In this document: one piece after another, positions 1 to 64,000 of the stretch | Numbering within the stretch: position 1 is the first letter of the stretch | Layout: every line of letters starts with the position of its first letter | DNA from: Tritrichomonas musculus | Taxonomy: Eukaryota > Parabasalia > Tritrichomonadida > Tritrichomonadidae | Direction of reading: 5' to 3' | Length of the DNA: 64,000 nucleotides | NCBI GenBank assembly: GCA_039105265.1 | Contig: JAPFFF010000029.1 | Location: 1,302,001-1,366,000, forward strand | Made by a program: the position numbers and the translations under genes | Notes under the pieces: generated by a model | What the model saw: only the letters and a program-made list of their open reading frames with translations | What the model was told of the DNA's origin: nothing | Database searches by the model: none

Positions 1-1005
1 GACAAATTTTTTGATTTACAAATACAAAACACCAAAAATTTTGTTTTCCATTTAAATAATTGTGTTTTTATTAATGGACAGACATATGATATTGATATGT
101 TTAGTTTGGGAAATAATGGTGTAAATTTTTTTTTTATTTTTAATGGATGCTCAATAGATTCAAGAATAAAATTGACCAATATTAATTATGATAAAGACGA
201 AAAAGTTCGAATAATAACTGCAAACCAGATTACACCTCTCCGAATTGCCCATTTCACGACATTCGAATGCCCAGGAATAGATAATTCAGATGATAAAGAG
301 TTGGCTTATGGATGCAATGTCGATAAGTGTGCTGATGTATCAAATTGCAACAGTACAATTGGTTTCCCACCTGATGCTGCTCCATATGTTACAAAGTTCT
401 ATGCCGATGTTCAAACGCCAACCCCATCTCATACTATTCAATTCTCAAGCTCTAGTTCGTTTACACAATCAATGCAATTCACCCTATCTAAAAAATTTTC
501 ATCTTCAAATCCATTTAATTTATCAAGTTATCTTACCCCATCAAAATCACCAAAACAATCTGAATATCCATCAGATACACCATCATTAAGTTCAATTTTT
601 GCTTCTTCTGCTTCATCTTCAAAATATTTACCAACCAATTATCAAATAACTTTGACAGAACCTCTTTCCAAGCCATCAAAAACAACTTTTCAGGACAAAT
701 TATCTCAGTTCAATGCTGGAAATGAAACAGAAACAGCAAAATCAAGTAAAAAGTGCACAAATCGATTATATATAATTTTTGTTCTCTTGGCAATTGTGGT
801 TATTTTAACAATAGTTGTTATAATTTTATCTTATATTCTTTGTAGGAGACATAGAGTTGATAATAATTCGTTAGATGAAAACGAAACCAACGATCAATTT
901 ATGAATGAGCTTTCCACAAACGATGATCCTTTCACAAACGATGATCCTTTTACTTTAGAAATGAATGACAGCCAAGATGGTGAAGAAAATAGTAACGGAA
1001 ATTAA
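1..1005 (+). CDS. C-terminal part of a type I surface glycoprotein (5' truncated by window edge)
   Basis: The reading frame is open from base 1, so this is the 3' part of a longer gene and the ATG at 97 is probably internal. The visible part has a short cysteine-containing region (CPGID..., CNVDKCADVSNC), then a long Ser/Thr/Pro-rich stalk. One strong transmembrane helix follows (about residues 222-246 counted from the ATG at 97), bordered by a basic CRRHR stop-transfer. The cytoplasmic tail of about 55 residues is acidic and contains a tandem FTNDDP repeat. This layout is typical of trichomonad surface proteins with a large ectodomain and a short tail. The ectodomain family cannot be named from this piece. 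The stop is TAAA. Confidence 0.8.
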   Translation, partial: DKFFDLQIQNTKNFVFHLNNCVFINGQTYDIDMFSLGNNGVNFFFIFNGCSIDSRIKLTNINYDKDEKVRIITANQITPLRIAHFTTFECPGIDNSDDKELAYGCNVDKCADVSNCNSTIGFPPDAAPYVTKFYADVQTPTPSHTIQFSSSSSFTQSMQFTLSKKFSSSNPFNLSSYLTPSKSPKQSEYPSDTPSLSSIFASSASSSKYLPTNYQITLTEPLSKPSKTTFQDKLSQFNAGNETETAKSSKKCTNRLYIIFVLLAIVVILTIVVIILSYILCRRHRVDNNSLDENETNDQFMNELSTNDDPFTNDDPFTLEMNDSQDGEENSNGN

Positions 1006-2567
1006 ATGTAAATGCTATATGCAAAATATTAAAAAACCCATAATATTATATATATAATATGAAATAGTAAAAATGTTAGTATTAATACATTTTTATTCAT
1101 TTACTTACAATTGCTTGAAAATCATTCTTATTCATCTTGATATTTATATATTCTAGAGGTATTCATGTGGAGTGAAAACTCGTTATTTGATTTTTTTATT
1201 TTTACTTTAATTGAATGAATATTTTATCTTATGAAAAAATATTAAGATTATTCACTTCTATATATCCAATACTGACATTTGCCATGATTGGTTTTAACGG
1301 ATGTTGAGAATTTAAAAACCATTTAAAAAATAATGTTTCGTCTATATCTCGGGTCAAATAAAATATTTATGATTTACAAATTAATAATAATGTTTTGTAT
1401 TTTATTTATAAAATATATTATCTGTTGTATTTCCATTTTATTAGCCATATATAGATTTAAATATTAATTCACATAAAAAAATAAAGAAAATGACTTATTT
1501 CTCAATTAATTTACGATATAATTATATACTAATTGTACAATATAATAGTAATAAATATTTATATAAATTTTATTATGTATATAAGTTACTTTATACTCTC
1601 ATTTTAAAGAAAAATGTAATTAATATTTTGCATTATTTTGAAATATTTTTCATCGTATTTTTGTACGTTATTGTTTTTTAGTGACGTGAGATGATTATTT
1701 TCGGTGAAGTGAGGTTAATAGTGAAGTGATTATTGAAAAATATAAATTTGCTCATCTTCATATAAATATTATTAAAAATATTTTTTATAAAGTATAATTA
1801 TTAATTACTATATTATAAAAATAATTATAATATTTAATATATTGAAAACCAAAAAATAATCACAATACAAAGCAACATATTTTTTTAGAAATTCAATTGA
1901 TAATCATCGTTTAATTGAATTTTTCATTTTTTATTTGTTAATTTATCTATCTAATATATTATGTAAAACTTAAATATAAAATTTTAAAAGTATATAAATA
2001 ATAATATCTATTATATATATAAAATAAAATAATGTTTTAATCAAAATATTACTAGGATATAAAATGTTTATTATTTCAATATAAAAAATATAATAACTGA
2101 AAAAGTTAAAAATTTATTAAAAATAGAATACAATATAAACAAGTGTATCTCTAGAAAATAAATGTTTTTTAAACATATAAGTATTAATATGTTATCAAGA
2201 TATATATTCTATAATAATTAATAAAACAAAACTATATATATATATTTATATTTCATCAATTTTTATAAAAAAAAAATTATATAGCCTCTCAATTATAAAA
2301 CGATTTTTATTCAGAAAAATGAAAATAGAAATATCTCAAAAATAGGAGTATAAAATTCTTATCCATTAAAGTATATTCTTAGTAACAAAATAAAAATAAA
2401 GAAAATATGATCAATATTACAATATTTCGTCAATTTCTCTACATGAATACCTCTTATATTCTAAAATTTAACATTTTGAATTGGTTTCTATCGTATATTT
2501 GATATATAACACCAAAATGAAAAAGTAATCCATCAAAAGATTTCATTCGCAAAATTCATCGCTATCG
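1006..2567. other. AT-rich intergenic stretch, no gene seen
   Basis: About 1.56 kb of very AT-rich DNA between the 3' ends of two convergent genes. The only open frame (1490-1681) is low-complexity Tyr/Ile/Asn/Leu and looks like chance. No tRNA, repeat with clear ends or promoter was recognised. Confidence 0.6.
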
Positions 2568-3617
2568 TTATATAATCAAACAGCATTTATTCTTTTCATT
2601 TTTTTCCTCTTCTTCACTATACTCATTTTCTCCAGGGACGACAGGCGGTACTAAATCAATTGGGATAGTTGGCTCTTCGTCATCTGGAGGATCAATTGGC
2701 ATAGATGAAAGATGCTCTTTTTCTCTTGCAATTAAAGTTTCCCAATCAAATTGATCATCAAAGGTTGCTTTCGTTTTAATCATTGCTGCAACTAAAAAAG
2801 ATGTATATAAATTATATCGTGGTTCTGAATCATAATCTAATTGAAGAATACATCTGCGAATTCCTAATATTTCTTTTGGAAGCCCTTCGCAAATTTGATC
2901 GTAGTCAGCATTTAGTTTCATATTATATATTTCTTTCTTGTCAGTGATCTCTCCCCAAGGAAGACTGCCATTTAGTATTTCAAGTAATGAATACCACCAA
3001 CTAATAATATCATCCCTTCTTGATAAATCTCTACACTCATGAGCATTCAATGAAGCATATTTTGGAGTTCCAACAAAACCAACATGATCTCTCGGGAGAC
3101 GTGGCTTTAGTGTTTCTTTATCAAAGTGTCTCCTTGCAAGTCCAAAATCAACTAAAGCTATTGGATTTGCTCTACTAGCCCTGATTAAAAAATTTGTAGG
3201 CTTGATATCTCGATGTATGTATCCAAATTGATGAAGATCTGATATGCACCTTAACATTTCAATTCCAAGGCGAAGCCCAGTTGAAAAAGAATATTTTAAA
3301 TCAGGAAGAATTTTACGAACAGCTGTTAAAGATGGACCTAAGCATTCTGTTACTAAATACAAATAATTAGTGGTTTCGCCAAATTCCTTATAGCGTGGAA
3401 ATAAAAGGGAATCCTGAATTCTCCTACAAATTTTAGCTTCGTTGGTAAGCGTGTTTTTTGAGGAGTTTTTTCGTTCAACTTTTAATGCATAGGGATGATT
3501 GTTTTTTTTTTCTTTGACAAAATAAATATCGGCAAAGCCACCTTGCCCAATTAGGTGAAGTATTTTATAATTAAGAAAATACCTATCTCTTTTAAAGGTT
3601 TTTCTTTCATTTTCCAT
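2568..3617 (-). CDS. CK1/TTBK-type serine/threonine kinase with a CAAX-like tail
   Basis: The protein is 349 aa, taking the ATG at 3617; the longer frame begins at a TTG. The kinase domain starts almost at the N-terminus: glycine loop GQGGFADIYFV, VAIK-type lysine in YALKVE, catalytic loop HRDIKPTNFLI, DFGLARRH, and the CK1-group signature GTPKYASLNAHE with RRDDIISWWYSLLE. The HRD Asp, catalytic Lys and DFG Asp are all present, so it should be active. The arrangement fits the CK1 group close to tau-tubulin kinases. The C-terminal tail is Pro/acidic and ends KNKCCLII, a CAAX box (CLII) preceded by another Cys, which suggests prenylation plus palmitoylation and membrane attachment. That anchoring is inferred. 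Confidence 0.93.
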   Translation of the reverse strand: MENERKTFKRDRYFLNYKILHLIGQGGFADIYFVKEKKNNHPYALKVERKNSSKNTLTNEAKICRRIQDSLLFPRYKEFGETTNYLYLVTECLGPSLTAVRKILPDLKYSFSTGLRLGIEMLRCISDLHQFGYIHRDIKPTNFLIRASRANPIALVDFGLARRHFDKETLKPRLPRDHVGFVGTPKYASLNAHECRDLSRRDDIISWWYSLLEILNGSLPWGEITDKKEIYNMKLNADYDQICEGLPKEILGIRRCILQLDYDSEPRYNLYTSFLVAAMIKTKATFDDQFDWETLIAREKEHLSSMPIDPPDDEEPTIPIDLVPPVVPGENEYSEEEEKNEKNKCCLII

Positions 3618-3734
3618 TATTTTAAAATATATAAAAGAACGTTTAAAATAATTTTTTTGCAAAAACGTGCTAACTCACAAATTTATGAGAACTCACACAA
3701 TTTTTTCATAACTCTTTTAAAATTTAAAAGATTA

Positions 3735-4082
3735 AGGTTCTCCTTCCCAAAAAAAATGTAAATCATTCAATATTGACTTAACTCATAGAATAAATATTTC
3801 AATAGAGTATTTTTCGGAAAAAGTTTTGGTGAAAAATAAAAAAATTGGCCTCAACGATTAAATCTTATTTTATTCAAAATTTTATTGAATTTTTAATTCT
3901 ATGATTTCTATCTGTAAAAAAACAAAATCGGTAAGATTTCATAATTATATTTTTATTCAATCATTTGAAATATATATCTATATAAATTTTATATTTTAAT
4001 TCATTTTTAAAAACTATATTTATGTATATTTTATTTGTGAAATCTCATTGAATTTAATCTTATGAATTTGAAAGGAGAACCT
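3735..4082. mobile_element. Mariner-like MITE, 348 bp, TA target duplication
   Basis: The element is bounded by inverted ends AGGTTCTCCTT (3735-3745) and AAGGAGAACCT (4072-4082), each directly flanked by TA (3733-3734 and 4083-4084), the duplication expected of Tc1/mariner insertions. It has no coding capacity. About 200 bp of its right half (roughly 3885-4082) recurs in inverse orientation at 63384-63600, confirming it as a dispersed repeat. It sits about 115 bp upstream of the kinase ATG and could affect that promoter (inference). Confidence 0.72.
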
Positions 4083-4457
4083 TAATAGTTTTAATAAAAA
4101 CATTTATTTTTTGGAAAACAATTTTGTATATTTTAACTGCAAGATTGCGTTTATGTTTGTATAATTAAACAAATTAGAGATTTCAATCATTTTATGTAAA
4201 AGAAATATTTTTCTCATAATTCATAATTTGATAAGAAAAATTTTATTTAGTAATACAAACTTATAGTTATCACCATTTGAATCAAGTTCAAAATCAACTA
4301 AATTGATAGTTTATACTTTCATGAAATTTTAGAGCCAAACAATTCTTTTTCATACACATCACCTTTTTTGAACCATTAAAAAGAAGTTCTAGAACTACTC
4401 TCAGATATCATACCATTAAAAAGACAATGTAACTTATTAATGAAAAATAAAAATAAA

Positions 4458-4480
4458 AATAATAATAATAATAATAATAA
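4458..4480. repeat. (AAT)n microsatellite
   Basis: A run of about seven AAT units follows a short AAAAAT-rich tract. It is a simple repeat in intergenic DNA. Confidence 0.8.
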
Positions 4481-5237
4481 CAAATTATTAAATTTTGAAT
4501 CATTTTTATACTTTTATCATCACTTAAATTGATAAGATTGATTGTTATCGATATTAAATGCAAGTATATAAATATAAAACAATTTAATTTTTTAGCAAGA
4601 TAAGGTGTTTTGTTATATAACTTAGCAATTGAATTTCTTTAAAATGTTAAGTCATATTGAACATCTTAATCAATCAGTATATATATAAAACACAAAGATA
4701 TTATTATTTCAAATTGAGAAAATTAAGAATTTCCATATTAAAAATACAAAAATGGAAATTCTTACTAATAGTCATGGAATACAATTAAATTAGTAAACAA
4801 TATTTATAAAAATAATAGATAAAGAATTACTATGCATAAAATATTTAGTTCTTTTATGATATTGGTAAAAATAATCGGAATCAATTCTTAAAAAAAATTT
4901 GTGTAAATTCATTGAATGTAATCATTTGAAAAATATCTCTCAAAAAAAGACAGAATATAGAGTTTTTTAACAGATAAAAACTTGCGCAAACTTAAACAAT
5001 TGAAAAACAATATCGAAGGTATTGTTTTTGTGAAAAGACAATATCAGTACTGAATTTTTTATTTTAATTGAATTTTTCAGTTATTTCAAAAAGTTTTTAA
5101 ACAAAATCAATTTTCAAGGAAACAATTCAAACCAAATTAATTTTTTTTGTGAGAAAATCAACAAAATTGAGAAATGTAAATTTTATTTTCAAAAATTCAA
5201 TTTGCGAAATAATTATTCAATTCAAATTGAATTTTTT

Positions 5238-6569
5238 ATGAGTAGCAATTCTCACCACTTACCCATTCCACCTATTAACAAGCCAAAAAAGATATATTCT
5301 CCCTCCAAATCCGGGTCTTTAATAATGAAACCGCAAAAAGGATTTATTAAATCTTCAACATCCTTGAGTAAAATGCCAGTTTTACAACGAGGTCAGATTA
5401 TGCAAACCAAACCTCAGTCAAGTAGAAACTCTAGTGTTAATAATAAGCATACATCTTCTTTAATAAACATAAAATCAGAATCTCAAAAAACAAATTCAAA
5501 TGAGATTAGAATCCGTGTATTCTCGAATTATGGAAACCCATCATTCATTTCTTGCTCAGAAATTGACATTATCAACCAAGAGAGACAAAAAGTTCAGATT
5601 TTATCGATCAAACTTGAACCAAAAAGAAATGCTGTTGATGAAATGATTAATAATTCTAGAAAAAGGCAAGGTATACCCAAATCAAGGTCTGCAAATAATT
5701 TGAATAATTTATTTGATTTTTCAAAATTGACTAATGGATCGGTAATGGAAGGCGATGAATATGACTATTGGCATGCTGCATGGCCACCTGAATTCCCAAT
5801 GAAATATGTTGATATTGTAATAAATGTGAAATCTAAATCACTTATAGATTCACTGCGTATTTGGCCCAATAAAAACGATACAACACAGAATTTCAAGCAT
5901 ATCTCAGTTTTCCTTGATCAGCATCTTTTATTTGATAATGAAATAGAAAATGAATTTGGGTTAGTTATCCCATTACAAAAATTTGATTCACAGGGAAATT
6001 CCAGAATTATTGGTTTTCTTGAAGAAATAAATCATGTTACTGACGATTATGGAATTATTCCAGTAAAAGCTATTACAAAAATAGAAATAGATTTTTTACA
6101 ATCTTACAGTTGCAGTGATCAATTTGGCTTACAAATGATTAAATTTTACAATTCTGATGGTGATCCAATTGATGTACCAACTAAAGGATTGATCGAATGC
6201 ATAAATTGCGGTGATGAATCTACTAAAACAATAAATTCAGTTTTTTCCACCAAAGAGCTTGATCCTACTTTCAAATGGATTTGCGAATTAAATAATGATA
6301 GTAAGATTTTGGTTAAATTTTTAGAAGCAACCATAATTTCCGCAATTATGTTTATCACTTTACCAGAAAGCTTTTCTCATGTAGACTTAGCAATAAAACA
6401 AGTGAGAATTAAATCAAATGGCATTAATACTTGGTGTGGAAAAATTGACAGAGGCGATAATAATCTTGAAAATGCTCGTGCAAGGACAAACATTATCTTT
6501 CTTTATGATAATTTAAACATTAAAGAGAAAATATTCGAAGATGCCTATAAATCTGCTTATAATAAATAA
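5238..6569 (+). CDS. KATNIP (KIAA0556)-like protein, DUF4457
   Basis: The protein is 443 aa from the ATG at 5238; the in-frame extension upstream begins at TTG. The first ~85 residues are basic, Ser/Lys/Pro-rich and probably disordered. From about residue 89 comes the DUF4457 signature: IRIRVFSNYGNPSFI..SEIDI, then a short insert, LFDFSKLTNGSV..DEYDYWHAAWPPEFP, and SLRIWPNKNDTTQNFKHISVFLD. A second, weaker segment of the same type seems to follow (about residues 300-440). In other eukaryotes KATNIP binds katanin and acts at basal bodies and cilia; trichomonads have flagella and a large microtubular cytoskeleton, so such a role is plausible. The protein is much shorter than animal KATNIP and covers only about one or two DUF4457 units. 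Confidence 0.75.
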   Translation: MSSNSHHLPIPPINKPKKIYSPSKSGSLIMKPQKGFIKSSTSLSKMPVLQRGQIMQTKPQSSRNSSVNNKHTSSLINIKSESQKTNSNEIRIRVFSNYGNPSFISCSEIDIINQERQKVQILSIKLEPKRNAVDEMINNSRKRQGIPKSRSANNLNNLFDFSKLTNGSVMEGDEYDYWHAAWPPEFPMKYVDIVINVKSKSLIDSLRIWPNKNDTTQNFKHISVFLDQHLLFDNEIENEFGLVIPLQKFDSQGNSRIIGFLEEINHVTDDYGIIPVKAITKIEIDFLQSYSCSDQFGLQMIKFYNSDGDPIDVPTKGLIECINCGDESTKTINSVFSTKELDPTFKWICELNNDSKILVKFLEATIISAIMFITLPESFSHVDLAIKQVRIKSNGINTWCGKIDRGDNNLENARARTNIIFLYDNLNIKEKIFEDAYKSAYNK

Positions 6570-6979
6570 TTTAAAGAAATAAATATCAATTTAATACTTA
6601 TATTTTATTTTTAGATATAAGTATTATATGAATTAATAGTATTTTAGATGATTTTTAATAAATTTGCACAAAAAAAAGTTTATTTTTAATCTTTTATGAT
6701 TATTACATAAGGATTAATAATTATTATTGATAAAATAAAATGTGTTTTGCTTGCATATTTCGAGTATAACATCGTCTGCAATTTGCCGATAAATAATTTA
6801 TGTATTATTCAATTACCTCTGAATTTTTTTCTATGTTTTTCTCACAATAAATAACTACTATCATCTATAAAATATTTTATATTTCTTGCTAAACAACTAT
6901 TTTTTTTTTTTTTTTTTTTTTAAATATTTTAAATTATTTCTTTCAAAAGTTCTCTCAAATAAAACACGTTGAAAATAAA
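6570..6979. other. Intergenic, promoter side of the SAC gene
   Basis: About 410 bp of AT-rich DNA between two same-strand genes. It contains a 22-T run at 6900-6921 some 60 bp before the next ATG. No canonical TCAYTW initiator lies next to that ATG. Confidence 0.5.
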
Positions 6980-9900
6980 ATGTGCTCTTCTGGCGTGTTT
7001 ATATATGAAACAGAAGATTCAGAAATCACTTATCTTGTAGTACATGTTACAAAGCCTCCAAGACTTGAAAACGAAACAAGGTTTTTTAACTCCGATATAT
7101 CTACAAAAAATTCAGTATATTCACTCAAGAATTTAAAAAATGCCGATACCACATACGTTTTTACGATTGATATGACCACTGGAGGAATGTGTTTTTATGG
7201 CTTACCTAATATCGATTTATTTCCATCTCCGACAAGAGCATGGGAAAGCCTTTCATCATTGCATAAAATGAAAGTTGGAATGCCAAAATATCTTGGATCG
7301 CATTTAATTGGTACCACAATTGAAGGTAATACATTATATATATTATCAGTGGAAGAAAAAGAAGAAGTTGCCATTATTTTCGATCAACCAATTTACAGAA
7401 TCAAAAAGACGAATGTATACACAATTTCATGGGATCAGAAAGGAGTTTATTCGACTACATCAAATTCGTTATCTACAAACAAAAGCAACTCTCAAAGTTC
7501 GCCCACAACACCCACACCAGAATTTTTAGAATTTGAAATAAACAAATGTCATTATTTCAGTCCCACGTTAGATCTAAGTTCGCCATTTCCATATCCACGA
7601 TATAAAATTGACCATAACTACTTTTGCTGGAACAAACGGTTTGTCAAAATTTTTGAAGAAGTTGCAGCTTTTCAATGTTGTATTGTTTTACTTCAAGGAA
7701 CTGTTTTATCCATGAATGACTGTAAAAATTGTAATTCTGACAACATTATTTACATCTTAAAACGGTCGTCATCCAATTCAGGCACGCGTTACTTAGCGCG
7801 AGGCATGAATGAAGACGATCAAGAGCCAGCGAATGAGTGTGAATGTGAACTGATCTTTGTAGATAATAAAAAACGTTATTATTCACATTCTTGGAGAAGA
7901 GGAAGTCCTCCGATTTTCTGGGGAACGGATGCCAATTTATTCACGCAAAAAAACATTGTTAATAAGAAAGCTAACGAATCATCATCCTATGGGAAGACTC
8001 ATGTTTATTTCCTACAAGATATATTTGTTAGATTTGATGTCAGAAAATGTCATGTCATTTCATTTTTAAAGAATGTTGGAACAGAAAAAGACATCAATGA
8101 CGCTTATGAAGCTTCGATTAATGAAGTTAATCACAACTTCAGCCAATTGTTGCCAAAACCAAATAGCAACACTAACGCTAACGCAAATGTTAATGACTTT
8201 ATTTGTAACATTAATTTTACGAGATTTTTTTTTGATAATATTGAATCTAAAAATGTTGTTGAATATTTCATTGAGCAGTTGATGAATGAAGTTCAATCTG
8301 TTCATTTCAATCAAGTTACTTTGAATGCTGAATATCACAAAGATAAAAGTTATGTCTTTCACGATCATCAGGACATGGTTTATCGTTTTAATTGTGCCGA
8401 TTCTTTAGATAGAACAAATGTTGGAACTTTTGCATTTGCAATTATTTTAACTTCTAAATATGCAAATGATTTTTGCTTATCTTTTCGCAAAGGTTCAAGA
8501 GCGGTTTGGTTTGAACCATTTAAATTCCTTAAACCATCAGTGATTAACTTTCTATGTAAAGCATTTACGAAAGGAGGCAACATTGTTTCGAAGATGTATG
8601 CAAACACTGCAGCTAATCGAAATTCATTAATTAAACAATTTTTTGTACCAGAAGATAATGAAGAAGACTTTAAAGTTCACAATGATGTCGTTAATATTTT
8701 CTGGAGAAATATTAATAGTATCATGTTTGATAAAAAGAGACAACATTTGATTTTCCAATGGCTTGATTCTGACGCTTTTCGAAGGAAAAGATTTTCTCTT
8801 GATCAACAACATATTGGCTTTTATCAATTAATTACTCACGAAGCAAATAAAGCTCGTGATAATAGTATTGATGATCTTAGTGAAAAAACTAAAGTAAAAC
8901 GTCCTTCATTTGTTGCTAATGATGAAGGTCTTTATTTCATTGATGAATCAATTTTATCTGATGTTGAAAAATGCTTCGTTTTGTCAACTCAAAATTTGTC
9001 TACAAATGAAGTTTGTGTTGTCTTTCCAGAACCTGTTGTTGTCTGTGCTGTTTCATTCTTAATTATTCCACAAACACGAGCACGAAAGACTCCTTCATTT
9101 GATCTTTTTATATCAGATCAAATAGCAGATAGAGAGTCATATCTAACTGGTTCTCGTGTCACTTTTATGCATGGAATTTCTTTGCCAATTTTCATTGATA
9201 ATAACGGTTATCAAGCAAAGAAATGGGTCACTTATGACTTGATTGAAATTGCTAAAAGATCTTCTCAATTTCCTCTTGATCCAGAATCGCTTCGTTTATC
9301 AAGATTTGCCAAGATTCGATTCAATATTAATTCTGATTATAAAACAAAGAAATTTGACATCGCCAACATTAAATTTTCAGTGAAAGTTCCTTCAAATCCA
9401 AGAACTCTTCTCTTCTTAAAAGGACATCCGCCTGACATAAGTGTAATTGAAGAAGTTTATCGTAATCCTCTCAATATTAATTCGAGTTCTTATATGGAGG
9501 ATCTTCTTCAAATTGAGAAGAAAAGAACTGAAAAAGGAATCAGTAATTATCATCGAAATAACATCCTCGTTGCAAGAGGAATAAATCCTTGGAATTACGA
9601 CTTTCCTTCACAATTTTTATTGAAAAAGAACGCAAAAAGATGCTTGATTTGTAAGTCAAGATTCACTGAAAAAAACCGTCCTTTGTATTTCATATCACAT
9701 AAGTTGTTGCCTCAATTCTTTATTGAATATAACGACTTCATTCGTAAATACAACATTTCGGTTAATATTGATGAAAATTCATCAATTGCTGACAATACTC
9801 AAAAAATAATTGAAATGATGAATCTTCAATTTGTTAGAGTTTGCAATGCTTGTAAAGACAAGCTTGTTGTTCTTAGCGGAGACCAAGAAAAGCTTCTAAC

Positions 9901-11023
9901 AGACACAGTTTTCGTCAAAGTTGACGTAACAAAAGAAAAACTAATTCGTAATTTCAAAGCATTTCCATTGATACCAAATACAACAACAAAAAGTGTCAAT
10001 GATAATGATAATGAGATTACAAATAGTAAAATAATTGAAGATTTCACATTCACTTTGAATTCTAATCATGTTAGAATTTTTAATCCACCAGCAGGACTCG
10101 TTACAAAAAGCAAAAATGACAATGACAATGATGATGATTCGGACGATAAAACCGAACTTTTTCAACAGATTAAAAAATTAACAAAAAGTTTGAATACTGA
10201 TGTTGATGTTCAAGTTAAAGGTAAAAGAATCATCATTGGAATGTCCTTCGTTTCTTACTTCCATCCATCTAAGATAACACTCACGTTGAACAAGATAATT
10301 CAGCCTTCAAATCAAGCAAACTTGAAAGTCATGATTTTGATGAAAATTCCAAATTCAGAGTCACAAAGTTACATTGAAAAAACCGCCCTGAGAAGTAACG
10401 ATCGTCTTTCTTATACAGTTACAAACTTCAATGATGGACCAATTAAATTCTTCGATTTAATTATCGATAATGAAGATGGCTTCGATAAGAAAAAGTTGAT
10501 CGAAGTGTCAATTAAAAGAATCATGATTCATGGAAAATTCGAACTTTTGAAATTGTTCAATTATCCTTATTCTCACAGTAATTCTACCACTAATTTGGAT
10601 CAGAAATTGTTCCCAGTAAATCTTCCTAAGTTCATCGATAATAAAAACCTGTTGGGATCAAAAGTTAACGGTTGGGACGACCAAACAAGAACTCAAAAAA
10701 TTCCTTTCAATAATAAAGAAAGTAACGTAATCATTTTCAAGCCTTTCAAAAATGCTGATAAAAACTTGCCAATGTCACTCATCATCGCTTACTACGACGC
10801 AGATGATAGCATAACGTATTGCGAGTCTTTGATCGTGCCAAGCTGGATCGGACGTTACGGAAATTCAAGCACACCGCAACTGACAATTTCTAACGAAAAC
10901 GATACATCAGATCAGTTCATTTTCCCAATCAAGGCAACAATGAACGCAAGCTACATCCTGATCTTCTATTTGGACAGAATGAAGATTATTGTACCTTACA
11001 AAGTAGCTCTCGCTAAGGTTTAA
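6980..11023 (+). CDS. SAC-domain phosphoinositide phosphatase, SAC9-like
   Basis: An intact 1347-aa frame. The N-terminal half is a SAC domain: landmarks are YLGSHLIGTT (about residue 101), the RYLARGMNEDD region with ECELIF, and the catalytic P-loop FNCADSLDRTNVGTF with nucleophile Cys472 and Arg478 (CX5R). The CADSLDRT form, rather than Sac1's C-[IM]-D-C-LDRT, matches the plant SAC9 type. The large C-terminal half (about 700 residues) is unlike Sac1 or synaptojanin. It has two CxxC pairs, C888/C891 and C955/C958, that could bind zinc. No transmembrane helix is visible, so it is probably a soluble enzyme removing phosphates from PI(4)P or PI(4,5)P2 at membranes; the substrate is inferred. 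Stop TAAA; 240 bp to the convergent next gene. Confidence 0.9.
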   Translation: MCSSGVFIYETEDSEITYLVVHVTKPPRLENETRFFNSDISTKNSVYSLKNLKNADTTYVFTIDMTTGGMCFYGLPNIDLFPSPTRAWESLSSLHKMKVGMPKYLGSHLIGTTIEGNTLYILSVEEKEEVAIIFDQPIYRIKKTNVYTISWDQKGVYSTTSNSLSTNKSNSQSSPTTPTPEFLEFEINKCHYFSPTLDLSSPFPYPRYKIDHNYFCWNKRFVKIFEEVAAFQCCIVLLQGTVLSMNDCKNCNSDNIIYILKRSSSNSGTRYLARGMNEDDQEPANECECELIFVDNKKRYYSHSWRRGSPPIFWGTDANLFTQKNIVNKKANESSSYGKTHVYFLQDIFVRFDVRKCHVISFLKNVGTEKDINDAYEASINEVNHNFSQLLPKPNSNTNANANVNDFICNINFTRFFFDNIESKNVVEYFIEQLMNEVQSVHFNQVTLNAEYHKDKSYVFHDHQDMVYRFNCADSLDRTNVGTFAFAIILTSKYANDFCLSFRKGSRAVWFEPFKFLKPSVINFLCKAFTKGGNIVSKMYANTAANRNSLIKQFFVPEDNEEDFKVHNDVVNIFWRNINSIMFDKKRQHLIFQWLDSDAFRRKRFSLDQQHIGFYQLITHEANKARDNSIDDLSEKTKVKRPSFVANDEGLYFIDESILSDVEKCFVLSTQNLSTNEVCVVFPEPVVVCAVSFLIIPQTRARKTPSFDLFISDQIADRESYLTGSRVTFMHGISLPIFIDNNGYQAKKWVTYDLIEIAKRSSQFPLDPESLRLSRFAKIRFNINSDYKTKKFDIANIKFSVKVPSNPRTLLFLKGHPPDISVIEEVYRNPLNINSSSYMEDLLQIEKKRTEKGISNYHRNNILVARGINPWNYDFPSQFLLKKNAKRCLICKSRFTEKNRPLYFISHKLLPQFFIEYNDFIRKYNISVNIDENSSIADNTQKIIEMMNLQFVRVCNACKDKLVVLSGDQEKLLTDTVFVKVDVTKEKLIRNFKAFPLIPNTTTKSVNDNDNEITNSKIIEDFTFTLNSNHVRIFNPPAGLVTKSKNDNDNDDDSDDKTELFQQIKKLTKSLNTDVDVQVKGKRIIIGMSFVSYFHPSKITLTLNKIIQPSNQANLKVMILMKIPNSESQSYIEKTALRSNDRLSYTVTNFNDGPIKFFDLIIDNEDGFDKKKLIEVSIKRIMIHGKFELLKLFNYPYSHSNSTTNLDQKLFPVNLPKFIDNKNLLGSKVNGWDDQTRTQKIPFNNKESNVIIFKPFKNADKNLPMSLIIAYYDADDSITYCESLIVPSWIGRYGNSSTPQLTISNENDTSDQFIFPIKATMNASYILIFYLDRMKIIVPYKVALAKV

Positions 11024-11263
11024 ATAAATATTTTTTTTTTTTTTTTAATAAATTTATTCACTGATGTTTTTGAATCAGAAGGAATTTCTAAGTCAGATAC
11101 ATTTATTCCATCATAAATATTCTCAAATAAGAAAAAAACTGGTCAAACTCAATTGTTATTATTACACCACCGACCATTAGTTTACAGATTTTAAAATAAT
11201 TTTATTTTATTCGTTTGTATGAAATCAGAAATCTTATGAAAAATGAATTAATATTGAATTCCT
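11024..11263. other. Short convergent intergenic region with a possible coding relic
   Basis: On the minus strand around 11055-11140 there is an open stretch of about 40 codons with balanced amino-acid use (it reads ...ENIYDGINVSDLEIP...), lacking a start codon. It may be a fragment of a lost gene. No family was recognised. Confidence 0.25.
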
Positions 11264-12655
11264 TTACTTTGGCGATTTTTCAAAATTATCAGGTTCTTTA
11301 ATTTTCCCATAGAATTCTATGAATGGGAAGTAAAGGTAGTAATTGCCATACCAACTTTTTCCAGTTTGATGAATTCTTACAAATCGGTAAAATTCTTGTG
11401 TTTCCTCTGTATTGAATGTGGCAATTTTATCTGGAGTTTGCAATGTTGGATCATCCACATGCTTGTCAATGACTTTCCAATCGTTGTTGTCGTTGGAGAC
11501 TTCAACAACCCAGTTCTTCAAGTGGCCGCTGCCTCCATTGTGTGACTGCACCGTGTAACTTGTCAATTGAACTGATTTGTCCTTGAAATCGAAGCAAATC
11601 GTTGTGTTTTCTACATCAGACTTTGAATGATAAATAGTACCTTTATTTGCATAGTCAACAAGATACTTTGGATGATAGCTATCATGGTGTATAGAATTTG
11701 ACGTGATTACGATTGTTCCATTGTCATGGATGTTTCCATTTGTCTTATCAGTCAAGTACCGCATGATTCCATGGAACTCGTTGTTTGGGTCGTGCTTGAA
11801 CTCTTTATAATTTTCATTGTATTGCTCCTTCAGTTGAACTTTTTGTGAAGAAGTCAGAAGTCGCTTGCAGATTGACTGCCAGATGCCTGAGCTGAGGTCG
11901 TCGATGTTAAATCTTTCAATGAAATTGCTCATCGTTTCCTCACTCACATTACAAAATTTGACATATTCAAATAATTTTGAATATTTATCGTCTTCAGTAT
12001 ACAATTCAATAATTAGATTTAAAAGACTGTCTTCATCGTCGATTTTGAGCGTTTCTTCGCTAAGAAATCTTTCGATTATTTCAAGTGGCAACTGTTTTAT
12101 TTTATCTTTGGATATTTGGGAAAAGTGGGAAGATACAATTTTGATCAATTTATTAATATTGAGATCATTAGTTATTTTTTCTATTCCAATTCCATCTATG
12201 CATTTGAGGTGAGTGATATTTTCAATGATAAGTTTTATGTTGTCGATGGCTTCATCAGGATTTTCTGTATCTTTAATTTCTGGTTGAAGTCGTAGATATT
12301 CATCAATATTGCCAAGTTGGATGAAATAATCAATATAATGATTGCGTTGAGCTTCATTAATCGTTGTTTGGTTGAATTCTGCTAGCTTTAAAAATTCTGG
12401 AAAATAATCATTTGCGCTTGAAAGAGATTCTCCTTCTTCCAAATCAGCTTTTTTGCTATGAATGATATAACTGTTTGCTGTTTCATCAATAAAATGGTAT
12501 TGTCTTATAATCGGTGAAAGAAGATCAGCAATATAACGACTAGTTTCATATGGTTTATCATCAACAATAAATACAAAATCTTTCTCGTATCTATCTAATG
12601 GCATTCCTTTCGCATTATCAAGACTGAGTGAGAACTCAATATTGCTATTATTCAT
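11264..12655 (-). CDS. BTB-like N-terminus plus F5/8 type C (discoidin) domain protein
   Basis: The protein is 463 aa from the ATG at 12655; the upstream extension lacks an ATG. Residues about 15-60 (FVFIVDDKPYETSRYIADLLSP) look like the first strand-helix part of a BTB/POZ fold, where proteins of this trichomonad family usually read 'F.F.V....Y.....IA..LSP.I'. A helical linker follows (about 60-300). The C-terminal ~150 residues are discoidin-like: GIMRYLTDKTNGNIHDNGTI..., FDFKDKSVQLTSYTVQSHNG, LKNWVVEVSNDNNDWKVID, and a final FYRFVRIHQTG...FIEFYG. No signal peptide or membrane helix is present, so it is probably cytosolic. A paralogue lies at 50236-51162. Function unknown; perhaps a scaffold or ubiquitin-ligase adaptor. 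Confidence 0.85.
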   Translation of the reverse strand: MNNSNIEFSLSLDNAKGMPLDRYEKDFVFIVDDKPYETSRYIADLLSPIIRQYHFIDETANSYIIHSKKADLEEGESLSSANDYFPEFLKLAEFNQTTINEAQRNHYIDYFIQLGNIDEYLRLQPEIKDTENPDEAIDNIKLIIENITHLKCIDGIGIEKITNDLNINKLIKIVSSHFSQISKDKIKQLPLEIIERFLSEETLKIDDEDSLLNLIIELYTEDDKYSKLFEYVKFCNVSEETMSNFIERFNIDDLSSGIWQSICKRLLTSSQKVQLKEQYNENYKEFKHDPNNEFHGIMRYLTDKTNGNIHDNGTIVITSNSIHHDSYHPKYLVDYANKGTIYHSKSDVENTTICFDFKDKSVQLTSYTVQSHNGGSGHLKNWVVEVSNDNNDWKVIDKHVDDPTLQTPDKIATFNTEETQEFYRFVRIHQTGKSWYGNYYLYFPFIEFYGKIKEPDNFEKSPK

Positions 12656-13523
12656 TATTAGATGCCGTTTATTTATTTTTTTTTGCCATATTTTACAAAT
12701 GAAAGCGTAAATCTTGAACATGATAAGATTCTTACAATTCCAAAAGCGTAACATTTTGATCAATTTACTTTAAATACTTTTTAACGCATCTTGTTTTTAA
12801 ATAGCTTGATCAATTTATATTCAATGTTGATAAAAGATCATCATTTATAGCCAAATAAAATCAACTATATATATATAGCATGATTGATTGTCTTACAGCA
12901 TGCTATTATTTGTTACATAATAGATAATATCTAATAGCAAAATATTACCTATAATTTTCAATGAAAACGAAAAAAGAAATTAACAAAAAACGTGATAACA
13001 GCCATTATATAGAGTCAGTAATGATTATAGGTGTATACGAATAATTCTAATTCTCCTTTATTATTTTAATATTGATTTATACAATACTACCTAATCTCTT
13101 AAGCTAGTACAAACAGGGAATAATATATTAGTGGCAAAATGAGTAAATATAATTGAAAGAATAACTAAAAAAAAAAATCGTTTAGATTGAATCAAACAAT
13201 AAGATAATTAGAGTTATTTTGAAAGATTTACGAAATATTTGTAAAATGAGAGCAAACGATAGAAAAAAAATTATATAATTCAATGGATCATTATTTTTAA
13301 ATTATCTTAATAAAGAAATTTTATTATGCAATTATAACTCAATATATAAGTGCTTTAGTTTTTTTCATACATAATAATTCTAAAAGAAATTATTTTACTA
13401 TATTAAATAAAATCAAAAAATCAATTTTTTATATGATATTCATAGACAGATTTTACTACATTCAAAAGTGAGAAATTTTATGAGCCCACAAAAAATGCGT
13501 TTATAAAATTTAGATGAGAAAAT
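12656..13523. other. Divergent intergenic region, no gene seen
   Basis: About 870 bp between a minus-strand and a plus-strand gene, so it should hold two promoters. It is AT-rich with no tRNA, TIR element or long open frame. No perfect TCAYTW lies immediately before either ATG. Confidence 0.5.
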
Positions 13524-16166
13524 ATGAGTTTTGAAGCATTTATCAGCCCAAGTAAGAAAGACAAAGGAAGCACGGACTTCTTAAAATCGCCTTTATCAGA
13601 AGGCAACGATACTAGCGCAGAAGAGGTTAAAATTGATTTTACTGATTTTTCAAATCAATTCGATTTTTTTTCATCATCAATGAATTTTTCAGATATAATT
13701 ACATCATCCACTGATTATAATCGATCTATATCAGATTCAAACACATTATTAAACGAGATTACGTCAAAATTATTTCAATCAGAAGGTAACTATTCTACCC
13801 TCATTATTTTTCTACAGCAAATCAGAACAATTATTTTTGAAACAAATGTAGAAATACCTGAAGATGAAGCAATTTCTACAACATGCTCTTCAATCATAGA
13901 TAAAGTAAATAAAATCATTGATGAACATTTGCAAATGAAGTTGACTCTTCAACAATTTACCGGAATGCTTGATAAATATTGTAAAGACGGAAACGGTTTA
14001 GATAATCAGCAATTAACCACATCAGCAATGCTTGATGAAGATCAAATATCTCGTTATACAAAAATGATTCATACAGCGATAAATAAATTCGAAGCGAATG
14101 ATCAAAAAGCAGAAGATCAAGATAATCCAGATAATCTAAAATCGTCTAATAATATTGATAATGCTAATGTTATTAATAGAGATATAAATATAAATAAAAA
14201 AGAAACGAATGATACAAACAACCACAATTTAAATCAAGATGAATCCCAAAAATCAATTGAAGAGCAGATAAATATGTTAGAGCAGAAATACAAACAAAAA
14301 GAATTATCAATGTCTAAAATTATTCAAGATTTAAAGAAAAAGCTTGAAAAATTAAAGAATCAAAGATATGTTACTGAAGCTGGCATTAAAAGAATTGAAC
14401 GTCAGCTATCAAATGGAAAAGACCTTACCGCAAAACAAGAAGACAATGATGCAAGATATGACAAAGTTGTTGATCAAATCAAAGAACTTCAAAGCAAAAA
14501 CAAGAAATATTCAAAAATATTTTCAGCATTTAAATCGCAATTAATAAATGAAGAAGACAATCAAGAAATCAGCATTGACAATCCAATTAAAATCATTCAA
14601 GCATTCAAAAATCTTAAACAAGAAAACCAAAAACTTAGCAAATTAATTAATGAGCAAAGCATTAGCAAATCTCCAGTATCAGAAATTGAAAACAGCAAAC
14701 AAATGGAAGAAATGAGTTCCAAGATAACCACATTAGAGCGGGACCTTGATGAATACAAGTCAGCGTTATCCAAGATAGAAGATATATTTTTAATTGATCA
14801 TTCAAATACACAAAAAATTCCCGAAAAGCTAGCTTTATTGACTGACATCATCAAGTCAAACAAAGAAAAGAACGATGAGTACTGCAACCAGCTAAACAGC
14901 TCGAAACAAGAGATAGAAGAGCTCAAAAATAATTTATCACAAATTAAAGCGGTTATTAACGTACAAAATTCAGAAGAAGACGTTATTTCAGCAGTTCAGG
15001 ATCTCAAGTCTAAGTATGAGACGCTCAAAGCGAAGCAGACCAAACTTGTAGCGCAAACCAAGCAAGTTATAAATCAAACAAAGCAATTGAAAGAAGATTT
15101 GTCCCAATCGAAGAAGAAAGAAAGCGAGCTAGCGAAGAAGCACGACGAGCAAAATGTCACCATTAAGACACTTAAAGAGCTGAGTAACAAACTAACGGAA
15201 AAGAACCAAATCAAGAAGAAGAATCTCGTTCTTTTAGCAAAGAAGGTCAACTTTTTGAATGCAACTTTAGAGACGATTAAAAAAGAGTTCATTAAATTCA
15301 TCACGAACAACGAAGACAAAGAAGCAATCAAGCAAATGGATTCTGTTCCTAAAGCCTTTCTTATCTTCTTGTCGAAGTACAACAAACAAGTGTCAAGCAA
15401 GCTTCATGGCAAATTTAATCCAATCATCAATAGTTTCGACTGTCAAATCCACAATTTGAGCTCACAAATTTCGACGGTTACTTCGAAATATCAAAACCTC
15501 ATCAGCAAGAATTCAGAAGAGAAAGATAAATTGGCATCTGAAATTGAATATTTGAAAGAGGTTACCAACGGTTATGCCAAGACGTTAAGAATTCTTTTCC
15601 CGCCATTTTTGGATGTCCATTCAATTTCAAAGGCAAATGAAATACACAAACATTTGGAGAAAATGAGAACTATCACTGGAAGCCTGTTCTTGCTCATTCC
15701 TCACATTAAACAGCCGAATCAGAAGGAGAGCTTGTATTGCTTGATTTTGGCTCTGAGAACGGTTTTGCTATCGTCAAAGCTTTCTCATGATTTGCCGGTT
15801 TCTGTATCGTCTGACATTTCAATGGCCGATATCAAATTGAATGAACAACAAATTAGAAAAAGTATTCTTTACCAAAATGAATCAAAAATTAAAGAACTCT
15901 CCCAAAACTTATACCATTCGATTCGTTACTCAGACGTGGTCGAAATAGTGGGAGATATAATCAAATCAAAGCCAAAAATTATAAATGAGAGATCTGTAAT
16001 CGATATGTTTAACGCATTAAGACAAAAATTGGAAAAGGCTGAAAGTGATAAGGAAAAATTGGCAGACTATAAAGGCATGGTGAAAATCTTGCTAGACGGC
16101 CTGTCTAAAAAAGTTCCTTCTAATTTGAAAGTAATTGTTAATCAACTAACTACTTTTACAATTTAA
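13524..16166 (+). CDS. Large coiled-coil protein, 880 aa
   Basis: The frame starts at an ATG at 13524. Residues 1-230 are acidic, Ser/Asn/Asp-rich and mostly non-coiled. From about 235 to 720 there are long Lys/Glu/Gln-rich heptads (for example EEQINMLEQKYKQKELSMSK and later KQLKEDLSQSKKKESELAKK). The final ~160 residues form a more globular part (LFPPFLDVHSIS..., LRTVLLSSKLSHD...). No motor, kinase or known coiled-coil signature was recognised. Trichomonads have many such proteins, often cytoskeletal or Golgi-associated, but nothing here fixes the place. The middle part uses more G/C-rich codons than the ends. The next coiled-coil gene starts about 290 bp downstream on the same strand. Confidence 0.8.
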   Translation: MSFEAFISPSKKDKGSTDFLKSPLSEGNDTSAEEVKIDFTDFSNQFDFFSSSMNFSDIITSSTDYNRSISDSNTLLNEITSKLFQSEGNYSTLIIFLQQIRTIIFETNVEIPEDEAISTTCSSIIDKVNKIIDEHLQMKLTLQQFTGMLDKYCKDGNGLDNQQLTTSAMLDEDQISRYTKMIHTAINKFEANDQKAEDQDNPDNLKSSNNIDNANVINRDININKKETNDTNNHNLNQDESQKSIEEQINMLEQKYKQKELSMSKIIQDLKKKLEKLKNQRYVTEAGIKRIERQLSNGKDLTAKQEDNDARYDKVVDQIKELQSKNKKYSKIFSAFKSQLINEEDNQEISIDNPIKIIQAFKNLKQENQKLSKLINEQSISKSPVSEIENSKQMEEMSSKITTLERDLDEYKSALSKIEDIFLIDHSNTQKIPEKLALLTDIIKSNKEKNDEYCNQLNSSKQEIEELKNNLSQIKAVINVQNSEEDVISAVQDLKSKYETLKAKQTKLVAQTKQVINQTKQLKEDLSQSKKKESELAKKHDEQNVTIKTLKELSNKLTEKNQIKKKNLVLLAKKVNFLNATLETIKKEFIKFITNNEDKEAIKQMDSVPKAFLIFLSKYNKQVSSKLHGKFNPIINSFDCQIHNLSSQISTVTSKYQNLISKNSEEKDKLASEIEYLKEVTNGYAKTLRILFPPFLDVHSISKANEIHKHLEKMRTITGSLFLLIPHIKQPNQKESLYCLILALRTVLLSSKLSHDLPVSVSSDISMADIKLNEQQIRKSILYQNESKIKELSQNLYHSIRYSDVVEIVGDIIKSKPKIINERSVIDMFNALRQKLEKAESDKEKLADYKGMVKILLDGLSKKVPSNLKVIVNQLTTFTI

Positions 16167-16457
16167 CAATGGAAAAAAATATGTAATTAAACATTCATTT
16201 TGACATTTGTTCGTTTTTTTTTAATAAGAAAACAACTTTTAAATAAAAATTAAGGATTCGATATTTTTTTTTTTCCTTTTATTATTTTAAATTATATGTT
16301 TACTTTAATATATTTATAAAAATTAAATATTATTTCTACAAAAAAGTTATGATATATTAAATAATTTATCTAGATATTTATGTTTTTATTTTATTTTATT
16401 TATTTGTGATAAACGATAGAAAATTTATATTGAATTTTTAAATAAACGTACTATGAA

Positions 16458-18488
16458 ATGAGTCGCGAAGATGAGATTCAAAAGAAGACAAAAGAATTCT
16501 GGAATCTGCAATTAAAACTTAATAAATTTGTCGGTGAAACAGAAACAAATCTTGATCCTAAATTAAAAAGTATTTTAAAAGGTATTGAAATTCCTGATTG
16601 GTTTAATAGCGGTATTGCTTTTTCTCCATTAGTGTTAGCTATGGACGATTATATACAAGTTCTTGAAGACGAACTAGTATCTTCGCAAGAAGAGCTTAAA
16701 GAATTATATCAAAATAAAAAAGCAAAAATAAAAGAAAATGAAACCAAGTACGAAAAAGAAATCGTTGATCTTCATAAACAAATCGATAATGTTAATAACG
16801 AAATCGAACAAATAAAAAAAGACAAAAATATCAAATCGAATGATCAAGAATTTATTCAAGATCAATATCAAAAGTATTATGAAACAGAAATAGAACGATG
16901 CAAAGAAGATATTGTACATTTGCAAAAAGAAGATCAAGAATTAGCAGATACAATTCAAGCATATCTTGAAGAAATAGAGATTTCGACAAACCAAATAGTT
17001 ATGGCATGCGATGAACATAAAAAAAATATTCAGCGATCAAAAGTAATCAAGCAACAAATTAGCGATTATGCACTGGCTAAGCAAATTGCACAAAGATCTT
17101 CAGAAAAAATTTTACAAAGAACAGAAATACTTCAAAACGCAGTTAATAAATTATTATCAATGAAAAAAGATAATGATGATACTTTACTTGATTTACAAAA
17201 AGACCAGGAAGATTATGCAGTTATTAAAGATCAATACCAAAAAATTTTATTATCAATTCAAACTACCCAAGCTAAGCAAGAAGAAGTTTTAAGTGAAATG
17301 ATCAAAGCTGTTGAGTTAACTGAAAATTCATCAGCTGATGTGCAAATGTATCAATTTGAAATACAAATGCTCGAAACCGAGAGTGAAAGACTAAATATAT
17401 TAATCAAAGATGTTGAAAAAAACTTAAATAATATGGTTTCAGACTTCGATAAAAAAGCATTAACATATTATAATTTTGTTACCGACCAAATAAACGATAG
17501 AATGAATCTTTTAAAATCAGAACAAGTCAAGCTTTTACATGAAAAAGATGTTATTGAGCAGCAAATTGAAATATCACGTCAAAAAGGATCAGTTATTACA
17601 ACAACAGTTACAGCACCCGACTTTTTGAGTTCTAATTCGGCCGATCATGTTTTGAAGCTCAAAGATGAATTTACACGAATTATTCATCAAAAAGAGAAAG
17701 TATTGAAAGAAACCGACAACATTCAAACAAAGATAGTCAAAAATAAAGAAAAGCTTCTCACTTCAGGTCACCACAAACGAAAAACGGTTTCAAAGCTTCA
17801 AACGCGCCGGCAAAAAATCGAAGTAGAAATATCATTAATGCGAAGTAATTTGAAAGCGATATTGCAAAAGAATGGAATGATTTCTGAAGAGAATGAAAAA
17901 GTTAAATGTTACATCAATCAAATTCGGAAATCTTCCACTTTTTCAATGACACAAATTCTTCAACAAAAAGAGGAAAGCATTCAAAAAATTCAAGCGCTAA
18001 TTGAGACTGAAAACAAAGAACATGAATCCAACATCCAGACCGTTGAACAGGATATTTCAAAGTTCAAATTAATCGCTGAACATTATTCATCAGAAAAGCA
18101 ACAGAATGAAAAAGATCACCTCTCAAAAAGTAAACATAAAAACGAAATTTTTCAGAACTCTAAACAAAAAGTTAAATATTTACAAAATATTTATCAGAAA
18201 AATATGGATGAAATGTTAAAAGGACAACAACTGCTGAAAGAAGCACAGGACCAAATTGACTTCTTCGCTAATGAAACGAATAAACTTTTGAAAAAAGAAA
18301 GAAGTCAAAGCAGTCTGATGAATAATGCTAAACTAGACCAGGTAGCAATAGCAACCGACATCGAAAGATATAGAGAAATTGAAAAAAAATTAGATGCTGA
18401 AATAGAGAATATGAAAAAAAAATCATTTACAAAAATTGATTCGAAGTTTGATTTAGTTGATGATGAAGTTGTGTCTGATCCATTATAA
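16458..18488 (+). CDS. Coiled-coil protein, 676 aa
   Basis: The ATG at 16458 opens a frame ending in TAAA at 18488. The first ~80 residues contain a compact, non-coiled motif (LKGIEIPDWFNSGIAFSPLV..MDDYIQVLEDELV). The rest, from about 70 to 660, is almost continuous coiled coil. The short tail is acidic (DLVDDEVVSDP). It lies directly after another coiled-coil gene on the same strand, but the two are not clearly paralogous. The pattern of a short conserved head plus a long rod is seen in axonemal and basal-body proteins; that assignment is only a suggestion. No membrane helix or signal peptide. Confidence 0.8.
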   Translation: MSREDEIQKKTKEFWNLQLKLNKFVGETETNLDPKLKSILKGIEIPDWFNSGIAFSPLVLAMDDYIQVLEDELVSSQEELKELYQNKKAKIKENETKYEKEIVDLHKQIDNVNNEIEQIKKDKNIKSNDQEFIQDQYQKYYETEIERCKEDIVHLQKEDQELADTIQAYLEEIEISTNQIVMACDEHKKNIQRSKVIKQQISDYALAKQIAQRSSEKILQRTEILQNAVNKLLSMKKDNDDTLLDLQKDQEDYAVIKDQYQKILLSIQTTQAKQEEVLSEMIKAVELTENSSADVQMYQFEIQMLETESERLNILIKDVEKNLNNMVSDFDKKALTYYNFVTDQINDRMNLLKSEQVKLLHEKDVIEQQIEISRQKGSVITTTVTAPDFLSSNSADHVLKLKDEFTRIIHQKEKVLKETDNIQTKIVKNKEKLLTSGHHKRKTVSKLQTRRQKIEVEISLMRSNLKAILQKNGMISEENEKVKCYINQIRKSSTFSMTQILQQKEESIQKIQALIETENKEHESNIQTVEQDISKFKLIAEHYSSEKQQNEKDHLSKSKHKNEIFQNSKQKVKYLQNIYQKNMDEMLKGQQLLKEAQDQIDFFANETNKLLKKERSQSSLMNNAKLDQVAIATDIERYREIEKKLDAEIENMKKKSFTKIDSKFDLVDDEVVSDPL

Positions 18489-18561
18489 AATGTTTTTTAT
18501 TTTTATATTATCTATTTTTAATCAATATTTTTTTGTTTATAATTTTTTTTTAAAAAAAAAT

Positions 18562-18642
18562 CGCTTCTACAAGGAATCGAACCCAGAACTCTCCCCCTTG
18601 GGCAATCCCATGAGAAGCGTTTTACCCTTAAACTATAGAAGC
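18562..18642 (-). tRNA. tRNA with a probable intron, anticodon UGG or GGG (Pro)
   Basis: Both pol III boxes are present: an A box TAGTTTAAGGG and a B box GGTTCGATTCC. The acceptor stem GCTTCTA/TAGAAGC is a perfect 7 bp, and the D stem GTTT/AAAC is good. The anticodon stem only closes if about 10-11 extra bases are left out: CTTCT with GGGAG (anticodon TGG, but position 33 is not T) or TTCTC with GAGAG (anticodon GGG with T33, but a short variable loop). The bases GGG in the anticodon region can pair with CCC in the extra segment, as in spliced pre-tRNAs. The T stem has one T-T mismatch. Either reading gives proline; a tRNA pseudogene is the main alternative. Confidence 0.55.
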
Positions 18643-18813
18643 ATTTTTAAAAAACATTTTTGTTTATAATTAGATCCTATATTTGCATTTGTAAAAAATT
18701 CAACATAAACATTAGAATTTTTTAGAAAATTATAAAATAATGAAATGTCAGACATTGGATTAAATGCATGATTAATGAATAAAGATAATGATGAAAATAT
18801 TATGTAAAAAAAA

Positions 18814-18885
18814 TGGATGACAGGAGAGTCGAACCCCTGGCCTCATCAATGCGAATGATGCGCTCTACCACTGAGCTAGCCACCC
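18814..18885 (-). tRNA. tRNA-Ala (anticodon CGC)
   Basis: A complete cloverleaf: acceptor GGGTGGC/GTCATCC with the G3:U70 wobble that identifies alanine tRNAs, D arm GCTC..GAGC, anticodon stem CATCA/TGATG with loop TTCGCAT, T arm around TTCGACT, discriminator A. The B box reads GGTTCGACTCT. No intron. It lies about 170 bp from the preceding tRNA on the same strand. Confidence 0.95.
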
Positions 18886-19135
18886 TTACATTCAAACAAA
18901 TTTTTTTTAATTAAAGATTAATTATAAAAGAAGAATTTGGATCATTTAACATTATCTTCCAAGACAAACAATAGCAAAATCAATTAAAAAATATGAGATA
19001 GACAAAATATCTTTTTTTTTTTTTAAGAAAAAAGTTATATCTTTACAAAACTTTATGAAAATGAAATAAGTAATTTATCAAAGTGTGCAGAAGTCTTCAT
19101 TCTTCATATAATCTTTGTATAATTTTTTAAAATAC

Positions 19136-20572
19136 TTAAAAACTTCCTGAGTTTAATATTGCTCTTGCCTCTTCAATATTTCCATTTGTAGCATCTAAAA
19201 CAGAAACAATTGTGTTAAAATCGCAAACTTTTGCAAACTCACCTATAAAAAGTATTTGGTCTCGGTTAAAATTGGCAGCTTTTTCAATTGCTCGATAAAA
19301 ATCATCATTAGCCATATTAGTACTTATAAGTAAGTTTTTATATTCAATATAGGGATTGACAAATTGATCTGGACTTTGAGTTGAAATCTCATTAATTTTT
19401 TGTATTGATGCGGTAAGTATTTGAACTTGAGCCAAACCCTTTGTAAATTCTGAAGCAAATGCTCTTTGCTGCTGTCTTTGCTGAACCATCTGTTGAAGTT
19501 GCAGTAATGGATTTTGAGTTGATCCGTATTGTGGAATTGTTCCAAATTGGGGATTGGTCGAATTTGGAATTGTTCCAAATTGGGGATTGATTGAATTCGG
19601 AATTGAACTGAATTGAGAACCAAATGAACTATTGATATTTCTTTTACGAAGTTGAAATAAATTTTGAAAAAAATCAGCTGCCCGATGATCTTTGTTTTTT
19701 GAACGATGGTCGTCGAACAAATCATTATTAAACCTTTCTATTTCTTCTGTGGATAATGTACCATTAATCATTGCTTCATATCGATCAAAATTATGTTCAT
19801 TTTGATAGAATGTATTAGACATATTTTCAAAAGCGAAATCATAGTTATTTAAAGCACCACGAAGAAAGACTCGTGCATGGCGTTCGTCATATCCCATTTC
19901 GAGTAGCTGTTGTAATTTTTGAGGATCTGCCTCTGGGTATTTGCTTTGTTTCAAAAGTTTCATAAATGAAGAACCAAATGATTCTTGAGTTGCATTTTGA
20001 TTAAAAGAATTTGTTTGATACTGTGCGTTTTGAGATGGAAGATGTTGATCTGTTTCTGGCTTATTTTGTGGTGGCGGATATGATTGTTGTGTTGGTTGCT
20101 GAATATTTTGTGATTGGAAGTAAGGTTCTTTTTCTGGCTTATTTTGTGGTGGCGGATATGATTGTTGTGTTGGTTGCTGAATATTTTGTGATTGGAAGTA
20201 AGGTTCTTTTTCTGGCTTATTCTGTGGTTCCGGTAATTTTTGATCATCTTGTCTCTGAGCGTTTTCTGATACTGGAGGTTTTATCTCTTGGTGAGTTTCC
20301 TCATTTGGTAAACTAGAAGGCGTTTGTAATTGTTTGAGACTATTTGGCAGATAAAAATTAATTGAAGTTCCTTCTGTAACATTCAAATTCATCAAAGTCT
20401 TTTCATCATCTCTTTGAATAACTTGCTTAATAATAATCTTTATACTTTTCGTTGCTTCTTCAGGAAGGCCAAATTTGTTAATAAATATTTTTTTAAGATC
20501 TAGTATCGTTGTACTTGGATCAACATCAATCTCAAAAGTCTCTTTTTTACGAGATGTAAGTATAATTTTCAT
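19136..20572 (-). CDS. UBL-UBA ubiquitin shuttle protein (Rad23/ubiquilin-like)
   Basis: A 478-aa frame with its ATG at 20572. Residues 1-77 are a ubiquitin-like domain (MKIILTSRKKETFEIDVDP..., DLKKIFINKFGLP). A Pro/Gln-rich linker (about 80-205) contains two perfect 26-residue repeats plus a third partial one. A first UBA domain follows (about 212-256: LQQLLEMGYDERHARVFLRGALNNYDFAFENM), then a Gln/Asn-rich middle, and a second UBA-like domain ends the protein (CDFNTIVSVLDATNGNIEEARAIL). UBL-UBA-x-UBA is the Rad23 order: the UBL docks on the proteasome and the UBAs bind ubiquitin chains. The XPC-binding domain is not clearly recognisable, so a ubiquilin-type protein is the alternative. Confidence 0.85.
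   Translation of the reverse strand: MKIILTSRKKETFEIDVDPSTTILDLKKIFINKFGLPEEATKSIKIIIKQVIQRDDEKTLMNLNVTEGTSINFYLPNSLKQLQTPSSLPNEETHQEIKPPVSENAQRQDDQKLPEPQNKPEKEPYFQSQNIQQPTQQSYPPPQNKPEKEPYFQSQNIQQPTQQSYPPPQNKPETDQHLPSQNAQYQTNSFNQNATQESFGSSFMKLLKQSKYPEADPQKLQQLLEMGYDERHARVFLRGALNNYDFAFENMSNTFYQNEHNFDRYEAMINGTLSTEEIERFNNDLFDDHRSKNKDHRAADFFQNLFQLRKRNINSSFGSQFSSIPNSINPQFGTIPNSTNPQFGTIPQYGSTQNPLLQLQQMVQQRQQQRAFASEFTKGLAQVQILTASIQKINEISTQSPDQFVNPYIEYKNLLISTNMANDDFYRAIEKAANFNRDQILFIGEFAKVCDFNTIVSVLDATNGNIEEARAILNSGSF
20053..20208 (-). repeat. 78-bp tandem repeat inside the UBL-UBA gene
   Basis: Two 78-bp units (20053-20130 and 20131-20208) appear identical and encode 26 residues each (NKPEKEPYF... 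to ...YPPPQ). A third diverged start follows at 20209. Identity at the DNA level points to recent duplication or continuing homogenisation. Confidence 0.9.
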
Positions 20573-21061
20573 TTCGTAAAATTTTAGAATTTTTAAAAGG
20601 ATTTTTGCAAAGGTCGTAAAACTGAATTTTTACAGTAAAACTCAATGATTGGTTTGTTTAAACTAATTATATTTTATTATTATAATAATAATCAGTTTTA
20701 TAAATATTTGCATCGTACTAAATTCAAATTAAAATAAAAACTAAAAGGATATAAGTATATATTAAATTTTCTTCAGAAAATAAATTTGAGTATTTTATCT
20801 CAATTTATTTTAATTATTTTTGATAAGAATTTTATAACACTTTATAAAAATTTAGAATAGCGATAACTTTTTATATAATTTATTCTAATCATTAATTCTT
20901 TTGATATCTTTTTATATGCTTTTAAAACATTAAGTGCTATATAAAAATAGTTATTATTATTGAAAAAAAAAAAATCATTTTTTAGCTAAAAATGCAGAAA
21001 AATTGAATTTGTTGAATTATTAAATGATGATTTTAAAAAAATTGGACGTTACAGGAGCCAA
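20573..21061. other. AT-rich intergenic stretch
   Basis: About 490 bp upstream of the UBL-UBA gene, with no recognised element or gene. Confidence 0.4.
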
Positions 21062-21247
21062 ATGAAGAATACAATTTTATTTATATGCATTTACTTTCTA
21101 ATATATTTGAATTTCATTCTAAATCAAATGTCAGTTTTTTCTAAAAATGAAGATTTAGTTGATTGGTTTCATAAATATAAAAAGTTTAATATTTCAATTA
21201 CTGAAGGATTTTGTCAAAAAGTAAAATATTATTTGTATAACACATAG
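21062..21247 (+). CDS. Small hypothetical protein, 61 aa, hydrophobic N-terminus
   Basis: A short ATG-started frame. Residues 1-22 are strongly hydrophobic and could be a signal peptide or signal anchor; the rest (FSKNEDLVDWFHKYKKFN...) has mixed composition unlike random AT-rich translation. It has no recognisable family and could be a relic or chance. The isolated location within 2 kb of non-coding DNA weakens the case. Confidence 0.25.
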   Translation: MKNTILFICIYFLIYLNFILNQMSVFSKNEDLVDWFHKYKKFNISITEGFCQKVKYYLYNT

Positions 21248-22921
21248 TATATCCATTCAAATGACATCTATATTTTTTAAATGATGCAAATATATAAGAA
21301 ATCGATATATATTGAATTTTAATTAAAGTCTTTATTTCAACCATTACATTTTATAATATTGGATATAAAATATATAAATTATATATTATAATTATTAAAT
21401 AAATTATTTATTAAGATAAATATAAATTTATTTAATTTTATTTTTTATTCAATTTAGTTGTACGACCTTTATTTTTGCCTGAAATTTTCTTTTGTCTGAT
21501 CAATTTACTGAAAATGTATAAATGAATATTTTGCAATATATATATACAATAACATATTTTAAACATTTATATGATTATTTTACATTTATTTTTATATGCT
21601 ATTAAATATACTCTAGAAAAATGATAAGAGATGGAGAGGATTCTACATAAAATTCAATTCTATGATTCAAAAGTTTACATTAAAATTTTCAATATTAATT
21701 TTTTTTTTTATTAAAAAGAACCAAAATGAGTATTACTCAATGAATAATATTACCCATTGATGAGTACTCATTTGATACTTTTTGAATGAAAACACGTTTG
21801 GACACAAAAAGCATGCAGTATGCTTTTTTTTGTACCCAATTAAATGATTCAAAAAGTGGTGAAATTAGGTAATTTATATAACAGCAGAAGGCTTATATTA
21901 GTTCATTTTGAAAATATGTAGAATGTTTAATCTTTAACTTTAAGAATAAAAAAGTTTAATATGTAAAATTGAATCATGTTTTTCTTTTTGTATCATTTCA
22001 ACTAAGGCAAAGTTATAATTTATATGTTAATGCATTTTAGTATCAGTTGTTCGTTTTATTAATTTTCATAATTAATCAAATATAAGTAGCTGCAAATTAG
22101 TTTTTAAAAAAAAAAAAAAAAATGAAAATAGAAATGCTAACATGGGTCAATAAAAAATATTTATTTTTATTAAGTTGTGTAAAAAAAATGGATTAGAATT
22201 ATCTGTTAAAAAGATTTATAATTTAATATCTTCCATATTTATATGTGCATGTAATGCTTTGTTAATGTGGTTTATTTTTAAAATGTTATTAATGCAATAT
22301 TTAAGCATTTTAATAATTGTATTATTACCGATTGTATTCCTCAAAAAGTCAATTTTTGAATACAACCATTTTTTTTGTTATGATTTATCATTTCAAAAAT
22401 TGATGGATTAATAAATGAAAATTAATTAAGTTTTATATTTTAAATGATAAAATGTTATAATATAAGAGCAAAATACTTTTTTATTTCAATTTCAAATATA
22501 TTTGATTGTAATTGAAAAAATAAAAATTTTATTACAATAATAAAATTATTCTATCTTAATATTTATTTTATAATATTTTGTATATCTTATTTTTAATTGA
22601 TAAAAAACATAATGATAATTAATGAAAATATTAAATTTTCTTTAAAAGAGAATAATAAAAAAAAATAATCACATTTTTTTTTTTCATAAAATTTACCTCA
22701 GAATTTGATAAAATGTTAATACTGCAATAATTAATTATTATTTTGCATGAATTATTCATATATATCATTATAATATTAATATATAAAATTAAATCGTATA
22801 AAATTCTAGAATAATATTTTCACTAATTAGTATATTAATATTTTATCTTTTGGTATCTTATTGAATTAAATCATACAAATATTACAATAAGATTATATAA
22901 ATAAATTCTAAACTAGTATAA
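21248..22921. other. AT-rich intergenic stretch with a foldback sequence
   Basis: About 1.67 kb without a convincing gene. An imperfect foldback of roughly 95 bp lies at 21769-21866: both arms begin with a CTTTTTGAAT-type sequence and meet at AGCATGC/GTATGCT. The frame 22175-22411 begins at TTG and has no usable ATG. Confidence 0.5.
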
Positions 22922-24079
22922 ATGGAAATACAAAAATATCTCGAAGAAATGAAACTAATGCAAAATAACCTTTTATCTTTTCTTGAAAACGATGGTGATG
23001 TTTCTGACGCATATCAAAATTTTATTACCATTTGTGATGAAAGCGATGTTCATCATCATAAGCACAAAATCAAATCGATTCTTTACTTAATATCTAAAAT
23101 ATCAAACAATCACCATCGCACTCACAACTTTTTCAACAAAATTGGACAAATTATACAGCATTTGCATCACAGAATCAAGCATTATTTCACCGATCAAGAA
23201 ATTTTTAATGTTTTTAAGAGTAACAAAAGAGTTCTTCTTCTACTTTTTGAAGAAAAAATAATAACGGTCGATGAGAATATTAAATATGTAATGGTTAACG
23301 GTATCTACAAGACAGCTAATTATGATTATTATTTTTTCCCAGAGCTTCAACCATTTCTTGATGAGAACTTCATCAAAGAAGTCACAGAAACTCTTCCAGA
23401 CGATTTTGAAGAAAAAAGAAAAATTGGCGAAAACGACGATTACATTTGTGAGATAATCAGGAATGATTTTATACATGAATTTGTGGATCAAGTTAAAAAA
23501 AGCAAAATTCATCTTAATTCCTTTGTTAAACCGTCAATTTACGAGACAAACAATTTTTTAATCAAAAATCAAACAACATTAATTGAATATGCTGCATTTT
23601 TCGGTTCTATTCAAATTTTCAAATATTTATATCAACACCTCACTCATCCCCGGACAACCAAAAAAATTCCCTTAAAATCACCGTTATGGCTTTTCACCAT
23701 TCATGGTCAAAATGCCGATATGATCTACTTTTTGAGAGAAAATCATTTCAAATTGAAACCGAAAAATTTTTATGCTTTTCTGAAAGAATCTATCAAATGT
23801 CATCACAATGAAATAGCTAATTATGTGATGGATAATTTCATTGATAAAAATGACGATCATATTGACACTTTTTCGTTTGGCCTTCAATATTACAATTTTT
23901 ATTTCATTCGCAATGACTTCTTAAACGGTTCCGTGTTTTACAATTTATGCGCATATGATTATTACCCAATTGTTCATGCTCTGTTAGAAACGAATGATCT
24001 CGTTACAAAACGTAGACAATCTGTAAGTAGAGGACTTTTCGTTTACAAAAAAAAAATTTTTTATGAAATTTCAAAATAA
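22922..24079 (+). CDS. Trichomonad ankyrin (DUF3447-type) protein, head of a split ankyrin locus
   Basis: The ATG-started frame gives 385 aa. The N-terminal ~200 residues match the conserved head of the large trichomonad ankyrin family: a short helical start, ILYLISKISNNHHR, IFNVFKSNKRVLLLL, FPELQPFL, DDFEEKRKIGENDDYI. Then come degenerate ankyrin units: TLIEYAAFFGSIQIFKYLY, LWLFTIHGQNADMIYFL, FYNLCAYDYYPIVHALL. The last ~20 residues (after RRQS) look like readthrough into non-coding DNA. A GTAAGT lies exactly there (24023), so the real protein may be spliced onto downstream ankyrin units or end differently. Cytosolic; probably a protein-protein interaction protein. Nine isolated ankyrin units follow downstream. 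Confidence 0.8.
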   Translation: MEIQKYLEEMKLMQNNLLSFLENDGDVSDAYQNFITICDESDVHHHKHKIKSILYLISKISNNHHRTHNFFNKIGQIIQHLHHRIKHYFTDQEIFNVFKSNKRVLLLLFEEKIITVDENIKYVMVNGIYKTANYDYYFFPELQPFLDENFIKEVTETLPDDFEEKRKIGENDDYICEIIRNDFIHEFVDQVKKSKIHLNSFVKPSIYETNNFLIKNQTTLIEYAAFFGSIQIFKYLYQHLTHPRTTKKIPLKSPLWLFTIHGQNADMIYFLRENHFKLKPKNFYAFLKESIKCHHNEIANYVMDNFIDKNDDHIDTFSFGLQYYNFYFIRNDFLNGSVFYNLCAYDYYPIVHALLETNDLVTKRRQSVSRGLFVYKKKIFYEISK

Positions 24080-24096
24080 AAATTTTTTTTTATAAA

Positions 24097-24195
24097 GAAG
24101 CATTGAATATTGCTGTGGAAAAAGAAAATGTAGAAATTGTTAAACTATTATTAGCATCAGGAAATATAGATGTCAATTTCATAAATATTTCTAAA
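24097..24195 (+). other. Isolated ankyrin-repeat unit 1
   Basis: Reads EALNIAVEKENVEIVKLLLA then SGNIDVN, one nearly ideal ankyrin repeat, closed by TAA at 24196. It is in a different frame from the head gene. It could be an exon joined to C at 24014 just before GTAGAC, or a relic. Confidence 0.7.
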
Positions 24196-24417
24196 TAACC
24201 GATTTTAATATAGTTTCAAAAAATTGAATATTTTTATTCAATTTTCAATCATATTTTTTTTGAATGCAATTTCAAATCAAATAATTTTTTTTTAATCATG
24301 TTTCTAAATTGATTATTTTTTGTATGAAATTTGAAAATTTTGTATTTTACTAATGAAATTCCTAAAAAAAATTTTTTTGTTAATGCAATTTCAAAATCAA
24401 TTTTTTTTTCTCATCAA

Positions 24418-24519
24418 AGAGCATCTTTATATATTGCGGTTAAAAAGGAGAATATTGAACTTGTAAAGATTTTATTAGGGCAGCCTGGAATTAATGTTAA
24501 TCAAAGAAATATTATGAGC
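24418..24519 (+). other. Isolated ankyrin-repeat unit 2
   Basis: Reads RASLYIAVKKENIELVKILL then GQPGINVN, followed by low-complexity sequence. Same frame as unit 1 but separated from it by stops. Confidence 0.7.
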
Positions 24520-24631
24520 CAATTTTTTAAATACAATTATAAAATCAGTTTTTTCAATGACATTTACAAAAAAAAAAAATTTATAATGTTTCAACTTAAC
24601 TTTTTGAATGAAATTTTTTTATTCATTTTTT

Positions 24632-24733
24632 AATAAAACAGCATTATATTTAGCTGTTGAAAAAGAGAATTATTCAATTGTTAAAATTTTGTCTAAAAGA
24701 CCAGAAATCGATCCAAATATTGTCTGTATTTTC
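24632..24733 (+). other. Isolated ankyrin-repeat unit 3
   Basis: Reads NKTALYLAVEKENYSIVKIL then SKRPEIDPN. It is preceded by AATAAAACAG and followed by GTATTTTC, which vaguely resemble splice borders. Confidence 0.7.
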
Positions 24734-24860
24734 AATCATTTTCAATTTCAAATAAAATTTAAAAAACAAAAAAAATTTTTATTACGTTTAAAATTGAATT
24801 GATTTTTATCTCGTTTTTTGTTATTTGTACTTTAATGATGTTTGATTTTATTTTACTTAT

Positions 24861-24959
24861 ACAACCCCATTTCAAATTGCAGTTGAAAAAGAAAATATTG
24901 ATATCATTAATACTTTGTTAACGATTCCAAATATTGACATTAATCATATCAGCATTTTG
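24861..24959 (+). other. Isolated ankyrin-repeat unit 4
   Basis: Reads TTPFQIAVEKENIDIINTLL then TIPNIDIN. No splice-like border is visible at either end. Confidence 0.65.
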
Positions 24960-25181
24960 GCACTTTTTTTAAATGTCGTTTTACAATTAATTATTATTTT
25001 AATAGCATTTCAAATCATAATAATTTTGAATAACATTTTAAAAATCATGTTATCTTAATAAAGTTTTTAAATTAAATGTTTTCATACAATTTTAAACAAA
25101 GTGTTTTTAATCACATTTCAATTTCATTTCTCATTCAATTTCAATAAAAAAAAATTTAATGAAATTTCAATTTGGAAAATT

Positions 25182-25286
25182 AATAAAACAGCATTAGATG
25201 TAGCAATTGAAAAATCAAATATTGATATTATTAAAATTTTATTAAATAGACCTGAAATTAGAGTTAATACAGTGTATGTTTCAAAT
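25182..25286 (+). other. Isolated ankyrin-repeat unit 5
   Basis: Reads NKTALDVAIEKSNIDIIKIL then LNRPEIRVN. It is preceded by AATAAAACAG and followed by GTGTATGTTTC, which includes GTATGT, the trichomonad 5' splice motif. Confidence 0.7.
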
Positions 25287-25567
25287 TAAAAATAATTTGA
25301 TAAAGTTCCAAAATATCAATTTTAATTGCATTTCAAGCACGCTTTATTTTTATTATGTTCAAAATTGCAATTGTTTGAATGATGTTTTTGAATTAAAAAT
25401 ATTTTAATGTAATTCATAAATTAAATATTGTTAATGACATTCTAAAAATCTAAAAAGTTTTAATTGCATTTCATAATTAATAAAAATTTAATAAAATTTC
25501 AAATTTAATGAAATTTGAATTCAATTCAATAACATTTGAATTCATGAAATTTTACTTTTTCTTGTTT

Positions 25568-25666
25568 AATAAATCACCATTGATTATGGCTGTTGAAAAA
25601 GAAGATATTCAGATTGTTAAACTTTTGTTGGATAAAAAAGTTGATTTGAACTTCAAAAGTAAAATT
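25568..25666 (+). other. Isolated ankyrin-repeat unit 6
   Basis: Reads NKSPLIMAVEKEDIQIVKLL then LDKKVDLN, then GTAAAATTTC. The surrounding frame has an ATG, but its other codons are low-complexity spacer. Confidence 0.7.
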
Positions 25667-26063
25667 TCAAATAAAATTAGTAATTTCATTTTAAATTAAA
25701 TCTTTTCAATACAATTTCAAAATAAATGATCTTAATCTCATTCCAATCTTGTATAATTCTAATCAAATTCATAATCAAAATGTTACATAAGATTTAATAT
25801 GAAATATTTCAATGATGTTTTAAATTTGTCATTTTTTTGATAACATTTCAATTCAATAATTTCAATGCAATTTCTAGTCAATTTTTTTTAATGCAATTTT
25901 GAATCGATTTCTTTTTTTATGAAATTTTTATTTTAATTGTTCAATTCTGTTTTAATTTTTGTATTTTTTAATATAATTTCAATTTCATTTTTTTTATGAA
26001 ATTAAAATTAATTTTTAATGAAATTTTATTGTTTTTTTAAATGAAATTTTGTTTTCATATTTT

Positions 26064-26177
26064 CATAAGACAGCTTTATATATTGCAACAGAAAAAGGGA
26101 ATATTGAAATAGTTAAGCTTTTATTAAAAATGAAAGATATCGATCCTAACATAATAAACATTTTATTGAAATTGTTT
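26064..26177 (+). other. Isolated ankyrin-repeat unit 7
   Basis: Reads HKTALYIATEKGNIEIVKLL then LKMKDIDPN, ending at TAA (26178). Spacers on both sides are about 0.4 and 0.6 kb. Confidence 0.7.
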
Positions 26178-26767
26178 TAATAAAATTTCAATTCAAAAAG
26201 TTTTAATGACATTCAAAAAAAGCATTTTTTTATTCAATTTCAAATTAATTTATCAAACAAAATTCTAGCTTTATTATTTTAATATAATTTCAAATTAATA
26301 GTTTAAATAAAATTATAAAATAAAAACTTTTTTATGTGATTCCAATTCAAATGTTTCAATACAATTTTAATTTATAATTATTAATTCAATTCAAAATTGA
26401 AATGATTGATGATATTCAAAATCAAATAATTTAATAAAATTATAAATCTTATTTTTGAATTGGATTCCTACATAACCATTTTAATTGGATTCCAAATCAA
26501 TCTTTTTTTGAATGAAATTTCAACTCATATTTTTCAATAACATTTTCGATGTATTTTTTTCTCATAACATTTCACATAATGTATTTCAACAAAATTCCTT
26601 TGATAGTTATTTTAATGAAATTTTACTTCTTTCATTTAATCGGATTTCAATCAACTTTTCTAATTGTATTTTAAATGCACAATTTTTAAATGAAGTTTTA
26701 AATATAAATTTTTGTTCTAATGAAATTTCAATGTTTATTTTCTAATGAAATTTTAAAATTATTATTT

Positions 26768-26893
26768 CATAGTGCTGCTTTGCATTTAGCGGTTGAAAAA
26801 GAAAATGTTGAAATTGTTAAACTTTTGTTAGCATGCGAGAATATCAAAGTGAATCTAAAAAACATTTCAAAAATCATAATTTTCAATACAATT
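26768..26893 (+). other. Isolated ankyrin-repeat unit 8
   Basis: Reads HSAALHLAVEKENVEIVKLL then LACENIKVN, closed by TAA. The core is very close to unit 1, with the same VEKENVEIVKLLLA. Confidence 0.7.
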
Positions 26894-27251
26894 TAAATTC
26901 TAAGTTTTCAATAGAATTTCATGTTTAATATTTGAATACAATTCTTAATCTGGATGTTTTAATAAAATTTCAAAATTTTGTTTAAATATAATTTAAAGTT
27001 AAATGATTCAATATCATTTAACATCAAAAATTTAATGGTATTCAAAATTCAAGCAATTTTGTGATATTTTTAAAAATATATTATTTTAATGCAATTTCAA
27101 AATAAATCGAATTTATAAATAACATTCCAAACTAAATTTTATTTTTTAATAAAATTAAAAATTAATTCTTTTTGATGTCATTTCAAAAGTTGAACTTTTT
27201 GAATGAAATTTCACATCAAAATTTTCAATACAATTTTGACATATTTTTTTA

Positions 27252-27359
27252 AATAAAACACCGTTGCATTTAGCAGTAATGAATCAGAATTTAGATATTA
27301 TTAAATTGTTATTAGATTTCGATGGTATTGATGTTAATGCTGTTGATGAAATTCAAATA
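27252..27359 (+). other. Isolated ankyrin-repeat unit 9 (last)
   Basis: Reads NKTPLHLAVMNQNLDIIKLL then LDFDGIDVN, ending at TAA (27360). It differs most from the others and looks like a terminal unit. No further unit follows. Confidence 0.7.
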
Positions 27360-28049
27360 TAAATTTTTGTTTACAGAATTAAGTTTCGTATTTTATGGTT
27401 TGTCTTTTTAATTTTTGAAAAACGCCTCTAAAGTTAACTAATAATAGTCTAATTATAAAGTTGTTTCATCCTGTAGATGATTCACCTATGTTAGTCGATT
27501 AATTTTTGAATTTTATTTGCAAAATAATAAATAATAAAGCAGAAGTTTATAGATTTTATGATTCTTTTATTTTAAATTTGAAAATATAATTAGAGCATCA
27601 TTAAAGATATAATTGATTTTTGGGGATATGTATTTTTCCAGAAGTATTTTAAATGAATTAATTTTTTTGTGTTTTATAGAAGAAATATGAATGTTAAATT
27701 ATTTAAAATGCTGCTTTGACTTTTTTCATTTTCAAAATATACATATTTATTTAAAATATTAGTTATGCATATGGATATAACATGAAATTTTAATAATAAT
27801 GTGGATTTAAAATATTATATGAAAAAAATATTATATATTTACATTTACGATTTGAGAAATAAATGATTTTTTTTTTCTGAAATTAAAAATTTCTGAAAAA
27901 TAATCTATTCAATTTTTAAATTAAATAGAATTATCATCACAATTTTAATAAGAATATTTTGTTTATATTGTATCAAATTTTAATGTTTTATTTTTATCAT
28001 AAAACGATATAAAAAATATGAAGTAATCTGCAATAAGTTATTTTTTATA
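27360..28049. other. AT-rich intergenic stretch
   Basis: About 690 bp after the ankyrin array, with no repeat of the spacer type and no gene seen. It includes the promoter of the next small gene, but no canonical initiator was recognised. Confidence 0.5.
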
Positions 28050-28343
28050 ATGTCAGGTTATCCACCAGGTTATGTACCAGGATATGGCGCACCACCTCCA
28101 CCAGGATATCCACCAGCATACGGCGCACCAGGATATGTTCCACCTCCACCACCAGTTTATGTTGCTCCTCCACCACCAGTTTATGTCGCTCCCCCTCCTC
28201 CAGTTTATGTAGCTCCACCGCCACCACCAATGTATGCAGGTGGTTATCGTCAGCCATATCCAGTCGGATGCTATAAGGTAAAGAAATTTAAGCCATATAA
28301 GCATTACGGATATAAGCATGGATCATCATCTTCATCTTCTTAA
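28050..28343 (+). CDS. Small Pro/Gly/Tyr-rich repeat protein, 97 aa
   Basis: The ATG at 28050 is followed by GYPPGY-type repeats, then tandem PPPPVYVAP units (three near-identical copies), a GGYRQPYP segment, and a basic Tyr/Lys/His C-terminus (KVKKFKPYKHYGYKHG) ending in six serines. The G/C-rich codons stand out sharply from the flanking AT-rich DNA, which supports real coding. It belongs to the broad XYPPX/GYP low-complexity class found at annexin or WBP N-termini and in extracellular coat proteins; no specific function follows. Stop TAAA. No signal peptide. Confidence 0.85.
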   Translation: MSGYPPGYVPGYGAPPPPGYPPAYGAPGYVPPPPPVYVAPPPPVYVAPPPPVYVAPPPPPMYAGGYRQPYPVGCYKVKKFKPYKHYGYKHGSSSSSS

Positions 28344-28761
28344 AATGATACTATTGTATAGATTGAAAAAAAAAAAAAAAAATTGTATTTTTTTAATATA
28401 CCATTAATAAAATCAATTATTAAAAAAACTTTCTGTCTTTTATTTATAAAACTGAATTGGTGTTTATTAAAACCAAAATATATGAAGTTAAAGTTTGTTA
28501 TTTGAATTGATATCTCACATAATAATCTATAAAATTTATTGGTAATTTGCCAAATACCGTTTATTGATATCATTTTAAAAAATATTTTTTATTTCAACAT
28601 CATCAGAATCGGCGATATTTCTATGTTCATTAAAAAAAAAAAAAAACGTTTTTTATGGCATTTCAAGTTAACATATTTTGAGTTAACTTTTTTTTATATT
28701 TGATCATTATCAATAAATGAATAATGAATGGTCAATTCAATGCAAATTGCATTGAAATTGA
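28344..28761. other. AT-rich intergenic stretch
   Basis: About 420 bp after the Pro-rich gene, with A- and T-runs and short inverted repeats, but no gene. Confidence 0.45.
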
Positions 28762-28770
28762 TACTTAAAT

Positions 28771-29274
28771 TAATCCTGTCCATTTTGGATTTTATCGTAG
28801 GATAACCGTAATCCTGGATGGAAAAAAAATCCTGCTTGGATTTTTCATTTTTTCATATAATAAATCAAAAGTTTTAATAAATGGATTTTTATTCTCAAAA
28901 AGTTCATAATGTAAACTATAGAATGGATTTTTTTTGAATACCGTAAACCATTGAATGGATTTTTTTCTGAGAAAATCCAAAATAAACCATTGAATGGATA
29001 TATAAAAAATCCATTCTATAGTTTACATTAATATTATTGGATTTTTTGTAATTTCAACCATTTCCTTTATTTTGCATCAAAGAAAATTAAAAAACCCAAT
29101 GCATAACTAATTTAATTAACAGCAAATGCACAAAAATATGCAAAAATAAAGAATTTATTGGGGTTTTTTAATAATTCTATATAGACAAATAGTAATTCAA
29201 AATAAAACCGTTATCCAAAATTTAAAAAAAAAAAAAAATCCAAAAAACGGTTAAAATATCCAATTTGGACACCC
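28771..29274. mobile_element. Non-autonomous element, ~504 bp, with 9-bp target duplication and internal foldback
   Basis: The ends carry imperfect inverted repeats, TGTCCATTTTGGAT (28777-28790) and ATCCAATTTGGACA (29257-29270). They are flanked by a perfect 9-bp direct repeat TACTTAAAT (28762-28770 and 29275-29283), the length expected of a MULE target duplication. Inside, about 25 bp at 28907-28932 (GTAAACTATAGAATGG core) is repeated inverted at 29004-29029, so the middle can fold. No coding capacity. It lies about 100 bp upstream of a MULE transposase relic and may be related to it. Confidence 0.6.
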
Positions 29275-29374
29275 TTACTTAAATAATTAAAATGTTAAGT
29301 TATTATTTAAATATGAATAAAAATATTTATGTATTTAGTTTGTTTTTATAGGAGTTTCAATATCAATTATTTAT

Positions 29375-30363
29375 GCAAAGCAAACATGAAGATTTTTAGC
29401 TAATTCTGATAACTTGATGGTTGATGGAACATTCAGAACCACTCCGCCTGAATTTGACCAAGATATCAACATCATGGGTGCTAATTTATTAAAAAAACTT
29501 ATATGACATTTTGTCATATTCTCATAAAAAAAGAAGAAGATTATTTTATAGCTTTTCAAATGCTTTTCACTCAAACAATCGATACGCTTCGCTTTTTGAG
29601 AGTTAAAATGTTCATCACTGATTTCGAAAAATCATTAATGAATGCAATTTCCAAAATCATTAATTCTTTCTTTTTAAATGAAGAATTAGGAATACCTATA
29701 AAGTAAGAAAGAATGTCTAATTCGAACTTTTTCAAAATACTATAATAAAGAAAAAAATGGAAAAGAAAAGAAAGAAATACTTTATTTTTTACTCTTTGCT
29801 CCATATATAAAATGGGAAGTATTAACTGAGTGAATTACTAAATTGTTAAATCTAAAAACTCAAATAAATCAATTTCTCCTTTACTATAAAAAGAGATGTT
29901 TGAGTCACAAAGAGACTTGGTATGAAGGCGAATCATTACATGAAAGAATACTTACTTATTGTGCATTAGAATCTTGCCGCCGTAGGTTAAATGCTGTATT
30001 AAAAGCATCTCCATCACTTGAAGACTTCGCAAAAAGCTTGTACGCTTTTGATATGAAAAATTATCATGAATTAAAAGTGAATCTTAATAACAATCAACTA
30101 CATAAATACCAGCTATTTCTTAAAAAAAAAGACAAAATTCTTCACAAGATGGACTGTATTCTAGGAAATTTGAAAGATGGTAATAATAACGAAAAAGAGT
30201 CTGTTAATATAACTGTTTAAAATAATGATTCAGAAAGCTTGTGTAATTATGACGAAAACAAAAACGATTTGTTTCAGGATGTTTTCTTTAATGAAACGCT
30301 AGGTGACAGTTCTGAAATAATAGAACATCAAATTGATGATATTTTGAAAAAAATTGATAAATA
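29375..30363 (+). pseudogene. Broken MULE-type transposase
   Basis: Pieces in different frames read, in order, like a Mutator-like (MULE) transposase: NSDNLMVDGTFRTTPPEF at 29400-29455 (the first catalytic-Asp region, DGTF..P..F), then after a frameshift HILIKKEEDYFIAFQMLF and FITDFEKSLMNAI (29506-29650, the second Asp), then further broken sequence, and a longer piece at 29843-30220 (WYEGESLHERILTYCALES...). An in-frame stop at 30218 is followed by about 48 more open codons to 30363. No full-length frame exists, so the element is dead. Confidence 0.75.
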
Positions 30364-31079
30364 ATAAAATTATGAACTATTAATAGTAAACGAGTTAAAA
30401 AATTTAAAATTCATTACATTCTAATGGCATAATTTATTTTTATAAAAATGGTCGAATTTAATAAACTAATCATTCTTAACTTTAAATGTGGAAGAGATAA
30501 ATAAAATGAACAAATTAACGAGATAAATTAATATAAATCAAATAGTATTAATGATGAAACTGCCATACATAAACTTTATGCTCGTTACTATTGCAGAGTA
30601 TGTGATAAAGCTTACGGTAAGAGATGCATCAATATATGGAGAATGAAGATGAGAATATTAAAGCGAATGTATGGTAAATTAATCCAATTTGACTCATAAA
30701 AAGATATACCTTGGATTTTGGAGATACCTAAAAAATGACTCATCTACTTTGATATGTCTCGCATTCCATATAAGATTAAACCAATAATGAAATTATATCA
30801 TGTTTTTTGAGTATAGATCATAAAATTAATTTGAAAAGATATTTATTTCTTTTAGTTAATTAAATATAGGGGGACCATTTTAAAAAAAATTGAATAGGAG
30901 GGATAATTTTTTAGCCCTCCACTATCCCTATCCTCATCATTCAGAAAGACCTTCATATCTGGGATTGTACATCAGCCTCTTACAAAGAGAAACAATTTGC
31001 ATTTTTAAAATAACATTAATTAATTAAAATGTAAATTCTCATTTTGGGAGATTTCTAAAAAAGAGCATCATTTTCTAAA
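30364..31079. other. Transposon-flanking region, possible further relic
   Basis: Around 30550-30700 (+) there is an open stretch with balanced composition, including YYCRVCDKAYGKRC, which has a CxxC like a zinc finger. It may be another broken transposon or host gene piece. The rest is AT-rich with nothing recognisable. Confidence 0.35.
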
Positions 31080-31158
31080 TTAGACCTTTTTTTAAAAAAT
31101 TTTTTTTGCGATAAAGTATACTTTATCGCAAAAAAATTTCTTTTATAAAAAGGTCTAA
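31080..31158. repeat. 78-bp near-perfect palindrome
   Basis: Two arms of about 39 bp meet at 31118/31119. The outer 11 bp (TAGACCTTTTT) and the inner 17 bp (TTTTTTGCGATAAAGTA) match perfectly; the middle has a few mismatches and one indel. The outer ends are TA-flanked (TAGACC...GGTCTA), compatible with a tiny foldback element. Confidence 0.85.
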
Positions 31159-31729
31159 TAAAAATCATTTTAAATCTAAAAAACTTCATTTACCATTGTT
31201 CATATCCCATAAAATGAAGTCACAAAATCCCGCTTTGAAGGAAGAATAAGTTTTTGAAAAAAATGTTTGATAAAATGAATTGTATAGCTCAATAATTAAT
31301 ATCTAATTATATAATCATCATATTTATTATATTATTATCTAATTAATCATATCTCTCTTAAAATTATAAAACCTCTCCACCAAATCATCCGAGAAATGAT
31401 TTGAATTTAACTTGGAGTCTTTGTGTCAAATAATAAATAAACCAATATACAATGCAATATAAAAATTATAATTGATTGCATTCATATTTATTAATATAGT
31501 ATATAATAAATTTTTTAAATTTTAAATAAGATATTTGCAAAAATAATATGTGATTTGTCATAAAATTTGTATGATTCAAAATTCACAAAAAATTGAATTA
31601 TTTAATACCAAAAAAGATTTACTTTTATAGATACATTGGTGGAACCATTTTACAAAATATCAAAAATTTACATTTTATTTTAGACATTTTTGTTATATTT
31701 ACAAAATTGAGAGAATTTTTTTTTTTATA
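31159..31729. other. AT-rich intergenic stretch
   Basis: About 570 bp between the palindrome and the TIR element. Nothing recognised. Confidence 0.4.
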
Positions 31730-31737
31730 GTTGCCTC

Positions 31738-32502
31738 CTGGGCTTTTCTGTCCAAACGGATTTCATTCAAAAAGTTTTAAAAAATATCCAATGGACAGGA
31801 AAATTTTCTCGTTATATTTTGAAAACTTTACACTGTCCAAAATGTCCAAAAATGTCCATTTGACTCAAACACGGACAGAACATTCAATATTTTCATTGAA
31901 CTACCTCAAAAATATTAATGTTCTTTTTTATTGTTTTATACTTTAGCTTTTGAATTATCCAAAAAATAATAATAAAAAAATTATTTTTGAATAAAATTTA
32001 ATCGTTCATATTTTAAAAAAATGAAATTAAATGATAATTTGGTTCTTATTAAAAACAAATATAAATTCAAATTTTTCTAAAATTGATAAGGTTATAAGAA
32101 CGATAATATTTTTTTTTAAAATGCATTTTAATAACTTCGTTAAATAAAATGTTGGATTCAAAAATACCTATATTATATATATATTAAGAGTTGTAAAACT
32201 AATAATGATAATAATAATAAGTTATTTATTGATGGAATTTTAAAATATTGTTATTTTTATTGATAAATGAAATTCAATTAATTTCGCAATAAGAGAATAT
32301 TCTTTAACTATATGTAAGAACAATCAAAAATGCTAAATATTTTATGATTATATAAAATGTCCAAAAAATGTTCGTTATGGACATTTATTTCAATTATTTG
32401 AGAGTTTATCGATTAAAATAACCGCTTTCTATCCATAAAAAGTGACGCCTTGTTTCAAAAAGTTAGAAACGGGCAGAAAATTTTATGGACAGAAAAGCCC
32501 AG
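31738..32502. mobile_element. Non-autonomous TIR element, 765 bp, perfect 8-bp target duplication
   Basis: Perfect 17-bp terminal inverted repeats CTGGGCTTTTCTGTCCA (31738-31754) and its reverse complement (32486-32502) are directly flanked by an identical 8-bp duplication GTTGCCTC (31730-31737 and 32503-32510). The interior is AT-rich and has no transposase; the open frame across the left end is not a gene. An 8-bp duplication fits hAT, P or Merlin-type transposases; the TIR does not settle which. The clean ends suggest a fairly recent insertion. Confidence 0.85.
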
Positions 32503-32510
32503 GTTGCCTC

Positions 32511-32892
32511 ATCTTCAAATTATCTCTTACAAAATACTCCATAACTTTTTGAGTGCTAAATAGCTTCAAAAAGTTATATCTATTTAATTCTTACATTTTT
32601 TAAAATAAAAAATTATTTTGATTATAGAAAAAGTTAATCACAAATTTATTTTTATTTCCCCTTAAATATTTCTATCGATATCTTCTCCAATATATAAATA
32701 CATTCTAAAATAATTTATATTAAAATTTACATTTTAATATAATATAATATAAATACATTTAAATCTTAATTACTGATTAAATGTTCAGTAAAATAACATT
32801 TTTTTAATTCAACTTTTTCAATAATCAATCTTAACTTTCTCTCAAAAATATAAAAATACAAAATAAATGGTTCAACATAAACTAACTTTATT
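32511..32892. other. Intergenic, 3' side of the Myb gene
   Basis: About 380 bp containing two copies of the recurrent motif in opposite orientation (32543 and 32566). No gene. Confidence 0.45.
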
Positions 32893-33855
32893 TTAGTTAA
32901 AAACTATCCAATCATTATCTAATTCAACAATATAATTATGTTCCAAAATATCCATGATTTCATTGTCTGGTTCAACGAGACAAGTAGCTTCATCTTTTGA
33001 TTCTTTTGGAACAAAATCCGTAAGATTTTGGAAATTTCCATCATTTGGAAATGGATTAGCGGAAGATCTTAAATTAGCATTTAAATCATTCCTGCTATAA
33101 TCCTCATTTCTTATTTCAAAAAATTTTCCCTTTTCATTATCATTCTTTTCATCAGTTCCTTCTTGTCTGCAAAGGAAGTAGTTCCAGCGGTTCTTCAATG
33201 AGTTAGAACTTCGATAAGGAAATGATTTTTTGAGTATAGACCACTTTGGACCATGCTCATTATATAATCTCTGAAGTAAATCGTCCTCTTCCTTTGACCA
33301 TTCACCTTTAAAGTAGCCTGGAACAAGGTAATTAGAATATCTGTCTCTGCATTGTTTTGGTGTTCTTTCATGCATATAAGATGCAATCAATGACCAATTT
33401 TTGGTTCCGTACTTTTCTGTTAAAAATTTGATCTTTTCATCCTCTTCAGCTGTGAAGGGAATCCTAGATTTCTTTCCGTATTGGATGAACTTTGGGTTAA
33501 ACCCATAATTCATATTCATCATCATATTATTATTTTTAGGTAGGCTCATGTTCATCATACCCATATTGCGGTTTATGTTATGTGGAATCTGGCTTAACAT
33601 AAAGTTTTTCGGAACTAAGCTTGGCTTTGCCTGTGCCTTAATCAAATTCTCTTGGAACCTCATGTTGAGCGCTTTGCTTGCACCTGAAGTATAATTCATG
33701 AATTTAGAGAGGGTAGAGATCGCTGGAATTGGCAGCTTCTCTTGCATCCTTATTTTCTTATCAGATTTTTTCACCATCTTTCTAGCTTTGTGATCTGGTG
33801 CAGTAGATACTTGATTTGAGGCTTTACCATTCTGTTGATCATCACTGGTGTTCAT
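32893..33855 (-). CDS. R2R3 Myb-like DNA-binding protein, 320 aa
   Basis: ATG at 33855. Residues 1-128 are a basic, then Asn/Met-rich, probably unstructured head. Two Myb repeats follow: R2 about 131-180 (FTAEEDEKIKFLTEKYGTKNW...RTPKQCRDRYSNYL) and R3 about 182-235 (WSKEEDDLLQRLYNEHGPKW...RSSNSLKNRWNYFL). The tryptophan spacing is typical, with the first Trp of R2 replaced by Phe and that of R3 kept. The acidic tail (about 240-320) could be an activation region. In Trichomonas, small R2R3 Myb proteins bind promoter elements and regulate adhesin genes, and a Myb-like protein recognises the M3 core promoter element. Targets of this one are unknown. Stop TAAA. Confidence 0.93.
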   Translation of the reverse strand: MNTSDDQQNGKASNQVSTAPDHKARKMVKKSDKKIRMQEKLPIPAISTLSKFMNYTSGASKALNMRFQENLIKAQAKPSLVPKNFMLSQIPHNINRNMGMMNMSLPKNNNMMMNMNYGFNPKFIQYGKKSRIPFTAEEDEKIKFLTEKYGTKNWSLIASYMHERTPKQCRDRYSNYLVPGYFKGEWSKEEDDLLQRLYNEHGPKWSILKKSFPYRSSNSLKNRWNYFLCRQEGTDEKNDNEKGKFFEIRNEDYSRNDLNANLRSSANPFPNDGNFQNLTDFVPKESKDEATCLVEPDNEIMDILEHNYIVELDNDWIVFN

Positions 33856-36133
33856 TGTAATAGTGTTTTTTTTTTATGTAAAATAAATGAAATAAACAAT
33901 CGAGATTTTTATTCAAATAATTCAATTATGAAAATTCATGTGAATATGTGAGTTAGGGTTTTTGTGAATGGATATTTTTTAAATACATCATTTAACATTC
34001 TGTTATTTATTTTGTAGATTAAAAATAAGATAGATTTTTCGAGTTATGAAAATATGATCATCACATCCATTTTTTCTTATTCACATAATAATTAAAACTT
34101 TTGAATGTTTTACGTTTTGTCACCTCATTCAATAAAGATGGTTATTATTTGAAAAATTGAATGTCGAAATCTTAAACTTTTTATTACATATTTAGTATTG
34201 TTATATGATAATATTAATATTAAACTTATAAAATCATATATGTACATTTTTGTGAGAAAAAAGCATTCAAACACAATGAGAATAACTTTTTCAATAAATT
34301 GATTTTTATATTGAAAAAGCTGCAATTCCCTTATGAAAAATTATTCTCTTATCATTGAAAAAGTCCCAATTCCTTCAATTTTTCATAAAAAAAATATTAA
34401 ATTACAACACATTTCTATACATGATATTATTTCAGATTTATTTTATACAACAAGTAATTTAATTCCATCAAAAAATAAAAAAATAAAAAAATTATATGAT
34501 GTGTAATCATTATAATTTTTTCAAATTTTGCTATTAAATTAAAACCGATAAACACTAAATGATAAAAACAATATATTACACCATTTTTTTAAGTAACATA
34601 AATTTTGAATAACAAAGCATTTAATTCCATAAGTTCGAATTCAAAAAAAAAATAATTGAAAAACAATTGCTTATATGATCTGCTAGTAATGATTAAACTT
34701 TATATTTTTTATTTATTGGAAAATTTCGAATCATATTTTCATTTTTTTTTTTATCTCACTATATTTCTTTTACTTAAAGTAGGATGAATAATACAGCATA
34801 TACTACATCTTTTTTTTTTTATTATTACAAATTTTTTATATATAATTACAAATTTAAAAAGTTGATATGTAATAAATCTAATATCATTGATGCTATTTTT
34901 AAATCAACATAATGAACATTATATCATCAATAATAAGATTAAATTTAATCATATTCTAGGTTTTACTGTCAAATCTCAAATAGGGAAATTTATGTCCATG
35001 ATTGAATGCATACAGCGATAGCTTAATAACTTTTTCTACATAAATCGCCTGGACAGTAAAATCTAGATCTGATTAAAAGTGCTTTATAATATTTTTTTTT
35101 TTTTTTTTTATATATTTATATTTCTATACCAATTCCCCAATATTTATTTGTTTTAAAGATATTTATAGAAATGTTTTTGAACTCATAACATTTTTTTTTT
35201 ATAAACAATTAATCTAATATTACAAAAACTTGAAGAAAAATTGGAAAATTTAATTACTATTTTTTTTTTAGATTTTTATATCTAAAAATATTTTTCTAAT
35301 ATCATCAAAATATAAATAAATACATAAAATAAATAATTGAATGATAATAGAATAATTGAAATATCATTTCAACGATCAATGCTTATGCATCAGAATTTAC
35401 AACCTTTTAAAATTGACAATATCTATCAATTTTTCTATCTTTTTATGTATTGAAATATCATTAAGTTTTTATCAAATAATACAACTAATTATTATTTTTT
35501 TTTTGTAAACTATCATTATTATTTTTATTTTATAACAGAAAATTTGAAATAAAAACACAATATTTTTATTTAATTTTTTTTAAAAAAATTTGAGATGGAT
35601 AAATTTTTTTCAATTACAGATTATTTTTTGAATTGTTTTTATATAGTATGGGGAATTGCAACTTTTTGAATATTTAATAAAAAAAAACGATCGCTTTTAT
35701 TCTTTGATCAATATTATTTGCTATGACAAATAAACAAAAATCGTATCAAGAAATTGAACAGAATATGGGCATCATAATTTTCGAAATATAGGCATCATAA
35801 TAATGTTATTATTTTTATTGTTTTTTTTATAAAAATAATTGGCTTTATTAAGTTATTAAACAGATGTAGTAAATATAGTATTAATTACCTAAGTTTATAA
35901 AAATAAAAAATATTTTATAGTTATTATAATTTATTAGAAAATTGATTTGGTTTATATTAAAATCAAATGCATATATTGTCCCTAAATGATTTTATATAAA
36001 TTTAAAGAAAGAAGAAAAAGATAATAAAAACTGAAATTAAAATATGCTATAATAATATAAATTTATGATAGGATTATTAATATTTTGAGAGTAATGGGCA
36101 ACATTGGCGTTATCACAATTTTTAATACTAAAT
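33856..36133. other. Long AT-rich intergenic region with one short TIR element
   Basis: About 2.3 kb. Apart from the 105-bp element at 34959-35063 and one motif copy at 35660, only AT-rich sequence with T-runs is seen. Open frames here are short, mostly lack ATG and are low-complexity. Confidence 0.5.
34959..35063. mobile_element. Miniature TIR element, 105 bp, TA-flanked
   Basis: Inverted ends GGTTTTACTGTC (34959-34970) and GACAGTAAAATC (35052-35063) match with one mismatch. Each is directly flanked by TA (34957-34958, 35064-35065), as for mariner-type MITEs. The interior is slightly less AT-rich than its surroundings. No coding capacity. Confidence 0.6.
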
Positions 36134-36517
36134 CTAATCTTTATGTAATTTTGATTTCCTTTGCTGATAAAATTGTATAAATAAAAAGGAAACAAAAGAA
36201 ATTGAGGCAACAGCTTCCACAGCAATTAAGAAAATTTGTTTAGGTAATTGGCTTTCTTTTTGATAATTCATAGTTGGTATTTCGGCATTTTCATTTTCAG
36301 CATCTATAATGACAGGTATACATTGACCATTTTGATACGTATAGAGTTCATTACATTGAACTTCATTTTCAACACATTTTGCATTTTTTGGACAGGGAAT
36401 ACACTGCCCTTTTTCATTAGAATCAGCACAAAAAGGAAGAGTTGTTAAGTATTCTTTGAACATAGCATATGTCAAAAGCCCATAAGCGGAAAAACTTACA
36501 AATAATAAGAAAAGCAT
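36134..36517 (-). CDS. Small two-TM protein with a MAN1/Src1-like cysteine motif
   Basis: A 127-aa frame with its ATG at 36517. Residues 1-20 are hydrophobic (TM or signal anchor), 93-116 form a second TM helix, and a basic tail follows. Between them lies a six-cysteine loop, C30, C39, C42, C48, C55 and C66, with GQCIPCPKNAKC and then a QCNELYTYQNGQCIP. The C..CP..A.C....C..GY....C pattern resembles the luminal start of the Man1-Src1p C-terminal (MSC) domain of inner nuclear membrane LEM proteins, where it also sits between two membrane helices. The usual winged-helix part after TM2 is missing, so this would be a minimal version. An EGF-like surface protein is the alternative. Expression not evident from sequence. 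Confidence 0.6.
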   Translation of the reverse strand: MLFLLFVSFSAYGLLTYAMFKEYLTTLPFCADSNEKGQCIPCPKNAKCVENEVQCNELYTYQNGQCIPVIIDAENENAEIPTMNYQKESQLPKQIFLIAVEAVASISFVSFLFIQFYQQRKSKLHKD

Positions 36518-37126
36518 CCTTTTATATAAATTGGCCTTAAAAAAGAAAATTCACCTTAAATAATATTTTTTTAATTTCTTCATTAAATAAAAATTTACGG
36601 TCATATCAATCATATAATACATATAAAAAAATATTTTATTATTTTAAATTAGTTTTTTTATCTAATATTAATATAAGAATTAAAAGATAGTTTTAGTTTA
36701 ATGTATTCAATTTGATTTCAAATTTTTTGGAGTTTAAAAAAGTTTAAATACTTTACGTATAATTGCATACTTTACAAAAAACATATTTATATAAATAAAT
36801 ATCTATCATAATATGATAAATATAGAAATTTCAAGTAAATAACCATATTTCAACAAACAATAATTCTTTAAATTTGCAAAATAATTCTATAGAGTTTTTT
36901 TAAAGTTAAAAAGATCATTAAAACTTCAATATTATAATATCATCATTATTATTTTATATTTAATATGACATTTATAACTGAACTTTTTGGTTTTTACCTA
37001 TAAACATTCATTATTTTTTTTTTTTTTTTTATCTATTATTAAATGATCTCGATTTCTCTAAAAGGTTTTTTTCCAAATTGAAACAAACAAACAAAAAAAT
37101 CCAAAATCATCCAAATTAATTTATTT
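36518..37126. other. AT-rich intergenic stretch
   Basis: About 600 bp, with a T-run near 37017. No gene or repeat recognised. Confidence 0.45.
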
Positions 37127-39128
37127 TTAATTAATTCCATTTCTGATGAGAAGAGCAGATGGATCCGGATCTCTTCCCATGAAATCTCTGTACAATTCAG
37201 AGGCAGGTTTAGAATTACCCCATTTCAATTCCTTATCACGAAACTCCATTCCAACTTTTTCATTTAAAATTCCTTCCTTCTTGAATCTCGTGAAAACGTC
37301 GGCTTCCAGGACCTCTGCCCACATTTGGCTATAATACGCAGCTGCGTAACCCGGCGAAGAGCTGAACAAGTGTCCGAATCAATGAAGTTGACTATAAAAT
37401 CCTTAAGGACAAGTTCATTGATTTGATCGACATTCATACCGTCGAACTTTTTGAAATGATGGTGAAATTCAAGGTCAAATTTTCCAAAGGATAATTGGCC
37501 CATCATTTGAATTGCCGAATTGTAATTTCTCGCAGCAATCATCTTTTCAAAGACTTCGTCTGGTATTTTTTCACCTGTCTCATAATGCTCGGCGAAAAGG
37601 CCAAGTGCGTTACGCTCCCAGGCCCAATTTTCAAGCAGTCGTGAAGGGAGCTCAACGAAGCCACGAGGAACACGAGTACCGGCAAAAGTACGCGTTGTTG
37701 TCTTTGTTAAAATTCCATGACAAAGATGACCAAACTCATGAAAAATCGTCTCAACTTCCGAATGACTTAATAAAGCAGGCTTATCACCGGATGGCTTTTG
37801 AATGTTACCGACGAGAGTTGCAAGATTCTTCGGGTTCGAAGGATACAAAGTGTAGAATGAACGATGCCAGGCGCCGCTTCCAATCTGCGAAGAAACCGCC
37901 AAGTTGATCGTTTGTTTTTTTTATCAAAAACTTCGTAATATTTGACATCTTGATGACAGACTTCAACTTTCCCTTCAATTGAAGGCTCACTTGGGATGAA
38001 CGATAGAATGTCTCAGCTTGTCGAACGTTTATTCCATAGATCGAAGAAGCGATCATAAAGATGCCCTTCATCACTTTATCCACTGGAAAATAAGGACGAA
38101 GTGCTTCATCGTCGAAATCGTATTTTTCTCTACGCAGAAGCTCACTGTAATACGACCTTTCCCAAGGGAAAACCTCAGTGTTTTCGTCATTTACAATTTT
38201 GGCCTTGAATTGACGTATACGATCATTTTCTAACAAAAATTGCGAATGACATTTGTCGTGCTAATTATCAACAAAATGAAGCGCGATGCCTCCTTTCAAC
38301 GCCATTCGTTGTGCGAGGATCAAGTCAACAAAAGAACTAAAACCAAGAATTCTTGCTTTTTTGTCACGTAACCGAAATATTTCTAACAAAATTGGACCGT
38401 TTTCAAATTCACCTGTATGGCCAATTGTGCCAAAAACTTCCCACATTTTCTTCCGAAACGCGTCACTTTTCGCATACTTAATAACAGGGAAATATGAAGG
38501 CACATGGATGGTGAATAAATATTCACCTTTGTGGCCTTTCTTCTCAGCTGCTTCTGAGGCTTGATTAAGTGACGATTCAGGCAAACCGTCAAGCTCTTTC
38601 TCGTCTTTTATGTAGAGTTCAAAGGCGTTTGTTGAATCAAGGCAATTTGAATTGAATTTGTCGTTTAACTTGGTGATTTCTATTTCAATTCGTCTTTTTG
38701 CTCTTCTTTCAAATCAGCACCATTCAATTTGAATGTCAAAACCGTTTCTTCAATAAAACGTTTTTGCTCGGCGGTTAAGGTCGATAGATCGATTTTTTCA
38801 GTGGCATTCTTGATAGCAGACCATAATTTGGAGTTGAGGAATATTTTGGTGTAAAATTCCGTGATTTTATGGTTAAATTCTTTATAGACTGATCGTAATT
38901 GCTCATTGTCATGAACGGAAATAAGATGATCTAGATAACTGTCACAGTTATCAAACGCAGTAAAAACACTGTCATAATTGATTTGATCTTCCGATAAATT
39001 TGATATGGAATCAATTCGCTCTTGTGATAATTTCATGGCATGAGTGATATCTATTTGAGCTTGCTCAGGAGTTAATTCGGCCCATGGAATTGGGAATTGC
39101 TGCTGAATGAATGGTGGGGTTCAGACAT
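37127..39128 (-). pseudogene. Frameshifted M3-family metallopeptidase (oligopeptidase A/thimet type)
   Basis: Read on the minus strand, consecutive pieces in changing frames cover almost a full M3 peptidase: the N-terminus near 39110 (PWAELTPEQAQIDITHAMK...), helical pieces at 39036-38680 and 38584-38261, then 38236-37930, the active site at 37902-37380 (FHEFGHLCHG, with the third zinc-ligand region FVELPSRLLENW), and the C-terminus at 37369-37127 ([19 protein letters not shown]). At least four or five frameshifts separate them. The HEFGH motif is intact, so the decay is recent. The G/C-richer codons resemble a formerly well-expressed gene. Assembly indels are possible, but the long intact genes elsewhere in the window argue for a true pseudogene. 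Confidence 0.85.
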
Positions 39129-40464
39129 TTAAAAGAGTACAAATATACTCTCAATTATTTAAAAACAGTTTACAATTTTTATCGACTCATGTTAAATAAT
39201 TATATCTCAACAAAACATTAAATTTATCTAATTTAAAATATATATTAAGTTTATTCACATTATATTAATATTTATGTATATTTTTTAATTAGATATTTTG
39301 AAAATAAAATCTTAATATTTGCAAAATTATATGTCAGAAATAGATTTGCAATGTCTTCTTGTCAAGCATTAGTAAATCAAATACATAACCATAAACTAGA
39401 TGCTTTTTTGCTTGAATTTTGGTTAAACTAAAATTCCATGATCATCATTAATAAAAACTTTTGAAATTAAAACATTTACTTATTTAAAGAGAGTTTTTTT
39501 TATACAAAATTGATCCAAAGAATAACTATCGTGCAAAATATAATGCTTAAAGTCCCGGTGAACATTTAAAAAAAAAATCAAAAAAATTTTTCAACTTAGT
39601 TGCTGAAAAATTTTAATAAAAATTTTTCAAAATTTTATGTTTTTTTTTTTTTTTTTTTTTTTTTTTGAATAAAAATAAATCAGAATATATCATCTAATTA
39701 TAGTTAGATTTCTTTCTAATTCAAAATCTGTCTCAAATTAATAGTCACTCTGAATCTTAAAACAAACCTTTCAAAAAAATTTTTTTTAAAATCTTTTTCA
39801 AATATTTGAATTGAAATCAGGTCAAAGAAATTGTATTTTTTTAACTGGAATTAATGAACTCTATATCATTGCTCTAGTTACATTATATTATTTGAAAGAA
39901 TTTAAGGCCTTAAGGACATTCTTATTTTTCACATTGAATTTTTCAATGATTTATCAAATTTGAATATTTTCAAAAATCTTTGAATTTCCCATTTCGATAT
40001 TCTATGATTTTAAAAATAAATTTAAAAATTATACCATATAATTGATACATTTTCATTAAAATATTCAGGTGGAATTTTTTTAAAAAAAATATGGGATATT
40101 TACGGTGAACATTAAAATAAAAATTTTCATTAATAATAAATGGAAATTGCTTTTGAAAATGGTAGTATTTTTAATTTTAATATCCATGGATCAAAAATTA
40201 ATGATCTTGTTTCACTTCACTGCTGAAGTGGAAAAATGGCAGATTTCAAATATTCTATGAAAAAATAAAATGCAACTATTTCCAACCAAAAATACTTTTT
40301 GGATTAAATCATAATCAAAGCATTAGGATTTGTTAAGTATTATTATTAATAGGAAATCTGATGATTGGATATATTGACGATAATTCAATAAAGTTTGACG
40401 ACTTTGAAATTTTCATAAAGAAAACAATTTCTTTTGAGTTTACTTTTTTTTATTATATTCTTTT
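39129..40464. other. AT-rich intergenic region
   Basis: About 1.3 kb between the broken peptidase and an ankyrin gene, both 5' ends. It contains a 27-T run at 39640-39666. No gene seen. Confidence 0.5.
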
Positions 40465-42258
40465 ATGATTGATACAGAAATACTAATTTCTATTTTTGTC
40501 AATGACAATGTCGAGATGCTGAAAAATATTTTGGCTAGAGATCCTTTCTGCATATTTCACATAAATAGCAAGAAATATAAATATCCAAGTCTTTTTTATT
40601 TATGTGAAGGAGCACCATTAATATCGATGGCTGCATATTTTGGTTCATACAAATGTTATTTGTATTTGGCTGATACTGAAGCTAATCATTCCCTTTATAA
40701 AATCAACATTTTCTGCTTCGCCTGTGCAGGAGGGAATTTCAATATTATTCGAGATATTTCTTCTCGATTTCCAATATGCCTAGACTTTTCAATATATTAT
40801 AACCAAGAATTATCTTTTCGTCCAGGATACAATGCCATTTTATATAACAAACTTGATGTTGTAAAGTATTTAACAGTCAAAGGGTATGCATTCCACAAAG
40901 ATGAAATATTATTATCAAGTTTTTATGGATATGAAGATATTGTAGACTTTTTTATTAATGGAAAAAATGTTGAAATTAATACAGAATATTTTTATTTTTA
41001 TATGGTTAAAAAAGCATGCCTTGGGATGAATCTAAAAGTTGTACAAAAATTAATGACCAATTATGGCTTTAAAAAGTTATCAAAAGGAAGATATCAAGAA
41101 CTTATCAATATTTCCATCGAAAAAGGTGATCTTTCTTTGCTAAAATTTTTAATAAAAAACTCCAGTGATGTGTTCCCAAGAGTTTTTTCCTCATTAATTC
41201 AGCCTTCTTTAGTCCATGCATCAAAATTTGAACATCTTGACGTCATCAACTTTTTGATAAATCAGGGCGGGAAATTTGATGATGTTGAAGATAATGAATC
41301 ACCTTTAGTAAGTGCATTAATGTTCAGTTCTACTGAGATTGCTCAATTTTATCTTGAACACTTGAGCCAAATACCAACAGAAAAAGTTATTTCACTTTTT
41401 GAAGTCATTTTTTCAAACTTTTATTCATTTTCAAAGATTCAATTGCTTTTGCAATATATCAACAAATCTTTATTTGAATTCAAAGAACACTTTGCAAAAT
41501 TGGCAATAGAACAAAATACTTCTCAATTTTTTAATGATCTTCTAAATAATAAAATTTCTCTTGATTTCCTTAAAATTGAACTTTTTGATGACCATGATGA
41601 TAAATTCCAAATGTTTGAAAAATTATATGAATTAGGCGCTCCTTTTCAATTTGATGTTTCTAATAAAGTTTTTTTAAATGCGCTAAATAAAGGAAATTCT
41701 CATTTTGTCTTTTATGCAATTTCAAAAGGCGCTGTTTTAAATGACGAAATCATACAAGTTTCCAATTGTCTTCAAGAAGATTGCCTTTTTTATAAACAAG
41801 AAAAACTTGTTGAACTTCTTTTTATATATAATATTGACTTATCTCGGTACCCTAAATTTATTGATAATATAATCAATTGTTGCCAAAATAAAACCAGCAT
41901 ATATGAGAAATTGGCTATGAAAGCTATGGATTTTGGCGCTATCATTACAGAATCCAATTTTAAGAAATTAATAGAAGCAAAATGGTTTTTAGCTTTTCAG
42001 AAAGCTACCAAAAGGATCTATTTTAATGTAAATGTAACCGATATCGCTTTATCGGAGTGCAAGTTTTACAAACATCCTTACCAAAACATTCTAGAAATAA
42101 TATTTACAAGGCAGCCAGAATTAGTTGATCATCTAATTCAAAAAATCGAGTACATGCAGGTAGATAGTAATATATCAAGATTCGTAGTATCATATAAGCA
42201 TAGTATAGATCTTTGTAATCTTAACAATGTTCGAAAACCTAGAATCATAGATAGATAA
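40465..42258 (+). CDS. Ankyrin-repeat protein, 597 aa
   Basis: The ATG at 40465 opens an intact frame with no introns suggested. Degenerate ankyrin units run from the start: APLISMAAYFGSYKCYLYL, CFACAGGNFNIIRDIS, GYNAILYNKLDVVKYLT, LLSSFYGYEDIVDFFI, INISIEKGDLSLLKFLIKN, SLVHASKFEHLDVINFLINQG, SPLVSALMFSSTEIAQFYL. The C-terminal third (about 330-597) has weaker repeats (FQMFEKLYELGAPFQF, KVFLNALNKGNSHFVFYAISKG). No signal peptide or TM helix, so a cytosolic scaffold is likely. It does not have the DUF3447 head seen at 22922 and lacks the dispersed array. Partners unknown. Confidence 0.88.
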   Translation: MIDTEILISIFVNDNVEMLKNILARDPFCIFHINSKKYKYPSLFYLCEGAPLISMAAYFGSYKCYLYLADTEANHSLYKINIFCFACAGGNFNIIRDISSRFPICLDFSIYYNQELSFRPGYNAILYNKLDVVKYLTVKGYAFHKDEILLSSFYGYEDIVDFFINGKNVEINTEYFYFYMVKKACLGMNLKVVQKLMTNYGFKKLSKGRYQELINISIEKGDLSLLKFLIKNSSDVFPRVFSSLIQPSLVHASKFEHLDVINFLINQGGKFDDVEDNESPLVSALMFSSTEIAQFYLEHLSQIPTEKVISLFEVIFSNFYSFSKIQLLLQYINKSLFEFKEHFAKLAIEQNTSQFFNDLLNNKISLDFLKIELFDDHDDKFQMFEKLYELGAPFQFDVSNKVFLNALNKGNSHFVFYAISKGAVLNDEIIQVSNCLQEDCLFYKQEKLVELLFIYNIDLSRYPKFIDNIINCCQNKTSIYEKLAMKAMDFGAIITESNFKKLIEAKWFLAFQKATKRIYFNVNVTDIALSECKFYKHPYQNILEIIFTRQPELVDHLIQKIEYMQVDSNISRFVVSYKHSIDLCNLNNVRKPRIIDR

Positions 42259-42460
42259 GTTAATAAATATTGTTTTTAAAATAAGTGTTAAAGTAATATT
42301 AATATTGTGATAATGACTAAAATAATCTCATTGACATTCTATTTTGAGTATTATAATACATTGAAGTAGTGCTTAATATTTTTTGTAAAAAATATATAAT
42401 AAATTTTCTATAATAATATTTCGTTCCAAAATGCAAATTATTCATTTGAAAAAAAAAAAA

Positions 42461-42540
42461 TGGTTGCTGTGGGGTTCGAACCCACGCCCTTTCGGACACG
42501 CGCCTGAAGCGTGCGCCTTGGACCACTCGGCCAAGCAACC
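42461..42540 (-). tRNA. tRNA-Leu (anticodon CAG)
   Basis: A type II tRNA: acceptor GGTTGCT/AGCAACC, D arm TGGCCGAGTGGTCCAAGGC typical of Leu/Ser, anticodon stem CACGC/GCGTG with loop TTCAGGC, long variable arm TCCGAAAGGGC, T arm GTGGG TTCGAAC CCCAC, discriminator A. The CAG anticodon and A discriminator give leucine. No intron. Confidence 0.96.
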
Positions 42541-43260
42541 TTACATTATTCACAATTAATTTCTTTTATTTAATAAAAAAATAAGTCATTGTTTTTATTC
42601 TTGAGAACATTATTTTTAATAAAGCAAATTTGAGAACATTATAAAAATAACTAGAGATAAAATATTTATTGCAATGCATTATAAAATACTAAAGTTTCAA
42701 AAAAATCATTTGATAAAAAACAAATTATCATGAGCGATACACGATTTTTACTTTCATTTCCCTTCTATTTTACTAGATTCGACACATAAGTGTTCATATT
42801 TGCTAATATTTTTTAAGAAATGTTTTTTATACAAGATAAACTGATTAAAATTGACTTAATAAACATTCAAAAAGTATTAGATATTGTTTTGATCTTTTAG
42901 TCCAATTCCTTTATACTGTATACCATCATATATGACTCTTCAGATGAAAAGTATCGTTTTTACAGTTGAGCTTGGATTACCTCTTGGGTCTTAAATTCAT
43001 TGTATGATCATTTATATTCCAATTTCATTCAGGCTATATCACATTTTTTTTATTGAAAAAACATAATACAATTATTTTAAAAAGATCTCATTCTGGATAC
43101 AAATTGCTTTTATATAAAATTGTATTTGTATCTTAACTATAAACATTTGAAAATCAAAACTTTTTTATGAGTTACTTCAAATCTAATTAAGAATCACAGT
43201 ACATTTTATTGAAATTCATGTGAGAAAAAATAAGGATAAAGAGAAAAATATCTATTTTTA
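42541..43260. other. Intergenic region
   Basis: About 720 bp at the 3' end of the V-ATPase gene and the 5' flank of tRNA-Leu. A slightly G/C-richer patch at 42900-43000 (+) has about 30 open codons, too little to call. Confidence 0.4.
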
Positions 43261-43578
43261 TCAAAATCCAACATTCAAAACTGTTTTAACTAATAAATCA
43301 GCTACCTTTTCTAATTTATCTGGAAGACCGTCTTTGAATGCTTTGATTTCTTTCTCTGTTTGTTTTTCAATTTCTCGTGATTTTTTGCTAACTTCTTTTT
43401 CATTTGAGCGTTCAATACTTTTAAGTTTATCTTCTTTTTCTTGTCGATATTTTTTGATTTCAAGATTAGCTTGCTTACTTGCATCTCGAAGTTTTTCATC
43501 ACGTTCATGACGCGCTTTATTGATCATTTCTTGCGCTTCTCGCTCTGCTTCAAGAAGTTGCTGAATGTTTTTATCCAT
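43261..43578 (-). CDS. V-type H+-ATPase subunit G
   Basis: The 105-aa frame with its ATG at 43578 has the usual length and start of subunit G (Vma10): IQQLLEAEREAQEMINKARHER, followed by one long charged helix (LEIKKYRQEKEDKLKSIERS...) and a short hydrophobic end (VADLLVKTVLNVGF). Subunit G forms with subunit E the peripheral stalks linking the V1 and Vo sectors of the proton pump on acidic vacuoles. Transcribed divergently from the coiled-coil gene at 44060, sharing a promoter region with several copies of TCAAAAAGTT. Confidence 0.93.
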   Translation of the reverse strand: MDKNIQQLLEAEREAQEMINKARHERDEKLRDASKQANLEIKKYRQEKEDKLKSIERSNEKEVSKKSREIEKQTEKEIKAFKDGLPDKLEKVADLLVKTVLNVGF

Positions 43579-44059
43579 TTGATTTCTGAGATTTTATAAC
43601 TTTTTCTATAATGAAACTATCGGCCTTTTTTTTTTTAATTTATCAAAAAGTTCTTTTACAACTTTTTGAATAATAAATTTGAATAACAAATCACAATTTT
43701 TTAGAAAAAATTAAATCAAAATTATCTAGGTTCTTTTTAGTAATTAATATTCAAGTACAAATGAATTCTTATCATGATATATAGTAAAATGCTTTTTAAA
43801 TCATATTTTCTTCCGAATCATGCTCTATTTCATATCAAACAAATCCTTTAAATTTAATCAAGAAAGTATTTCAATTCTTGTTACTCAATGATTTACATTT
43901 ATTCAACAATAAATTCTACTTTTCCTTTTTTTTTTCACGATATTTTATATTTTAAATCCTTAAAATCATCCAACTTTTTGATAACTTGAAAAATTTCAAA
44001 TATTCAAAAAGTTCAGATTTTTTAAAAATATAAAATTAACGATTTTTTTATGCTATTTG
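43579..44059. promoter_or_regulatory. Shared divergent promoter region with clustered TCAAAAAGTT motifs
   Basis: Between V-ATPase G (-) and the coiled-coil gene (+). The 10-base motif TCAAAAAGTT or its complement occurs at 43643, 43660, 43972 and 44004, with a related AACTTTTTCT at 43598. The copies are arranged in inverted pairs near each gene (43643/43660 and 43972/44004). A regulatory role is inferred from clustering only. Confidence 0.5.
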
Positions 44060-45229
44060 ATGGCTGATAATCAGTTATTTCCAACAGCCATCCCCAATAC
44101 TTATAAAACAAAAAATGCAGAGTTCAAAAAAGCCAACATTCGACCAATTACCACTACCAAAATTTCTCATCGCATAACAAATAAAGGGCTTCTTCATTCT
44201 CTACACAAGAATACTCAACTTAAAATTCCACCTATCATAATACCAAAGAAAACAACTACTCCTCGACCTCCAACAAAATCGCAACCTCGTTTTGCTCCTT
44301 ATACTCCTAAATTCTCTCACCGTGCCAGACCAAAGCCGAAATTAAGTGAAGATGCTCAGCAAATCATTGATGATCCTGATGATATCACTTCTGATACTGT
44401 AGTACTTCGCTATGTTCGACCTCAGATCATGAAATTAATCAATTTTTATTCAGATTCTGGTGACTATGTAAATGCTTTAAAAATTACTCAGATACTTTCA
44501 AAAGTTGATGAAAAATTGAGGATAGAAGAAGCACGAGGTGCTAATTTGGATAATGTACGAATATTGCTCACAAAACACCAAGAACTTCAATCCATTGTTA
44601 GTCACTTTTTGGATGACTGGAATGATAAATTTGACCAATTTCTTAAAGCAACAGAAAATGAAGTAGAATCTATTCGAGAAGAATTACAGTTAAAACTTGA
44701 AGAATATGATTCAAACCAACCTCAAGAAATTGATATGAAACTCTTCAAACGCTCACCTAGACTTCTTAGTCTTCGTGATAAAGAAGCTAGATTCGCTCTT
44801 GCCAAAGATTATAAAAAAGCAATTCAAACTCAAAAACTAGCTGAAAAATGCGAACAGCAAGAAGCACAAGAGGCATTTGAAAGAACATATGCGCAATATA
44901 TGGATAACAGACAAAAACTTATCACCCAATACAAAAAGAAAATAGATAATTATTTGAGTCACGCAGAAAGCGTCAGACAAGCGATGATAGCAAATAGGGA
45001 TCGAACAATTCAAGGTTATTTGAAACGAATGAACGCACTTGACGCTCAAATAGATAATGAATGTGAAGCTAATCATTGTAAAGATGAAGATGCACTTGAC
45101 CATCCAATTAGTGACGATAGAGTAGAATTTGTTGTTGAAGAAGCAACAAAGAGTCCTATACCGCATTTTAGAGCTGGAATGGCCTTTTTGCGAATACGCG
45201 AAAAACCAAAAACAGAAAATGTTACCTGA
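44060..45229 (+). CDS. Conserved-looking coiled-coil protein, 389 aa
   Basis: The start is the ATG at 44060; the frame extends one codon upstream as TTG. Residues 1-95 are basic and Pro/Thr-rich (RPITTTKISHRIT..., KKTTTPRPPTKSQPRFAPY), probably disordered. From about 100 the protein is helical and charged (LRYVRPQIMKLINFYSDSGDYVNALKITQ, a TPR-like helical pair), then coiled coil to about 340, with KEARFALAKDYKKAIQTQKLAEKCE as a clear helical repeat. No known domain was recognised. A cytoskeletal role is possible but not shown. The stop is TGA. Confidence 0.82.
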   Translation: MADNQLFPTAIPNTYKTKNAEFKKANIRPITTTKISHRITNKGLLHSLHKNTQLKIPPIIIPKKTTTPRPPTKSQPRFAPYTPKFSHRARPKPKLSEDAQQIIDDPDDITSDTVVLRYVRPQIMKLINFYSDSGDYVNALKITQILSKVDEKLRIEEARGANLDNVRILLTKHQELQSIVSHFLDDWNDKFDQFLKATENEVESIREELQLKLEEYDSNQPQEIDMKLFKRSPRLLSLRDKEARFALAKDYKKAIQTQKLAEKCEQQEAQEAFERTYAQYMDNRQKLITQYKKKIDNYLSHAESVRQAMIANRDRTIQGYLKRMNALDAQIDNECEANHCKDEDALDHPISDDRVEFVVEEATKSPIPHFRAGMAFLRIREKPKTENVT

Positions 45230-45443
45230 ATAGATCTTTTTTATTAAATAAAAATTGTTTTTTTCCTCGATAATTTATACCAATATCTATATTATTAAAT
45301 TTCATTATCTTTCTTGCTTACCAAGCATAAAATATTATATGCGACCACACTTAAAAAATATGGCCTTAAGCTATTATATCAAATTAGTTTTTTAATCTTT
45401 CCAAAGTCTATCATTATCACATTTTTCGTTGCGAAAAAAAAAA

Positions 45444-45515
45444 TGGATGATAGGGGAGTTGAACCCCTGGCCTCTACTATGCTAAAGTAGCGCTCTACCA
45501 CTGAGCTAATCACCC
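45444..45515 (-). tRNA. tRNA-Ala (anticodon AGC)
   Basis: A complete cloverleaf: acceptor GGGTGAT/ATCATCC with G3:U70, D arm GCTC..GAGC, anticodon stem CTACT/AGTAG with loop TTAGCAT, T stem AGGGG/CCCCT with loop TTCAACT, discriminator A. It is very similar to the Ala(CGC) tRNA at 18814-18885, so they share recent ancestry. Confidence 0.96.
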
Positions 45516-45709
45516 TTCTGATAACTTTGGAAACCAATTGTAATTATTATGTTAATTTGTGGTTAATAATAAAGAATGAATCAACAGTAAGATTAATACG
45601 CAATCACTGATGTTATAATAAGATTATTCATTTATTTTATGAAAATAAGTATACAAAAGATTTCCAAAATATCAAAAATTTTTATTACATAATTTAATAC
45701 AAAACAAAA

Positions 45710-47305
45710 TCAATCATTTATTACTTCCAAAGTTGAACCAAATTTAATGAATATTGTGAAATCCTTTTCTACTTTACGAAAAGCATCAAACGAAGCAACG
45801 ACCTTCTGAGCATTTGGAAAAGAAGCTACAATAAAATCAGAGCAGTCGTAGAAGCAAAGCTTGCCTATTTGAACAGAATCACCAAGAAATTCGAAACTTT
45901 TCAAATTCTTACATAAAAAGAAAACATCACCATTAATTTGCAATTTCATATTTTCTTCAGCAGAAACATTTCCTCTTAAATTCCTAATATCTCTAAATTT
46001 ATTTGAAGAACGAAGTGAGTTTAAATTTTGGACATTAAAATTGCCGATTTTTTGAACATTTAAATTTTGACCTTTTAAACCGTCACAATTTTGACCATTT
46101 AACTGATTTGAATTTTCATTTTTCAGTTTTTTAGGCTTTTTAAAGGTAATACTTTTCAATTTAATGCATTGAAGGAACGCTTTATCATCAATGATTTTAA
46201 TTTGACTTGGAAACGAGATTTTTTTCAGCATTGAAAAAGCAAAAGCGCAATAACCTATTGAATTCAATTTTGAATTCTTCTCAAATTTGACTTCATTCAA
46301 ATTCACACAAAAAGAGAAAGCAAACTGATTGATGCGAGTGATGAAAGACGGAATGAATGCATTGCTAACATCACGACAGGCAAAGATAATCACGTCGTAA
46401 TCATTGATGTTTTTGTTTGACTTTCCAACGATTATTTTCCTTTCAAAATCGAGATATTTGAAATGTTTATTTTCCAATGAAAGTGTCACTTTTTTCAGAT
46501 TTAGGGAATAGTTGAAACATCCTTCTTGAATAATTCTGACATTTGATGGAATGAAAAAGTTTTCAATTGAACATTTTGAAAACGAACCTCTATCAATTTC
46601 ATTCAATTTTGAATCCTCAGAAATTTCAATTTTTCTGAGGTTCGAACAACAATAAAATGCTTCCTGCTGAATTATTTGCGTTTGCTTTGGAATCTCTATT
46701 TCACTTATAGATGATTGATGGAACGACCATTTACCAATTGAAAGTAATTGTGAACTTTCAATATCAATGAATTCAAAATTTTTTATTTTGGAACAGAATT
46801 GAAAACAATGATCACTGATACGTTTAATAAATGATGGAATAATCGCATATTCAATATCACGACAGGCAAAAATTAAATTGTCATAATTATTCGAGTTTTG
46901 GTCGATTTTGCTAGCAATCATTTTGCGATCTTTATCAATATAGATGAAATTTGGATTGTTTGGAGATAAAATAACATTTTTTAAGTGTTTTACATTTGAA
47001 CACCAGCCTTCTTCCATTTTTTGCACTTTTGAAGGAATTGTCAGATATTCAATAGATGAGTAAAGAAAAGCTTCATTTCGGATTAATAATAATTCTGAAT
47101 CTTCAGGAAATGTAATAGATTTTAGTAGTTTGTTATTCATGAATGATTTTGATTCAATTGTTGTAATTATATATTCTCTATTAGTATAAGTGATTGAACG
47201 AGGAATCATAATATCACCTTTAACATCTGGAGATTTGACTACATGAGCAGTAAAATCTACATTACGTAACGAAAAAGATATATTATTTACTTTTTTGATA
47301 ATCAT
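45710..47305 (-). CDS. BspA-like leucine-rich repeat protein, 531 aa
   Basis: The start is the ATG at 47305 (MIIKKVNNISF...); the longer frame begins at TTG. It is made of LRR_5 (Treponema/BspA) repeats with the typical 'I..I....F..C..L..I.I...S.I..I...AF..S.I..I.IPS' rhythm, for example LRKIEISEDSKLNEIDRGSF and MLKKISFPSQIKIIDDKAF. There are two copies of the interrupting unit ending in YDVIIFACRDVSNAFIPSFI. An Asn/Gln-rich insert with repeated GQN/VQN sits near residue 400-440. There is no signal peptide or TM helix, unlike surface BspA proteins, so it is cytosolic or unconventionally exported. Paralogue at 51590. Confidence 0.9.
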   Translation of the reverse strand: MIIKKVNNISFSLRNVDFTAHVVKSPDVKGDIMIPRSITYTNREYIITTIESKSFMNNKLLKSITFPEDSELLLIRNEAFLYSSIEYLTIPSKVQKMEEGWCSNVKHLKNVILSPNNPNFIYIDKDRKMIASKIDQNSNNYDNLIFACRDIEYAIIPSFIKRISDHCFQFCSKIKNFEFIDIESSQLLSIGKWSFHQSSISEIEIPKQTQIIQQEAFYCCSNLRKIEISEDSKLNEIDRGSFSKCSIENFFIPSNVRIIQEGCFNYSLNLKKVTLSLENKHFKYLDFERKIIVGKSNKNINDYDVIIFACRDVSNAFIPSFITRINQFAFSFCVNLNEVKFEKNSKLNSIGYCAFAFSMLKKISFPSQIKIIDDKAFLQCIKLKSITFKKPKKLKNENSNQLNGQNCDGLKGQNLNVQKIGNFNVQNLNSLRSSNKFRDIRNLRGNVSAEENMKLQINGDVFFLCKNLKSFEFLGDSVQIGKLCFYDCSDFIVASFPNAQKVVASFDAFRKVEKDFTIFIKFGSTLEVIND

Positions 47306-47720
47306 AAAAAATAATGGTGAAATAATTTGACCTAAAAACAAAACTCTTTCTCTTTCAGTAATCTGCTTATATTATAATTCTATAAATTTTACACTAATGT
47401 TTCATATAATCAAAGAGAACATTTATTTGATTATATTCTTTAAATTCAAATAATTTCTCATTTTAATGAGATTCAATTCTTTCACTTTTTTTTACCCAAC
47501 GACTATATATCTTTTTCTTGATTTTTGATGACATCAATATATTTGGGTTTAAAATAAAATCATATATAAATGCTTTTGCATTTTTTATTTGGTCAATTGT
47601 TTATTTTCAATTTTTATATTTTTAATTGACCAGATTTGTCTGAAAATTTCAATACTTAAAGTGGTCAATTTAACATATTTTCTCAATCAATGTTTTCACT
47701 CACATCAAACATCATTATTT
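47306..47720. other. Divergent promoter region (BspA-like / Sec24)
   Basis: About 415 bp between the ATG codons of two divergent genes. The Sec24 side has a clear initiator directly before the ATG (separate entry). Nothing equally clear was seen on the BspA side. Confidence 0.5.
47712..47717 (+). promoter_or_regulatory. Trichomonad initiator (Inr) of the Sec24-like gene
   Basis: TCATTA fits the Trichomonas Inr consensus TCA+1Y(T/A), with the predicted start at A47714, 7 nt before the ATG at 47721. Such very short leaders are normal in trichomonads. It also supports the ATG at 47721 over the non-ATG extension. Confidence 0.6.
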
Positions 47721-49922
47721 ATGAATAACAGACGATATATTATTCCTTCGGTTACAAAATGCCAGCAAAATACGTTTAATCCTCAACAAATAGATTCAAG
47801 CAACCAACGAAAGATAATTTTTCCTTGGGCAAATCCGAAACTTCAAGAGCCAAATCTTTCTTCGAATCAAACTACATTTCCACAATATTTACGAAGTGTA
47901 ACAAGCGTTTTTCCTTCAAATAAATTAACTGCAGATGCATGCACAATTCCTTTTGGCTTAATCATTTCACCAGCTTTAGTTTCTGATTGCCCAGCTGTTG
48001 ATTACAGAGAATCACAGAGTATTCCAGTTTGTAGTTCATGTTCATCTTATCTTTGTCCTCAAGTCAAAATAACAACTCATGGAAATTCATGGAAATGTCC
48101 GTTTTGCGGTAAAATAAACATGATTTATAACAATGGTCAATATTATTGTCCTCATGCAAGTGTGGCACAGCAATCAAGAGAGCATTTTGGATCAAGAACA
48201 GAACTTAAATGTCCAGTATACGATATAATTGCACCACAATCATCGGCACACATTAATGTAGGTCCAACTTTCTGTTTCTTAATTGATATGTCATATCCAG
48301 CACTTTCAATTGGCTTCACACAACAAATGATTTTATCAATAAAATCATCGCTTGATTCACTAGATCCAAACACAAGAGTTGGTTTAATGACAATGTCATA
48401 TAATTTGACAATATTTGATCTTATCAATTCTATAGAAATAGTTTTTCCTGATTTGTCTGACTTTTTTGGCAAAATTGACCAAGAAAATATATTCCCAAGA
48501 ATAAAAGACTGCAAAGAACAATTAAACAATGCAATTGATGATTTACTGCATCGTCCTATTAATCCAAATATTGAAGGCCATTGTTATGCTTCAGCTTTAC
48601 TTCTTTGCGAACAAACAATGATGAATATCGGAGGAATCATTTTAGCTGGCCTTGTTGGTCTTCCAAAATATGGTCCACATAAACTACAAACTCGAAAAAT
48701 CACTGATAATAATGAACTTCCTCTTCTTTGTCTTCCAAATGATGGATCAGGCAAAATCTTCAAAGAATGCGCAGTAAAGCTAAATCGAAGATCTATTTCT
48801 GTTCATTTATTCACAGCTGGAAATCAATTTACTGATTTATCAACGATTGGAGTTCCATCTGGCTTCACATGCGGTGAATGCAAATATTATCCAATTTTTG
48901 ATGAATTTGCACGTTCTGAAATGCATTCTGATGTTTTCCGAACTCTTACAAATGAATATTATTGGAATTCATCGATCAAACTTCACACAACAAAAGGTTG
49001 TAGAATGATTCGTCCTCATTCAAATTGCACAATATACAAAAATAATGTTATTTCATTCCCAATTATATCACGTGATGATGCAATTACTTTTGAATTGGCA
49101 CCTACGGAAGAAGGAATTAAATCTCAAAATATCATGTTTCAATTGTCAATGGTTTATACGAATAATGAAGGGTATCAAATGATTCGAGTTTTTACAATTG
49201 ATCTTCCTGTTTCAAGCGACATCAAGACAATTTGTTCTTCTATTGATGAATCATCCTTAACAACAATGATGTGCAAAAGAGCATGTACAACTTTACTTCA
49301 AAAAGGACCAGTTCAAGCTTTTGAAATGATTCAAAGAGAAATCCAATCAATGGCAAATCAAAGAGCACTCAATTTCTGTTCATTTTATCACTTAATGCAT
49401 GCTATGCTAAGCAATGTTACATTTAGAAGTTACCATCCTTTTGGCGTTGATGGAAGAATGTCACAAATAATTATGTTACGTTCTTCTAATATAACTAATA
49501 CATTGCTTTATCTCTATCCAAGAATGTTCAGCTTTGATTCAAATGCGCTTTTGCCTTTAACTTCGACTTCTTTTGGCCAAGGAACAGCCTTTCTGATCCA
49601 TACATATAATAAAATTTATATATGGATCAGCAATAGTGTTGATCAATCGTTATTGATGAATTGCTTCGGTTGTAAACGTTTGGAAGACTTACCAATTTCT
49701 TTCCCTTCTGATGAAGCAAAAACTGACTCCATTGAATACTTAAAGTTGAAAAGTTTGATTTCAAATTGCAATGAATTAAGCGGAAAATATTTGCCTGTTG
49801 AAGTAATTGGACAGGGAAGCAACAGAGAAACAGTCTTTTCTGAAATCATAATTGATGATTCTACTGTTTCAGGTAGCAATTTATCATTATGGATTCAAAA
49901 CATGGTTTTATTTGTTCAATAA
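47721..49922 (+). CDS. Sec24-like COPII coat subunit, 733 aa
   Basis: The ATG at 47721 follows an Inr; the 44-codon extension upstream has no ATG. Domain order is that of Sec23/Sec24: a zinc finger with C104-x2-C107 and C126-x2-C129 (SIPVCSSCSSYLCP...WKCPFCGKIN), the trunk (FCFLIDMSYPALSIGFTQQMILSIKSSL...NTRVGLMTMSYNLTIFDL), a beta-sandwich (GCRMIRPHSNCTIYKNN), a helical domain (AFEMIQREIQSMANQRALNFCSFYHLM) and a gelsolin-like end (LIHTYNKIYIWISNSV). The F-D-SYP trunk start and the reduced N-terminal tail favour Sec24. It selects cargo at ER exit sites with Sec23. The tail is only about 75 residues, shorter than in yeast or animals. Stop TAAA. Confidence 0.9.
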   Translation: MNNRRYIIPSVTKCQQNTFNPQQIDSSNQRKIIFPWANPKLQEPNLSSNQTTFPQYLRSVTSVFPSNKLTADACTIPFGLIISPALVSDCPAVDYRESQSIPVCSSCSSYLCPQVKITTHGNSWKCPFCGKINMIYNNGQYYCPHASVAQQSREHFGSRTELKCPVYDIIAPQSSAHINVGPTFCFLIDMSYPALSIGFTQQMILSIKSSLDSLDPNTRVGLMTMSYNLTIFDLINSIEIVFPDLSDFFGKIDQENIFPRIKDCKEQLNNAIDDLLHRPINPNIEGHCYASALLLCEQTMMNIGGIILAGLVGLPKYGPHKLQTRKITDNNELPLLCLPNDGSGKIFKECAVKLNRRSISVHLFTAGNQFTDLSTIGVPSGFTCGECKYYPIFDEFARSEMHSDVFRTLTNEYYWNSSIKLHTTKGCRMIRPHSNCTIYKNNVISFPIISRDDAITFELAPTEEGIKSQNIMFQLSMVYTNNEGYQMIRVFTIDLPVSSDIKTICSSIDESSLTTMMCKRACTTLLQKGPVQAFEMIQREIQSMANQRALNFCSFYHLMHAMLSNVTFRSYHPFGVDGRMSQIIMLRSSNITNTLLYLYPRMFSFDSNALLPLTSTSFGQGTAFLIHTYNKIYIWISNSVDQSLLMNCFGCKRLEDLPISFPSDEAKTDSIEYLKLKSLISNCNELSGKYLPVEVIGQGSNRETVFSEIIIDDSTVSGSNLSLWIQNMVLFVQ

Positions 49923-50235
49923 ATCATTAAAATGAGAATTTTCTTTTCTTTTTTTTATTGCTTTACTTATCTATTTAATACAAATGTATGCTTTTTTCTG
50001 TGTTTTAAGCAGCATTATCCAACCATCACAACTCAAATATTTTCCAACAAGTAGAACAAAATAAATAGAAAATTTCAATTTTAGTGAAAAAGTTTTACTC
50101 TATATTTTCTTTTGAAAAATTTTCCAAAATCAATTGAAAATTTGAGTTTTTGAGAAAAAATTTCGGCGTTTTTTTTTATCAAAAATTTGTTTATTTAGGT
50201 TTGATTGTTTTCTTTAAATTTGATTTCATTTTAAT
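49923..50235. other. Intergenic between Sec24 and discoidin genes
   Basis: About 310 bp, AT-rich. It includes a GAAAAAGTT copy (50087) and the Inr listed separately. Confidence 0.45.
50226..50231 (+). promoter_or_regulatory. Trichomonad initiator (Inr) of the discoidin-domain gene
   Basis: TCATTT matches TCAYTW, with the predicted +1 A at 50228, 8 nt before the ATG at 50236. Confidence 0.55.
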
Positions 50236-51162
50236 ATGTTGACGAATCAAAACATTCTTAGATTAATCCAATTTGATGATTCAGGGAATTTCAAAATTAA
50301 TGTCTTTATTAATGATTATGAAAAAATAAATGGCGACATTCAAGTAAACAAAAAATCAAAGATTACTTTCAACACCACACTCAACAAAGCACGTATCATT
50401 TCCAAAAACATTGATCAACTCTATAAAGAAGATAATTCACTCGATCACTACGACATCAATTTCAATGATTTACAAGAACAAAACAAAACACAAAAGATCA
50501 TTGAAGCATTCCAACTCTTACTCAACTCATTCGAAAACAGCGTAAATATATCAAATGAACAGCAACATATTTTTTCATTAATTTTAGAATATCTTGGAGA
50601 AAATGGAATCATTAATAACGAAGGCATTGTTGACATTATTTCATGCATGAAAAGAGAAAACAGAAACATCATCATCTCAGCAGGAAACTCAAACAAATCA
50701 CCATATTCAACAAACAAATTCACTTATGATTCCGACAAATTGACAAACTTTTACTATAATTTCACAGATTATTTCTTCGCCAATGGAGAAGATGATACAG
50801 AAGGATGGATTGAATTCGATTTCAATGATAGAAAAATCAACTTGAAGACATATCATATTCGCTCAAGCCATAATTATAATCCAAAATCGTGGAGAATCGA
50901 AGGATCAAATGATAAAAAAAGTTGGGACGTTTTGGATTATCAAAAAGATGCAATAAAATTGAGCGAACATTATGAAGAAGAAAATTTCGAATGCAAACCA
51001 AATGGAAATTATTATCGATTCATCCGTTACGTTCAAATAGAACAGTGGACTAATGATATCGACAAAATAATTAATATCTCAGATATAAAATTCTTTGGAA
51101 CAATAAATAACAGTGAAGGAATAATGAATGAAGATTTGGGATTTGATGATATATTTGATTGA
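50236..51162 (+). CDS. F5/8 type C (discoidin)-like domain protein, 308 aa
   Basis: ATG at 50236. The N-terminal ~125 residues resemble the BTB-like/helical part of its paralogue at 11264 but shorter (FKINVFINDYEKINGDIQVNKKSKI...). The C-terminal ~165 residues are discoidin-like: IISCMKRENRNIIISAGNS, WIEFDFNDRKINLKTYHIRSS, PKSWRIEGSNDKKSWDVLDYQ, YYRFIRYVQIEQW, ISDIKFFGTI. No signal peptide or TM helix. The family is expanded in trichomonads and the function is not known. It is shorter than the paralogue because most of the middle helical linker is absent. The gene lies between Sec24 and a BspA-like gene on the same strand. Confidence 0.85.
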   Translation: MLTNQNILRLIQFDDSGNFKINVFINDYEKINGDIQVNKKSKITFNTTLNKARIISKNIDQLYKEDNSLDHYDINFNDLQEQNKTQKIIEAFQLLLNSFENSVNISNEQQHIFSLILEYLGENGIINNEGIVDIISCMKRENRNIIISAGNSNKSPYSTNKFTYDSDKLTNFYYNFTDYFFANGEDDTEGWIEFDFNDRKINLKTYHIRSSHNYNPKSWRIEGSNDKKSWDVLDYQKDAIKLSEHYEEENFECKPNGNYYRFIRYVQIEQWTNDIDKIINISDIKFFGTINNSEGIMNEDLGFDDIFD

Positions 51163-51589
51163 TAATAATAAACAATGAAAAATTTAAATTACTCGTTTTT
51201 TTTAAGTAAAGCTTATCTTTTTGATTGGATGATATTTGTATTGATATTGAGACCTGACCAATTCAGCATTTGAATCTTTTTCTCATGAATTTCAAGTGCA
51301 TTTAAAACATTATGTTAATTTTGACTAATCTTAAGATCACAACTGTTGATTAAAAATCATTGAGAAAAATTGAAATAAAAAATTGTGAATTTTATGAAAA
51401 AACAAATGTTCAAATATCTTTATATAATTAAAATATTTTATAAATATTATAGTATTTATATAAATAATAATCATTAAATAACATTATTTATAATAATTAT
51501 TTAACATTTAAATATACATTCAATTGTAAATTCACTTTTTTCAAAAAAATATTTTCAATTAAAATTTTTGGAAAATTTTATAAAACTAT
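51163..51589. other. AT-rich intergenic stretch
   Basis: About 430 bp. A TCACTT sits about 60 nt before the next ATG and is a weak Inr candidate. No gene. Confidence 0.4.
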
Positions 51590-54256
51590 ATGGATTATCA
51601 TAATTCAAGTGTTGTTGATAATGGAATAGTATATTCGTTAAACTTAAAAGAAATGACAGCAAGTGTAATTCTTTGCAAAATCGTATATGAAAAAATAATT
51701 ATTCCAAAATCTATCAACCATGAATCAAATGAATACATTGTGACAAGTATTTCAAAAAATGCATTTAAAAACTCCAGTATTTATTCGATACAATTCACAG
51801 ATGATTCACAAATTAAAATGATCGAAACCGATGCTTTCATTGATTCACAAATTAAAAGCATTACATTTCCGTCAAAACTAACCGAACTCAAAGAAGGCTG
51901 GTGCCGTAATACTGAACAGCTAATACAAATTAACATAAGCAAAGACAATCCAAAATTTAAAGTTTATGAAAACAAATTCGTCATTGGAAAATCAACACTT
52001 GAAAGTAACAATTATAATGAACTAATATTTTGCTTTCGGAATGCAAAGACAGCAACAATTCCCAATTTCATTGAAAAAATTTGTGAATGTGCATTCAATA
52101 AATGTAAACAGCTTCATTCAATTGAATTTTCAAGTGATTCAAAACTAAAAACAATAGAAAAAAATGCGTTTAGTGAAAGTTGTATCGAGAAGATTCAAAT
52201 TCCATCAGAAGTCACATTGATTGGAGAGCGCGCCTTTTATTTATGCCAACGCTTTCAAAATATTGAATTTTCAAGTGATTCAAAGCTAAAAACAATAGAA
52301 AAAAAAGCATTTTTTCATACAGAATTAAAAAGCTTCACAATTCCTTCACATCTCATTGAGCTGAAAGACGGATGGTGCAACGACATGACTTTATTAAAAA
52401 CAATCAAAGTGAGTCATGACAATCCAAGATTTTGTTGTCTGGATGAAAAATTTATCATTGGAAAATCAGCAATTGAACAAGATAATTATGACCAGCTTGT
52501 TTTTTCTGCTCGTGACATTGAATTTGTTTCAATTCCGAGTTATATTGAGCATATCTGTCCCTTTTCATTCTCTAATTGCATTAAGATACAGAGAATTGAA
52601 ATACCAAGTAATTCAAATATTAAGCAAATTGGTGAGAATGCATTTGCATTTTCATCAATTAAGAGCATCTCTATTCCATCACAAGTTACAGTGATTGGGA
52701 AAGGCGCTTTTTATCATTGCAAAAAACTACAAAAAGTAGAAATTTCAAATGATTCAAAACTAGAAAAGATTGAAAAAGAAGCTTTTTACAATTCATCTAT
52801 AAAAAGTATCTCGATTCCTTCTCAAGTTAATTATATTGGAAAAGGAGCCTTCTTTTATTGCAATAAACTTCGGGAAATTTCAATAGCAGACGATTCAAAA
52901 CTACAAATAATTGATGACGATGCATTCACTTATACATCAATTGAGAGCATCACAATTCCATCCCAAGTCACACGTATTGGTGATGGAGCTTTCTTTAATT
53001 GCCTACAATTAAAAACAATTGAATTTGCAAATAATTCAAAACTCCAAACAATTGATAATAATGCATTTTCTGAATCATCCATTGAAAGCATTTCAATTCC
53101 TTCACAAGTATCAACAATTGGAAAATATGCTTTTTTGAAGTGCAGATATCTGGAAGCTATAACATTTGCCAATGATTCAAAACTTCGAATATTTGAAAAA
53201 AAAGTTTTCTCAGGAACTTCAATTAAAAGCATTTGGATCCCTTCACAAGTTGTTGAAATCAATAGTAGATGGTTTGAACAAACTCAAAATTTGAAAGAAA
53301 TCAATATCAGTCAAGATAATCCTCATTTTAAACTATATGACAATAAATTTATCATTGGAAAATCGACAGTTGAAGAAACGAATTATGATTGTCTTATTTT
53401 TTGCTTAAAGAATGAAAAAACAGTCACTATTCCTGATTTTATCAAACACATTTCTCCTTATGTATTTTATGATTCATCAATAGAAAACATTACAATTCCA
53501 CCACAAGTCATAACGATAGGAAAATGTGCATTTTCTAATTGTCAACAACTTCGAAAAATTGAATTTGATAGTAAATCGAAGATTCAAACCATAGCAAAGA
53601 TGACGTTTTCATATTCATCAATTAAAAGTATCACAATTCCATCACAAGTTACACGAATCGATAAATATGCTTTTTCTCATTGTGGCAAACTTAAGAAGCT
53701 TCAATTTGCAAATGATTCCAAACTTGAAATAATTGACAAAGAAGCTTTTTCTTACACATCTTTCAAAAACATCGTAATTCCATCATCAGTGACACAAATA
53801 GAGGGAAGTATTTTTAGGTCTGGAAAACTACGAAGAATTGAATTTGAACGAAATTCAAAACTTCAGTTTATTGAAGATTTTGCTTTTTCTGATTCACAAA
53901 TTGAAAGCATTATCATTCCATCACAAGTTACTTGCATTAGAAGGAATGTTTTTAATTTTTGTCGTAAATTTCAACGAATTGAATTTGAAGATGATTCAAA
54001 ACTTCAAACGATTGATGACAATGCATTCAGTGACTCTATGATTACAAGCTTCGTTATTCCTCCAGGTGCAAATGAAATTGGAAAAAATGCTTTTATATAT
54101 TGTTATAAACTTAAAATAATTGAAATAAATGAAAAATCTGAAATCATCAGTATTGATCCAAGCAATTTGAACAGATCAACTTGTTCATTATTGATGATTC
54201 CTGTAAATCTAAAAGATCGTTTAAATTTAACCAACCCCCAAAAAACATTCATTTAA
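51590..54256 (+). CDS. BspA-like leucine-rich repeat protein, 888 aa
   Basis: A long intact frame of about 30 LRR_5/BspA repeats, each close to 'L..IEFA.DSKLQ.ID..AFS.SSIESI.IPSQVT.IG..AF..C'. Three interrupting units (about residues 98-155, 255-312 and 565-622) share NPKF/NPRF/NPHF...IGKS....Y..L.F..R, the same unit as in the paralogue at 45710. There is no signal peptide or TM helix, and the end is a short QKTFI, so this member is not an obvious surface protein. Strong similarity between neighbouring repeats suggests continuing expansion and contraction. BspA-like proteins in trichomonads are linked to host or bacterial contact, but this is not shown for soluble members. Stop TAAA. Confidence 0.92.
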   Translation: MDYHNSSVVDNGIVYSLNLKEMTASVILCKIVYEKIIIPKSINHESNEYIVTSISKNAFKNSSIYSIQFTDDSQIKMIETDAFIDSQIKSITFPSKLTELKEGWCRNTEQLIQINISKDNPKFKVYENKFVIGKSTLESNNYNELIFCFRNAKTATIPNFIEKICECAFNKCKQLHSIEFSSDSKLKTIEKNAFSESCIEKIQIPSEVTLIGERAFYLCQRFQNIEFSSDSKLKTIEKKAFFHTELKSFTIPSHLIELKDGWCNDMTLLKTIKVSHDNPRFCCLDEKFIIGKSAIEQDNYDQLVFSARDIEFVSIPSYIEHICPFSFSNCIKIQRIEIPSNSNIKQIGENAFAFSSIKSISIPSQVTVIGKGAFYHCKKLQKVEISNDSKLEKIEKEAFYNSSIKSISIPSQVNYIGKGAFFYCNKLREISIADDSKLQIIDDDAFTYTSIESITIPSQVTRIGDGAFFNCLQLKTIEFANNSKLQTIDNNAFSESSIESISIPSQVSTIGKYAFLKCRYLEAITFANDSKLRIFEKKVFSGTSIKSIWIPSQVVEINSRWFEQTQNLKEINISQDNPHFKLYDNKFIIGKSTVEETNYDCLIFCLKNEKTVTIPDFIKHISPYVFYDSSIENITIPPQVITIGKCAFSNCQQLRKIEFDSKSKIQTIAKMTFSYSSIKSITIPSQVTRIDKYAFSHCGKLKKLQFANDSKLEIIDKEAFSYTSFKNIVIPSSVTQIEGSIFRSGKLRRIEFERNSKLQFIEDFAFSDSQIESIIIPSQVTCIRRNVFNFCRKFQRIEFEDDSKLQTIDDNAFSDSMITSFVIPPGANEIGKNAFIYCYKLKIIEINEKSEIISIDPSNLNRSTCSLLMIPVNLKDRLNLTNPQKTFI
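54151..54233 (+). repeat. 3' end of the BspA-like gene, duplicated downstream (copy A)
   Basis: These 83 bp recur at 56305-56387 with one mismatch. They cover the last ~28 codons of the BspA-like gene. Confidence 0.9.
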
Positions 54257-54545
54257 ATTAACTGAAAATTTTGTTAGTTTTTCCTGGATTTGCAGAAATT
54301 ACTAAATCTTGTGATAAATGGAAAGATTCACTTAAAAATAATAAAGAATAATAATAATAAAATTTTATTTATTTAAATTTTGAATTTTTTTTAATATTCT
54401 TTTGTTATATAATTTTACTCAACTTGATCAAAAATAATGACAAGTCAAGATAAAATTTGTGATTCAAAGGCCAGTTACAAGTGGAATGCAAGAAACTTAA
54501 GCCTGATTAAAAAATACATTAAAATGCATGTTGATTGCAGATTAG

Positions 54546-54574
54546 GATGAAAATAATAGATTTTTATATTTTTA
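54546..54574. repeat. 29-bp direct repeat flanking the coiled-coil pseudogene (copy A)
   Basis: GATGAAAATAATAGATTTTT and the next nine bases recur exactly at 56462-56490. Confidence 0.85.
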
Positions 54575-56300
54575 TTTCGACAAATAGCTGCTGTTGCTTG
54601 TCTATCTCCATATTCAACGCTGAAATACGTTTAGTGAAGTCTATTTTCAATTTATCAAACCTCTTCGTAAGCGTTGCTATGCTTTTCATTTGATTGTTAC
54701 TCAAAATTCCCAAAATTTTGAATATTTTCGTTTTTTTCTTTAATCGCAAGCATCGCATCTTCGACAGAGTCGGCCTGCAGGAAGAGCAGTAGATCAAGAA
54801 TCTTCTTTTCAAGGTTGTCTTTCTCAATCATCAAACTTCTCTGCCTCTTCCTGCTCTCTTTGTTCTCATCGATCATTTTTTGCTGCGTTTCTTTGTTCTC
54901 GAGGAAAACGTCGAATTCGGCGCCGATTTCAGGAAACGTTAATTTCAGGACATTTGCGAAATCGAGGACTTTGGAATGCACAGCAATTTCGCTGTCTTGC
55001 TTCAAACTCAGCTCTTTTTCTATTCGTTCATATTCATCGACAAAACCTGTCGTATTTTCGCCGGAAATTTCAACGTTTGGTTCGATGTAACTTGCTCGAC
55101 AACGTCGACCAATTCTTGAGCCATTTCTAGAACCGACCAAACCGATAACGGCAAAATCAAATCACACTCTCATTGTTCTTTCGATTTAAGAAACTTTTTG
55201 TGAGAAATCTTCCCTGATTCTTCAAGTGCTTGGCACTTTTTCTCCACTTGTTTGATTGAAATTTCGAGTTTCGCTGATTTTTCAGTTTCTTCTTGAAGCA
55301 TTTGCGACGTTTTAATAAGCTGCTCCTTTTGCGTTGCGATCTCATCGTTCTGCAGTTGTGATGATTGCTGCAAACCATTGATCGTGAGCTTCAAACTTTG
55401 GTTCTCTGCGTTTTTCTCGTTGAGTGAAGATTGAAGCTTTTTCGCGGACAATTGAAGGTCATTCAAAGATTTCGAAATTTGACTCAACTTCGTTTGATTT
55501 TCATTCAACTTTTGCGCCATTAATTCGTTATCGTGGATGAGTTTTTCTTTATCTTCTTGAAATGCAGAATTTGCTGATTTTTCCTTATTCAATTGCTTCG
55601 AAAGAATTTTGTTCTGTTGTTCAAAATGGTGAACTTTTGTGAGAAGAGGTGAAATAAGCTTTTTGAATAAGTGGTTCGATTGTTAGCTTGAATTCAATTG
55701 ACTTTTCAGCTCTTTTATCTTTTCGTTATTCTGAATCGATGGATTGATTAATTTCGACTCTTTATCGTTCTTTTCACATTGTATTTGAATCTTCAGTTTC
55801 GAGTTTTCTTGAGAAAGTTTGTTTTCAAGTTTCGTTTTCTTTGATCAATCTGTCGTTTTTATTCATTAATTCCTGATTTTGAGAAGATATTTCGTTCATT
55901 TGCTGTGTGTAAAATCCTTCATGTTGCTCTCTTATTTCTGTTTCTACTTTTTGTCTGTCAAAAATATCTTGCTGTTGAACTTTTTGTGTTTGATTTTGCG
56001 CCGCTTTTTGCTGATCACGGGTTGCGGAACAATTTGAGGTTCAACTTCGGGAATTTGAGGCTGAATCAGAAGAAGACGAACCAAATCGTCGTAATTATCA
56101 ATTATTTGATTTAAAATGTTGGGTTGCTGCTTTAAAAATTGATTCAAATTCAATACTATTTTTGCCGATAGTTTTATTCTTTTCTTTGATTTGCTATTCC
56201 AAGTTTTGGACTTTCGTTTGCATCTTTGCGAGTTGTGTAGAACTGTTTCTTTTTTCTTCTTCTAATTTCATTAATGAGAAGGCTAATTTCATTTAAACTG
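54575..56300 (-). pseudogene. Broken coiled-coil protein gene
   Basis: The minus strand carries coiled-coil coding sequence in several frames: pieces at 56153-55944, 55592-55170 (NKEKSANSAFQEDKEKLIHD...), 55140-54697 (VDEYERIEKELSLKQDSEIAV..., FPEIGAEFDVFLENKETQQK) and 54827-54575. Frames change at least four times with stops between, so no protein of useful length is left. The globular LTFPEIG... part resembles the end region of trichomonad coiled-coil proteins such as the one at 13524 (LFPPFLDVHS...). The DNA is clearly more G/C-rich than its surroundings. It is bracketed by duplicated pieces of the BspA-like gene's 3' region. Confidence 0.8.
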
Positions 56301-56304
56301 CTAA

Positions 56305-56387
56305 TATTGATCCAAGCAATTTGAACAGATCAACTTGCTCATTATTGATGATTCCTGTAAATCTAAAAGATCGTTTAAATTTAACCA
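56305..56387 (+). repeat. Duplicated 3' end of the BspA-like gene (copy B)
   Basis: This is the second copy of 54151-54233, one base different, now without a gene. The 29-bp repeat copy B follows at 56462-56490. Confidence 0.9.
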
Positions 56388-56490
56388 AAAAAACAAAATC
56401 TTTTTAATAGGTATAAAGTTACAGAAGAAAGAGAATTGGCAAATTATTTTCATTCATAATAGATGAAAATAATAGATTTTTATATTTTTA

Positions 56491-56957
56491 ATGATCTCCA
56501 CATATATCAATACAAATCAGTTAAAAAGCTTGTTACTTTAATAAAAGATCCTAATAAATGAATTATTCATAAAAATTTATCTTTTATGAGAGTTTATACT
56601 TTTTTTTAACTGAAATAAAATTCTTATCATTAAATTCATTTACTAATTTAAATTCCCATAAATGAAATTATTGTTCAGAGCCATATAAAATCAAAATCAG
56701 TTAAGAAATCGTCATCTTAAAGCTATCATAAATTGTTTACTTTCATTGAAATAAACAAATAAAAATCTATTTATGACAATAATTGATTTAAACAATTGTT
56801 TTTTGATATAAAAGTGAACAATAATTTTCAATAGCTCTTTTTTATTTTCAAAAATCTATTTTATTTGTATATTATTTAATATGATTGTTGATATTATTTT
56901 AAGTCAAACATTCATATTTTAATAATGTTGTATTATTAAATGCATGAATATTTTGTT
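56491..56957. other. AT-rich intergenic stretch
   Basis: About 470 bp with no gene or repeat recognised. Confidence 0.4.
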
Positions 56958-57236
56958 TTATCGTGAGATAGTGGGCAATCTACATGATACCAAATTAAAA
57001 ATTTCTTTATTTGCATCAAATACATTATGATGCTGATGAATTTCTTTTTTCTCAAAAGAAAAATAAATCAGACCGATTAAAACTGCAATTGAAGCAATAA
57101 TATAAGAACCTATCAAAATTCCAATCATTAATCTATTTAATTTGCTTTTTTTCTGTTGATCTGTTTTATCATCTTTGTTGTCAAATTGAAAAGCCGATGT
57201 TAGCCTTTTTATCGATAATATAAATAAGTATATCAT
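56958..57236 (-). CDS. Small membrane protein, 92 aa
   Basis: From the ATG at 57236 (the upstream in-frame codon is TTG). A short hydrophobic start (MIYLFILSIKRLTSAF) may be a signal peptide, followed by a charged stretch (DNKDDKTDQQKKSKLNR). One strong TM helix (about 37-60, LMIGILIGSYIIASIAVLIGLIYF) leads into a KKE-rich tail. It could be a real small protein or the TM end of a decayed surface protein. The stop is TAAA. No family recognised. Confidence 0.45.
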   Translation of the reverse strand: MIYLFILSIKRLTSAFQFDNKDDKTDQQKKSKLNRLMIGILIGSYIIASIAVLIGLIYFSFEKKEIHQHHNVFDANKEIFNLVSCRLPTISR

Positions 57237-59109
57237 GGAATATAATGATATCAATTTTAACCATCAAAGCCTTTGATAGAAATTTGTGAATGTAAGTTGA
57301 GGCATTCAAAAAGTGGATATTTTATGATATAAATAAAATGTAAAATCTTTTTTTTTGAATTTTAATTTTCCGCAAAAATATAGTCAATAAGAGCACTACA
57401 AGCATAAATGTAAACCATTCAAAATTGAAAAGATAAAACCAAATCATTCGTTTATTTAAAAAGAATATCATACACAAACAATATATACCACAAATATATA
57501 TAAAATATCAATAAGAAAATTTTTTTTCTGATAAATTTTGAGATATTTTTATAATAAATATAGCAATTAAAAAAACTATTGAAAAAGTTTGCATTTTCAA
57601 TTAGTTTTCATAATTAATACTGAAAAACTGTCCATAATTTTATAATTCTCTATACGATTTGAACAATTTTTTAATATGATATTTAAATGACATATTTAAA
57701 ATTATAAATCCACTTTTTTTCAAAAATTTGGCGCAGATTTTTTAGAAAAAGATATTTATCATATATTGTATATTTTGAGAAGTTTATACTAAAAATTTTA
57801 CAAATAAATTGAGTTTCACGAACAAATCTTCAAAGTTTTCTCGCGCAAATCAACTTAATAATGTTAAGGGAAAAGAAAAAATAATTGATGGTACATTAAA
57901 AAAAGCAAGAGAAAAGAGAATCCCAAAATATAATCAAAACATATCTCCTGTAAAAGACACAACAAACGCTAAAAATGCCAAAATACAAAAAAATAAAAAC
58001 AAGCGCTAGAAATGCTTTCTGAAAAAGTTGATTTTAAAATGAATGATATTCAATTTCAACTGAAAAGTTATGATAAAATAATAGGCAATTTTTATTCAAC
58101 TATGAAAGTCATATATCTCAGATTAAATCCAAAAGAGAGGGCTAACTAATTGAATAGCCAAGAAATTCACATATATATAGGAAAGAATATTATAAATCAT
58201 ATTTCAGACAAAAAAATAGTCGAATAATTAATTAATTTAATCAAAAGTTAAGAGATTTAATAAATTAAATTAAATTAATTCTTAATTTGATAAAATATTT
58301 TTATTTTTAAAAATAATTGTTTTATTTTAATAATATAAAATGTATTCAAAAAATGATTGTCATGGTCAACTTTATGATAATAACCGATTTGCATTGAATT
58401 TTATAAATGCATTTTTTGGAAAAATTTGCGCTGATTTTTTTAATTAATATATTCAAATAATTAGATAGTATTTATTAAAAAAATATATACTAACATGATC
58501 CTTTTTTTATAGAAAAATATTTTTAAATCTTCTTTTTATTAAAATCATTAAATAATTTTTTGAAAAAGTTAAATATTTCAATGGATTTTTTTTTATAAAA
58601 TTATTTTTAATTTATCTAAGAATTTATCAGAAAAAAACAAATCATAGATATGAATTGTTAAATATTTTGTGCACTATATTTTAAATATATATAAATTAAT
58701 TAAAAATCTAAAAAACCATTTAGCTTGTAGTACTCTAGTCAATATTAAAAAAATGTTTTTTTATGATGTATTATAAAGTATATAAGAACGTTAGCTCTAA
58801 AACTTTTTAAAATTATTAATAATTTTTACACCAACGTAGACCAAAATTCTAGGGTCTAAAAGAAATAATCACAGTAAATCGATTAATATCAATAAAAACA
58901 TATGATATTGAAAAATATTTTCAACATGTTGTAAAATTCAATTCCGTTTAAAATAAATAACCCATTTAATATTATTTAATAAAGTTGTTAAAAGACAATA
59001 ACAAATTGACAACCGTAAGACAACAGTAAGTTCGTTTCTCGTAAACAGAGTTTGTCAATAAAACGATGATTTTTTTCTGAAAAAGTTGTATGTAAAACTT
59101 TTACATCAT

Positions 59110-59142
<33 letters not shown>

Positions 59143-59938
59143 AAAAAAAATTCGCAATAAAATTATTTTATTCTTTGAATAACTATGTTTGGGCAAGAAT
59201 CAACTCAAATTAGTTAGTCTTTTCTGAGTCTCATTCAAAAAGTGAAAATCCTTCAGAAAAAATAATCAAATAAAAATAATAAAAAAAATAATCTTTTTAC
59301 AGCTGTTTCGGAAAAAGATTAGAATTTTTTGGAATTAAAATTGTAACCGTTTTATTTTTTTGGAAAAAAAATAAGAACGATCAATTTGTATTCAATTTTA
59401 TCATACTTAAAAACAGAATTAGAAGATAGATTTAAGAAATTTTATGGCGTTTTACACATTATTATGTTAATATATGCATATATTTTGCTTTTAACTGTTC
59501 AATGTGAAACATAGATTATGTTATTGCGTTTTTAATATGTAATTACTAAAATATTGTTTTCATCCAAAATTACTCAATAAAATCTTTAATTTATCGACAA
59601 TTACGCATTTTTTATGATTTTTAATAAAAAAATTGATGATCATGTGAAATTTGAAAAAAATCTTTCCATAATGAAAAAATCACTTTATTCATGATTATAA
59701 TTGGTTATTATATCGAACATGAAAAGAAATTTTCTTTTTGTTTGAACCAGGATATTATTTAAAAAAGATATTCTGCAACTTGTGAAATATCACTTATAAA
59801 ATATTTTTCTAATAACATCTGTCTAAATATATTAAATTGGCAAAAGACTGTTAAGATTTAATTAATTCTTGCTTTTGATTTAAATATTTTTCATCAACAA
59901 AAATATTGGAAATTGAATGCAAAATAATCGTTCACTAT
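57237..59938. other. Long AT-rich intergenic region with weak relics
   Basis: About 2.7 kb. At 57809-58009 and 58012-58150 (+) two Lys/Asn-rich open stretches in different frames may be remains of one small gene; the first has no ATG. Related sequences AAATTTGGCGCAGATTTTTT (57726) and AAATTTGCGCTGATTTTTTT (58424) occur 0.7 kb apart. A 29-T run is at 59112-59140. No complete gene seen. Confidence 0.45.
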
Positions 59939-60201
59939 TTAATTTCCAAAAAAATTTAGCGGTTTTATAAACCATTCAAATCTTGCAGCATTGACAATGA
60001 TGAAAACAACAGCTATGAATACGAAGAAAATTAAAAATATGGCAACAACTGCTTATTTAAATTATAAGTTTTTATAAAAGAAAGTCATCATTATATTTGC
60101 TATTTTTATATTTAATAAGGATAATATTGACCAAGTATTTTAGCAATTGAATAACATAAGCTGTCAATTGCAAATGCTGATTTGTTAATGGTTAATGTTG
60201 C
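59939..60201 (-). pseudogene. Possible relics of a membrane protein
   Basis: Two minus-strand open stretches without start codons look protein-like. At 60201-60112 there are 29 codons (...KSAFAIDSLCYSIAKIL...). At 60052-59939 there are 37 codons with a clear TM helix (AVVAIFLIFFVFIAVVFIIV) and a short tail. They are in different frames. They may be the remains, or separate exons, of one gene. No family recognised. Confidence 0.3.
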
Positions 60202-60265
60202 CTAAATATTTACCTTTTCTATTTAATTGAATATCATTCCAAAAATGCTTTTTCAATTTAATAAA

Positions 60266-62890
60266 TCAAGCATTTTTTAATATCATAATTCCAGAATCAT
60301 CATATTCAACTTTTTTATTTTGTCTAATATCTTTCCTAACAATTTCCATTTTTTTAGGAAAGAGACCCAATCCTAGATATCCTTCAATTACATTACCTAC
60401 AAACTTCATCTTAACATTGCCACCATAAGGAAAATCATATTTATTTTTAACAATAATTTTTATTTCATCATTAGCAAATGGATCTAAATTCTTGCCAGAT
60501 CGCAATGTAAATTGCCTTGCACTCTTTTTTCCAAGACCAGCATAATGCCAAAATTTTTCAATTGGCTTATTATGATGCTGTTTAACCAAATTATCAGATT
60601 CTTTCTGAAAAGTTGGATAATATACTTCACAATAAAAATCGTTTTCTTCTTTGTTACAATTTGAATCAATTTTTGTTTTTATTGATTTGCGTGAAGAGTT
60701 AACATTAATTAGAATATCATCATTGTGATGATTATAAAAAAACAAAACAAGTTCATATTTTGAAAATGTGTCATTTGAGTAACTGTAAGATATTTTCTCG
60801 TCAACACTCAATTTTGAATAAAGGTAATCAAATATTTTATCTGGAATAATTGAGCCTCGATCTGCTGCCAATTGCAAATATTTAATATCAAAGTTCAAAT
60901 TTGGATTCATTTTATCATTTTCATCAATATTTTTTGTAATTTCTTCTTTAATAATTTTCTTGACTTTTATATCAATTTGCTCAATCATTTCTGATATCTC
61001 ATTGAATGTTTTACGGCTTTTTGGATCATAATTAATACAGGTATTAATTATTTGTGTTAATTTTTTATCATTATTAATTTCGTACATTCTTTTTTTCAAT
61101 AATAATTTACGTTTTCCTTTTGCTGTCAGATTTGATAAAAGTTTGCCTGGTTTTTCATTTGAAATCAATTCATGAATAAAAACGCCAAATGCAAATATTA
61201 TTTTCTCTTCTGATGTTGATTTTTGAGGACATTCTTCAATGGTTTCAGGTGCACAGTACCAAAGGTCATAATTTGTTTCATTATTAAAATAAAAGAAATT
61301 TTCAGTATTCGTTTCTTTTTTCTTCATTTTTGAGGGAAGTAAATGAGCATCCAAATTTATATCAATTAAAACATCTTGACTATTAAAAGAGTCAATAACA
61401 TATTCATCAAACAATACTTTTAAAGCTTTTGATATATCTTTAATCCATTTAATTTTTCTTTCATATTCAATATTGAAATTTTTCATTTCACCAAACAATA
61501 AATTAAAGACGTTTAAAAAAGGATAAAAATTGATTTGAACAGGTTTTTCATCAACATGAACAAATAAAGGATTATCATTAAAACTTGCGAAATAATTAGA
61601 ACAAAATTCCAGACTTTTTGGAGGAATAAATCTAATTGATCCATTTATTATTTTGATAAGAAAAGAAGAATTATTATTCATTTTATCAATCACAAAGAGA
61701 TTCGTAATTCCTTGAGAAAAATTTTCACTTCTTGAATAATTTAGATAATGTTCCATCAACTTATATTTATTTTCTTGTGTTTTACGACTATCATATTGTA
61801 TTTTTAAATTATCGAGATAATTTTTCATATCTTCAAGAAGTGATTCACAATTTCGAACAACATTTTCTTTAAATGAAGTGTCTGATGCTAATCGAATGAA
61901 ATCAGGAAAATCAGAAATTTTCACTCCTTTATTTATACACTCATTGCTTGCTTCAGAAGGAATTTCTTTATTGAGCTCTTCTTCTATTATCTTAAAAAGT
62001 TTATCTACATCGATTTCTTGTGTATTGAATTTACTTTGAATCCATTTCAAATAATCATCGTAATTGACACCATCAAGACAAAATTCTTTTTTTATTAGTT
62101 CTTTAATAATGTCAATAACACTAGGTCTATTTTTTGGTTCCATGTTTAAACATTTTTCAATCAAAGGTTTCAATGAACATTCAGGAATAAGTTTCAAATA
62201 AAATTGGTTATCTTTTAATAATTTATTTGTATCTTTAACTGGCTGATTTAGGTAATATTCATTTGGCGGCATTTTATTTAAAAGAGAAATAATTAAAACA
62301 GCAGATGAATAGGCTGTTTTTTGGTTGATATTGCTTGTTTCTAAAGTTTTTTCGTAACTCAATTCAATGTCTTCCCGAGGAATGTAATATAAAGGACTCG
62401 TTGTAGACGTACTTAACTTTTTATCCCATAAGGAATAAAAAACTCTTGCTTCCATGTTTGAATCAATAAAAAAGAATCGATTCATCAATCGTATTATTTC
62501 TATATTATTTTTTATGAGTATTTGAATTGCACAAAGAACTGAAAAAATCCATCGCATAAGAATGAGCTTTTCTTTGCTATTATATTTTTTATAAAAACTT
62601 GATTTATCACCGCGATTTTCAAAAAGAAAAGAATAAATATCATTTCCAGGACAAAAATCAAAATAATCATTTTTAGGATATTCGCTTGAATTGTGATACT
62701 CAAGAAAAAATTGTTTTTGACATTGATTCATGCCCTGTACTAATTTAATAAATTTTTCGTATTGAGAATTATCTTCTGCAGGATTTAATTCTGGATAATA
62801 TAATAGATTATTATTGTTTCCATCAAAATAAACTTTAAAAGAACAAGTAAAATCATTAAAATTGATAGTTTTAATCTCCAATCGGGTCAT
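60266..62890 (-). CDS. Tandem pseudokinase protein, 874 aa
   Basis: ATG at 62890, intact frame. Two degenerate protein-kinase domains are visible by their C-lobes. In the first, AYSSAVLIISLLNKMPPNEYY then LKPLIEKCLNMEPKNRPSVIDIIKEL is a normal kinase end, but the catalytic-loop region (NIEIIRLMNRFFFID) has no HRD or lysine. In the second, the loop reads VIDSFNSQDVLIDINLDAHLL, followed by an intact WYCAPETIEE, FAFGVFIHELISNEKPG and LTQIINTCINYDPKSRKTFNEISEMIEQ. No DFG and no glycine loop are seen, so neither domain should transfer phosphate. About 210 more residues follow with no known fold. A scaffold or allosteric role is likely. No TM helix. Confidence 0.75.
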   Translation of the reverse strand: MTRLEIKTINFNDFTCSFKVYFDGNNNNLLYYPELNPAEDNSQYEKFIKLVQGMNQCQKQFFLEYHNSSEYPKNDYFDFCPGNDIYSFLFENRGDKSSFYKKYNSKEKLILMRWIFSVLCAIQILIKNNIEIIRLMNRFFFIDSNMEARVFYSLWDKKLSTSTTSPLYYIPREDIELSYEKTLETSNINQKTAYSSAVLIISLLNKMPPNEYYLNQPVKDTNKLLKDNQFYLKLIPECSLKPLIEKCLNMEPKNRPSVIDIIKELIKKEFCLDGVNYDDYLKWIQSKFNTQEIDVDKLFKIIEEELNKEIPSEASNECINKGVKISDFPDFIRLASDTSFKENVVRNCESLLEDMKNYLDNLKIQYDSRKTQENKYKLMEHYLNYSRSENFSQGITNLFVIDKMNNNSSFLIKIINGSIRFIPPKSLEFCSNYFASFNDNPLFVHVDEKPVQINFYPFLNVFNLLFGEMKNFNIEYERKIKWIKDISKALKVLFDEYVIDSFNSQDVLIDINLDAHLLPSKMKKKETNTENFFYFNNETNYDLWYCAPETIEECPQKSTSEEKIIFAFGVFIHELISNEKPGKLLSNLTAKGKRKLLLKKRMYEINNDKKLTQIINTCINYDPKSRKTFNEISEMIEQIDIKVKKIIKEEITKNIDENDKMNPNLNFDIKYLQLAADRGSIIPDKIFDYLYSKLSVDEKISYSYSNDTFSKYELVLFFYNHHNDDILINVNSSRKSIKTKIDSNCNKEENDFYCEVYYPTFQKESDNLVKQHHNKPIEKFWHYAGLGKKSARQFTLRSGKNLDPFANDEIKIIVKNKYDFPYGGNVKMKFVGNVIEGYLGLGLFPKKMEIVRKDIRQNKKVEYDDSGIMILKNA

Positions 62891-64000
62891 TTTAAAAAAC
62901 TGTTTATTTCAAACCATATCAAAACAAAAATTTATTGTCCAAATATTTATTTATATCATTATTCAACTCAACCAAATACTATTCTCCTTTTTATTAAAAT
63001 ATATCTTCATTTTAATTATTAAATAAAAAAAATTTTCATAAATTACAACTTTCATATTTATTTTAAAATATACTAAAATATAATATGTTATCAACGATTT
63101 TTTATTTTTTTTTTTTTTTTTTTATAAAAATAAATTAATAACTTTTTCAATTTATGCCGAAAAAGGAAAACATTGAAAAAATAGAGTTTTAATTTACATT
63201 TATCTTTATTAAAAAATTAGAAATTATATTATATTTTTACAAATAGATTATATTTACTCATGTTTAAAATGAGAATGTTAGTAATATAAAAAGTTTTTGT
63301 TTATTTATAAAATTAAATAAATACAGATTGTAAAGAAATAAGTTAGAAAATAACGTTTTTGTTTAGTTTTTTTTTTTTTTTTTATGGTTCTCCTTTCAAA
63401 TTCAAAAGATTAAATTCAATGAGATTTCACAAATAAAATATACATAAATATCGTTTTTAAAAATGAATTAAAATATGAAATTTATATAGATATATATTTC
63501 AAATGATTGAATAAAAACATTTTTATGAAATCTTATCGATTTTGTTTTTTTCAGATAGAAATCATAGAATTAAAAAATCAGTAAAATTTTGAATGAAAAA
63601 AGGTAGGTCGGCGAATTGAATACTTTAAAAATTTTGGTATATTTTGTATATATTTAACATGTCATTTTATTCTTTGAGAATGTCAAAAAAAATTGCGGTT
63701 ACTAAACGTACTGGATTTGTACCTTAAAGAAAATGAATATAATAAAATCAGAATAAAAAAAAATTGAACGTTATCCATTTAATAATTTATATATAGATAC
63801 TTTTATATTATTATGAATATTACAATATAGAAGTTTCACCCAAAAATTTGCTGCCAATTTTGAGAAAAATTGCTTAAAATAGGGTCAGTCTTCAAAATTT
63901 CAAATGACATGTTAAATAAAAAACGATTATTTTCATCCATTTCATATAACATGTCATAATGTTTATTTAAATTGTAAAATAAGTGTCAAAAACAAACCTA
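62891..64000. other. AT-rich region at window end
   Basis: About 1.1 kb upstream of the pseudokinase gene. It contains T-runs and the MITE copy (63384-63600). No gene seen. Confidence 0.45.
63384..63600. mobile_element. Partial second copy of the mariner-like MITE
   Basis: TGGTTCTCCTTTCAAATTCA begins a stretch of about 210 bp that is the reverse complement of roughly 3885-4082, with a few differences. Homology stops near 63600, so the other half of the element is missing or diverged. Confidence 0.7.

Follow-up and report, generated by a model that had tools for sequence, protein, structure and literature searches.

In a stretch of 64,000 nucleotides of Tritrichomonas musculus DNA (the window), nine ankyrin units follow the head of a trichomonad ankyrin protein, and the spacers between them are tiled by short elements that leave single codons in their gaps. 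Border motif, tiling, and the coding signature of these 3-nt exons can be read directly from the DNA. With a probability of about 0.8, we interpret the locus as a working gene with exons of one codon and with ultrashort introns of an undescribed class. Such a gene would belong to a large family of trichomonad ankyrin genes and consist of head, nine ankyrin repeats, and hydrophilic linkers. Only these linkers would be broken up, with an intron of 19–28 nt following almost every codon. From a pre-mRNA with 95 introns, removal would join the head exon, 85 one-codon exons, and nine unit exons and thereby yield a protein of 742 residues. We infer that the introns are removed from RNA ahead of translation and that the protein product is used.

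The locus and its ankyrin units

A unit HMM finds the nine stop-free units, spread over all three frames, that the earlier note had described; they lie on the + strand at 24094–27359, comprise 31–35 codons each, and score E 7.8e-19 to 1.2e-12, with E 0.53 for the next best of 1234 six-frame stretches. For six units (1, 2, 5, 6, 7, and 8), same-locus copies were part of the training set; units 3, 4, and 9, which had no such copy, reach E 4.8e-16, 6.7e-13, and 1.5e-15. Measured from the exon coordinates in Table 1, 124–611 nt separate the units, close to the 115–590 nt given previously. Also present are the two splice-like motifs pointed out there: GTAAGT at 24023 is most simply coding (Val-Ser), and GTATGT at 25274 straddles a border, with four bases closing unit exon 5 and two opening the following intron. 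The first predicted intron starts with an in-phase GTT at 24041.

The head has 1079 relatives at E <= 0.001, T. musculus included, and none was found in viral_contigs or genome_contigs. In 118 of the 120 listed relatives (P0015 being judged by eye), the head ORF ends before any further ankyrin unit. The family's name DUF3447 stems from the source annotation of relatives: at E <= 0.001, Pfam DUF3447 (PF11929) matches neither the head nor the predicted intron-free product, and among relatives it matches P0252 (1.1e-7) and neither P0243 nor P0004. An assembly error at the locus is unlikely, since the protein database gives several contigs for the head (four for row P0001, which differs from the window in one residue) and for copies of units 1, 6, and 7 (two for P0208, seven for P0217, and five for P0174).

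Two simpler layouts were tried and rejected. For one canonical GT-AG intron per spacer, the AG is missing at the acceptors of units 4, 6, and 9 (by eye), and GT is absent from the start of 79 of the 95 elements. For translation of each unit from its own start codon, an ATG lies 23–40 nt upstream of units 1–8, in frame for units 3 and 6 only; unit 9 has none within 45 nt.

Table 1. Predicted exons and intron chains of the ankyrin locus (window positions).
Feature	Position	Strand	Basis
First exon, 373-codon head of the trichomonad ankyrin family, ending ..VSRGLF	22922..24040	+	ORF, relatives
Chain s0, 2 mini-introns, one-codon exon GAA (E) at 24065-24067	24041..24093	+	slot rule, tiling fit
Ankyrin unit exon 1	24094..24186	+	HMM E 7e-17; borders from tiling
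Chain s1, 8 mini-introns, 7 one-codon exons (ISAHEEA)	24187..24414	+	slot rule, both fits
Ankyrin unit exon 2	24415..24510	+	HMM, tiling borders
Chain s2, 5 mini-introns, 4 one-codon exons (TDNE)	24511..24634	+	slot rule, fits, hand cut
Ankyrin unit exon 3	24635..24727	+	HMM, tiling borders
Chain s3, 5 mini-introns, 4 one-codon exons (KYLD)	24728..24860	+	slot rule, both fits
Ankyrin unit exon 4	24861..24953	+	HMM, tiling borders
Chain s4, 9 mini-introns, 8 one-codon exons (VSNKTHSE)	24954..25184	+	slot rule, both fits
Ankyrin unit exon 5	25185..25277	+	HMM, tiling borders
Chain s5, 11 mini-introns, 10 one-codon exons (KCYDVDCKSE)	25278..25570	+	slot rule, tiling fit
Ankyrin unit exon 6	25571..25663	+	HMM, tiling borders
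Chain s6, 16 mini-introns, 15 one-codon exons (FTLQKDNAAESIEEE)	25664..26066	+	slot rule, both fits
Ankyrin unit exon 7	26067..26159	+	HMM, tiling borders
Chain s7, 24 mini-introns (two ending AAC), 23 one-codon exons (KDSKIKVTSDKWWENNKERCEEE)	26160..26770	+	both fits
Ankyrin unit exon 8	26771..26863	+	HMM, tiling borders
Chain s8, 15 mini-introns, 13 one-codon exons (TRTKIIGANKVET)	26864..27254	+	slot rule, both fits
Last exon, ankyrin unit 9 + ..VDEIQI + stop TAA (27360-27362)	27255..27362	+	HMM, ORF

Spacer tiling and the 3-nt slots

The spacers have a period of 25–27 nt, overlooked in the earlier note, and each period hides one codon. They are chains of [A/G]TT..NA[T/C] elements that lie, with few exceptions, exactly 3 nt apart. 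The multi-exon gene with non-canonical introns proposed before is right in kind and wrong in layout, as each spacer comprises 2 to 24 introns in a row instead of a single one. The 95 predicted introns measure 19–28 nt (median 23, mode 22; 39 within 23–25 nt), sit between codons, and follow a consensus that starts with RTT (RTTYYAAA) and ends with TTTTNAT, twice NAC. Their terminal pairs are AT-AT (77), GT-AT (16), and AT-AC (2); hence, 93 end in AT, two in AC, and none in AG. As none of the 95 begins with GTA or holds ACTAAC—whose absence had been noted before—they do not belong to the GT-AG introns known from trichomonads. CTAA occurs anywhere inside 11 of them. Across the window, CTAACACACAG-like matches are as frequent as chance predicts (6 against an expected 6.1). 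By consensus, the two ends of an element are complementary; the pairing shows no covariation, and folding of the nine whole spacers as RNA gives z-scores from -2.8 to +1.2, with no consistent excess.

In the window scan, runs of more than four such slots on the + strand occur at this locus only. A tiling fit scores 646, as compared to -74 to -150 in 10 shuffles; its border weights, like those of the free-length fit, were learned on the same sequence. The final map departs from the tiling fit in one artefact intron dropped at the head (out-of-phase start) and one s2 intron re-cut by hand: the s2 codon AAT (N), found by the content-blind rule, was merged into an intron by both fits and set as an exon manually. 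In s7, the content-blind rule lacks the two AAC-ended introns and gives one spurious slot (TTT), and the later fits add two AAA slots after AAC. Two introns of s8 adjoin without an intervening codon at 27065/27066. A scan with the spacer pattern—which does not match the window itself—gave one viral match (L001, whose start looks like a short tandem repeat by eye) and zero genome matches, results that carry no information.

Because the tiling fit does not allow stop codons within exons, its 0/85 stops are not independent evidence; free of this rule are the 84 slots of the content-blind rule and the 82 exons of the free-length fit. None of the 84 slots is a stop codon, and 100 shuffled spacer sets give 17 slots on average (max 26) with 10.7% stops. 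The lack of stops alone cannot single out the slot, as six other offsets (-6, -3, -2, +2, +3, and +4) likewise have none; in five this follows from overlap with the fixed letters of NAT/RTT, in the sixth from its place in the T run. It is composition and order that single out the slot. Its codon score averages +1.12 bits per codon with all 29 other offsets at or below +0.44, its GC content is 0.357 versus at most 0.262, and G stands at codon position 1 in 33 of 84 slots versus at most 14. If exon length is left free (0–7 nt, no stop rule), a length of 3 nt is recovered for 82 of the 85 interior exons of s1–s8, none of them a stop (P = 5e-5 by column permutation); the exceptions are two exons of 0 nt and one of 7 nt, the last of s5. 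The hidden codons spell linkers rich in E/K/S/T/D/N. GAA is the commonest slot (16/84); an excess of GAA is also expected from a minisatellite founder.

Relatives and alternative readings

Uninterrupted trichomonad ankyrin proteins named DUF3447 (e.g., P0243, T. musculus M9Y10_037314) share the head, the repeats, and the linker position with the predicted product, but show unbroken linkers in the predicted protein. These intact linkers occupy the same place as the spacers and are similar in composition: across 81 linkers of 4–60 residues, kept from 40 long proteins hand-picked among the listed relatives, amino acid usage correlates with the slots at r = 0.81 and with intron interiors at r = 0.03. 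Glu directly precedes the repeat in 41 of the 81 and in 6/9 here. Aligned to 16 uninterrupted relatives—chosen by hand, some without the head, and those of >700 aa cut to the part after residue 360—the true slot order scores 4897 and beats 60/60 shuffled orders (mean 4635, sd 73, max 4830), whereas intron-interior residues used as slots give 4447 (max 4620) and omission of the slots gives 3777. The intron-free product, head plus nine ankyrin repeats, matches Ank_2 at E 1.9e-54, much as the intact P0243 does at 3.7e-58.

The border residues implied by RTT...NAT recur, in a protein reading, in listed T. musculus and metagenome relatives. Ile or Val stands at N+4 in 80/95 head ORFs (of 117 heads, 18 are unmatched by the pattern and 4 more end before N+4) and in 19/20 single-unit ORFs, compared to 19/81 intact linkers; Tyr, His, or Asn (TAY/CAY/AAY) precedes the repeat in 20/20 single-unit ORFs. 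The latter set comprises those of another list of 120 with exactly one pattern match and <=80 aa, excluding three rows of the window itself and including three copies of this locus. From this reading of relatives' borders, it seems likely that Tritrichomonas-type protists more generally bear RTTYYAAA..TTTTNAY introns of ~22 nt, always between codons and independent of the GT-AG set. These would be found in perhaps hundreds to thousands of ankyrin genes, whose loops would be encoded one codon per exon in ~26 nt blocks that duplicate in tandem without harm to the frame and thereby make loops longer and more diverse.

If the elements were cut from the DNA instead, in a programmed deletion like that of internal eliminated sequences, the coding evidence would look the same, and both the 22 nt length mode (about two helical turns) and the roughly symmetric RTT...NAY might even suit such a process. 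Ciliate internal eliminated sequences, however, carry TA at both ends, and 0/95 elements begin with TA; no uninterrupted version of this exact gene is found among the 120 listed head relatives, and we know of no nuclear dimorphism or DNA elimination in parabasalids. We consider this reading unlikely.

A decayed minisatellite, expanded within a dead or head-only gene and leaving the units as relics, would account for the 25–27 nt periodicity and the prevalence of GAA, and a head-only product is conceivable because head ORFs end near one common position in 118/120 listed relatives. Against decay—and against the recent relics considered in the earlier note—the slot triplets are stop-free, exceed the surrounding DNA in GC, and fit relatives' linkers in their order, and 9/9 units are intact; hidden triplets and units both carry coding constraint. 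Moreover, the few differences between the window and its same-locus copies (four database rows: P0001, P0174, P0208, and P0217) all fall in intron positions and none, by eye, in units or visible slots. This makes decay quite improbable.

A store of silent cassettes that donate to expressed ankyrin genes by gene conversion, another earlier suggestion, could draw on the mosaic sharing of units among relatives: P0125 and P0198 have a common flank and most of one unit and then diverge, and P0132 has the unit-7 border of P0174. Yet any large repeat family is expected to be mosaic, and the in-order linker codons within the spacers would be left unexplained; such a store is not needed and very unlikely. 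Translational bypass, known for some mitochondrial and phage genes, would demand that ribosomes skip 95 times along one message and, between most skips, read a single codon, which is hardly credible.

Known introns and implications

Returning to intron removal from RNA, a modified spliceosome would be our first guess for the machinery and a non-spliceosomal cut-and-join of RNA our second. U12-type introns have an RTATCCTT 5' site and a TCCTTAAC branch site and may end in AT-AC or AT-AT. Here, 77 elements have AT-AT pairs and two AT-AC, but 16 have GT-AT, and 0/95 elements hold the 5' site within 2 mismatches or the branch site within 1 mismatch. Very short introns or exons also occur in Stentor, chlorarachniophyte nucleomorphs, and Paramecium (ultrashort introns) and in vertebrates (microexons), there with GT-AG borders; we know of no single-codon-exon chain among them and, to our knowledge, a layout of ~95 tiny introns separating one-codon exons is known nowhere else. 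A literature search, with most subscription papers and bioRxiv outside its reach, met no description of such a layout in titles and abstract openings.

Likewise of parabasalid lineage, and similar in length, are the type B spliceosomal introns reported for Trichomonas vaginalis, 23–25 nt long, GT-AG, and with the branch site fused to the 3' end (PMC12316389). As described there, T. vaginalis has 63 active introns, all GT-AG, and its sister species T. stableri up to two such introns per gene; here, by contrast, RT...AY elements without these motifs number 95 in one gene. For T. musculus, 2,500 genes with introns are reported (PMC11978803); the same paper mentions RNA-seq and refers to read archive SRP446471. 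The nuclear nonconventional introns of euglenids and diplonemids likewise do without GT-AG borders, and for euglenids these sources call the removal route unknown (PMC6221363, PMC4770533, PMC12621601). Euglenid introns are described with variable borders and a stable structure joining their ends, whereas the elements here have fixed borders, 19–28 nt, and neither covariation nor a consistent folding excess.

Linker length would change by tandem gain or loss of the ~26 nt codon-plus-intron block, which keeps the frame without necessarily being a multiple of 3, because its intron part is removed. If removal holds true, this would be a new route of protein loop evolution, and a relative of T. vaginalis would bear ~95 introns in a single gene, as compared to the 63 active ones reported in that species. 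One-codon exons would then challenge current views on minimal exon length and on end recognition in 22-nt introns that lack both a GT-AG pair and any known branch motif. Head-only gene models in the ankyrin family, e.g., in T. musculus, would be truncated. Should the ordinary spliceosome be responsible, the class would consist of spliceosomal introns of an extreme kind; otherwise, it would point to a new RNA-processing machine.

Periodic spacers and their probable one-codon slots

The nine ankyrin units that the earlier note had claimed are present, with no comparable stretch elsewhere in the window, whose other open reading frames (ORFs) encode BspA-type LRR, Myb, Syja_N, Sec23/24, and kinase domains. 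The spacers around these units are periodic: their autocorrelation has its maxima at lags of 25–27 (0.42–0.43; AT-rich stretches elsewhere in the window reach ~0.35), and the motif TTTTTTAAT-NNN-ATTTCAAA fills them in register. Every ankyrin unit occupies the NNN position of this motif, between NAT and RTT.

The remaining NNN positions—slots of 3 nt between putative mini-introns—are very probably codons (a probability of roughly 0.93). A chain rule considering NAT and RTT only finds 84 slots, none of them a stop codon; the same rule applied to shuffled spacers yields 17 slots with 10.7% stops and, hence, zero stops in 84 has a chance of 7e-5. Permutation of the slot columns, which retains their own composition, leads to 5.8 expected stops versus none observed (P = 5e-5). 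G is the first base in 33 of the 84 slots, and slot GC amounts to 0.357 versus ~0.16 for the spacers overall. The codon-usage score of +1.12 bits compares with at most +0.44 for 29 other offsets, six of which are also stop-free, five through overlap with fixed letters. In a permutation-tested fit over spacers s1 to s8, with exon length free from 0 to 7 nt, 82/85 exons are 3 nt long. Had the slots arisen by drift of a GAA founder, the triplets CGG, TGG, TGC, CTC, and AGC found among them would be unexpected within DNA of 16% GC.

Uninterrupted relatives, among them the database proteins P0242, P0243, P0251, and P0252 (824–867 aa), have the head and many repeats, and a hydrophilic linker separates "DxN" from "KTAL". 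The amino-acid composition of the slots correlates with that of 81 linkers from 40 long relatives at r = 0.81 (intron interiors: r = 0.03), Glu directly precedes the repeat in 6/9 cases in the window gene and in 41/81 intact linkers, and the real slot order outscores 60/60 shuffled orders when aligned against 16 uninterrupted relatives. Judged by composition and alignment, the probable hidden codons spell linkers, and codon order matters.

The predicted joined product comprises 742 aa and matches Ank_2 with E 1.9e-54, compared with 7.3e-4—below the Pfam cut-off—for the head ORF alone; DUF3447 has no Pfam match at E up to 0.001 in either. Among the matches listed for the head, the nearest one with a species name is P0004 of Tritrichomonas musculus (46% identity). 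The window gene terminates in VDEIQI, without the tail "..GKKPIDYSKNDEIKRLL" or similar that ends some relatives (P0157, P0162, P0182, P0187). Given the element-like string past the last stop, it is uncertain where the gene model should end on its 3' side.

Features of the ankyrin locus and its surroundings (window positions)
Feature	Position	Remarks
Head, first exon	22922..24040 (+)	373 codons
Ankyrin units 1–9	24094-27359	three frames
Element-like string	27370-27380	TTTAC-AGA-ATT, shortly past last stop; like one more element (NAC-NNN-RTT)
Small ORF	28050-28343	rich in Gly/Pro/Tyr (MSGYPPGYVPGYGAPPPPGYPP..), <100 aa
Three adjacent open stretches	29834-30699	128, 47, 55 aa; broken-gene appearance
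GC-richer segment	37001-39000	GC 0.37-0.38 vs ~0.22 on both sides; no Rfam match

Properties of the putative mini-introns

The 95 mini-introns measure 19–28 nt (mode 22), all lie between codons, and follow the consensus 5' RTTYYAAA and 3' TTTTNAT with the terminal pairs AT-AT (77), GT-AT (16), and AT-AC (2). An in-phase stop is found in 42/95, and 28/95 have a length divisible by 3. No two are identical; neighbouring introns align with a score of 6.4 versus 5.3 for introns from different spacers (sd 3.5), a slightly greater likeness that weakly fits tandem duplication. Outside the locus, single motif matches are similarly frequent on both strands—73 on the + strand (60.8 kb) versus 67 on the - strand (64 kb) at threshold 10, 191 versus 189 at threshold 8, and 24 versus 20 at threshold 12—and, hence, the class is without excess outside this gene in the window.

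In a post hoc count, G stands at intron position +1 after 8/15 exons ending in T versus 8/80 otherwise (Fisher P 3.7e-4), and 7/8 of these T-ending exons end in AT. Perhaps, this combination avoids the exon being read as belonging to the end of the upstream intron.

The layout among relatives and locus copies

Among candidates of 0.55–1.75 times the query length, 1079 relatives of the head ORF were found with E values up to 0.001. Of the 120 listed, 118 stop before any further ankyrin unit, and P0071 and P0079 continue into further ones; in P0015, a third pattern match, visual inspection shows the apparent unit to be the last repeat of the head itself. Typically, the listed relatives end by eye in "..DIDIN xx[IE]I[FYSL]", after which low-complexity read-through sets in, and similar read-through flanks single-unit ORFs of 42–77 aa among the 120 unit matches listed. 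On these protein rows, the interrupted layout appears to be family-wide.

Read in phase, the borders encode Ile/Val (RTT) and Asn/Tyr/His/Asp (NAT or NAC). At position N+4, Ile/Val is found in 80/95 head ORFs (99/117 heads parsed, four of those too short) and in 19/20 single-unit ORFs, which include three copies of the window locus; in these 20, Tyr (11), His (6), or Asn (3) directly precedes the repeat. The same positions of intact linkers show Glu in 41/81 and Ile/Val in 19/81. By this comparison, the relatives carry the same putative intron borders as the window gene.

P0132 opens with the unit-7 border of P0174, a copy of the window locus on another contig, and then continues in frame across an unbroken linker; therefore, interrupted and uninterrupted linkers seem to coexist within one gene. 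Within the pairs P0125/P0198 and P0132/P0174, the spacer flank and most of the ankyrin unit are near-identical before an abrupt divergence, which points to recombination of interrupted family members with uninterrupted ones.

Four protein rows, few data compared by eye, represent copies of the window locus. Past the unit-6 exon, P0217 has three deviating residues, each at an intron position, and P0001 deviates at a single residue inside the first intron; in P0174 and P0208, the read-through shifts upstream of the unit, fitting small changes of intron length, with one further difference in the next intron of P0174. Units and visible slots are identical throughout. Homopolymer differences between copies may be sequencing error.

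Putative processing and known introns

Most likely, ~4.4 kb would be transcribed, the 95 mini-introns removed from the transcript, and the joined message translated into one protein. Provided that the slots are codons, it is likely that they are joined at the RNA level, where we infer the removal to occur.

The active introns described for T. vaginalis number 63 and are without exception GT/AG, type B measuring 23–25 nt (PMC12316389); the long introns of this species and those of diplomonads show internal pairing (PMC6679479); for T. musculus, introns are annotated in 2,500 genes (PMC11978803). In the titles and abstract openings listed by literature searches, no description of RT...AY mini-introns or one-codon-exon chains was found. 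The R at +1 and the AT/AC end recall AT-AC introns, whereas the 5' site and branch motifs of U12 introns are absent.

To our knowledge, no nameable system matches the border class or the one-codon-per-exon layout.
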